In this document: positions 1 through 31,069 of the stretch, piece by piece
How positions within the stretch are numbered: position 1 is the first letter of the stretch
Layout of the letters: the number at the start of each line of letters is the position of its first letter
IMG/VR virus record: IMGVR_UViG_3300043419_000747
Location: 1 to 31,069 of that record
Length of the DNA: 31,069 nucleotides
From: a virus
Direction: 5' to 3' (one strand)
The notes under the pieces: model-generated
The model's database searches: none
What the model was told of the DNA's origin: nothing
Seen by the model: the letters and a program-made list of their open reading frames with translations, nothing else
Position numbers and translations under genes: made by a program

Positions 1-203
1 GTTCCGAGAGGCGCAAAATCGCAGCTTGGAGCCTCGAAAGTGATGTTATCAACGAGCTTTCTCACAACTTGCTTGTAATCGATATTTTCCTTAACGGTTA
101 CATGCTGTAATGATTCGTTCGCCAAAAACGCGGCTTTAATATACTGTCCCGCCGCCTGTCCCGCGAATGTGCTCGCTGGGTTAATTGTTACGTTTGTTGC
201 CAT
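1..203 (-). CDS. Major capsid protein, N-terminal part (cut by window edge)
   Basis: This is the first 67 or so codons of the capsid gene whose complete copy lies at 29506-30411. The start codon is at 201-203 and the reading runs off the left edge. All of the roughly 19 base differences from the right-hand copy that I checked are silent, including changes in Gln-Val-Val-Arg-Lys-Leu-Val and Ala-Pro-Ser-Cys codons. The protein is therefore unchanged while about 9% of the bases differ. That is the pattern of a functional gene under strong purifying selection sampled from two related strains, not of sequencing error. It is the continuation of the right-end gene once the circle is closed. Confidence 0.9.
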   Translation of the reverse strand, partial: MATNVTINPASTFAGQAAGQYIKAAFLANESLQHVTVKENIDYKQVVRKLVDNITFEAPSCDFAPLG

Positions 204-214
204 TTTAAAATAAA

Positions 215-817
215 TTATTTAATGTTTTCGATATTTTTTAAAATTCTCTCTTTCAATGTCATTTGTGAAAACGCCTTTTCTTTTTTGTCGGCGCCCATTG
301 CAACGCGCTTCACTTCTTTAACCGAAGCCGCGGCGGGTTGCTTTTTGAGTGAGCTCAATTCTGTTTTGGTGTTTTTCAAAACCGACGAAAGTTGTTCGAT
401 TTTATCCTCAGCGGTTGTAAGCTCAGCGCTCAGGGTTGCGTTCTGGCCCTCGAGTGAAGCCACACGCTCTGTCAACTTTTCAATGGCGCCCAACAAATCT
501 TCGGAACTCATTTCGGTTTCCTCTAATTCTGGGAGGCCCATTTCGGCAACCATACCCATTTCGTTAACATCGATAAACTCGCCAGTCTCGAGCTCGTAAC
601 GGCCCTGGGCGGCTGAAACTTTATTTCCTTCCTCGTCCTTAGTGTAAACATCGACGCCAATAGCAAAAGCCGGAGCGCTTGTATAAATTGGCGTTCCGTC
701 CTTCAATTTACCCTCTGTTTCTAGGTTAACCTCAGTTTCTAAATTGATTCCGTAGGCTTTCGGATCAACGGCGAACTTTTCAAAAATCGCCTTTATTGAA
801 TTTTTCAAACTTGACAT
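215..817 (-). CDS. Head scaffolding-like protein (left copy)
   Basis: A 200-residue acidic protein lying 11 bases upstream of the capsid start and downstream of the prohead protease, the usual place for a scaffold. The N-terminal 85 residues form a compact, probably beta-rich part containing DGTPIYTSAPAF and GRYELETGEF. Residues about 100-160 are heptad-like (EKLTERVASLEGQNATLSAE) and should form a coiled coil. The C-terminus is basic (ILKNIENIK), as in scaffolds that bind the capsid inner face. Scaffolds fill the procapsid and are removed by the protease. It differs from the right-end copy at only two residues (Thr versus Ile and Ser versus Pro near positions 58 and 66). Assignment rests on position and architecture; a minor head protein is the alternative. 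Confidence 0.7.
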   Translation of the reverse strand: MSSLKNSIKAIFEKFAVDPKAYGINLETEVNLETEGKLKDGTPIYTSAPAFAIGVDVYTKDEEGNKVSAAQGRYELETGEFIDVNEMGMVAEMGLPELEETEMSSEDLLGAIEKLTERVASLEGQNATLSAELTTAEDKIEQLSSVLKNTKTELSSLKKQPAAASVKEVKRVAMGADKKEKAFSQMTLKERILKNIENIK

Positions 818-871
818 TTTGCGAATTATTTACAGAAAAAACGGAATGGCTAAAAATTTCCCTTTTTCAAC

Positions 872-895
872 AAAAAAGCCCCCACGTTTGGAGGC
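872..895 (-). terminator. Intrinsic terminator after the protease gene
   Basis: Read on the minus strand, a 7-bp stem (GCCTCCA with TGGGGGC, one G-U pair) closes a 4-base loop and is followed by six T residues. It lies between the protease stop (939) and the scaffold start (817), so it could trim read-through between protease and the more strongly needed scaffold and capsid genes. Confidence 0.7.
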
Positions 896-938
896 TCTTT
901 TGCTCATAAACAATAAACACAAGACTAAAACCAAATCA

Positions 939-1523
939 CTATTTTAACGACTCTAATAAACCCGTAATTTCTCGCAGTATTTCATCCTCGTAATTGGCCG
1001 CCGTCATATTAACGGCCATTTCGTTAAAATGTCCCTCGATCGAAAAACCTTTTACTAACCCGTCTTTTACTTCCTTCCAAATTTCGTCGTCGGTAATGTT
1101 CAACCCCACAACCCAGGAACCAACCGGAGCGTTTAACCCGAAATGATAAGCCTTGTCCTTTTCGCCCTCAATAATCCAACTTTCCACAACCGGACAACCC
1201 ATTACCGAAAATTCGTGCTCGAGGGTTGTGTTATGCTGGAGGTTTTTTTTCAAGTATAAATGAGCACATTTCGTAACAACCTCAGGTTCGAAATAAATGT
1301 AATAATCCTCGCCTGTGTTTTTATCGATCCGTAAAATATATTTATTCGGAATAAGAGCCGGGCCGTAAACCATGCGACGTTCTTTATTTACGCTCGCGAG
1401 TTTAACCTCATTCAACGCAATAAAATTTTCCTCGATCGCTGGAAACTCAACGAGTGAAATAGCGCCAACCCCCAATTTCCCGGTTTCGTCAATAACACAT
1501 TTTACAATTTTCTTTTTTTCCAT
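939..1523 (-). CDS. XkdF-like prohead serine protease
   Basis: A 194-residue protein. Its second half contains GSWVVGLNITDDEIWKEVKD followed by LVKGFSIEGHF, which I recognise as the core of the XkdF-type putative phage serine protease family. That family processes scaffold and capsid during head maturation. The middle holds an EHEFSVMGCPVVESWI stretch, also typical of the family. The N-terminus begins MEKKKIVKCVIDE, after an A-rich leader without a Shine-Dalgarno. The gene sits directly upstream of scaffold and capsid on the same strand, as expected for a maturation protease. The catalytic residues cannot be fixed by eye; His and Ser in the HEFSV and FSIEGH segments are candidates. Confidence 0.8.
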   Translation of the reverse strand: MEKKKIVKCVIDETGKLGVGAISLVEFPAIEENFIALNEVKLASVNKERRMVYGPALIPNKYILRIDKNTGEDYYIYFEPEVVTKCAHLYLKKNLQHNTTLEHEFSVMGCPVVESWIIEGEKDKAYHFGLNAPVGSWVVGLNITDDEIWKEVKDGLVKGFSIEGHFNEMAVNMTAANYEDEILREITGLLESLK

Positions 1524-1577
1524 TTTTCTTTTATATTTGCGGCTCTCTCAAGTTCAAAAGAGTTTTGGTTTTGTTGG

Positions 1578-1601
1578 GCCCCTGAAACGTCGGGGGCTTT
1601 T
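1578..1601. other. GC-rich hairpin between tape measure and protease genes
   Basis: GCCCC at 1578-1582 can pair with GGGGC at 1593-1597 around a 10-base loop. A short T-run (TTTT) follows only in the plus-strand reading, while the genes here are on the minus strand. On the minus strand the hairpin is followed by CCAACAAAACC, a poor terminator tail. It may act as an RNA processing or stabilising structure; its role is not clear. Confidence 0.4.
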
Positions 1602-1605
1602 ACAT

Positions 1606-3699
1606 TTATAAACGGCTCAAATCCTGAATTCTCTCGCGGGCCTCCATTGCCGAGGCAACATCCGAAGCGAGAACATAAGTCTGGCGCGGCGTGGTATTTA
1701 TATTTTGCTGAGCAACGGCGAGCGGGTTAAATTGAGGAACGTTACCACCACCACCTCCAGAACCACCCGCAGCAAAGTTACCGCCACCTCCGCCACCTCC
1801 GCCGCCTCCAGCGCTCTCATATTTTTGCGACTTTATTTTAGCAATGTTCGCTAAACCAGCCGCAACAGCCGCGGCCGCCGCGATCGCACCGCGAACAACG
1901 GAGGTTGGATCACCGGGTATAACCTGAGAAGCGTAAGCCGCAACCCCGCTTTGATATGTTTGAACGGCCGCTAAACCAATTTGTAACGCCTTGTTACGCT
2001 CGAAGGAACGTTTACGCGCCGCCTCACTTTTACCAGAAAACGCCTCATTCAACGAGAGTAAAGCCGAAAGGCCGTCCGTTGTCGTTTTCGTGACCATTTC
2101 CGACGTTTTAACAAAACCGTCTAGTTTTTCCTGTTGGCTCTTTTCGTCGGCCGCTTTCTCGGCGTTTCTAAATTCCTGGTTTACGGCGGCAATGGCCTCG
2201 TTTTGTTGGCGTATTAACTCAGCCTCTAAAATTGCATTTTCGCCAATTACTAAAAATTTATTTTCGAATTCGGCGTTTATAGCGTCGATTTCTGTTTGCC
2301 TTTTGGCTTCATTCGCTGATAGCTTTCGTAATTCAATTTCCTGTTCAACCTGAAATAACAGATCGGCGTTTTTAATCCTTTCCTCGTTAGCCTTTAATTG
2401 GTTGGCTCGCTCGGCCTCGAGTAGTTTTAAATCGGCCGCTTCCTGGGCTGCGATTTCCTCAGCCGTAAATTTGTCGCGTATCGTTTGGCGATCTAAAAAC
2501 CTTTGTTCTTCTAATTGATTAACGAGATCTTGATTTTTTCCCGCCTTTTCAATTAACTGTTGGTATTTTAACTCGACTTGTCTTAGCTCGCGATCCTCAG
2601 CCGACAACGAATTTTGGTAACGAGTTTCCTCGGCTTGCTTAATCGCGTCGGTAACTTCGGCTTCGCGTTGTTTCTTTAATTCAGCTCGGCGCTGGGCTTC
2701 CTGAGCGGCCTTTTCGGCGGCGGCTTTTGCCGCGTCCTCGGCTTTTTTTGCGGCATCCTCGCGAACCTTTGCGATTTCCGAAGCTTCATTTTCAACCGCC
2801 TTAATTGAAATTTCAGTATTGGCAGCCCATAATTTTTGACGGGCGTCTATTTGCTCTTTTGTTAGAACAACGCCTTTCTTTTCGAGGGCGTTTATTTCGT
2901 TAATTAGTTTCTCGTTATCCGCAACCTGTTTTTCCTGAAACTGTTTGTTTACCGCGGCAACGTCGGCGCCTGTTTTTTGAGCGTTGGCAACGGCCAAACG
3001 TCGGGCGTTATCTAAAACCTTTTGTTTATCCTCGAGGTTTCCGATAGCGCTATCGATTGCATTTGCCGCGGCGACTGTCGTTAAACCTATCGCGTCTGTA
3101 AAACCTGTAATTGCATCTTTCACGAAACCAATAACATTTCCGATAGCCTCGAATGCTATTCCAACGCCCGGAATGATGTTCGCTAGTTTATCGAAATTTG
3201 TTACTATTAACGCGATTACGCCACCAATTAAAAAAATGGGGTTCGTTAATAACGCTTTCCCCAGGTTTAAAACAGATTTTGTAAAAGCTCCCGAACCCTC
3301 AGTCGCTCCAGAAAAGTTAAGCCCTTTAATGTTTTTCGCTAGCCCGTTAATGCTATCGGAGGCGCCCTCAAAATCTAGCGATCCGAGTCGGCTCTGTAAA
3401 TTCCTGAGGTTATTCCCAGCGCTCTCGAATGCCGGGCCCGCGTTGGCTCCGATTTCCTCGTTAAAATCTTTTTGGGCGTCTTTTAATTGCTCGAGCCTCG
3501 TTTTTAACGCTAGGTATTCGTCCGAGGTTTTGGGAAGCGTTGTCGTTTGGAGCTCATTTGTAAGCTCGCGAATTTGCGTTTTAAAATTCTTTGCTGCGTC
3601 GCCCGCCTTGTTAACCTGGTTCCCTAACTTGTCAATGTTAGTGATCGCCCCCTCGCTGTCGGCGGTTACGGTAATAAGTATGTTTGAATTCTCAGCCAT
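1606..3699 (-). CDS. Tail tape measure protein
   Basis: A 697-residue protein with a long helical, Ala/Glu/Lys/Gln-rich body (about residues 220-560, with runs such as AAEKAAQEAQRRAELKKQRE) and a hydrophobic stretch at about 153-168 (NPIFLIGGVIALIVTN). The Gly-rich C-terminal segment contains poly-Gly runs, followed by a conserved-looking tail (TYVLASDVASAMEARERI). Tape measures run inside the tail tube and set its length; at about 0.15 nm per residue this would suggest a tail near 105 nm. The N-terminus (MAENSNILITVTADSEGA) is of the kind I associate with Bacteroidota phage tape measures. It overlaps the small membrane gene upstream by 8 bases. In most siphophages the tape measure follows the chaperone; here two large tail genes and the neck gene lie between them. 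Confidence 0.88.
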   Translation of the reverse strand: MAENSNILITVTADSEGAITNIDKLGNQVNKAGDAAKNFKTQIRELTNELQTTTLPKTSDEYLALKTRLEQLKDAQKDFNEEIGANAGPAFESAGNNLRNLQSRLGSLDFEGASDSINGLAKNIKGLNFSGATEGSGAFTKSVLNLGKALLTNPIFLIGGVIALIVTNFDKLANIIPGVGIAFEAIGNVIGFVKDAITGFTDAIGLTTVAAANAIDSAIGNLEDKQKVLDNARRLAVANAQKTGADVAAVNKQFQEKQVADNEKLINEINALEKKGVVLTKEQIDARQKLWAANTEISIKAVENEASEIAKVREDAAKKAEDAAKAAAEKAAQEAQRRAELKKQREAEVTDAIKQAEETRYQNSLSAEDRELRQVELKYQQLIEKAGKNQDLVNQLEEQRFLDRQTIRDKFTAEEIAAQEAADLKLLEAERANQLKANEERIKNADLLFQVEQEIELRKLSANEAKRQTEIDAINAEFENKFLVIGENAILEAELIRQQNEAIAAVNQEFRNAEKAADEKSQQEKLDGFVKTSEMVTKTTTDGLSALLSLNEAFSGKSEAARKRSFERNKALQIGLAAVQTYQSGVAAYASQVIPGDPTSVVRGAIAAAAAVAAGLANIAKIKSQKYESAGGGGGGGGGGNFAAGGSGGGGGNVPQFNPLAVAQQNINTTPRQTYVLASDVASAMEARERIQDLSRL

Positions 3700-3871
3700 T
3701 GAACCATTTAAAAATTAAGTAAGCAACAAAACCCCACCAAAGAACAAACGAGCCGTATTTAAAGCCCCAAAATGCCCACAGCCTCACGCCATATAAACGG
3801 CGAGAGGGTTGTTTTACGCGAATGCCTAATTTTAAAAGGCTGAGGGCTGGGCTAATTGTATTTAATTTCAT
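3692..3871 (-). CDS. Small membrane protein, 59 residues
   Basis: The reading frame extends further upstream, but the start at 3871 is preferred because its ATG overlaps the TGA of the preceding tail gene in an ATGA junction, typical of coupled translation. The protein has a basic N-terminal half (KLGIRVKQPSRRLYGVRLWA) and a C-terminal hydrophobic, Trp-rich helix (SFVLWWGFVAYLIFKWF). It overlaps the tape measure start by 8 bases. A similar small membrane gene beside a tape measure could assist tail assembly or membrane passage, but I do not recognise the family and give no function. Confidence 0.65.
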   Translation of the reverse strand: MKLNTISPALSLLKLGIRVKQPSRRLYGVRLWAFWGFKYGSFVLWWGFVAYLIFKWFNG

Positions 3872-6800
3872 TTTCTGTATTGTGTATAGTTCAAACTCAA
3901 AACACATTGAACCGTTGAATAAGGGAAACCCGTTCCGGTTGCTGTAACTGAAAATCTATGGGTTCCACTAAACACGCCAACGCCTGGAGTTATTATCAAC
4001 CCGGTTAAATTGTTTGTCGTGTTTAAAACGGTAATGGCACTCGCTGAGGCAACGCCTCCAATCTTTTCGAGGTAAACATTGAAAACGGCCGTGTAATGTT
4101 CGTCGCTGTTTGGATCGTAAACCGTCAAATTACCGATAACGTTCCACGTTGTATCGTCTGGCAGCGAGAGCCATTTGCTATCGATTCCCTCAGTTGTTAA
4201 ATAAATTGTATCGCCGGAGGCCGATAATCCGTCTTTCGAATGCTGAATAATTACGCCCCATTGGCTCGCGCCCTGAGTGTTCGCCGGGTTGTCGGAAACA
4301 TACCCGCCGCCCAGGTGCAAACCTGGAACCGTCGAAACAACCGATTTCCCTAACAAGGCCGCGCCCCTTTGCTCGCCAATTAACTCGAGATTTTCGCCGA
4401 TCGCCAACGTTGGGTTATTGTTTTCGTCAACGTTTATAGTACGGCCCGCGGTTACGCTATTAATGTTGCCCGCCACGTTTACATTGGTTCCTGTAATGAG
4501 CTGTTTGGTTTGTAACTGAAAAGGGTTATTAATTCCGTTGTAATAAATTCCCTCGGTTATAAAACCCTGTAATATATCCGGCGGCTGAATTCCCGAACAT
4601 TCATTAGTTACCGAATTCCACGTATAACCGTAACGCTCGCAACAGGTTTGATTTCCTGGAGCCGGATCGCCGTTAGCGTCAACGAATAAAACCACGTCGT
4701 TAGTGTCGAGGCCAACGGGCGTAACCTCGCAGTCTGGAATCGGAGTAACTATTTTCAACAGTTTTACTTTCGTGCTCTCAAAAGCTCCGTATTTATAATC
4801 GGAAATTTCGAGGATCCTCCAGTAAGAATCTTTAATAAAAATTTTGGCTGCAAAATCCACGGGCGTTATATCTGTGATATCGATCGTAAAAAACGCCTCC
4901 ATTATTCGAGCGTCGGGCGAATAAATTTCATTTAAGTAATCGCGCCAGTATAAATTGAAAAGAGTAAAAAACGGTTTCGAGGTAACATTGAATAAAGGAA
5001 CCTCAGGCGCCCAGTTTAAATCGAAATCGGAAACCGTCGGGATCATTGCGCTGTAATGGCTCAAAGCTGGAGCGTAATAACTGCCAAAGGTTCCGTTTTG
5101 CTCCATTTGCTGAATGAAAACAGTATGTGAGAAAAACAAGGCTCGAGGGCCTGGAGCTATAAACGAGCCATTTGTATCTAAAAATTTCGGAATGATTGCC
5201 GAGCTACTCGCTGAAACAAATTGACTCGGCGTTGACTGAGTTACTAGTTTAACGTCTAGTTTACCCGTTGCGAATTGCGTCTGTTCAATGTCTGGGTTAA
5301 CCGTATAACCCTCAATTTTTAAATCGCCATAACTACGCCCCGCATTTACATAAAGTTTACTAGCCCCGTCGCTTCCGGCCGTATAACTAAAATACATTTC
5401 GGCCTTTTGAATATCGGCAGTTGAATATAAAACAACATCCTTTCCTAAGTCTAATTTATTCGTCCAGTCATAAGTATTCCCGGAACCTATAAACTCGCTC
5501 ATTGTTTTAAAAATTAAACGCTTTGGCAAACTCGGGTGAGCAACAACCGCGAGGTTGAACATTTTAATTACGTCGTTCACGAAATCAATTTGCTTCATGT
5601 CCGGAGCGTTCGCGCTCCAGTCAACGCCTAAGCCTGTAAATAAGTTGACGGCCGTAACTATCCAACGGGTGCCATAAACCCCAGAGCCGACAATTCGAAG
5701 CGGGTTTGTAATTAAACCCGGAACTGGAGGGCAACGAAAACGCACCCTCAATTTGTCGCCCGTGTAACCTTGAAAGTTTGTAATGTTTATTAAATAAGTG
5801 AGCCCCAGAGAGTCGTTTTGTACGGCGGTTACATTACACACTCCAACATAAGTATTAACGCCCGTAACCGTGTTATCCAAATAAACCTCTATAATTTGGT
5901 TTTGAGCGGAGGTAACAGGGAATCCGGTTCCGATTACATCCAGAACCACACGAATTTGAAAGCTATAAAGCCCCGGGGCCGAAATTAAATACTCGCTAGT
6001 TGAATTGAGCCAGTAACCCCCCGGGTTCGAAATTGTGGTTGTTGGCGTCATAACAACGTTACCAATGAACAAACCTCCCGGAATAATCGGCTGGCCGATC
6101 GGAGCGTTATTCGTTAGGCGAGCCTGAAACGTTCGGTTAATAGTTGGGTTCGTTGTAACCTTTATGTCGATCGAATTGAGCCACGGCATCCAAACCGAAT
6201 CGAGCGTGTTAATCAAATCGTCAGCGTCATAAGTCCAACCCGCTTCAGTAACAATTTTGTTGAAAATGTAACTCCATTTAAGAGCTGGAGTAAAGTCGCC
6301 CGCGAAAATTTGTCCTTCAAAATCTCGGCCGCTCGCAGTATTCCATTGCTGCCCACGGTCGCACATTGCGAAAATGAAATCCAACGCCCCGGTTTCGGCG
6401 CTCTCGATAGTGCTAAAGTCAACAGTCGTAACTAAATCAACGTTTAAATCCTTCAGTTTTTTTGCGCCAATATCTCTAGCCAGATCGGAGGTTTTTCCAA
6501 AGAAAGTAACGTCGTAATCCGTCAATAAATCGCGCTGGCTAATTACTTTGTTCAGCTTCAAATAACCCTCAATAATAGGAATGTTATCGACGGCGATTTG
6601 AGCCGGAAGGCGATACAAAAAAAAGTTATCGAGCTTTGAGTAATTAGGGTTTAAAAGAGCCTCGAAAACTCGTTGGTTGTTTCCCGTGTTTGGAATTCGA
6701 AACTGGCGCGTAAAAGGCGATCGCGTTTCTAGAGCGCTCAGGTCGGTAAACGTCCAGGTTTGGGCAATAGATTCGTTTTCGTATAAATCGAGAGGGCTCG

Positions 6801-7104
6801 AGTTAACTACATTGTCCACATAGTAACCGCCATTACTATTTCTAAAATCAAAAAATAGAATTGTATCGAAATTAATAACCGCCTGAGTTGGCCCGGGAAC
6901 GTATGGGTCAATGGATGCGATTCCGATATTTTGACTCTGGCCGAGGTTGTTAAAAAGCTCAATGCTGTCGAGGCTTGCTAACTCGCTGTAATAGTCAACT
7001 ATTATTCGAAGCGATCCGGCACCGCCGTAACTCGTGTCGTTCGACTGGCTTAAAATCTTTTGACTTGTTACCGTTTGGACGGTTAATTGTGTTTCGTTTA
7101 TCAT
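3868..7104 (-). CDS. Large tail tip / baseplate-like protein
   Basis: A 1,078-residue structural protein. The N-terminal region contains TFTDLSALETRSPFTRQFRI followed by PNTGNNQRVFEALLNP, a pattern I recall from large tail proteins of Bacteroidota phages. Residues about 1-820 would be the tip or hub part. Near residue 830 a short Cys-rich insert (NQTCCERYGYTWNSVTNEC) precedes a Gly/Asn/Thr-rich beta section (VNVAGNINSVTAGRTINVDE) that resembles fibre or receptor-contact modules. The start overlaps the stop of the upstream gene by one base (TAATG), and the 3' end overlaps the next start (ATGA). It is likely a tail-tip component contributing to host contact; the exact role, hub versus fibre, is not resolved. 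Confidence 0.65.
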   Translation of the reverse strand: MINETQLTVQTVTSQKILSQSNDTSYGGAGSLRIIVDYYSELASLDSIELFNNLGQSQNIGIASIDPYVPGPTQAVINFDTILFFDFRNSNGGYYVDNVVNSSPLDLYENESIAQTWTFTDLSALETRSPFTRQFRIPNTGNNQRVFEALLNPNYSKLDNFFLYRLPAQIAVDNIPIIEGYLKLNKVISQRDLLTDYDVTFFGKTSDLARDIGAKKLKDLNVDLVTTVDFSTIESAETGALDFIFAMCDRGQQWNTASGRDFEGQIFAGDFTPALKWSYIFNKIVTEAGWTYDADDLINTLDSVWMPWLNSIDIKVTTNPTINRTFQARLTNNAPIGQPIIPGGLFIGNVVMTPTTTISNPGGYWLNSTSEYLISAPGLYSFQIRVVLDVIGTGFPVTSAQNQIIEVYLDNTVTGVNTYVGVCNVTAVQNDSLGLTYLINITNFQGYTGDKLRVRFRCPPVPGLITNPLRIVGSGVYGTRWIVTAVNLFTGLGVDWSANAPDMKQIDFVNDVIKMFNLAVVAHPSLPKRLIFKTMSEFIGSGNTYDWTNKLDLGKDVVLYSTADIQKAEMYFSYTAGSDGASKLYVNAGRSYGDLKIEGYTVNPDIEQTQFATGKLDVKLVTQSTPSQFVSASSSAIIPKFLDTNGSFIAPGPRALFFSHTVFIQQMEQNGTFGSYYAPALSHYSAMIPTVSDFDLNWAPEVPLFNVTSKPFFTLFNLYWRDYLNEIYSPDARIMEAFFTIDITDITPVDFAAKIFIKDSYWRILEISDYKYGAFESTKVKLLKIVTPIPDCEVTPVGLDTNDVVLFVDANGDPAPGNQTCCERYGYTWNSVTNECSGIQPPDILQGFITEGIYYNGINNPFQLQTKQLITGTNVNVAGNINSVTAGRTINVDENNNPTLAIGENLELIGEQRGAALLGKSVVSTVPGLHLGGGYVSDNPANTQGASQWGVIIQHSKDGLSASGDTIYLTTEGIDSKWLSLPDDTTWNVIGNLTVYDPNSDEHYTAVFNVYLEKIGGVASASAITVLNTTNNLTGLIITPGVGVFSGTHRFSVTATGTGFPYSTVQCVLSLNYTQYRK

Positions 7105-8402
7105 TAGCTCCAGTAATCTTGAGAGTAAGCGATTTTTAACGTGAGGTTGTATTTTTTGCCCAACCTCTCGCGGCGCGCTATGTATGTTGACTCCGCGACG
7201 TTAACGGGCGTTTGGGTTCCGTCGGCGTTTATAATTTGAACTTGGTTCGAAACCAACAAGCCTTTTAAATACTCGAATTCCCCCTCCTGTAACCAATCGC
7301 TGTTTATAGTGATAATCTTGTCAACAATACTCTGGCGGTCGGTTAATTGCCTCGAGCTCGAAATGTAATTGTTAGGCAAAACCTGGCGAAACTGACGGCG
7401 CTCGATCGTGTAACTGTCCTCGTTTTTCTTTGTAAAATTTTGATACTCCCAACCGACTCGAGAGCCAACCCAAGCCAACCGCACTAGATCAAATCGGCAA
7501 TCATTTAACCCGAATTTTTCGGCGTTAAAAAACACATAAGGAACCGAAACTTTGTCACCCGCACTATTAGTAAAGTAAAAAATGTAATGAGTCCAAAGAG
7601 GATAATCCGAAGGCCGAGGAATGCCAATAGTGTTATATTGCAAGTTTCCCGGATAAATTCGAACACCCTCCATTTGTGAATTGGCGTCTAAATAACTAGT
7701 AAATTCAATGGGAGAGGGATCCTCTCCATTAAAAAATTCTATGACATAATCAGTGGCCTCATTCGCTGTTAATAGGTTGTTTCTCGGGCAACACATTAAC
7801 ATTCCGTAATCATTGCTAAAGGCCGGAATATAAACGGCGTTGGCTTGAATTAACGGAGTGTAAGTCGAAGCGAAAGGCCAGACATAAGTATTCGTTTTTC
7901 GATCGCTCCAGGCGTAACTACTCGAATTTTCTAAAGAAAATGAAACAGATGGAATTCCATTGTTTATGTTGGGACGGTATCCATTCGAGGGTTGGTAATA
8001 GGCGTTTAAAACTGTGGTTCCTTCAGTAAAACCAACTCCCGGATTTAAAGTTAACACGCCGTCAACTAGCCACCATTCGGTAAAATTTACCGTGTATCTT
8101 CGAAAACCGTTACCCTCTGGCTCGCTGTAAAGTGTGTTGCCGCTTCCGTAGGCGTCGGAATGAAGATCATTAACACCCTCGAAATTCCGCAAGTTAACGA
8201 GCGGCGACAAATCGAAATACAGTTTACCGTCGGCGAAATTCGGGCTGTAATAAAATAAGTATTGTTGAGAGGTTGCCACATCTGTAACTCTCACCCCATA
8301 CTTAAACCCGTCCTGAACAACGTTCGTTGAGAGAACGATGTATAAAAGCTTTTGGCCTCGAGGCGTCAAATCGTAGGGCCCCTCATCTAAAAATATCGCC
8401 AT
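7104..8402 (-). CDS. Putative tail structural protein
   Basis: A 432-residue protein rich in Tyr, Asn, Ser and Phe with alternating beta-like segments (KLYFDLSPLVNLRNF; RRYTVNFTEWWLVDG). It has no signal peptide or membrane segment. Its C-terminal part contains DRQSIVDKIITINSDWLQE and an acidic-to-basic finish (KYNLTLKIAYSQDYWS). It lies just after the gp10-like neck gene and is joined to the next tail gene by a TAATG junction, so it is almost certainly a virion component. By position next to the large tip protein it could be a distal-tail-like protein, but I cannot recognise a Dit fold by eye. The unusual Cys-Cys at MLMCCPRNN is notable. Confidence 0.55.
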   Translation of the reverse strand: MAIFLDEGPYDLTPRGQKLLYIVLSTNVVQDGFKYGVRVTDVATSQQYLFYYSPNFADGKLYFDLSPLVNLRNFEGVNDLHSDAYGSGNTLYSEPEGNGFRRYTVNFTEWWLVDGVLTLNPGVGFTEGTTVLNAYYQPSNGYRPNINNGIPSVSFSLENSSSYAWSDRKTNTYVWPFASTYTPLIQANAVYIPAFSNDYGMLMCCPRNNLLTANEATDYVIEFFNGEDPSPIEFTSYLDANSQMEGVRIYPGNLQYNTIGIPRPSDYPLWTHYIFYFTNSAGDKVSVPYVFFNAEKFGLNDCRFDLVRLAWVGSRVGWEYQNFTKKNEDSYTIERRQFRQVLPNNYISSSRQLTDRQSIVDKIITINSDWLQEGEFEYLKGLLVSNQVQIINADGTQTPVNVAESTYIARRERLGKKYNLTLKIAYSQDYWS

Positions 8403-8404
8403 TT

Positions 8405-8938
8405 TTACTGAATGTATTTATCCGCTTTTAACCGGAGTTGTTTTAAAATTTCGCGCGTGTAAAATTCTCTAAATTCCTTCCCGCTCTTTCTCAATTCTGT
8501 CTGGAGGGCGTCCCTCATATAATAAACGCCAACGATACCTCTTTTACCGATACTCTTTGCCATTCGGCGAGCTAAACGCTGGTTATCCTCAATACTACCG
8601 TCGCCATTCGAGAATAAACCTTTACGCTCCATCCAGGCGTAAATTGGCCCAACTGGAGGCCATGTTTTCGGGTTGTCATTCGGGCGCCTTCCTTTCTCGA
8701 TTACATCGGCGTAATTGCGCGTTAGGGTATCATTCTCAGGAACGCCAAACCATTGAATAATTTTCGGCCCTCGTTTAAAATAATTGTAAGTTAATTTGTC
8801 CCGGAGGTTTCCCGTATCAACGCGGTTAACAGAACGGCCCCGAATCGTTCGGCGTTTCCTGAGGTTGGCCTGAGCGGTTTTAATGACGCGATTTCCAAAG
8901 GCGTCTAAAAGCTCTCTATTTTCAGCGAGTGAAGCCAT
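8405..8938 (-). CDS. HK97 gp10-like neck / head-tail joining protein
   Basis: A 177-residue basic protein. The central part RNYADVIEKGRRPNDNP and the following WMERKGLF resemble the HK97 gp10-like tail-completion family, in which a conserved Tyr-Ala-x-x-x-Glu-x-Gly motif precedes a Pro-rich turn. The N-terminal helix (IKTAQANLRKRRT) and C-terminal helices (REFYTREILKQLRLKADKYI) are also typical. These proteins sit at the neck and connect the head adaptor to the tail. The start shares one base with the stop of the upstream fibre-fusion gene (TAATG). In most phages this gene lies between the capsid and tail-tube genes; here it sits far from the capsid along the transcript. Confidence 0.7.
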   Translation of the reverse strand: MASLAENRELLDAFGNRVIKTAQANLRKRRTIRGRSVNRVDTGNLRDKLTYNYFKRGPKIIQWFGVPENDTLTRNYADVIEKGRRPNDNPKTWPPVGPIYAWMERKGLFSNGDGSIEDNQRLARRMAKSIGKRGIVGVYYMRDALQTELRKSGKEFREFYTREILKQLRLKADKYIQ

Positions 8939-11562
8939 TACGCGACCTCCTCGAATTCAACGATAGAACCCGCCTTAATTGTTATCAAACCACTCACCGA
9001 ACTAATTACGCTCAGGCTAACGGTTCCGTTCGCTGTCGGCTGGTAAATACCATCAGCGGTTGCAATTCTTAGAGAGGTTGAAATCGATACTGTAACTCCC
9101 GAGTTATTTATGTTTCCATTATTCACAGTTGTAGTAGTGCCACCGGTTCCGAGTGTATATCGGTAAGTTGTCGTTCCGCTCGGCCCGTTTGTACTTAATG
9201 CCCCGTTAGTTGTTCCCGTCGCAACAATTAAGATAGTCGCTCTCCATTTATATATTTTTCCCGCAGTCACCGCGAATGATAACCCCGTAATGTTTTGATA
9301 TGCCGTGCCACTGGTAACGAAATCGCTCGTCAATGCCGCGTAACCGCCAACACCAATATCGGCTTTCAACTCGGATAGGGTTAATGCTGAAACGGTGTTT
9401 CCCGCGTTAATACGCAAGTAGCGAACGGCATTAGGATCCGGAAGCGTGGCCAGAGCCGTTCCGACCGTCGTAAATCCGACGGCGTTCTGTTTACCCTTAA
9501 ATTCCGACCAATCCGCACTCGATAGGGCGCCCCGGTTCGAAGCGCTCGCCGTCGGTAAATTAAACGTGTGAGTTGATCCGCTCGAGCTAATTCCGAAATC
9601 CGTTCCCGCCGTACCCGTTGCGAAATTCTGGGTGTTGGCTGTTAAGCCATTCAACGAGCTGAGCCCGATCGCGTATGTTGTATGAACCTCCCCAATTTTA
9701 TTTCCTTCCGTGTAAAGCGTGACGGTTTTTCCATTCGTGTTTTGAATATCAAACTCAATATAAACGCGATCGGTTGCGGCCGTAACTGTGCTAGGAACCG
9801 AAATTGAAAACGTGTAAAGATCCGGAACGTTTCCATTAGTTATTTGTTCAACTGTTGAGGTTGCAATTAACGTAAATGTGGAGCCGTTGTACGTGTAAAG
9901 TTTCGCGAGAATTTCAGCATTATTCGAACCGCCTCCGGTTTCGCTCAGATAAACATCAACCGTCCAAACCCCGGATGGTATTATTAAATGATTCGGCGAA
10001 CCAACGTCGGTAATAAAGCGCGCTAGTATTCCAGTTGTGGCCCGTGTAAAGTTTGCCGCCGGGCCCGTGTTCGCGTTCGTTCCTAACTGAAAATAATTAT
10101 TACCCCCAATCGAAGGTTGGGCAACGTTTCCGTTAAAATAAAAAATTTGGCCGCCACCGCCTCCGGTACTCGGGAAATTAGCGAGCGATCCGTCGCCGCG
10201 TATATATTGCCCAGTGTTACCCGCTCCAGTTACGGCCAAAGTCCCGGCCGCTGTAACGGGCGAGCCCGAAACGGTGAACGCGCTCGGCATCGTTAAACCT
10301 ACCGAAGTAACAGAACCGCCCGAGGCTGGAGTAATAGGCTCCCAATCGCCAGAGGTTGAATTGAACGCGAGCACCTGGCCGTTGGCTGGAGTCGGAGCGT
10401 TAACGTCGCCCAGATCGTCTAAATTAACAGGAATCGTTGGTTTGTTTAAAATTTCAGCGAGTCCGCTAACAGCGTTCCAATCGGCGTTAACCGCAGCCGT
10501 GTATTGGCTCGTGGCATCTGGAAAAGTTAACCCCCCAGAGTTTACATTCATGACGTCCCCAGCTACCGAATCCGTAACTGTTAAACCGTCCTTTTCGAGT
10601 AAGGAGTATTTTGTACCCGCTGTATTTTGAACCCCGAAATAAGCCGGGTTAATTTCCGAATTATCGGTTCCGTTGTCGGCCGTTAGTGAGTGAGTCCCTA
10701 AATCAACGTTTTGAGTCGCGCCAGTATAGGGAACGAAACTCGAAACGTCGGGAATAGTTGGGAAGGCTTGAAGCGCTCCGGTTCCGTCGATATACTCGCT
10801 CGCGTCGCCGTTCGCTGTTATGGCTATCGTTCCCGAGGCTGTAACAGGCGAACCGCTAACCGATAGAGCGGGGTTTACTGGAGTTGGAACCGATAGGCCG
10901 ACGCTCGTAACTGTCCCACTCCCGCCGCCACCGCCTCCGCTCGCGCTAATTGTAACCGTTCCGTTTCCGTTGTCGGTAATTGTAACGTTGGCTCCTTGTT
11001 GCAAGTTTAGCAACGACTGGGAGCCATTGTTTACGCCGTTCGTTTGCAGTAACAACCCAACGCCTGAGCCTGAGCCTCCAGAGCCCGAACCTCCAACCGT
11101 CCAGTCGGCGGGTATATCACAGGCCGACCAATCCCACGGAACCGAAAGTGTGAGAGCTAGATTAACGCCCGTTAGCGTTTGGCTGTATTCCTGAATAAAT
11201 ACCTCAATGGAGGGCGAGCCCTCGAGCTCAACGGTTGGCCCGAAAAGAACCAACCCATTTTGTATTTCGGCCACTAGATCCTCGGCCAACTTAATACAGT
11301 CGCTTATAATCTCGCGTTCATATTCCGTCGGCGTTTCCTTATCACGCGGCAAATCGGCAAACGTTACGATAAACGAATAAAGGCGCGAACCTGGGCGCGG
11401 CTCAACCTCAACAGGGAAAACATGCATCCAGGGGAACGTTAAACCCTTTTCGATATCGATCGCCGAAGGGTGCCCATGAGTGAATTGCTTTATTAGGTAA
11501 TGGCCCGCAGCAAAAGCCCGGAACCTATCGATTAAAACGTTATAACTTATTTGTGTAATCAT
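8938..11562 (-). CDS. Tail-terminator-like domain fused to tail fibre
   Basis: An 874-residue protein in two parts. Residues 1-155 are a compact alpha/beta domain (VLIDRFRAFAAGHYLIKQF; SRLYSFIVTFADLPRD; SDCIKLAEDLVAEI) of a size and pattern like small tail-terminator or tail-completion proteins. A Gly-Ser linker at about 157-167 joins it to a fibre-like region with two copies of a module at about 216-269 and 416-465 (TSVGL, VSGSPVTA, GT-A, YI-G-G-L, FP). The C-terminal 130 residues (GTAYQNITGLSFAVTAGKIY to GSIVEFEEV) look like a beta-rich head domain. The start overlaps the chaperone frameshift frame in an ATGA junction. It is probably a virion protein that binds receptors; the terminator assignment is inferred. 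Confidence 0.65.
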   Translation of the reverse strand: MITQISYNVLIDRFRAFAAGHYLIKQFTHGHPSAIDIEKGLTFPWMHVFPVEVEPRPGSRLYSFIVTFADLPRDKETPTEYEREIISDCIKLAEDLVAEIQNGLVLFGPTVELEGSPSIEVFIQEYSQTLTGVNLALTLSVPWDWSACDIPADWTVGGSGSGGSGSGVGLLLQTNGVNNGSQSLLNLQQGANVTITDNGNGTVTISASGGGGGGSGTVTSVGLSVPTPVNPALSVSGSPVTASGTIAITANGDASEYIDGTGALQAFPTIPDVSSFVPYTGATQNVDLGTHSLTADNGTDNSEINPAYFGVQNTAGTKYSLLEKDGLTVTDSVAGDVMNVNSGGLTFPDATSQYTAAVNADWNAVSGLAEILNKPTIPVNLDDLGDVNAPTPANGQVLAFNSTSGDWEPITPASGGSVTSVGLTMPSAFTVSGSPVTAAGTLAVTGAGNTGQYIRGDGSLANFPSTGGGGGQIFYFNGNVAQPSIGGNNYFQLGTNANTGPAANFTRATTGILARFITDVGSPNHLIIPSGVWTVDVYLSETGGGSNNAEILAKLYTYNGSTFTLIATSTVEQITNGNVPDLYTFSISVPSTVTAATDRVYIEFDIQNTNGKTVTLYTEGNKIGEVHTTYAIGLSSLNGLTANTQNFATGTAGTDFGISSSGSTHTFNLPTASASNRGALSSADWSEFKGKQNAVGFTTVGTALATLPDPNAVRYLRINAGNTVSALTLSELKADIGVGGYAALTSDFVTSGTAYQNITGLSFAVTAGKIYKWRATILIVATGTTNGALSTNGPSGTTTYRYTLGTGGTTTTVNNGNINNSGVTVSISTSLRIATADGIYQPTANGTVSLSVISSVSGLITIKAGSIVEFEEVA

Positions 11563-11717
11563 TGCACCGCTTGTTTCATTATTCGCGCCTGTTCGGCGTT
11601 GTAATCCCTCATATAGCTGAGATAAACAAAAATTTCCTTCGCGCCCTTATCCAAAACCAATTCGTGTTTGGTAATGTCGTTATTGGCTACTGACTGGAGT
11701 ATGTGATACCACCCCCA
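11559..11717 (-). CDS. -1 frameshift extension of tail assembly chaperone
   Basis: A 52-codon open frame with no useful start codon of its own, in the -1 frame relative to the chaperone gene. It overlaps that gene's end and finishes exactly on the start of the next gene (ATGA at 11559-11562). Its translation includes WGWYHILQSVANNDITKHEL and IFVYLSYMRDYNAEQ, which has the look of the T extension of phage tail chaperones. A five-G run at 11712-11716 (codons GGT GGG GGT GGT) lies at the junction. A nine-T run at 11818-11826, upstream in the gene, is a second possible slip site because the -1 frame is open from there too. The fusion made at the G run would be about 250 residues. Confidence 0.7.
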   Translation of the reverse strand, partial: WGWYHILQSVANNDITKHELVLDKGAKEIFVYLSYMRDYNAEQARIMKQAVQ

Positions 11718-12313
11718 CCGGGCGAGTCCTGAGGGTGTATAATCTCGCTCAGCTCCGTCGTCATCATCTTGTCTAAATAATCCAGAGAATTGCTCACTAA
11801 TTCCGCTCCGATACTCGAAAAAAAAAGCAACGCCCCGTTTACTTGCTCGAGAGTTAACCCCAAAACCTCCGGCATATAATCGCTCGTTTTCGAGGCGTCA
11901 TATTTTTGAATGTTGTAAAAGTCGCCGACTTGCTCAGTAACCGGGCGAAATAGGATCGCCATTAAACTGGGAAAGTGTTTGTAATTAACCTTTCCGTTTA
12001 AATGCCAAATATCCTTAGCGTAAGTATCTAAATCCACGTGTTCACGAAACGTCATGGCGTTAATATCCGGAATGAACCCGAGGCGTTTCCCGTTTACCAT
12101 TGCAACCCGTTCGAACTTGCTCGAGCTCGAATCTATAACCTCGGCGAATAGTGTTATAATCGTTTGAACGCTGTCGGCCTTCAGGCTCTCGCAGTATTCC
12201 CTCGATTTGTTGATTATTACCATTGCGCGTTCTACATCGTCAACCGCGTTTTGGTAGTCCATGAATTGCCGGAGGGTAATCTGGGAGCCGTCGCCTGGAA
12301 TTTTTAATTTCAT
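11687..12313 (-). CDS. Tail assembly chaperone (short form)
   Basis: A 208-residue protein containing KRLGFIPDINAMTFREHVDL, then FPSLMAILFRPVTEQVGDFY and GLTLEQVNGALLFFSSIGAE. I recognise this arrangement from Bacteroidota phage tail assembly chaperones. Such proteins hold the tape measure while the tube polymerises and are usually made in a short and a -1 frameshifted long form. The start overlaps the upstream terminase small-subunit-like gene in an ATGA junction. The end (DSPGGGGITYSSQ) is Gly-rich where the second frame takes over. It is separated from the tape measure by about 8 kb, although the two genes are normally adjacent. Confidence 0.75.
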   Translation of the reverse strand: MKLKIPGDGSQITLRQFMDYQNAVDDVERAMVIINKSREYCESLKADSVQTIITLFAEVIDSSSSKFERVAMVNGKRLGFIPDINAMTFREHVDLDTYAKDIWHLNGKVNYKHFPSLMAILFRPVTEQVGDFYNIQKYDASKTSDYMPEVLGLTLEQVNGALLFFSSIGAELVSNSLDYLDKMMTTELSEIIHPQDSPGGGGITYSSQ

Positions 12314-12639
12314 AAGTTGGAGCTAATTGTAATTATTGGTTGGTTGTCGGCCCCGGTTAATTCCTGGCGTTCCACGTAACCGCGTTTTTTACCTTTCGTT
12401 TTCAGCCTGAAAATGATCGCCGCTATTTCGCCATTTTCGACGGCCTCCATTAACTTAACCTCGGCGCGATCGGTTGCCTTTTCATCCTCGATTTGAAGCT
12501 CAGCGGTTAACTCGAATTGTTTAATGTACTTATCGGCCGTGTGCCAATCGCACCCCAAGCGGCGGGCTATTTCGGAAATGTAACCCCCCGAATTTTCGAT
12601 AGCCTTTTTAATTTCGGACTTTTGGAAATTGTACGCCAT
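12310..12639 (-). CDS. Terminase small subunit-like DNA-binding protein
   Basis: I chose the start at 12639 (109 residues) rather than one 18 codons earlier because a 34-codon gene ends one base before it (TAGCATG). The N-terminus holds a helix-turn-helix (GYISEIARRLGCDWHTADKY). The rest (KLMEAVENGEIAAIIFRLKT followed by KGKKRGYVERQELTGADNQP) matches the central and C-terminal signature of phage small terminases, including the ending that precedes the large-subunit-binding tail. Small terminases recognise packaging sites on viral DNA. It lies on the opposite strand from, and about 3.7 kb away from, the large subunit, an unusual split. A regulatory DNA-binding protein is the alternative. Confidence 0.75.
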   Translation of the reverse strand: MAYNFQKSEIKKAIENSGGYISEIARRLGCDWHTADKYIKQFELTAELQIEDEKATDRAEVKLMEAVENGEIAAIIFRLKTKGKKRGYVERQELTGADNQPIITISSNL

Positions 12640-12640
12640 G

Positions 12641-12745
12641 CTATTTATTGTTTCTCGTTTGTTTGATTGCGTCAATGGCGCCCCATACGCCAAAGGAAAT
12701 GAGAGCTATCGCCCCCACGTAGTAAAGTATTTCGGTAATTTCCAT
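12641..12745 (-). CDS. Small membrane peptide, 34 residues
   Basis: The frame reads MEITEILYYVGAIALISFGV and continues to a basic Lys-Gln-Thr-Arg end. It has one hydrophobic helix (about residues 7-24), an acidic N-terminus and a basic C-terminus. The leader is A-rich (AAAAAATGG). It ends one base before the terminase small-subunit start, in the same operon direction. I do not recognise it. The continuous hydrophobic segment and tight packing argue that it is real. Confidence 0.5.
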   Translation of the reverse strand: MEITEILYYVGAIALISFGVWGAIDAIKQTRNNK

Positions 12746-12823
12746 TTTTTTAATCTGTTAATAACTCAATTTACCCCCAAAACATTAGTATTCCACCGAC
12801 GGCCTAACCGCACATATTAACAA

Positions 12824-12961
12824 CTATTTCGCCCATTGTGTTTGGCAAACGGCAAAGCGTTGTGGCGCTTCGGGAAATTCCTCCAGCGTTTTGGCGTCGG
12901 CCATGCAGCGCGAAATGAATTCGGCCTTTGTTTCATTGGGTTGTTTCTCGGGTAATGGCAT
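12824..12961 (-). CDS. Conserved 45-residue phage peptide (RCM...QR-AVC motif)
   Basis: The translation starts MPLPEKQPNETKAEFISRCM and goes on through ADAKTLEEFPEAPQRFAVCQ to TQWAK. I recognise the pattern Phe-Ile-x-Arg-Cys-Met, then Glu-Phe-Pro, Gln-Arg-x-Ala-Val-Cys and Trp from many phage genomes, where it occurs as a tiny separate gene or inside head-gene proteins. The two Cys residues (19 and 39) suggest metal or partner binding. It lies on the late strand between the cysteine-cluster protein and the terminase small-subunit gene. Function is unknown. Confidence 0.65.
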   Translation of the reverse strand: MPLPEKQPNETKAEFISRCMADAKTLEEFPEAPQRFAVCQTQWAK

Positions 12962-12996
12962 GTTTGTTTACTTATAAAACGGACGAACGCTTTTTA

Positions 12997-13464
12997 TTAC
13001 CCCAATTCGTCCAGGTTGGCCTCACCGATCGAGTCCCTCAGGAACCGAATAATTATGTTCGCCTTGCAACTAGAGCAGCCGTAACTCTGGCCCGTCATTT
13101 TACTAAACCAATGTGAGGCGAGTTTAACCGTTTGTGCATCAATTCGGCCCTGAGTAGGTAACCCCGAAACGAAATCGCGTAACGCCTGGGTTTCATCTTC
13201 GCTCAGTTTGTAACGTCCCCATTTGTTAATTGGGCAACGAGCAAGCCCAAAATGTACCTTGAAATTCATTTTACAGCCGCATAACCGGAGCTTCTTTCGG
13301 TAATGGGTTATTTCGTTAACCTTTTCGGCTTCGGCTAGATCTTCGGCGCTGAGTTTATCGCCTAAAATGAAGGTTCCGCAACTTTGCGTTGATTCCACAA
13401 AGTGTTTGCATGTTTTACAGATTTTTAACCGCTCCGTTGCGATTCCCTGGGGTACTTGAAACAT
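12997..13464 (-). CDS. Cysteine-cluster (zinc-binding-like) protein
   Basis: A 155-residue protein with a probable metal site built from Cys16, Cys19, Cys29, Cys62, Cys64 and Cys77 (ERLKICKTCKHF; LRLCGCKMNFKV; GLARCPINKWGRY). A second Cys pair is at 130 and 133 (YGCSSCKANIIIRFLRD). The first part resembles small zinc-finger phage proteins that I have seen beside packaging and structural genes; the C-terminal part is a separate helical segment. The start lies inside the 3' end of the sigma-like gene (50-base overlap), so the two are probably translated together. Nucleic-acid binding is plausible but not shown. Confidence 0.6.
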   Translation of the reverse strand: MFQVPQGIATERLKICKTCKHFVESTQSCGTFILGDKLSAEDLAEAEKVNEITHYRKKLRLCGCKMNFKVHFGLARCPINKWGRYKLSEDETQALRDFVSGLPTQGRIDAQTVKLASHWFSKMTGQSYGCSSCKANIIIRFLRDSIGEANLDELG

Positions 13465-13993
13465 TTTTTTTAATTTTAGATATTGCGTTTTCGACTAGTT
13501 TGTAAAGTTGCTTAACCGGAATGCCTGTTTCTTTGCTGGCTTGCTTATAACTGAAATCGTCCAACATGTATAACCTCAAAATGACGGCGTCCAGCTGAGG
13601 CATCAATGAAATGTAGGCATCCAAATACTCGTTGTCGATCCTGGAACCAATCCACGGCGCCAGAGGTTCGTCCATGTGTTTTTCGCTCAGGGTTTCCCAA
13701 TTACGCGCGAACTTTCCGTATTTAACCCCAAAACGTCCGGAGGCATCAATAAACATGAGGTACAAAGAACGGTTAACGTAATAAAACAGTTTACCCTCAG
13801 CCGCCAGGCTCTCGGCTTTTGCGCGTTGGTTCTCGAGTATCTTCAACAGGGTTTCCGAAAGTAGATCGTCGCCCTTTACGCTGTCGCGCGTTAGCCCTTT
13901 GGCGAACTTTCGCCATGTAGCGTAATGGCGTTCAATCTCAATATCGAGAACATTTTTTTTCAACCCTTTGTTGATGTAGCAAAAAACTAACAT
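13415..13993 (-). CDS. Sigma-70-like RNA polymerase factor
   Basis: A 192-residue protein resembling a small two-domain sigma factor. A region-2-like helix part (FAKGLTRDSVKGDDLLSETL, then YYVNRSLYLMFIDASGRFG) is followed by a C-terminal helix-turn-helix (LRLYMLDDFSYKQASKETGI, then PVKQLYKLVENAISKIKKN) like region 4. It is the first gene of the minus-strand late arm, so it may direct the host RNA polymerase to late promoters. The ATG at 13993 overlaps the -7 element of the divergent early promoter, so early transcription and expression of this gene could interfere. No recognisable Shine-Dalgarno precedes it. Sequence similarity to true sigma factors is moderate; a DNA-binding regulator without sigma function is possible. 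Confidence 0.65.
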   Translation of the reverse strand: MLVFCYINKGLKKNVLDIEIERHYATWRKFAKGLTRDSVKGDDLLSETLLKILENQRAKAESLAAEGKLFYYVNRSLYLMFIDASGRFGVKYGKFARNWETLSEKHMDEPLAPWIGSRIDNEYLDAYISLMPQLDAVILRLYMLDDFSYKQASKETGIPVKQLYKLVENAISKIKKNVSSTPGNRNGAVKNL

Positions 13994-14000
13994 ATTTTTG
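13967..14000 (+). promoter_or_regulatory. Early plus-strand promoter (Bacteroidota type)
   Basis: TTTG at 13967-13970 and TATTTTTG at 13993-14000 are separated by 22 bases and fit the Bacteroidota TTTG / TAnnTTTG promoter form. Transcription would begin near 14007, leaving a leader of about 20 bases before the first early gene. The promoter lies over the start of the divergent sigma-like gene. Confidence 0.6.
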
Positions 14001-14027
14001 TCGGCACTAATTTAAACCCTTTTACTC

Positions 14028-14306
14028 ATGCAAGACAAAACAATTATTAATGAGGAAACTCGACAGGTGTTAACCCCGGTTAACGAGTTTCTGGCGATTA
14101 TTCACAAGCGATACAATTCGAGCCCGAACTCGCTAGCCTCGGCGGGCTATCGCGAAGTATTAAAAATGGCCGAGGAATTTATTAAAGCCGAAAGTTCGTT
14201 TATGAACGCTGCGTTTACCGCCGGATATGAAAAGGCCTTCGAAGATCTTAAAAACCACAATAAAACAGAGCCCCAAAACGAGGGTGAGAAAGGAGGTGAC
14301 AAATGA
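14028..14306 (+). CDS. Hypothetical early protein
   Basis: A 92-residue, mostly helical protein (VLTPVNEFLAIIHKRYNSSP; YREVLKMAEEFIKAESSFMN) with a charged, disordered-looking C-terminus ending Gly-Gly-Asp-Lys. It is the first gene behind the early promoter. Its final codons GGA GGT GAC AAA TGA double as a strong Shine-Dalgarno for the next gene and overlap its ATG. The body has the GC-rich composition of the rest of the phage (one 60-base line is about 55% GC), unlike the three genes that follow. I do not recognise the family. Confidence 0.7.
   Translation: MQDKTIINEETRQVLTPVNEFLAIIHKRYNSSPNSLASAGYREVLKMAEEFIKAESSFMNAAFTAGYEKAFEDLKNHNKTEPQNEGEKGGDK
14292..14306 (+). repeat. Cassette boundary repeat 1: Shine-Dalgarno plus ATGA
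   Basis: The 15-base GGAGGTGACAAATGA holds a perfect Shine-Dalgarno core 6 bases before an ATG. It encodes the end of the upstream protein (Gly-Gly-Asp-Lys-stop) and overlaps the next start. It is the first of four copies. Confidence 0.9.
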
Positions 14307-14539
14307 AAAAGCAAACAGCAGTAGAGTGGTTAATCAAAAGCCTATCTGATAGAATGTATATCCACTGCCCTGAATTTGGGCATACCATTATTGATAAGAT
14401 TGTTGACGAAGCCAAAGCAATGGAGAAGGAGCAGATATTTCAGGCATATATAGATGTTGCCGATGATGATACTAATCGAAGGCTTTTAACAATAGCAGCC
14501 GAACAATACTACAACGAAACATACGGAGGTGACAAATGA
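14303..14539 (+). CDS. Small cassette protein A
   Basis: A 78-residue protein: MKKQTAVEWLIKSLSDRM at the start, an EAKAMEKEQIFQAYIDV helix, and AAEQYYNETYGGDK at the end. It is a paralogue of the product of 14754-14996, sharing the Lys-Gln-Thr-Ala start, the Glu-Lys-Glu-Gln-Ile helix and the Tyr-Tyr-Asn-Glu-Thr-Tyr end. I recognise the family as small hypothetical proteins common in Bacteroidota phages, function unknown. The gene is AT-rich compared with its surroundings and is bounded on both sides by the GGAGGTGACAAATGA repeat, so it behaves like an exchangeable cassette. Translation should be efficient because of the perfect Shine-Dalgarno. Confidence 0.75.
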   Translation: MKKQTAVEWLIKSLSDRMYIHCPEFGHTIIDKIVDEAKAMEKEQIFQAYIDVADDDTNRRLLTIAAEQYYNETYGGDK

Positions 14540-14541
14540 AA
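14506..14541 (+). repeat. 36-bp direct repeat, copy 1
   Basis: Identical over 36 bases to 14963-14998. It encodes the shared Tyr-Tyr-Asn-Glu-Thr-Tyr-Gly-Gly-Asp-Lys end of the two paralogous cassette genes and includes the Shine-Dalgarno and ATGA of the next gene. It is long enough to support homologous recombination that would lose or duplicate cassettes. Confidence 0.9.
14525..14539 (+). repeat. Cassette boundary repeat 2
   Basis: The second copy of GGAGGTGACAAATGA, with the Shine-Dalgarno 6 bases before the ATG at 14536. Confidence 0.9.
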
Positions 14542-14757
14542 AAAGTTAGAATTATTGAGCGCACATTCCCCGATGGTCGCGTAGAGTACACTATACAACA
14601 AAGACATTTTTTGTTTTTTTGGTGGTGGGTTGATGCTTGGGTAAATAGCGATGTTTCAACAATAGATAGTTTTTCATCATTAGCAGAGGCACAAAAAAAC
14701 TTATGCTATTTTGATGGTACAAAATACGTTGAAAAAATAATAGGGGGTGACAAATGA
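14536..14757 (+). CDS. Small cassette protein B
   Basis: A 73-residue protein: VRIIERTFPDGRVEYTIQQR at the N-terminus, an aromatic block FLFFWWWVDAW, then DSFSSLAEAQKNLCYFDGTK and a Gly-Gly-Asp-Lys end. The form suggests a small beta protein rather than a membrane protein, because the aromatic block is short. I recall similar hypothetical proteins from Bacteroidota phages; the function is unknown. It is the most AT-rich gene here (two 60-base lines are about 30-32% GC against about 55% just upstream), which suggests recent acquisition. It is flanked by boundary repeats 2 and 3. Confidence 0.75.
   Translation: MKKVRIIERTFPDGRVEYTIQQRHFLFFWWWVDAWVNSDVSTIDSFSSLAEAQKNLCYFDGTKYVEKIIGGDK
14743..14757 (+). 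repeat. Cassette boundary repeat 3 (one mismatch)
   Basis: GGGGGTGACAAATGA differs from the other copies by one base (A to G in the Shine-Dalgarno core). It still encodes Gly-Gly-Asp-Lys-stop and places the ATG at 14754. Confidence 0.9.
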
Positions 14758-14996
14758 GTAAACAAACAGCACTACAACAACTGATTGAATGGGGGAACCA
14801 AATGATTGGTGACCATCCTGCAAAAACACTTAGTTTCTATGAAGCCATAGACAAAGCGGAGGAGTTACTTGAAGTGGAGAAGGAGCAGATAATGGATGCT
14901 TTTGGTGTTGGTTGTCAAGTTGAATCAACAAGACTAATTGGATATCAAGGTATGGCAGAAAGATACTACAACGAAACATACGGAGGTGACAAATGA
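14754..14996 (+). CDS. Small cassette protein C (paralogue of A)
   Basis: An 80-residue protein: MSKQTALQQLIEWGNQMIGD at the start, a KAEELLEVEKEQIMDAFGV helix, and MAERYYNETYGGDK at the end. It shares start, central helix and end with cassette protein A, and the last 36 bases of the junction are identical. The two probably descend from one gene, by duplication or by separate acquisition of relatives. Function unknown. Confidence 0.75.
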   Translation: MSKQTALQQLIEWGNQMIGDHPAKTLSFYEAIDKAEELLEVEKEQIMDAFGVGCQVESTRLIGYQGMAERYYNETYGGDK

Positions 14997-14998
14997 AA
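14963..14998 (+). repeat. 36-bp direct repeat, copy 2
   Basis: Exact partner of 14506-14541. Recombination between the two would remove cassette proteins B and C (457 bp) while keeping the reading frame and Shine-Dalgarno of the downstream gene intact. Confidence 0.9.
14982..14996 (+). repeat. Cassette boundary repeat 4
   Basis: The last copy of GGAGGTGACAAATGA. It drives the ATG at 14993 of a gene with ordinary phage composition. Copies 1 and 4 therefore bracket a 690-bp AT-rich insert. Confidence 0.9.
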
Positions 14999-15163
14999 CC
15001 GAAAGCGTTACCAACCCTCGAGGAACTCCAGGCGAGGCGCCTCGATATTCTGGGCCTATACCCTCACGTTAAAACCGAACACGTCCGGAGTGCTTTAGCT
15101 GTGAAGCTCCAGAGCGTTAACCGCGACTTGTTTACTTTGACAAAAAACCCAATTTATAAATGA
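14993..15163 (+). CDS. Small helical hypothetical protein, 56 residues
   Basis: The translation begins MKPKALPTLEELQARRLDIL and continues with GLYPHVKTEHVRSALAVKLQ. It is preceded by the fourth strong Shine-Dalgarno, overlaps the upstream stop (ATGA) and ends in an ATGA overlap with the next gene, so its limits are well fixed. Base composition returns to the GC-richer phage norm. The helices could form a small DNA-binding unit, but this is a guess from size and charge only. Confidence 0.7.
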   Translation: MKPKALPTLEELQARRLDILGLYPHVKTEHVRSALAVKLQSVNRDLFTLTKNPIYK

Positions 15164-15417
15164 GAAAAATAGGAAAATATACCCCTGAGGAAATGAAAAT
15201 CGTCGAACCTCAGCTAATGTATTCGGAACGCCGAGCAATAATTTATAACCAGAGGGCCAAAACAGAAACAATTTACTGGCATGATATAAAACCCCGACTC
15301 GTTCGCTCGTTCAATACTTACGTCGGTTGGGGTTGTCGCCTGGATTGTTTCAACAGCCGAGAGGCTTACGATACCTGGATCGAACATTTGATAAAACTAA
15401 CCCCGAACACGAAATGA
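15160..15417 (+). CDS. Hypothetical early protein, 85 residues
   Basis: It begins MRKIGKYTPEEMKIVEPQLM and contains RAIIYNQRAKTETIYWHDIK and an aromatic, Cys-containing YVGWGCRLDCFNSREAYDTW segment. It is joined to both neighbours by ATGA overlaps, so it is part of a tightly coupled early operon. No recognised domain. Confidence 0.7.
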   Translation: MRKIGKYTPEEMKIVEPQLMYSERRAIIYNQRAKTETIYWHDIKPRLVRSFNTYVGWGCRLDCFNSREAYDTWIEHLIKLTPNTK

Positions 15418-15704
15418 AATTGAAAGGTTTAAAAATAACTTATGCAATGGGGCGAATGGAGGGCGTTCGCGATTCGATCGAGTATGAAATCGGCGATTTA
15501 GTCCTCTTGTATTCAATAGCTGAATCTTACCGAAAATTAAACCCTCATTACAAATATGAGGCTGAGATTTACAAAATAATTGAAATAAGCCCTTCAACGG
15601 ACGGCAAACATTTTGAAAAATACGGCCTCGAGCATATGAAAACAAAAAACAAAACATACTGGCACTATCCGACATTTTTAGAGCCCGCATTTCAACCAAA
15701 CTAA
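15414..15704 (+). CDS. Hypothetical early protein, 96 residues
   Basis: The start at 15414 is chosen because its ATG overlaps the upstream stop (ATGA); an earlier in-frame ATG would overlap the neighbour by about 90 bases. The protein starts MKLKGLKITYAMGRMEG and contains YEIGDLVLLYSIAESYRKLN and EAEIYKIIEISPSTDGKHFE, suggesting a small alpha/beta fold. Family not recognised. Confidence 0.7.
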   Translation: MKLKGLKITYAMGRMEGVRDSIEYEIGDLVLLYSIAESYRKLNPHYKYEAEIYKIIEISPSTDGKHFEKYGLEHMKTKNKTYWHYPTFLEPAFQPN

Positions 15705-15708
15705 ATTT

Positions 15709-15894
15709 ATGAGCAGCGATAAACTAAACCAAATTATAACCGAACATTTCGGAACCCGGGCGCTATTTTCAGCCCGAATGAAAGTCAGTCGATTTACCGC
15801 CTACCGTTGGATAAAAGAACCGGAACGAATGACGCTCAAAGATCTGGAGCGGCTGAGCGTAATAACTAAAAAACCAATTTGTGAGCTCTTATGA
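15709..15894 (+). CDS. Cro/XRE-like helix-turn-helix protein
   Basis: A 61-residue basic protein that is essentially one helix-turn-helix: NQIITEHFGTRALFSARMKV, SRFTAYRWIKEPERMTLKDL and ERLSVITKKPICELL. The last stretch (Leu-Ser-x-Ile-Thr-Lys-Lys-Pro) is typical of Cro/XRE-like DNA-binding proteins. It overlaps the start of the DnaA-like gene by 4 bases (ATGA). It probably regulates the early region; without an integrase or a divergent repressor gene, it need not mean lysogeny. Confidence 0.7.
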   Translation: MSSDKLNQIITEHFGTRALFSARMKVSRFTAYRWIKEPERMTLKDLERLSVITKKPICELL

Positions 15895-16388
15895 ACGCCC
15901 AAAACAATTTACATGAGGCCATGAAATTCGTTCCGTTACGATCTCAAAAGGCCGTTTTAACTATTCTCGGGCCGTATTTTACCCCCGAAATGTTAGTCGC
16001 CGCTGTCGATCACATTGAACGGTTCGAAACGCTGCCAATGGGCCCGGAGGAAATAACCGAAATTATTTTTAAGTTAGTGGGCGATCTAACAGAAAACCCG
16101 AACTTTCGTAAAAGTAAAACCAGAAAGGTTGAATTTGTTTTTCCCCGACAGCTCGCAATGTTCGCGATTTATACGGAAATTCCACAGTACAGCCTCCAGA
16201 CGGTGGCGAACCTGTTTACTCCGAAATACGATCACGCCACGGTCGTTCATTCGTGTAAATCAATGGAGGCCCGTTACGCTTCAAATAAAAGCTCCAGGGA
16301 AACAATTAGCGCCCTGGCTTCACTAATGGCCGAACATTCCCTTTATGGGTTTCAAAACAAGCTCGAAACAATAACTGTTATCGCGTAA
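15891..16388 (+). CDS. DnaA domain IV-like DNA-binding protein
   Basis: A 165-residue protein whose C-terminal half matches the DNA-binding domain IV of DnaA: FVFPRQLAMFAIYTEIPQYS (residues about 82-101), then SLQTVANLFTPKYDHATVVH and SCKSMEARYA. In DnaA the Asp-His-x-Thr-Val segment contacts the DnaA box. The AAA+ ATPase part is absent; the N-terminal 75 residues are an unrelated helical segment. It may recruit replication proteins to an origin without ATP control, or serve as a packaging-site binding protein, because it ends directly at the terL start (TAAATG). A perfect DnaA box lies downstream of terL at 17730-17738. Confidence 0.78.
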   Translation: MNAQNNLHEAMKFVPLRSQKAVLTILGPYFTPEMLVAAVDHIERFETLPMGPEEITEIIFKLVGDLTENPNFRKSKTRKVEFVFPRQLAMFAIYTEIPQYSLQTVANLFTPKYDHATVVHSCKSMEARYASNKSSRETISALASLMAEHSLYGFQNKLETITVIA

Positions 16389-17687
16389 ATGGATATCCAA
16401 TTTTTACCCAAACAAATCGAATGCATGAACGCGCTCGGCCTCGATTCCACGGCTGAGGTTGTGTTATTCGGAGGTGCTGCCGGGGGCGCGAAATCTTTTA
16501 CAGGTTGCGCCTGGCAAATTCAACGAAGGTTAAAATATCCAGGAACGCGCGGTTTAATTGGGCGCTCCAAACTCGATACGCTTAAAAAAACCACGTTAAA
16601 AACGTTTTTCGAGGTTGCGGGGCTGTTTGGGTTGGTTGCAAATAAACACTACCAATTCAACGCCCAGAGCAACGTAATAACCTTTTCGAATGGATCGGAA
16701 ATAATTTTAAAGGATCTGTTCGCCTACCCTTCCGACCCTTCATTCGATTCGCTTGGATCGCTGGAAGTTACCGACGCTTTTATTGATGAGTGCTCTCAGG
16801 TTTCAAAAAAGGCCGTTGATATTGTACGCTCGAGAATTCGATTTAAACTTACTCAATATAACTTAAGCCCCAAAACGTTGTTAACTTGCAACCCTTCGAA
16901 AGGCTGGCTATATAACGAATTTTTCGCTCCATTCCGGGCGGGCCAATTACCCGAACATTTAGTGTTTATTCAATCGCGTGTGGCGGACAACCCCCATTTA
17001 CCGCCAACCTATGCCGAAACGCTCGCGCGGTTGCCTGAAGTCGATCGGAAACGATTACTAGAGGGCGACTGGGACTTTGACGAAACCCTGGACGCGCTGT
17101 TTACAACCGACGACCTTTTGCGCTGTTTCCGGGCGGCAAACGAAACGGGCGAACTTTATATTACCGCTGATGTTGCGCGCCTGGGAAAGGATCGAACGGT
17201 AATCGCCCTGTGGCGTGGGCTCTCGCTCATTCAAATAACAGAGCTCCGAAAAAAGAAAATCGACGAAACCGCCGCCGTAATTAGGGAAATTGCCGATTAC
17301 CACAAAGTAAAATTGAGTAATGTAATCGCCGACGCCGACGGCCTGGGAGCCGGGCTAGTTGACGTATTGAAATGCCGAGAGTTTCGAAATGGATCCAGAG
17401 CAACCAAACCCGAACGGTTCGTTAACCTTAAAGCCGAATGCTTTTTTAAACTCGCTGAGCTAGTAGAATTAAACAGAATAACGTTACCGCTTCAGCACCG
17501 CGACACGATCGTAAAAGAGCTCGATTTGATCCGGCGTAAAAACCCGGAGGGCGACGGCAAACTCGCAGTTACTGGAAAAGAGGAAATTCAAAGAACCCAC
17601 GGAATGAGCCCAGATTACGCCGACGCCGTCGCGATGCGAATGTTTTTCGAGCTGTTTCCTAACTACGGGCGTTATTCATACGCCTAG
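16389..17687 (+). CDS. terL: Terminase large subunit
   Basis: A 432-residue packaging ATPase-nuclease. The Walker A-like loop is GGAAGGAKS at residues 28-36. The Walker B is TDAFIDECSQV at about 128-138, with the catalytic Glu next to the Asp. The nuclease domain follows with ITADVARLGKDRTV (Asp261), IADADGLGAG (Asp315, Asp317) and MSPDYADAVAM (Asp409, Asp412), matching the acidic metal-binding residues of the RNase H-like fold. The length is usual for the family. It translocates DNA into the head and cuts concatemers. It is on the plus (early) strand, directly after the DnaA-like gene, while the small-subunit-like gene is on the minus strand 3.7 kb away. Confidence 0.95.
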   Translation: MDIQFLPKQIECMNALGLDSTAEVVLFGGAAGGAKSFTGCAWQIQRRLKYPGTRGLIGRSKLDTLKKTTLKTFFEVAGLFGLVANKHYQFNAQSNVITFSNGSEIILKDLFAYPSDPSFDSLGSLEVTDAFIDECSQVSKKAVDIVRSRIRFKLTQYNLSPKTLLTCNPSKGWLYNEFFAPFRAGQLPEHLVFIQSRVADNPHLPPTYAETLARLPEVDRKRLLEGDWDFDETLDALFTTDDLLRCFRAANETGELYITADVARLGKDRTVIALWRGLSLIQITELRKKKIDETAAVIREIADYHKVKLSNVIADADGLGAGLVDVLKCREFRNGSRATKPERFVNLKAECFFKLAELVELNRITLPLQHRDTIVKELDLIRRKNPEGDGKLAVTGKEEIQRTHGMSPDYADAVAMRMFFELFPNYGRYSYA

Positions 17688-17738
17688 TTTTCCACATTCA
17701 AAACCGCGTGTTTGTTGGGTTTCCTGAGGTTATCCACA
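17688..17738. other. DnaA-box pair, candidate replication origin
   Basis: TTTTCCACA at 17688-17696 and a perfect TTATCCACA at 17730-17738 lie in the short gap after terL. They are followed by an A/T-rich tract (9 A residues, then TTTTATTTG). The second box matches the DnaA consensus. The phage encodes a DnaA domain IV-like protein just upstream, and replication genes follow. A role as origin or as a regulatory site is inferred. Confidence 0.5.
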
Positions 17739-17766
17739 TAAGCCCACAAAAAAAAATAAACTTTTA

Positions 17767-17799
17767 TTTGCTTTGTTGCTTTTTTGCTACATATATTTG
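17767..17799 (+). promoter_or_regulatory. Promoter of the recombination/replication operon
   Basis: TTTG at 17767-17770, then a 21-base spacer, then TATATTTG at 17792-17799, which fits the Bacteroidota promoter form exactly. Transcription would start near 17806, about 20 bases before the first gene of the operon at 17825. It lies next to the DnaA boxes, so initiation of replication and transcription could influence each other. Confidence 0.65.
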
Positions 17800-17824
17800 C
17801 CTAACAATTAACAACAAAACCAAA

Positions 17825-18043
17825 ATGAACACAGAAAAAACAGCTAACCAAATTTGCCGCGAGAAAGTAGATACTATTTGCGCTCAACATGGAATCACTT
17901 TAATTTTTTCAGGATCTGGCGATTACACCGACCGCGCTCATGCAACCTGGACTTATGACGGCGGAGGCATTGATTTATTTGTTTACCCAAATGGAAATTA
18001 CCCAACCTCAAAATACCACTACTATAAAGTAACTGCAAATTAA
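17825..18043 (+). CDS. Hypothetical protein, 72 residues
   Basis: The start at 17825 is chosen because it follows an A-rich leader (ACAAAACCAAAATG) right behind the promoter; the longer frame would start upstream of the promoter. The protein begins MNTEKTANQICREKVDTICA and contains YDGGGIDLFVYPNGNYPTSK, consistent with a small alpha/beta protein. Codons are AT-richer than in terL. No recognised family. Confidence 0.65.
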   Translation: MNTEKTANQICREKVDTICAQHGITLIFSGSGDYTDRAHATWTYDGGGIDLFVYPNGNYPTSKYHYYKVTAN

Positions 18044-18108
18044 AAAAACGAGGGGCGCGACTCGACAACGCGCACTCATAAACGTAAATCATTAAAACCA
18101 AAATAAAA

Positions 18109-18321
18109 ATGAACATTCCAAATTCTTACACGTTAGTAATTTCTAACTACCCAGACAGAACCTCACAGATTATTGAATTCCGAAACATTCGCGAGGCGCT
18201 CAACACTTTTATTGAGCGTTGCGAAGCCCTCGGGTATGAATACCGGGAGGACAATAACGGGAATTTCCTCGCTGGAGGCGTAAATACCGATTATTCCATT
18301 GAACTACTTTCAAATTTTTAA
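18109..18321 (+). CDS. Hypothetical protein, 70 residues
   Basis: It begins MNIPNSYTLVISNYPDRTSQ with a helix FRNIREALNTFIERCEALGY and ends EYREDNNGNFLAGGV plus a short tail. The leader AACCAAAATAAAAATG has no Shine-Dalgarno, as for most genes here. It stands 65 bases after the previous gene. Family not recognised. Confidence 0.65.
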   Translation: MNIPNSYTLVISNYPDRTSQIIEFRNIREALNTFIERCEALGYEYREDNNGNFLAGGVNTDYSIELLSNF

Positions 18322-18341
18322 ACCCATAAAACCCCAAAAAA

Positions 18342-18620
18342 ATGGCAACATTTACTTTTCAAATTGTACTCCCTCAGGTTGTGGACAGCCTGACAGTTAA
18401 CCTTCCTTATTACTGTGTTCAGGGCTCGAGCTTTTACGCTATGCTAGACGAAAAAACTATTATTTCCGTCAACGACTGGCAAAGTATCGGACAGGCTAAC
18501 ATCTGGCTGTATAGCGAAATTCCGACCGATATGAAAAGCCCGAATTGCAAACCCATTGAACGCTCCGAATTCATGGAAAAATATAACTCTGTAATCGCTA
18601 AAATGATTGAAAAGCTATGA
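18342..18620 (+). CDS. Hypothetical protein, 92 residues
   Basis: It starts MATFTFQIVLPQVVDSLTVN and contains CVQGSSFYAMLDEKTIISVN and a C-terminal helix RSEFMEKYNSVIAKMIEKL. It is preceded by an A-rich leader and overlaps a 27-codon membrane peptide gene through ATGA. No recognised domain; soluble by composition. Confidence 0.65.
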   Translation: MATFTFQIVLPQVVDSLTVNLPYYCVQGSSFYAMLDEKTIISVNDWQSIGQANIWLYSEIPTDMKSPNCKPIERSEFMEKYNSVIAKMIEKL

Positions 18621-18700
18621 TCAAAGAAAACGTTAAAACCGAACTCCGAATTTTACTCATTCTAAACATTATTACCCTCCTATGGCTCATTACCCGTTAA
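18617..18700 (+). CDS. Possible 27-residue membrane peptide
   Basis: The frame begins at an ATGA overlap with the previous stop and reads MIKENVKTELRILLILNIIT before a short Leu-Leu-Trp-Leu-Ile-Thr-Arg end. A charged N-terminus is followed by a single hydrophobic helix. Its last 19 bases overlap the start of the annealing-protein gene, so it could serve mainly to bring ribosomes to that start. Confidence 0.4.
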   Translation: MIKENVKTELRILLILNIITLLWLITR

Positions 18701-19344
18701 ACCCCGAAACGCTGGATTCGCTCCAGAAATTTCAAACCCGGCTCAATTCTCATCCGAGCGAGCTCGCAGTTGAATCAACTCCGGATCGTAAAGCGCAAAC
18801 GGTTGTCATTTCACATATCGAAATGACGCTAGACGAGTTGTTTTTCGGCCAATGGCGAACTGAAAATTTTAAATGGAATGCAATAGCTAACGAGGTTCAG
18901 GGCTCCATTGAATTAGTCGCTGTGCATCCAGTTACGGGTTTCGAAATTCGCCGCACCGGAGCCGCTTCAATTATAATCATGGTCGATAAAGTACCCGACG
19001 GCGTAACCGGAACCGATCGTAATCAGTGGGCCTTAAACCCTTCCAACAAAAAGGCGAACGCGCTCGACCTGGCATTTCCAAAACTTAAAAGTGAATGCGT
19101 AAAGAATGCCGCGCAATCTCTCGGTAAAATCTTTGGCCGCGATCTTAACAGGAAAAACGCCGATCAATACCAACCGTATAAACTCCAAATTGGCGAATTA
19201 CCTCAGGCCGTGTTTGCAAAACTCGAGGTTGGAATCATGAATCGCGATCCTCAGGCGATCGCCGCCATTGGCTCGCTCGATTCTGTAATGAGCCCCGCAC
19301 AAAAAAACCAATTAAACGATTTAATCCAAAAAACAAATGGCTGA
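18682..19344 (+). CDS. Rad52-like single-strand annealing protein (probable)
   Basis: A 220-residue protein with LFFGQWRTENFKWNAIANEV, GFEIRRTGAASIIIMVD and AFPKLKSECVKNAAQSLGKI followed by FGRDLNR. This order (beta-rich core, then an Ala/Lys helix leading to Phe-Gly-x-x-Leu) is what I associate with Rad52/Sak-type single-strand annealing proteins of phages. Such proteins anneal complementary ssDNA during recombination-dependent replication. The YqaJ-type nuclease gene follows almost directly, the usual partner in a two-component recombination system. The assignment is moderate because SSAP families are divergent. An ERF or other annealing family would have the same biological role. Confidence 0.65.
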   Translation: MAHYPLNPETLDSLQKFQTRLNSHPSELAVESTPDRKAQTVVISHIEMTLDELFFGQWRTENFKWNAIANEVQGSIELVAVHPVTGFEIRRTGAASIIIMVDKVPDGVTGTDRNQWALNPSNKKANALDLAFPKLKSECVKNAAQSLGKIFGRDLNRKNADQYQPYKLQIGELPQAVFAKLEVGIMNRDPQAIAAIGSLDSVMSPAQKNQLNDLIQKTNG

Positions 19345-19525
19345 AATTTTCGCGACATGCTTCATGTTAGTTTTTACCGCTTGCGCTGTTTTTCCCGTGT
19401 ATCTAATGTGGAAAACAGATCGAGAGCTGAGCAAGCAAATCGAGGACTTAAGGAAAAAACTCGATCGACCAGAAAACGACTTTTATTATTTTGAAAATTC
19501 AAACAACAAACCAAATGAGCACTAA
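19337..19525 (+). CDS. Small membrane protein with cytoplasmic coil
   Basis: A 62-residue protein with an N-terminal hydrophobic helix (IFATCFMLVFTACAVFPVYL) followed by a charged helix (TDRELSKQIEDLRKKLDRP) that should be cytoplasmic, and a polar Asn-rich end. It overlaps the annealing-protein gene by 8 bases and the nuclease start by 11. Role unknown; its position between the recombination genes suggests only co-expression. Confidence 0.6.
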   Translation: MAEIFATCFMLVFTACAVFPVYLMWKTDRELSKQIEDLRKKLDRPENDFYYFENSNNKPNEH

Positions 19526-20219
19526 CCCCTATTTAAACGAGTATCTTTTAACCGTTGCCCAGAATACGAGCGCATGGGATAAATTACGCCTGGGACGTTT
19601 TACAGGCTCCGGAATAAGCGCCCTCATGACGAACCCCAAAACCAAAGCAGCAATGGAGGCGGGCGAGCTGAGCGAAACCGCTAAAAAATACATTTACGAA
19701 AAGGCAATGGAAACCGTGACGGGCCAAAGCGCAAATGAGGCTAGCTCTCGGGCGATCGACTGGGGCAACGAGTGGGAAGAACACGCCCTCCGTCAGCTTC
19801 AAATCGCGCTAGATAGTCCAGAGGAAAGTACCGAATTAAAACCCTCATTCAAACTCTTTAACGATTATTTCGGCTGCTCACCTGACGCCTTTATGATCCA
19901 TAAAGAATTCGGCCCGGTTGGCTGTGAAATAAAATGCCCCTGGAATTCTGTTAATCATTACCTCCATTCTCAGGTTGAAACGGCCGAAGATCTAAAACGA
20001 GTTAACTCCGATTATTACTGGCAAATAATGGGCAATATGTTAACGTTTAATTTGCCCGCTTGGGTGTTCGCGAGTTACGATCCTCGCCAGCCAGAACACC
20101 GCCGTTTACACCACACGGTAATTTTAGCCAATCCCGAGGAAATGGCGAACCTTTGCGAAGCTATGGAGCGAGCCCACACCCACAAAGCGACGATCCTTCA
20201 TAACTGGATGAAATTTTAA
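19515..20219 (+). CDS. YqaJ-like PD-(D/E)XK exonuclease
   Basis: The start at 19515 gives 234 residues and an N-terminus MSTNPYLNEYLLTV; an upstream ATG eight codons earlier is less likely. The YqaJ pattern is clear: RLGRFTGSGISALMT near residues 25-39, IDWGNEWEEHALRQL at 81-95, YFGCSPDAF at 118-126, VGCEIKCP at 135-142 and YYWQIMGNML at 167-176. Asp124, Glu138 and Lys140 form the probable metal-binding catalytic triad. The enzyme resects dsDNA 5' ends to expose single strands for the annealing protein encoded just upstream. Length is usual for the family. Confidence 0.85.
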   Translation: MSTNPYLNEYLLTVAQNTSAWDKLRLGRFTGSGISALMTNPKTKAAMEAGELSETAKKYIYEKAMETVTGQSANEASSRAIDWGNEWEEHALRQLQIALDSPEESTELKPSFKLFNDYFGCSPDAFMIHKEFGPVGCEIKCPWNSVNHYLHSQVETAEDLKRVNSDYYWQIMGNMLTFNLPAWVFASYDPRQPEHRRLHHTVILANPEEMANLCEAMERAHTHKATILHNWMKF

Positions 20220-20239
20220 ACCCTTAAAATCATAAACAA

Positions 20240-20659
20240 ATGAAAAATCAAAACGGACTAAAGCAACGAATTGAGAGCGTGCAAATGTATTTTTACGAAC
20301 ACCCAAATTCAACCTTTAACGATTGCCTGGAGGCTCACCCATTTTTACCGAAAGGAACTTTGAGTTACACAATTTCAGCCATGAAAATAATGGGCCATTT
20401 GATCCGGGACGATAAAGGCCGTTATTCAACCCCGGCGGTTCTTTGCAGCTCGAAACAAATCGCTGGCGACGTGAGTAAATACAACAAACAGCGTGAAATG
20501 GATCGAGATAAAAATCGTTTACAACAACAAAACAACGCCTCACTTTTTAACCTTCCGGAGTCTAGCAGCCTCCAGGATCAAATCGAGAAAGCGGCGAAGC
20601 TGTTAAAAACTCACGGTTACAAAATTTTGAAGCCAACAACGGAGTGGCGCGAAATGTAG
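20240..20659 (+). CDS. Hypothetical protein with winged-helix-like N-terminus
   Basis: A 139-residue protein. Residues 1-62 (RIESVQMYFYEHPNSTFNDC; LPKGTLSYTISAMKIMGHLI; RDDKGRYSTP) have the helix-helix-strand order of a winged helix. A polar Gln/Asn-rich linker follows, then a helix (LQDQIEKAAKLLKTHGYKIL). It lies between the nuclease and the possible leader RNA of the replication genes. DNA binding is a guess from architecture. Confidence 0.6.
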   Translation: MKNQNGLKQRIESVQMYFYEHPNSTFNDCLEAHPFLPKGTLSYTISAMKIMGHLIRDDKGRYSTPAVLCSSKQIAGDVSKYNKQREMDRDKNRLQQQNNASLFNLPESSSLQDQIEKAAKLLKTHGYKILKPTTEWREM

Positions 20660-20694
20660 TATTATTGTAACGCTAGTTCGTAATGAAAACATTT

Positions 20695-20769
20695 ATAAAC
20701 CCCACCGTTACCGTGATGCCATAGCTCATTCGAGCGCGGACTAGCCATTGCGCGTGGCGGTGGGTTTAT
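20695..20769 (+). ncRNA. Candidate structured leader RNA
   Basis: ATAAACCCCACCG (20695-20707) pairs with CGGTGGGTTTAT (20758-20769), 12 pairs with one bulged C, around a loop of 50 bases. Inside it GCTC-ATTC-GAGC forms a small hairpin, and GCGC elements at about 20733-20754 can form another, giving a multi-branched shape. It ends 5 bases before the ATG of the replication gene at 20775. It lacks the T-tract of a terminator. A cis-acting leader, translational control element or protein-binding RNA is possible. Confidence 0.45.
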
Positions 20770-20774
20770 TTTAA

Positions 20775-21434
20775 ATGAAAAAATCTTTTATTCTGTACAT
20801 TGATTCGCTCAACATTCTGGGCGATCTAAACACCCAACAAGCGGGCGAATTGTTTATTGCGATTTACAACTATCATTTAAGCGGTGAAACTCCGACAGAA
20901 TTCTGGCTCAAAATTGCGTTAACGCCATTTATAAACCAATGGGAACGCGATTTAGAAAAGTGGGAACGAATAGCCGAAATACGAAAAGAGAACGGCCGAA
21001 AAGGAGGTTTAAGCAAATCAAAGCAAATGCTAGCAAATGCTATTTTTGATAAGCAAGAGTTGGCAAACGTAGCGGTAAATGGTAATGTAAATGTAAATGT
21101 TAATGGTAATGTAACTGGAAAGGTTACTAAAGAAAAAAAATCTATACAAAAAAAGTTTGAAACTCCAACCCTCGAGGACGTTCAAAAGTGGTTTGTTGAG
21201 CAAGGATCGACCGCTGAGCAAGGAGCCAAAGCCTGGCAGTATTACACGGACGGCAACTGGCATGACGCAAAAGGCCAACCCGTTAAAAACTGGAGGCAAA
21301 AAATGAGAGGCGGGCGCTGGCTCGAGACGCTAGCCCAGACAAAACAAAACGAGGGACAACAATACCAAAACTTAACCCATGAATCAAACTATCAAAACCT
21401 CACAGAATTTAACGACTTTTTTACCTCCGAATGA
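20775..21434 (+). CDS. DnaD/replisome-organiser-like replication protein
   Basis: A 219-residue protein. The N-terminal 85 residues (SFILYIDSLNILGDLNTQQA; GELFIAIYNYHLSGE; RKENGRKGGLSKSKQ) match the start of phage DUF6291-like/replisome organiser proteins. A low-complexity Asn-Val linker (VNGNVNVNVNGNV, residues about 100-112) leads to a C-terminal part with PTLEDVQKWFVEQGS, AWQYYTDGNWHDAKGQPVK and NWRQKMRGG, which resembles the C-terminal helicase-loading region of such proteins. It probably loads the DnaB helicase encoded next; the two genes overlap by 56 bases. A possible structured RNA precedes it. Linker length is likely variable between relatives because of the short DNA repeats there. 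Confidence 0.7.
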   Translation: MKKSFILYIDSLNILGDLNTQQAGELFIAIYNYHLSGETPTEFWLKIALTPFINQWERDLEKWERIAEIRKENGRKGGLSKSKQMLANAIFDKQELANVAVNGNVNVNVNGNVTGKVTKEKKSIQKKFETPTLEDVQKWFVEQGSTAEQGAKAWQYYTDGNWHDAKGQPVKNWRQKMRGGRWLETLAQTKQNEGQQYQNLTHESNYQNLTEFNDFFTSE

Positions 21435-22743
21435 TACGGAGCTCGAGAAGGTTATTTTAGGGGTTGTTTTACTCGATTTTAAGGCACTCAATCGCGTCGA
21501 AGGTATCCTAACCCCAAAAAAGTTTTTTGACCCCCGTAATGAGCTTATAATGGAAGCGGTTTTAAAACTGAAAAGCGAAAACCTCCCCATTGATATTTTA
21601 ACCGTTACCCAAACGCTCAGGAAATCAAAAGAACTCACCAGCGCCGGAGGGCCTCAGTACATTGCCGAGCTAACAAACCGCGTTAGCTCAACGGCCAACC
21701 TGGAAGTGTGGGCGCTTCAATTAACCGAAATGTTTTTGAAAAGGGAGCTAGCCAAAAGCGCCGCGCGTATTGCTGAACTTGCCCTTTCACCTGAAAACGA
21801 TCCATTCGAAATTTATAATCAATTCAGCGCCGAATTAACCGATTTAATTCGCGACAACCTCAAAGGCCAAAGCTCTCACGTTTCAACCGTTACCCCTGAA
21901 ACCTCCGAAAGTATCGAAGCCAGGGAAAAAACAGGCGTCGCGGGTATTCCAACCGGAATTCGCGCCATAGACGGCGTTCTGGGAGGCCATCAAAAAAGCG
22001 ATTTAGTTTACATTGCCGCCCGACCTGGCATGGGTAAAACCTCATTCGCCATTAGTGTACTTTTGAACATGGCCCAACAAGGGAAGCCAGTCGCATTTTT
22101 TAGCCTGGAAATGTCCCGCGTTCAAATTGTTTTCCGAATGGCCTCTATTCTCAGCGGTTTAAATGCTGAGCAACTGGCAAAACATCGCCTGGACAGGGAA
22201 ACAAAAATTAAATACTACCAAACCGTCGACCGCTTAAACGCCCTTCCCATTTTTATTGACGATAACGCCGCCCTGAGCGTTTACGATCTTAAAACCCGGA
22301 TTCGAACCCTTAGGGAAAAACATAAAATAGAGGCCGTGTTTATTGATTACGTCCAACTAATTTCGGCAGCTAAATCTAAAACAGCGAACCGAGAGCAAGA
22401 GGTGAGCGCAATCAGCCGGGGCCTTAAATTGATCGCCAAAGAAAACAACCTCCCGGTTATTGCCCTGGCTCAGCTCTCGCGATCGCTAGAAACGCGAAGC
22501 GATAAACGGCCCATGTTATCCGATCTACGCGACTCGGGCTCTCTAGAGCAAGACGCCGACGTTGTTTCGTTCCTTTACCGCCAGGATTATTACGACAAAA
22601 ACTCCGGAATTAACAACGCCGAGTTTATAATCGCCAAACACCGCAACGGGCGAACTGGGTTCGTGAACATAAATTTCACCCCGGAAACGATGCACTACTC
22701 CGACGTTCAAAATTTACAACCCCAAAACTATTTCGAGTTATGA
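21379..22743 (+). CDS. dnaB: Replicative DNA helicase, DnaB-type
   Basis: A 454-residue DnaB-family helicase. The N-terminal domain begins LPPNDTELEKVILGVVLL (about 15-32). The RecA-like part contains AARPGMGKTSFAISV (Walker A, about 213-226), FFSLEMS, KIEAVFIDYVQLIS (Walker B, 316-329), REQEVSAISRGLKLIAKE and MLSDLRDSGSLEQDADVVSF. It unwinds DNA 5'-3' ahead of the fork and would work with the DnaD-like protein whose gene overlaps its 5' end by 56 bases. No later start would keep the conserved N-terminal segment, so the overlap is real. The length is the usual one. The gene ends in an ATGA overlap with the next one. Confidence 0.95.
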   Translation: MNQTIKTSQNLTTFLPPNDTELEKVILGVVLLDFKALNRVEGILTPKKFFDPRNELIMEAVLKLKSENLPIDILTVTQTLRKSKELTSAGGPQYIAELTNRVSSTANLEVWALQLTEMFLKRELAKSAARIAELALSPENDPFEIYNQFSAELTDLIRDNLKGQSSHVSTVTPETSESIEAREKTGVAGIPTGIRAIDGVLGGHQKSDLVYIAARPGMGKTSFAISVLLNMAQQGKPVAFFSLEMSRVQIVFRMASILSGLNAEQLAKHRLDRETKIKYYQTVDRLNALPIFIDDNAALSVYDLKTRIRTLREKHKIEAVFIDYVQLISAAKSKTANREQEVSAISRGLKLIAKENNLPVIALAQLSRSLETRSDKRPMLSDLRDSGSLEQDADVVSFLYRQDYYDKNSGINNAEFIIAKHRNGRTGFVNINFTPETMHYSDVQNLQPQNYFEL

Positions 22744-22973
22744 AACTACCAATGTTAGAAAAGGATAAGGCCAACCATTTCATTTACGGCGTTATTATTT
22801 ACGCGCTCAGCGCCTTATTACTAGCCCCGGCGTTCGCCTTAATTAGCGTTTACGCGGCGGCTCTGGCAAAAGAATTTTACGACAAACACAAAACAAACCG
22901 TTTTGGTTACGGTGATATAATGGCGACTTTATTCGGCGGCCTGGCTGGTTTCTTTATATCATTAACGGCATGA
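22740..22973 (+). CDS. Small membrane protein
   Basis: A 77-residue protein: a charged start (MLEKDKANHFIYGVIIYAL), a hydrophobic helix (SALLLAPAFALISVYAAAL), a KEFYDKHKTNRFGYGDIMAT loop and a second helix (LFGGLAGFFISLTA). The His-Phe-x-x-Gly and Lys-Glu-x-x-Asp, then Asp-x-x-Ala-Thr-x-x-Gly pattern resembles small phage membrane proteins related to YfiM/DUF2279-like proteins. Both ends are ATGA overlaps. Function unknown; a membrane-associated role in replication or lysis control could be imagined but is unsupported. Confidence 0.65.
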   Translation: MKLPMLEKDKANHFIYGVIIYALSALLLAPAFALISVYAAALAKEFYDKHKTNRFGYGDIMATLFGGLAGFFISLTA

Positions 22974-23164
22974 ACATTTACAAAAATTCCGACGGTTCTT
23001 TTGATATAGTCAACACGAACCGCGTATTGTTCCACGCGAAAAACGGAACCTGTAAAGTAATTGGGCGCGTTTCCGATCAATGGCGAACGGCCTCGAAACA
23101 AGTTAAATCGCTTCCCGTGAGCGTTTATAAATTTCGCAATCTAATCGAAAAGGCCAAAATATGA
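22970..23164 (+). CDS. Hypothetical protein, 64 residues
   Basis: A basic protein that starts MNIYKNSDGSFDIVNTNRVL and contains GTCKVIGRVSDQWRTASKQV and a short C-terminal helix. Both ends overlap neighbours by 4 bases in ATGA junctions, which fixes its limits. No recognised domain. Confidence 0.65.
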   Translation: MNIYKNSDGSFDIVNTNRVLFHAKNGTCKVIGRVSDQWRTASKQVKSLPVSVYKFRNLIEKAKI

Positions 23165-23694
23165 AACGTTGCAAAGTATGTAAACAACCGTTCACGCCGA
23201 CTTATTCGACGCTTCAGGCGACATGCACGAAACCGAGCTGTTTAATTGAATGGGGCCGGATCGTTGAACGTAAAAAGAGCAAACGGGAAATTAAGGGCAT
23301 GCGCGAAAAAATAAAAAGCGTAAGCCAGTACCGCCGTGAGCTTCAAAAAGTGTTTAATGAATTTATCCGGTTGCGCGATCAAAACCAACCCTGTATTTCA
23401 TGTAATAAACCCCTGGTTGGGAAATATGACGCCGGGCACTTTTACAGCGTTGGGAGTTACCCCAATTTAAGGTTTGATGAGGATAACGTTCACGGCCAAT
23501 GTGTAGAATGTAATCAGCACAAACACGGGAACCTGTTAGAATACGCGCCCAGGTTAACCGAACGAATCGGTTTCGAACGCGCCTCCAAACTAATGACTGT
23601 CCGTCATGACCCGTTAAAACTTTCACTCCAGGAAATTAAACAGTTAACTGAACACTACAAACAAAAGGTTCGCCAATGGAAACAGAGCACATAA
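23161..23694 (+). CDS. ninG: NinG-like recombination nuclease
   Basis: A 177-residue protein of the lambda NinG (Rap) family. An N-terminal zinc-ribbon-like part (CKVCKQPFTPTYS and TCTKPSC) is followed by a Lys/Arg-rich helix, then LQKVFNEFIRLRDQNQPCIS, CNKPLVGKYDAGHFYSVGS, LRFDEDNVHGQCVECNQHKH and GNLLEY. The Cys pairs and the AGH and His-x-Gln-Cys-x-x-Cys-Asn motifs match the HNH-like metal-binding centre of the family. NinG/Rap resolves recombination intermediates, which suits the annealing protein and nuclease encoded upstream. It overlaps the preceding gene by 4 bases and the next by 19. Confidence 0.85.
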   Translation: MKRCKVCKQPFTPTYSTLQATCTKPSCLIEWGRIVERKKSKREIKGMREKIKSVSQYRRELQKVFNEFIRLRDQNQPCISCNKPLVGKYDAGHFYSVGSYPNLRFDEDNVHGQCVECNQHKHGNLLEYAPRLTERIGFERASKLMTVRHDPLKLSLQEIKQLTEHYKQKVRQWKQST

Positions 23695-23834
23695 ACACGC
23701 TCAAAAAAGAGCTGTTTATTTTAACCGTTCGGCGTTCGCTCCGGCCGAGTATGCGAGAGAACGCGAGAATGTGGGCAATTTTGGCCGAACTTTACGAGCT
23801 AACAGGAAACGAAATTTATAATTTAAAACCATAA
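23676..23834 (+). CDS. Small helical protein with ELYELTGNEIY motif
   Basis: A 52-residue protein starting METEHINTLKKELFILTVRR and ending in LAELYELTGNEIYNLKP. Its C-terminal motif recurs in the gene at 24218-24385, including a shared 20-base run, so the two small genes are related. It overlaps ninG by 19 bases and stops 5 bases before the next gene. Function unknown; composition suggests a two-helix protein. Confidence 0.6.
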   Translation: METEHINTLKKELFILTVRRSLRPSMRENARMWAILAELYELTGNEIYNLKP

Positions 23835-23839
23835 ATCAC

Positions 23840-24082
23840 ATGAGTACATTCGAACAAAAGGAGGGCCAGGGCTCTCTATTCAAAAACGAGAAAAAAACCC
23901 AACCAAACCAACCCGACTATCGCGGCTCGCTGAAATGGCGCAACCAAACGTTAAACGTTGTCGGTTGGGTAAAAGAATCAAAGAACGGAAAAAAATTCCT
24001 GAGCCTGAAAGTTGAGGAAATCGATCTAACTCAAAAGCCCGAAAAGAATGAAAACGCCGAAAACGACGGACTCCCTTTTTGA
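23840..24082 (+). CDS. Small protein with SSB-like C-terminal tail
   Basis: An 80-residue protein. YRGSLKWRNQTLNVVGWVKE and SKNGKKFLSLKVEEIDL resemble the DUF736-like phage family (short OB-like strands with a Trp-x-Lys core). It ends with an acidic segment, Glu-Asn-Asp-Gly-Leu-Pro-Phe, which looks like the C-terminal peptide by which single-stranded DNA-binding proteins recruit partners. It might act as an ssDNA-binding or partner-recruiting protein in replication; this is inference from the tail only. An A-rich leader without Shine-Dalgarno precedes the ATG. Confidence 0.6.
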   Translation: MSTFEQKEGQGSLFKNEKKTQPNQPDYRGSLKWRNQTLNVVGWVKESKNGKKFLSLKVEEIDLTQKPEKNENAENDGLPF

Positions 24083-24221
24083 ATTGATCGAACAGCTCGA
24101 CTCCATTCTGGGAGGCTATAAAGAACAAAACGTAAACATGAGCGACGGGCTGCGGAACTATTTAAACGGCATCAAACAGGCCCGGCACCTCGCGCAAAAC
24201 CTTTTAAACCGTGAGTTATGA
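24048..24221 (+). CDS. Small helical protein, 57 residues
   Basis: It begins MKTPKTTDSLFELIEQLDSI and contains LRNYLNGIKQARHLAQNLLN, so it is almost wholly helical. Its start lies 35 bases inside the preceding gene, in another frame, and its stop overlaps the next ATG (ATGA at 24218-24221). No family recognised. Confidence 0.5.
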   Translation: MKTPKTTDSLFELIEQLDSILGGYKEQNVNMSDGLRNYLNGIKQARHLAQNLLNREL

Positions 24222-24385
24222 AACCCTTTATTTATGACTTTACTCAAGTAATTAAGATCCTCAAGTTAAGAAAAGAACGCCACGAATTATTTTACAGCAA
24301 TAAATCGAATAATGCCAGGCGTCAACGGCAAATCAGCGAGGAACTTTATAACCTAACAGGAAACGAAATTTACCTCAGGTTCTAA
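24218..24385 (+). CDS. Small protein sharing the LTGNEIY motif
   Basis: A 55-residue basic protein starting MKPFIYDFTQVIKILKLRKE and ending in EELYNLTGNEIYLRF. The end matches the product of 23676-23834. It is the last gene of the plus-strand arm; its TAA overlaps the TAG of the endolysin on the other strand. Function unknown. Confidence 0.6.
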   Translation: MKPFIYDFTQVIKILKLRKERHELFYSNKSNNARRQRQISEELYNLTGNEIYLRF

Positions 24386-24765
24386 ACCTGGAAGTGTGGC
24401 AAATCTTTAAACGATTTCCAGTTACCGCCCCATTCAACCTCCGGGTACTGAAGGGAAACAATGGCGGCGAACTTTTTAAAAAGGGCGGGGCTCCAATCTA
24501 GGGTTCCGTCCTTTTTTTTAAATGCTATATCAAAAGCCTTAGCGGGTTTCGAATTGTGTTTTCCGTTTTGCTGAATGTAGGTTACAATTTTACCCGGAGC
24601 TGTTCGGCCCTTCGCGTATAACTCCATTTGTTCAGCGTTCGAACGGTGTGTACATGTTATAAAGGGCTGAGGCTCGCCTGAATGAAAATAGGCGAACGTG
24701 TTAGACGCATCGCGCCAACAACGCTGTAAAATTTCCTCACAATCTTCAATTTTCCGGCTTGGCAT
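24382..24765 (-). CDS. Endolysin, M15 L-alanyl-D-glutamate-type peptidase
   Basis: A 127-residue enzyme. The zinc site is visible as KHNSKPAKAFDIAF (His70, Asp79) and LPHFQ (His124). Glu111 in VEWGGNWKSFKDLPHF is the likely catalytic acid. CTHRSNAEQMELYAKGRT precedes it, as in M15C/VanY-like phage peptidases. It would cut the peptide cross-bridge or stem of peptidoglycan at the end of infection. It has no signal peptide, so it needs a holin; two membrane-protein genes lie directly upstream. It overlaps the second of them by 20 bases. The 3' end overlaps the convergent plus-strand gene by 4 bases. Confidence 0.88.
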   Translation of the reverse strand: MPSRKIEDCEEILQRCWRDASNTFAYFHSGEPQPFITCTHRSNAEQMELYAKGRTAPGKIVTYIQQNGKHNSKPAKAFDIAFKKKDGTLDWSPALFKKFAAIVSLQYPEVEWGGNWKSFKDLPHFQV

Positions 24766-25330
24766 TGATGTAAAGTTTTTCGTCCTTTATTCTGGAGCCC
24801 CGAGAGCTGCCAACGTAATAAGCAAAAATGGAGGTACCGATCGAAAGAACAGAGCCAAACGTCATGTCGGCCAACCGTTGATTTTCGACAGGAATAACAA
24901 CAAAAATGAGCGAGAGAACAACGCCAACCGTTAACGAAAGGCCAATTATAACAACCGCCCCAAAAAGCCAATCGCGTTTCCCGGTTGCATTTAAAAACGC
25001 CGCCTCCCGAACACGGGCCGAATCGCGATCGCTCACCTCGGCTTTGTAATACTCGAGCTCTGTTTGAAGATCGAGCCGCGTCATTTCCAGCTCGAAATCC
25101 AACCGCATTTTTTCAAACTCCAGGTTTAACGCCGAATGCTCGTCGCTCTTATGCTTTTGCCCATTTAAAAAGGCGCCCACGGTTTCTAGCGCCTGAATTC
25201 CTGTAATATCGCCCGCAATTTCGAGAATATCGCCCGCAACGGGTTTTACCTTGTCCCGAACAAAAATGCCGAATTTTGAGCCTCTTAAACGCTCGCCCAA
25301 AGGTTTTTTATTTCCCTTTTTTTTGCTCAT
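24746..25330 (-). CDS. Holin-like membrane protein with coiled coil
   Basis: A 194-residue protein. It has a basic N-terminus, a Gly/Ala stretch (PVAGDILEIAGDITGIQALE) and a charged helix at about 62-105 (EKMRLDFELEMTRLDLQTEL) likely to form a coil. Hydrophobic helices lie at about 121-146 (WLFGAVVIIGLSLTVGVVLS) and 156-174 (FGSVLSIGTSIFAYYVGSS). It ends in Gly-Ser-Ser-Arg-Gly-Ser. The overall pattern resembles the GTA-type 3TM holin family. It lies directly before the endolysin and is joined to the preceding gene by an ATGA overlap. With the smaller membrane protein it probably controls the timing of lysis. Confidence 0.7.
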   Translation of the reverse strand: MSKKKGNKKPLGERLRGSKFGIFVRDKVKPVAGDILEIAGDITGIQALETVGAFLNGQKHKSDEHSALNLEFEKMRLDFELEMTRLDLQTELEYYKAEVSDRDSARVREAAFLNATGKRDWLFGAVVIIGLSLTVGVVLSLIFVVIPVENQRLADMTFGSVLSIGTSIFAYYVGSSRGSRIKDEKLYINAKPEN

Positions 25331-25653
25331 TTTTTAGGCATGAAAAACGAGAGAACCCCGGTTAAAATTCGTTTGTAGTTACTCATTACGTAAATAAAAA
25401 TCTTCTCACCCATGAGCGTCGCCATTGGGACGGCCCAGGTTGACTCCGATTCATGCCCGTTTATCTGGCAGTAAATGGCGGTTTGATAACCGCAAAAAAC
25501 AGACAGGCCAATTACGGCGATCCATTGAATAATCGACAAAGCTCTTTTCATGTATATTTCATAAGATAGTTTCCCGAGAATGCCAATGACGATACCCATT
25601 AACCAACTCGCCGAATCGCTGAGAATTTCGCCGAAATAATTAAATAAACTCAT
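25327..25653 (-). CDS. Small membrane protein, holin candidate
   Basis: A 108-residue protein with hydrophobic helices at about 15-33 (ASWLMGIVIGILGKLSYEI), 38-60 (ALSIIQWIAVIGLSVFCGYQ) and a weaker one near 84-104 (KIFIYVMSNYKRILTGVLSF). It has a basic C-terminus (MPKK). Small size, three helices and position before a second membrane protein and an endolysin suit a holin or antiholin. Both ends are ATGA overlaps with neighbours. Which of the two membrane proteins forms the hole cannot be told from sequence. Confidence 0.65.
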   Translation of the reverse strand: MSLFNYFGEILSDSASWLMGIVIGILGKLSYEIYMKRALSIIQWIAVIGLSVFCGYQTAIYCQINGHESESTWAVPMATLMGEKIFIYVMSNYKRILTGVLSFFMPKK

Positions 25654-25751
25654 TTCGTTTTTTTTGTTTTAGCTAGTAACTTTTGTTCGTAGCGTTTCAA
25701 CGCCTCAGTATATAAACGGCGTTTCTCGGCGGTTTTACTAACTTTCGTCAT
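25650..25751 (-). CDS. Small basic protein, 33 residues
   Basis: The start at 25751 lies 3 bases after the adaptor stop (25754), while the longer frame overlaps the adaptor gene by more than 100 bases. The peptide reads MTKVSKTAEKRRLYTEALKR and ends Leu-Ala-Lys-Thr-Lys-Lys-Thr-Lys. It is a strongly basic helix and overlaps the next start by ATGA. Function unknown. Confidence 0.5.
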   Translation of the reverse strand: MTKVSKTAEKRRLYTEALKRYEQKLLAKTKKTK

Positions 25752-25753
25752 AA

Positions 25754-26320
25754 TTACGGAATTTGATTTATAGAGCGATAACGATAACCCGTGCGCGAGC
25801 TCGCAGTATTGCCAGAGCTGAAGATGTAACTGGCTGAGCCCTTTTGTAATGTAATGGGCGGGCGTTGCGGCCATTGGTTGTTTGAATACTCCGGCAACAA
25901 ACTCGAATTAGCGCAAAGCCAATCGACCATTAACCCCGTGTAATGTTCGGCGTTTTGTTGCCAGCGCGCTAGTTGATCCTTAAAAATAACGTCACCCACG
26001 GGCTGCGAATCTTCGGAGGTTCGCTGAACCATTGTCCCGTTATCAACTTTATAAGTCAACGTCGGAGCGGCCTCAACCATTGACCACCATAACACAACTC
26101 GGCGGGCGTAATCCTCAACCAATGTTTGGTACGCCCCCGCGAGCGTGTTATTTTGAATATCGCTTTTAATTTTTTCATACAGCGAGGTTCCCAAATAGGG
26201 CGCTAAATGTTTGTCCTGAGCGAGGTAAATCGACGGGTATAACAAATTTGGATCGACCGCCCCATTTATGTTCGTGTACTTTTTAACGTAAACGTCGCTA
26301 ATAATTAGAATTTCAGGCAT
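25754..26320 (-). CDS. Head-tail adaptor-like protein
   Basis: A 188-residue protein containing VYVKKYTNINGAVDPNLLYP, SIYLAQDKHLAPYLGTSLYE and KIKSDIQNNTLAGAYQTLVE. I recognise this (Asp-x-Asn-Leu followed by Ala-Gln-Asp-Lys-x-x-x-Pro-x-Leu-Gly-Thr) as the Bacteroidota phage head-tail connector/adaptor type, equivalent in role to HK97 gp6. Such proteins dock onto the portal after packaging. Its gene follows portal directly, as expected. The C-terminus (ASSRTGYRYRSINQIP) is basic and probably flexible. Confidence 0.7.
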   Translation of the reverse strand: MPEILIISDVYVKKYTNINGAVDPNLLYPSIYLAQDKHLAPYLGTSLYEKIKSDIQNNTLAGAYQTLVEDYARRVVLWWSMVEAAPTLTYKVDNGTMVQRTSEDSQPVGDVIFKDQLARWQQNAEHYTGLMVDWLCANSSLLPEYSNNQWPQRPPITLQKGSASYIFSSGNTASSRTGYRYRSINQIP

Positions 26321-26332
26321 GTTTTTTAATTT

Positions 26333-28456
26333 TTATCGTCTGTAATTTTTCCCCTCTTTGCCGTAAACCGGGTTGGTTTCTAAAAACCCGTTGTAATCCA
26401 TGTCAATAGGCAACAAGGCGACCAATTCGTCGTTTTTAACCGTGTAACCCATTCGCGCGGCTTTTGCTACTGCTATCCTTTGGGCGTCTTTTGCGAGTGG
26501 ATTAATGCCCGTTGCGCTTATGAACGTCTCTTTTCTCCAGGCGTGATTGCAATTTCCGCCGCCTTTATAGAGCCAGATTGAATAATAATCGGTTCCGTTC
26601 GGGCCCCAACCTGGGTTAACCCGTTTGCCCTCCATTGCCTCGATATCTTCCTTTCTGTAAAGTTTGTCGGCGCTCAACATTTTTTTACAAAACTCTCGCT
26701 CGCTCGCAGCGTTCCCGAAATAACGGTAACGAGTCATAAATGTAACCCCGGCGTAATTGGTTATATCTTGATCGCTTTCCTCTTTTGGTTTGGCCGCTCC
26801 AGCGTAGGCCAATTCATGAGCTTCAATTTTCAACAATTCCTCATTCTCGGCGTCGTCATTTTCGTAATCGACCTCATAAGAATCAATTAAAATATAGCCC
26901 TCTGGAGCATCCTCACCTAACGAAATAAGTTCGTCGGCTATCGTAGAACTCAATTCCTCGCGCTGAATTCTCGCAATAATGCGAGCCGCCCAATCGCGCC
27001 CAGGATCGCCGCCCCACAATTCCCAGGCAACACGCCCAGCGCTCGGAAAACCGTCCTCGCCTGAAGCCCAACCTTTGGCCTTTTTATCGACCTCATGACG
27101 GGAAAAATAGGCGTTCATTCTTTTGATCGTATCAACGGACAGGTTTCGGAGGTTCGAAATATCGCGAGCCCTAGCGACGCCAACCTCCGTACCGCCTCGC
27201 CCGTATTGTTCGCGCCATTTTAACCCCAATTCGGCCCGTTGCGCCATTTCATTCGTAGGTTTATAACTTTCCTCGGCTAATTCAACCCCGCAACACTTTT
27301 TTTTTTCAGCCTCCAGAACGGCCGGGGCTGGTGTGGGTGCAACCGTAACGGGCACCTCTATTTTTAACGGGCTGTTTGGAATAACCGTAATAGTTAAGCC
27401 TGGCATTTCCCAGCTCAAAACATCTTCAAACGCGCGCGCTAGTTTACGCTGTGCGGGCTCTATAACTTGGTTTGTGAAAATTTCTAACCCAACCGCCATT
27501 TCATCTTTATTGGATCCAAACCCGCTAACGTCGCGAATTCCAAAAAGTAACGGCGTTGTTACACGGTGCGCGACCATTATTAACGACGTCGATTCGGTGC
27601 TCAAAAATTGATACTGTTTATCGGCATCGCTGAGCGGAAACGTTGTAATATCCGGTTTCGGAGTGTCGCGTTCGTTGAACGTCATTATAAATTTACCCGC
27701 GTTTTTCGCGCCTGTTAATTCACGCTCCCAGTCGCGTTTAATTTCCCGTTGTTGCTCTGGATCCGGGGCGCCTTGAAACATTGAAACAATAAACGACGGC
27801 ATCAAACCATTGACGATATTGTTAATGTGATAAACGCTTATTTCCTTCGCTAACTCAATCGAGTTAATGGCTGAGTAATAATCCGGGCGTGGGTAAAACT
27901 GAGCTCCCGTATAATTGAAACAGTAATAAATCTGTCGAGGCTCGTCGGCCTTTTTTGCTAGATTAAAAAGCGGAATAAACTCCGGCTTGTTTCTTTTTTT
28001 CTTTGTGGCGGCCCAGTCGTTCGAATGCCACACGCCACATATTTCCTCATCTTCGCCATGTATTCCCAGGCGGCATTCCTCGAATGGAATGTGGCGCAAC
28101 TTTGCCACGTTCTCGCGATCAAAAGTGTAAATAACCTCAATATAAAACCCGCCGTATTTTTTGTAATCATGAGCGCAACCGTAATAAACGTCGTACGTGT
28201 TGAGCTCTGTTATTCGCTTGTTATAAATTCCAGCCTCGAGCGATTTGCCCGCGATCATGTCGCCAATGGAAATACACAAAGAACCATGAACAGCGCCCGT
28301 CTGGGCTAGCTCCCTGAGGTATTGCGGGAATAAATTATTTACCCCGAAATTAACCCAACCGCCGCGATCCATTCGCTCGGCTGAGCTAACTACCGTGTAA
28401 TCGGCGAGCTTCACATTCACCGCGTTTTTTATTGTTTTATCCATTGTAAATGACAT
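26333..28456 (-). CDS. Portal protein with two extra C-terminal domains
   Basis: A 707-residue protein. Residues 1-370 form a portal-type part (GGFYIEVIYTFDRENVAKLR; IELAKEISVYHINNIVNGLM; STSLIMVAHRVTTPLLFGI). After a Pro/Ala linker (about 370-383), residues 400-500 hold a second domain with LGLKWREQYGRGGTEVGVAR and GFPSAGRVAWELWGGDPGRD, a pattern seen as a separate or fused module in many phage head proteins. Residues about 570-645 hold a third, with REFCKKMLSADKLYRKEDIE, VNPGWGPNGTDYYSIWLYKG and GGNCNHAWRKETF, possibly metal-binding (Cys/His). The portal is the ring through which DNA enters. The start at 28456 overlaps the preceding gene by 20 bases; Met5 at 28444 is an alternative. Confidence 0.82.
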   Translation of the reverse strand: MSFTMDKTIKNAVNVKLADYTVVSSAERMDRGGWVNFGVNNLFPQYLRELAQTGAVHGSLCISIGDMIAGKSLEAGIYNKRITELNTYDVYYGCAHDYKKYGGFYIEVIYTFDRENVAKLRHIPFEECRLGIHGEDEEICGVWHSNDWAATKKKRNKPEFIPLFNLAKKADEPRQIYYCFNYTGAQFYPRPDYYSAINSIELAKEISVYHINNIVNGLMPSFIVSMFQGAPDPEQQREIKRDWERELTGAKNAGKFIMTFNERDTPKPDITTFPLSDADKQYQFLSTESTSLIMVAHRVTTPLLFGIRDVSGFGSNKDEMAVGLEIFTNQVIEPAQRKLARAFEDVLSWEMPGLTITVIPNSPLKIEVPVTVAPTPAPAVLEAEKKKCCGVELAEESYKPTNEMAQRAELGLKWREQYGRGGTEVGVARARDISNLRNLSVDTIKRMNAYFSRHEVDKKAKGWASGEDGFPSAGRVAWELWGGDPGRDWAARIIARIQREELSSTIADELISLGEDAPEGYILIDSYEVDYENDDAENEELLKIEAHELAYAGAAKPKEESDQDITNYAGVTFMTRYRYFGNAASEREFCKKMLSADKLYRKEDIEAMEGKRVNPGWGPNGTDYYSIWLYKGGGNCNHAWRKETFISATGINPLAKDAQRIAVAKAARMGYTVKNDELVALLPIDMDYNGFLETNPVYGKEGKNYRR

Positions 28457-28826
28457 CGTCGTTTATTGTTATATTGGGCAAATCGTAATAACTAGCGTTG
28501 TCTGTCATATCTAGCCAACCAATACGGCAAAGCCCGACCACACTCGCGTTATTTGGCTCCAGGTTAACGGCTGAATTCTGGCCATAAACCTCGTAACGAT
28601 AGCGCCCAGGCAAAGTTAACCCAACTGTCGTTACCGTTAACGTTGTAATCCGTTGATTTTCGTTTACGATCGTTGCAACCTGAGCGAGATCCGTCCCGGT
28701 TGTAGAATTTTCCTCATGAGTTAAAATCAAAAGGTAATGAGTAAAAGCCGTTGCAAAATACTGTCGGCTCTCGTTTAACGAAAGTCGGAGCGTTTGCGAG
28801 GCTGTATCTGTAACGAGGTAAACCAT
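28437..28826 (-). CDS. Small beta-rich virion protein
   Basis: A 129-residue protein with strands such as LRLSLNESRQYFATAFTHYL, IVNENQRITTLTVTTVGLTL and LPGRYRYEVYGQNSAVNLEP. This Ig-like or beta-sandwich pattern is one I associate with a small structural gene near the capsid/tail-tube and portal genes of Bacteroidota phages. It is preceded by a strong terminator and followed by portal (20-base overlap). It may be a decoration or connector protein; the exact role is open. Confidence 0.55.
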   Translation of the reverse strand: MVYLVTDTASQTLRLSLNESRQYFATAFTHYLLILTHEENSTTGTDLAQVATIVNENQRITTLTVTTVGLTLPGRYRYEVYGQNSAVNLEPNNASVVGLCRIGWLDMTDNASYYDLPNITINDDVIYNG

Positions 28827-28837
28827 TTTTTCAAATT

Positions 28838-28868
28838 AAAAAAAAAAGGGCGAGCGCAAGGCCCGCCC
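28838..28868 (-). terminator. Strong intrinsic terminator after the tail-tube-like gene
   Basis: On the minus strand a 5-bp GC stem (GGGCG with CGCCC, extended by A/T pairs) is followed by ten T residues. It lies between 28892 and the start of the next gene at 28826 and would limit expression of portal relative to capsid and tail tube. A/T pairs on both sides could also allow some action in the plus direction. Confidence 0.8.
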
Positions 28869-28891
28869 TTTTAAATCGCGTTTAAATTTTA

Positions 28892-29455
28892 TTACGGAAC
28901 CGGTGGGTATGCCGGCACAATATCAACGTCGCCGAATTGATCAAACGGGTAATCCGTAAACTCCGTCAAGAAATCCGGTTGGTTTGGTTCCTCAGCGGTT
29001 AGCGTAATTTGGTAACCGTTTAAATCGCCTTTAGCCTTTCCGCTCTGGTAGGTTCCCGCTGTCAAAAATGCACCGTCTGTTCTACCAACCATTAAAATTT
29101 GATCGTCGTATAAACGAACAAAAACGGCGACTTTAGCTTTTGACAAATTTTCTAGCTCTTTTTTCTTATCCGCAGCAAGTTTTCCGAGCGTCAACTCGAC
29201 TACTTGTGAATAATAAAGGGTTCCGTTTTCCAGGTTTGGAGTTGGTGTAACTGTCAACGCTCCGGTGTTGCGGTTTGGCTGATAGCGAAACAAGTCCGAT
29301 GAAGGTAATTGATTGATATATTCAACTCCGGAAACCGTAGTTAAAAAACCAATTCCGGTTTGGAACTGTTCCCAGTTGCCTATAAAAATCTCTTTTACCC
29401 CGCCAACTCCCTCGTTGCACTCGAGTAAAAAACCATTTGTTAAATTACAAGCCAT
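28892..29455 (-). CDS. Tail tube-like structural protein
   Basis: A 187-residue protein. It starts MACNLTNGFLLECNEGVGG and continues VKEIFIGNWEQFQTGIGFLT, with later LENGTLYYSQVVELTLGKLA, ADKKKELENLSKAKVAVFVR and GRTDGAFLTAGTYQSGKAKG followed by DLNGYQITLTAEEPNQP. The gene order and this pattern (Cys near the start, Gly-Gly-Val-Lys-Glu-Ile, and Gly-Tyr-x-x-Thr-x-x-x-Glu-Glu-Pro near the end) match major tail tube or major virion proteins I recall from Bacteroidota phages. It is flanked by hairpin terminators, as is common for highly expressed structural genes. A capsid-associated protein is the alternative. Confidence 0.6.
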   Translation of the reverse strand: MACNLTNGFLLECNEGVGGVKEIFIGNWEQFQTGIGFLTTVSGVEYINQLPSSDLFRYQPNRNTGALTVTPTPNLENGTLYYSQVVELTLGKLAADKKKELENLSKAKVAVFVRLYDDQILMVGRTDGAFLTAGTYQSGKAKGDLNGYQITLTAEEPNQPDFLTEFTDYPFDQFGDVDIVPAYPPVP

Positions 29456-29480
29456 TTTTTTCTAATTGTTAAAAGTTAGT

Positions 29481-29499
29481 GGGGGGCTGTTAACCCCCC
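29481..29499 (-). terminator. Hairpin after the capsid gene
   Basis: Six G at 29481-29486 pair with six C at 29494-29499 around a 7-base loop. On the minus strand the hairpin is followed by ACTAACTTTT, with only a modest T-run, so it could be a terminator or an mRNA-end stabiliser for the capsid transcript. Confidence 0.6.
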
Positions 29500-29505
29500 G
29501 AATAA

Positions 29506-30411
29506 TTAAAACCAGGTTCCGTAAGCGGCTATTTCGTTACCGATTCCGAACTGACAACCAGCGTAGAATTTAGCTGAGAAACGAACGTTATCCTCAGCAA
29601 ATTGGCCCATGTCCACAACCTGAATACTATTCCAGTCGCCCAAAATGTTTGTACCGAACCAAAGATTCGATTTTTGAGCCATTACGATCGTATCGTCTGG
29701 CATGCCTGGGCAAATTGCCAGCTGATAACCCAAATAAGATTTAGGCATTTCAGGGCCGCCGTAAGTGTACCAACCGTTTCCAGCCGCCGCACTTGCTTGC
29801 ATGAATGCTTCCCAAACGTTTTGAGCAATGTAAATAACTGGCTTTTCAGTTGAACGCTTAACAGCCGTTGGGCATTCAGCAACAGTCAAAGCAATTTTAG
29901 CGATTACGTTTCCGCTGTTGATCGCTACCGGAGTAGCAACGAAATTAACGCCTGAACCGCCCGCACTCATGAGAGTCAAAAGACCGTCGTATTGACCGGC
30001 TGTGGCGTTCGCACCTGTCCACAAAATTTCCTCATTCTTTGCCGCGATACCTTCCAACATGTTAGCGATCAAAACATCAACCAATGCTGGCTCGAGCTCA
30101 CCGTCTTGAACGAATGAAGCGCCCCAATCAGCTAGGAAAGTGTTTTTACAGATATTGCGCTGAACCTGGAATTTTTCCAGAGTCAAAATACGCTCGCTAA
30201 GGGTAACGGTTCCTAGAGGTGCAAAATCGCAGCTAGGAGCCTCGAAAGTGATGTTATCAACGAGTTTACGAACGACTTGTTTGTAATCAATGTTTTCCTT
30301 TACGGTTACATGTTGCAATGATTCGTTAGCCAAAAATGCGGCTTTAATGTACTGTCCCGCCGCCTGTCCGGCGAATGTGCTCGCCGGGTTAATTGTTACG
30401 TTTGTTGCCAT
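29506..30411 (-). CDS. Major capsid protein
   Basis: A 301-residue protein, the only complete copy in the window. It begins MATNVTINPASTFAGQAAGQ and contains TLEKFQVQRNICKNTFLADW, NEEILWTGANATAGQYDGLL, KPVIYIAQNVWEAFMQASAA and GYQLAICPGMPDDTIVMAQK, and ends CQFGIGNEIAAYGTWF. The central Gly-Ala-Asn/Gly-Gln-Tyr-Asp-Gly-Leu segment and the Ala-x-Lys-Ser-Asn-Leu-Trp-Phe-Gly-Thr segment suit an HK97-fold capsid. The order scaffold, capsid, tail-tube-like and an overall 300-residue size agree. It is followed by a GC hairpin. The first 67 codons are duplicated at the left edge with many silent differences. Confidence 0.85.
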   Translation of the reverse strand: MATNVTINPASTFAGQAAGQYIKAAFLANESLQHVTVKENIDYKQVVRKLVDNITFEAPSCDFAPLGTVTLSERILTLEKFQVQRNICKNTFLADWGASFVQDGELEPALVDVLIANMLEGIAAKNEEILWTGANATAGQYDGLLTLMSAGGSGVNFVATPVAINSGNVIAKIALTVAECPTAVKRSTEKPVIYIAQNVWEAFMQASAAAGNGWYTYGGPEMPKSYLGYQLAICPGMPDDTIVMAQKSNLWFGTNILGDWNSIQVVDMGQFAEDNVRFSAKFYAGCQFGIGNEIAAYGTWF

Positions 30412-31069
30412 TTTAAAATAAATTATTTAATGTTTTCGATATTTTTTAAAATTCTCTCTTTCAATGTCATTTGTGAAAACGCCTTTTCTTTTTTATCAGC
30501 GCCCATTGCAACGCGCTTCACTTCCTTAACCGAAGCCGCGGCGGGTTGCTTTTTGAGTGAGCTCAATTCTGTTTTGGTGTTTTTCAAAACAGACGAAAGC
30601 TGTTCGATTTTATCCTCAGCGGTTGTAAGCTCAGCGCTTAGGGTTGCGTTCTGGCCCTCGAGTGAAGCCACACGCTCTGTCAATTTTTCAATCGCGCCCA
30701 ACAAATCTTCGGAACTCATTTCGGTTTCCTCTAATTCTGGGAGGCCCATTTCGGCGACCATGCCCATTTCGTTTACGTCGATAAACTCGCCAGTCTCAAG
30801 CTCGTAACGGCCCTGAGCGGCTGGGACTTTGTTTCCTTCCTCGTCCTTAATGTAAACATCGACGCCAATAGCAAAAGCCGGAGCGCTTGTATAAATTGGC
30901 GTTCCGTCCTTTAGTTTACCCTCTGTTTCTAGGTTAACCTCGGTTTCTAAATTGATTCCGTAGGCTTTCGGATCAACGGCGAACTTTTCAAAAATCGCCT
31001 TTATTGAATTTTTCAAACTTGACATTTTGCGAATTATTTACAGAAAAAACGGAATGGCTAAAAATTTCC
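30209..31069. repeat. Right copy of imperfect terminal direct repeat
   Basis: Matches 1-861 at a constant offset with about 40 substitutions and no indels. In this copy the capsid gene is complete, so the right end carries the intact form of both duplicated genes. Confidence 0.95.
30423..31025 (-). CDS. Head scaffolding-like protein (right copy)
   Basis: The second copy of the 200-residue scaffold-like protein at 215-817, with the same coiled coil and basic C-terminus. It differs at two residues: it has Ile and Pro where the left copy has Thr and Ser (VYIKDEEGNKVPAAQGRYE). About 21 base differences fall in this gene, nearly all silent. The 11-base gap before the capsid start is unchanged. 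On a closed circle this and the left copy represent one locus, unless the duplication is real. Confidence 0.7.
   Translation of the reverse strand: MSSLKNSIKAIFEKFAVDPKAYGINLETEVNLETEGKLKDGTPIYTSAPAFAIGVDVYIKDEEGNKVPAAQGRYELETGEFIDVNEMGMVAEMGLPELEETEMSSEDLLGAIEKLTERVASLEGQNATLSAELTTAEDKIEQLSSVLKNTKTELSSLKKQPAAASVKEVKRVAMGADKKEKAFSQMTLKERILKNIENIK

Follow-up and report, generated by a model that had tools for sequence, protein, structure and literature searches.

A repeated Shine-Dalgarno-bearing joint between small early genes of a probable Bacteroidota phage

The closest precedent for the locus described here is the nin region of lambdoid phages together with phage boundary sequences. The passages of PMC8022706 that cite Kroger and Hobom 1982 describe the lambdoid nin region as packed small genes with ATGA overlaps, and those of PMC3029335 that cite Susskind and Botstein 1978 and Clark et al. 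2001 describe short conserved boundary sequences as proposed exchange sites. Cluster K mycobacteriophages carry start-associated repeats (SAS) with a Shine-Dalgarno (SD) core and the consensus GGGATAGGAGCCC (PMC3203893). Bacteroidia sequester the 16S tail, and ribosomes of the phylum are reported to ignore SDs; Flavobacteriales genomes typically contain a single gene, rpsU, whose SD is exceptional, and the extended rpsU SD of Bacteroidia forms a helix of 9-13 bp at −14 to −21 kcal/mol (PMC9976891). In a survey of 720 genomes, Bacteroidetes were the sole group in which the SD apparently served no role in first initiation or in reinitiation (PMC6728339).

Here we analyze a virus record of 31,069 bases (GC 45.0%), the whole of which we call the window. 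Its early operon contains an array of small genes joined by a short repeat (the seam). Like the nin region and boundary sequences as given in the cited passages, the array consists of small, packed, ATGA-linked early genes with variable content and conserved border sequences, and its content changes between relatives with breakpoints at gene borders. Unlike the nin region, cassette genes A-D gave nothing significant in a Pfam and PHROGs search, no nin homology was found, and the NinG/Rap gene lies elsewhere in the window (23161-23694). In addition, one precise SD-bearing seam is common to some 50 unrelated upstream families in phages whose presumed hosts hardly use SDs, and near-identical cassettes are swapped between phages of different size.

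The seam shares with SAS a short directional repeat with an SD core just upstream of the starts of different genes (non-structural genes in the case of SAS). However, SAS mostly follow gaps of >50 bp and lie outside the coding tail of the upstream gene, whereas the seam is another sequence, located inside the upstream gene, with an ATGA overlap and a direct rRNA match. As at rpsU, a very strong SD occurs in an SD-avoiding group; seam 1 (13 nt, −22.1 kcal/mol) is near the rpsU range and seams 2-4 pair over ~8 nt at ~−15 kcal/mol, values obtained with an assumed 16S tail and another energy program. Unlike rpsU, the seams are found in a phage operon, at gene overlaps and in many copies, and a search of 17 records found no bS21 gene. 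Integron cassettes are likewise small promoterless genes exchanged singly in arrays, but the seams have no short-range or attC-like inverted repeat, and insertion with inverted repeats at the seams was rejected, as none were found there. The scanned window proteins, a set that omits some small ORFs, gave no integrase match. A literature search with most subscription journals outside its reach found no paper describing the seam.

Four seams in the early operon

The TerL of the window best matches those of Flavobacterium phage 11b (46%) and Cellulophaga phi10:1 (42%), with weaker matches to Polaribacter and Bacteroides phages, which makes a Bacteroidota host likely, though not proven; the host and its 16S tail are assumed throughout. 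The window ends (1-861 and 30209-31069) match over 861 bp at 95.4% identity, as if strain variants of a ~30.2-kb genome, circular or terminally redundant, overlapped there; because the ends appear to overlap, gene 215-817 is counted twice.

The operon has the order A-B-C-D-E-F-G-H-I-TerL and is divergent from a sigma-factor-like gene (13415-13993). Joints A/B, B/C, C/D and D/E are seams, and E/F, F/G and H/I are ATGA overlaps without an SD.

Gene A, 14028-14306, + strand: 92 aa; conserved left anchor of the array; GGDK tail only when a seam follows
Gene B, 14303-14539, + strand: 78 aa cassette; commonest cassette family (YYNETYGGDK); predicted three-helix protein
Gene C, 14536-14757, + strand: 73 aa cassette; homologues elsewhere without GGDK tail and without seam
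Gene D, 14754-14996, + strand: 80 aa cassette; homologue of B
Gene E, 14993-15163, + strand: 56 aa; directly after A, overlapping A, in relatives without the array
Gene F, 15160-15417, + strand: 85 aa cassette with ATGA joints without SD; present or absent among relatives
Gene G, 15414-15704, + strand: 96 aa; insert between F and H without SD; lacking in L004
Gene H, 15709-15894, + strand: 61 aa; weak HTH match; conserved right anchor; SD only when the left gene ends in a seam
Seam 1, 14292-14306, + strand: GGAGGTGACAAATGA; 13-nt match to the assumed 16S tail (AGAAAGGAGGTGA); −22.1 kcal/mol
Seam 2, 14525-14539, + strand: GGAGGTGACAAATGA; −15.2 kcal/mol
Seam 3, 14743-14757, + strand: GGGGGTGACAAATGA, one mismatch; −15.0 kcal/mol
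Seam 4, 14982-14996, + strand: GGAGGTGACAAATGA; −15.2 kcal/mol

A preliminary description, made from the letters of the window, had reported four copies of this repeat, once with one mismatch, each combining a Gly-Gly-Asp-Lys-stop end, an SD six bases from the next ATG and an ATGA overlap. We recovered three exact copies and the one-mismatch copy, and at all four the seam forms the Gly-Gly-Asp-Lys-stop end of its upstream gene (A, B, C or D) and reads GGAGG, then 6 nt, then the ATG of the next gene, with ATGA as the overlap. Allowing up to 3 mismatches to GGAGGTGACAAATGA, the window contains 6 matches (0.59 expected), a number reached in no shuffle. The same description gave about 55% GC for the first early gene, which is incorrect, as gene A has 44.1%; the GC contents of B, C and D are 38.4, 34.7 and 39.9%.

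Genes B and D are homologous (44-nt ends 93% identical, proteins 35-45% identical), so the copies following them are partly a matter of paralogy. A and C are unrelated to B/D, yet carry the same seam. The predicted model of gene B has three helices (mean pLDDT 89); the third stops at residue 74, short of the GGDK tail. This model found no convincing match in the PDB, and a literature search found no paper on the YYNETYG motif. Beyond the array, gene I (15891-16388) encodes a DnaA C-terminal domain, and 35-47% identical versions replace it in phages with a terminase ~90% identical, a predicted replication-initiator swap adjoining the array.

Gene content and exchange at ATGA joints

We compared loci selected by a terminase search (80 loci) and a sigma search (27, partly the same contigs). 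The comparison sequences are nearly all metagenome contigs, of which related ones do not count as independent, and several tests share loci and are uncorrected. The preliminary description had taken the junctions for recombination seams and had proposed comparing the locus in related phages. In relatives with TerL 88-99% identical, that comparison found cassettes gained and lost at these joints; genes are gained, lost and re-paired exactly there, as suggested, but the repeat itself is not required, as SD-less ATGA joints are exchanged too.

The A-to-H stretch differs in nearly every such relative, and the differences start and stop at ATGA overlaps. A is directly followed by E, which starts inside A, in eight contigs (L006, L007, L011, L021-L023, L026, L027); it is followed by H without a seam in L010/L024 and via a single seam in L016. 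L008 has three seams with other genes between them, and L009 has one other gene. Between L026 and L027 the difference is one 206-bp cassette between E and H, joined exactly at ATGA, and the nearest 30-100 bp of its flanks are 90-97% identical. Internal ends of DNA alignments fall ≤6 bp from an ATGA joint in 26% of cases vs 4% of random points. Where cassettes are lacking (L006, L027), E (14993-15163 in the window) starts inside the end of A (14028-14306) in another frame; where they are present, A and E each have their own copy of the overlap stretch. Gain or loss at A/E therefore entails making or losing a small duplication.

An SD precedes gene H in the five phages in which its left gene ends in a seam (L008, L009, L011, L016, L026) but not in eleven others, the window among them; for gene E the counts are three phages with an SD and nine without. 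The SD is part of the cassette. The GGDK tail comes with the joint, since homologues of gene C elsewhere lack both the tail and the seam; other homologues of C stand behind other seam genes in L153, L266 and L267.

Some gene C homologues have other surroundings. In L210 (2485-2733) the homologue has a copy of TTTAAATCAGAGTAAGATGAAA, a start-site repeat unlike the seam, on each side, which raises the possibility that other phage lineages use seams of their own. Those in L204 (695-952), L205 (1609-1866), L208 (2414-2671) and L216 (2470-2727) lie between the inverted repeats GTTAGTGGCTGGTGC and GCACTTGCCACTAAC; the right-hand repeat also occurs in L206, L207 and L209, and right after CACTAAC the sequence differs from contig to contig. 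Upstream there is hairpin-forming sequence, and these homologues may be attC-like gene cassettes in phage contigs.

Cassettes are common to different phages and are re-paired in many combinations with the joint intact. The 164 junctions contain 106 gene families in 126 ordered pairs, and the B/D family alone has 45 different families downstream. In 54 pairs of junctions the same downstream gene follows different upstream families, and 59 show the reverse, with 15-45% identity just past the joint. One 132-bp cassette is 99-100% identical in L103/L092 (31 and 18 kb), L267 (5 kb) and L257/L278 (69 and 86 kb), three settings in which its neighbours on either side differ, and the last 98 bp of window gene B are identical in L120, there before another gene.

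Exchange takes place at ATGA joints, more at seam joints among those compared, and the SD is under nucleotide constraint. Among terminase- or sigma-selected loci, which were not chosen by the seam, strong-SD joints had switched partner in 30 of 33 cases and SD-less joints in 89 of 254; the p-value of this comparison exaggerates the difference because the SD-less set is mixed, with pairs of core genes and, probably, spurious ORFs, and the related contigs are interdependent. The higher rate at strong-SD joints and the near-identical cassettes in different settings, which suggest frequent exchange, speak against the reading that the joints are not recombination sites, and that random illegitimate exchange leaves survivors with intact stop/start overlaps while the SD is kept for translation alone. 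We regard that reading as a real possibility, if short of probable. F and G have no SD and are inserted at ATGA as precisely as the seam cassettes, which fits it; we take exchange to be a property of the ATGA-linked operon, with the SD seam as its best-defined joint rather than a requirement. Seam variants are also only weakly shared within a contig (p = 0.03), and departures from the consensus are less frequent in the SD core (8/118) than in the spacer (29/118, p = 0.0003), as expected if rRNA pairing is what is conserved.

Constraint, Shine-Dalgarno strength and distribution of the seam

It seems to be the DNA of the joint, and not the peptide tail, that is kept. In 59 upstream families without detectable similarity that end in Gly-Gly-x-x at an ATGA overlap, the two glycine codons are GGA (54/59) and GGT (56/59), against a background usage in those genes of 35% and 39%, and this codon use places the constraint on DNA rather than protein. 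Four of five departures at A are to G, which is still able to pair with U.

SD energies were scored against an assumed host 16S tail, AUCACCUCCUUUCU. Of the 45 starts in the window, those at the four seams have the strongest SDs, followed by −12.8 and −9.6 kcal/mol, and the rarity of strong SDs elsewhere in the window that the preliminary description had noted is confirmed (seams −15.0 to −22.1 kcal/mol, median of the 45 starts −1.1 kcal/mol). Outside the array the window has just one further strong SD, GAGGAGGT (−12.8 kcal/mol), which precedes gene 8405-8938 on the − strand, a gene with a weak match to a neck or tail-completion protein. Across the terminase-chosen loci and the window, the SD energy of 274 ATGA overlaps is bimodal, with 39 at ≤ −10 and 226 above −6 kcal/mol, cut-offs that were picked on sight of the distribution. 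The data support strong SDs being exceptional in these phage genomes. Seams seldom have A at −3 and −6, positions at which A is reported to aid initiation in F. johnsoniae, and A at −12 and −13 is mostly kept. We rejected a phage-encoded bS21 that would free the anti-SD, as a search of the window and of 16 records that are related or carry cassettes (17 in total) found no bS21 gene.

In 1.19 Mb of fetched loci, a set that includes loci picked through the cassette family, we counted 72 distinct sites of the 15-mer and no site of its reversed control. ATGA follows exactly three bases on at 112 of 135 GGAGGTGA sites. A scan of viral contigs with the 18-mer AAAGGAGGTGACAAATGA, which is independent of protein family, yielded 67 stretches. 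In 296 Bacteroidota genomes we found four seam copies: the L199 phage contig, one real joint (L200) and two without a gene joint. A search of genome contigs for the B/D family returned the same single locus, L199, a phage contig in a Flavobacteriaceae MAG. At 3690-4389, L199 appears to switch inside the terminase gene to sequence resembling a DegQ/HtrA-type protease, as judged by eye, and the contig is probably chimeric because of this apparent switch. Among sequenced phages, a 35-nt seam query gave weak matches, none in a phage named for a Bacteroidota host, and the array region gave no DNA match.

Outside the previously fetched loci, the 18-mer lies between two ORFs (≥30 codons) in 25 of 37 matches in SD-poor contigs and in 0 of 13 in SD-rich contigs, which argues against a recent arrival of the cassettes from phages whose hosts use SDs, such as Firmicutes. 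Their strong SDs and GC below the rest of the genome would suit such an origin; against it, cassette D has no match among 50,697 phage records, another B/D family member has matches of E 0.1 or worse, mostly to Flavobacterium phages, and cassettes are present in many SD-poor phages. On these grounds we rejected import, which we consider very unlikely. Hardly credible is that the repeats reflect duplication of one family with a C-terminus conserved as protein: B and D are homologues with nearly identical ends and theirs is the largest family at seams, but unrelated A and C and some 50 other families bear the seam, gene C homologues elsewhere lack the tail, the glycine codons are nearly fixed and the tail is not helical in the predicted fold of B, so paralogy alone was rejected.

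A probable cassette array with a standard joint

We think it likely that the early operon of this tailed phage, probably of Bacteroidota, is an array of swappable small-gene cassettes with a standard joint, in which exchange is perhaps aided by the seam. A cassette would run from its own ATGA to just before the next ATGA, and its last bases, GGAGGTGACAA, would serve as the standard joint, closing its own frame and giving an SD and an overlapping start to the next gene. Paired repeated seams may aid phage recombination, perhaps via the YqaJ/RecE-like exonuclease and the NinG/Rap junction nuclease, the recombination genes found in the window. Recombinants would survive since the joint keeps the gene chain translated, by termination-reinitiation, direct SD pairing or both. 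Three findings count against seam-aided exchange: SD-less ATGA joints of the same operon are exchanged as cleanly, no annealing protein was identified in the window, and seam sharing within a contig is weak. Stretches of 11-15 bp are also short for RecA-type recombination.

A broader suggestion, which we put forward tentatively and with some doubt, is that Bacteroidota phages have in common a pool of small genes whose plug-in joint serves for exchange as well as for ribosome binding and is read by a mode of translation that their hosts barely use. Candidates for this mode would be reinitiation assisted by pairing of the SD, or translation by ribosomes whose anti-SD is exposed, for instance those depleted of bS21.

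A boundary sequence found at scale, together with near-identical cassette swaps, makes the boundary model directly testable. The seams offer a naturally occurring collection of strong SDs in a phylum that reportedly makes no use of them (PMC9976891, PMC6728339), and the joint provides a handle for finding the accessory genes of Bacteroidota phages.
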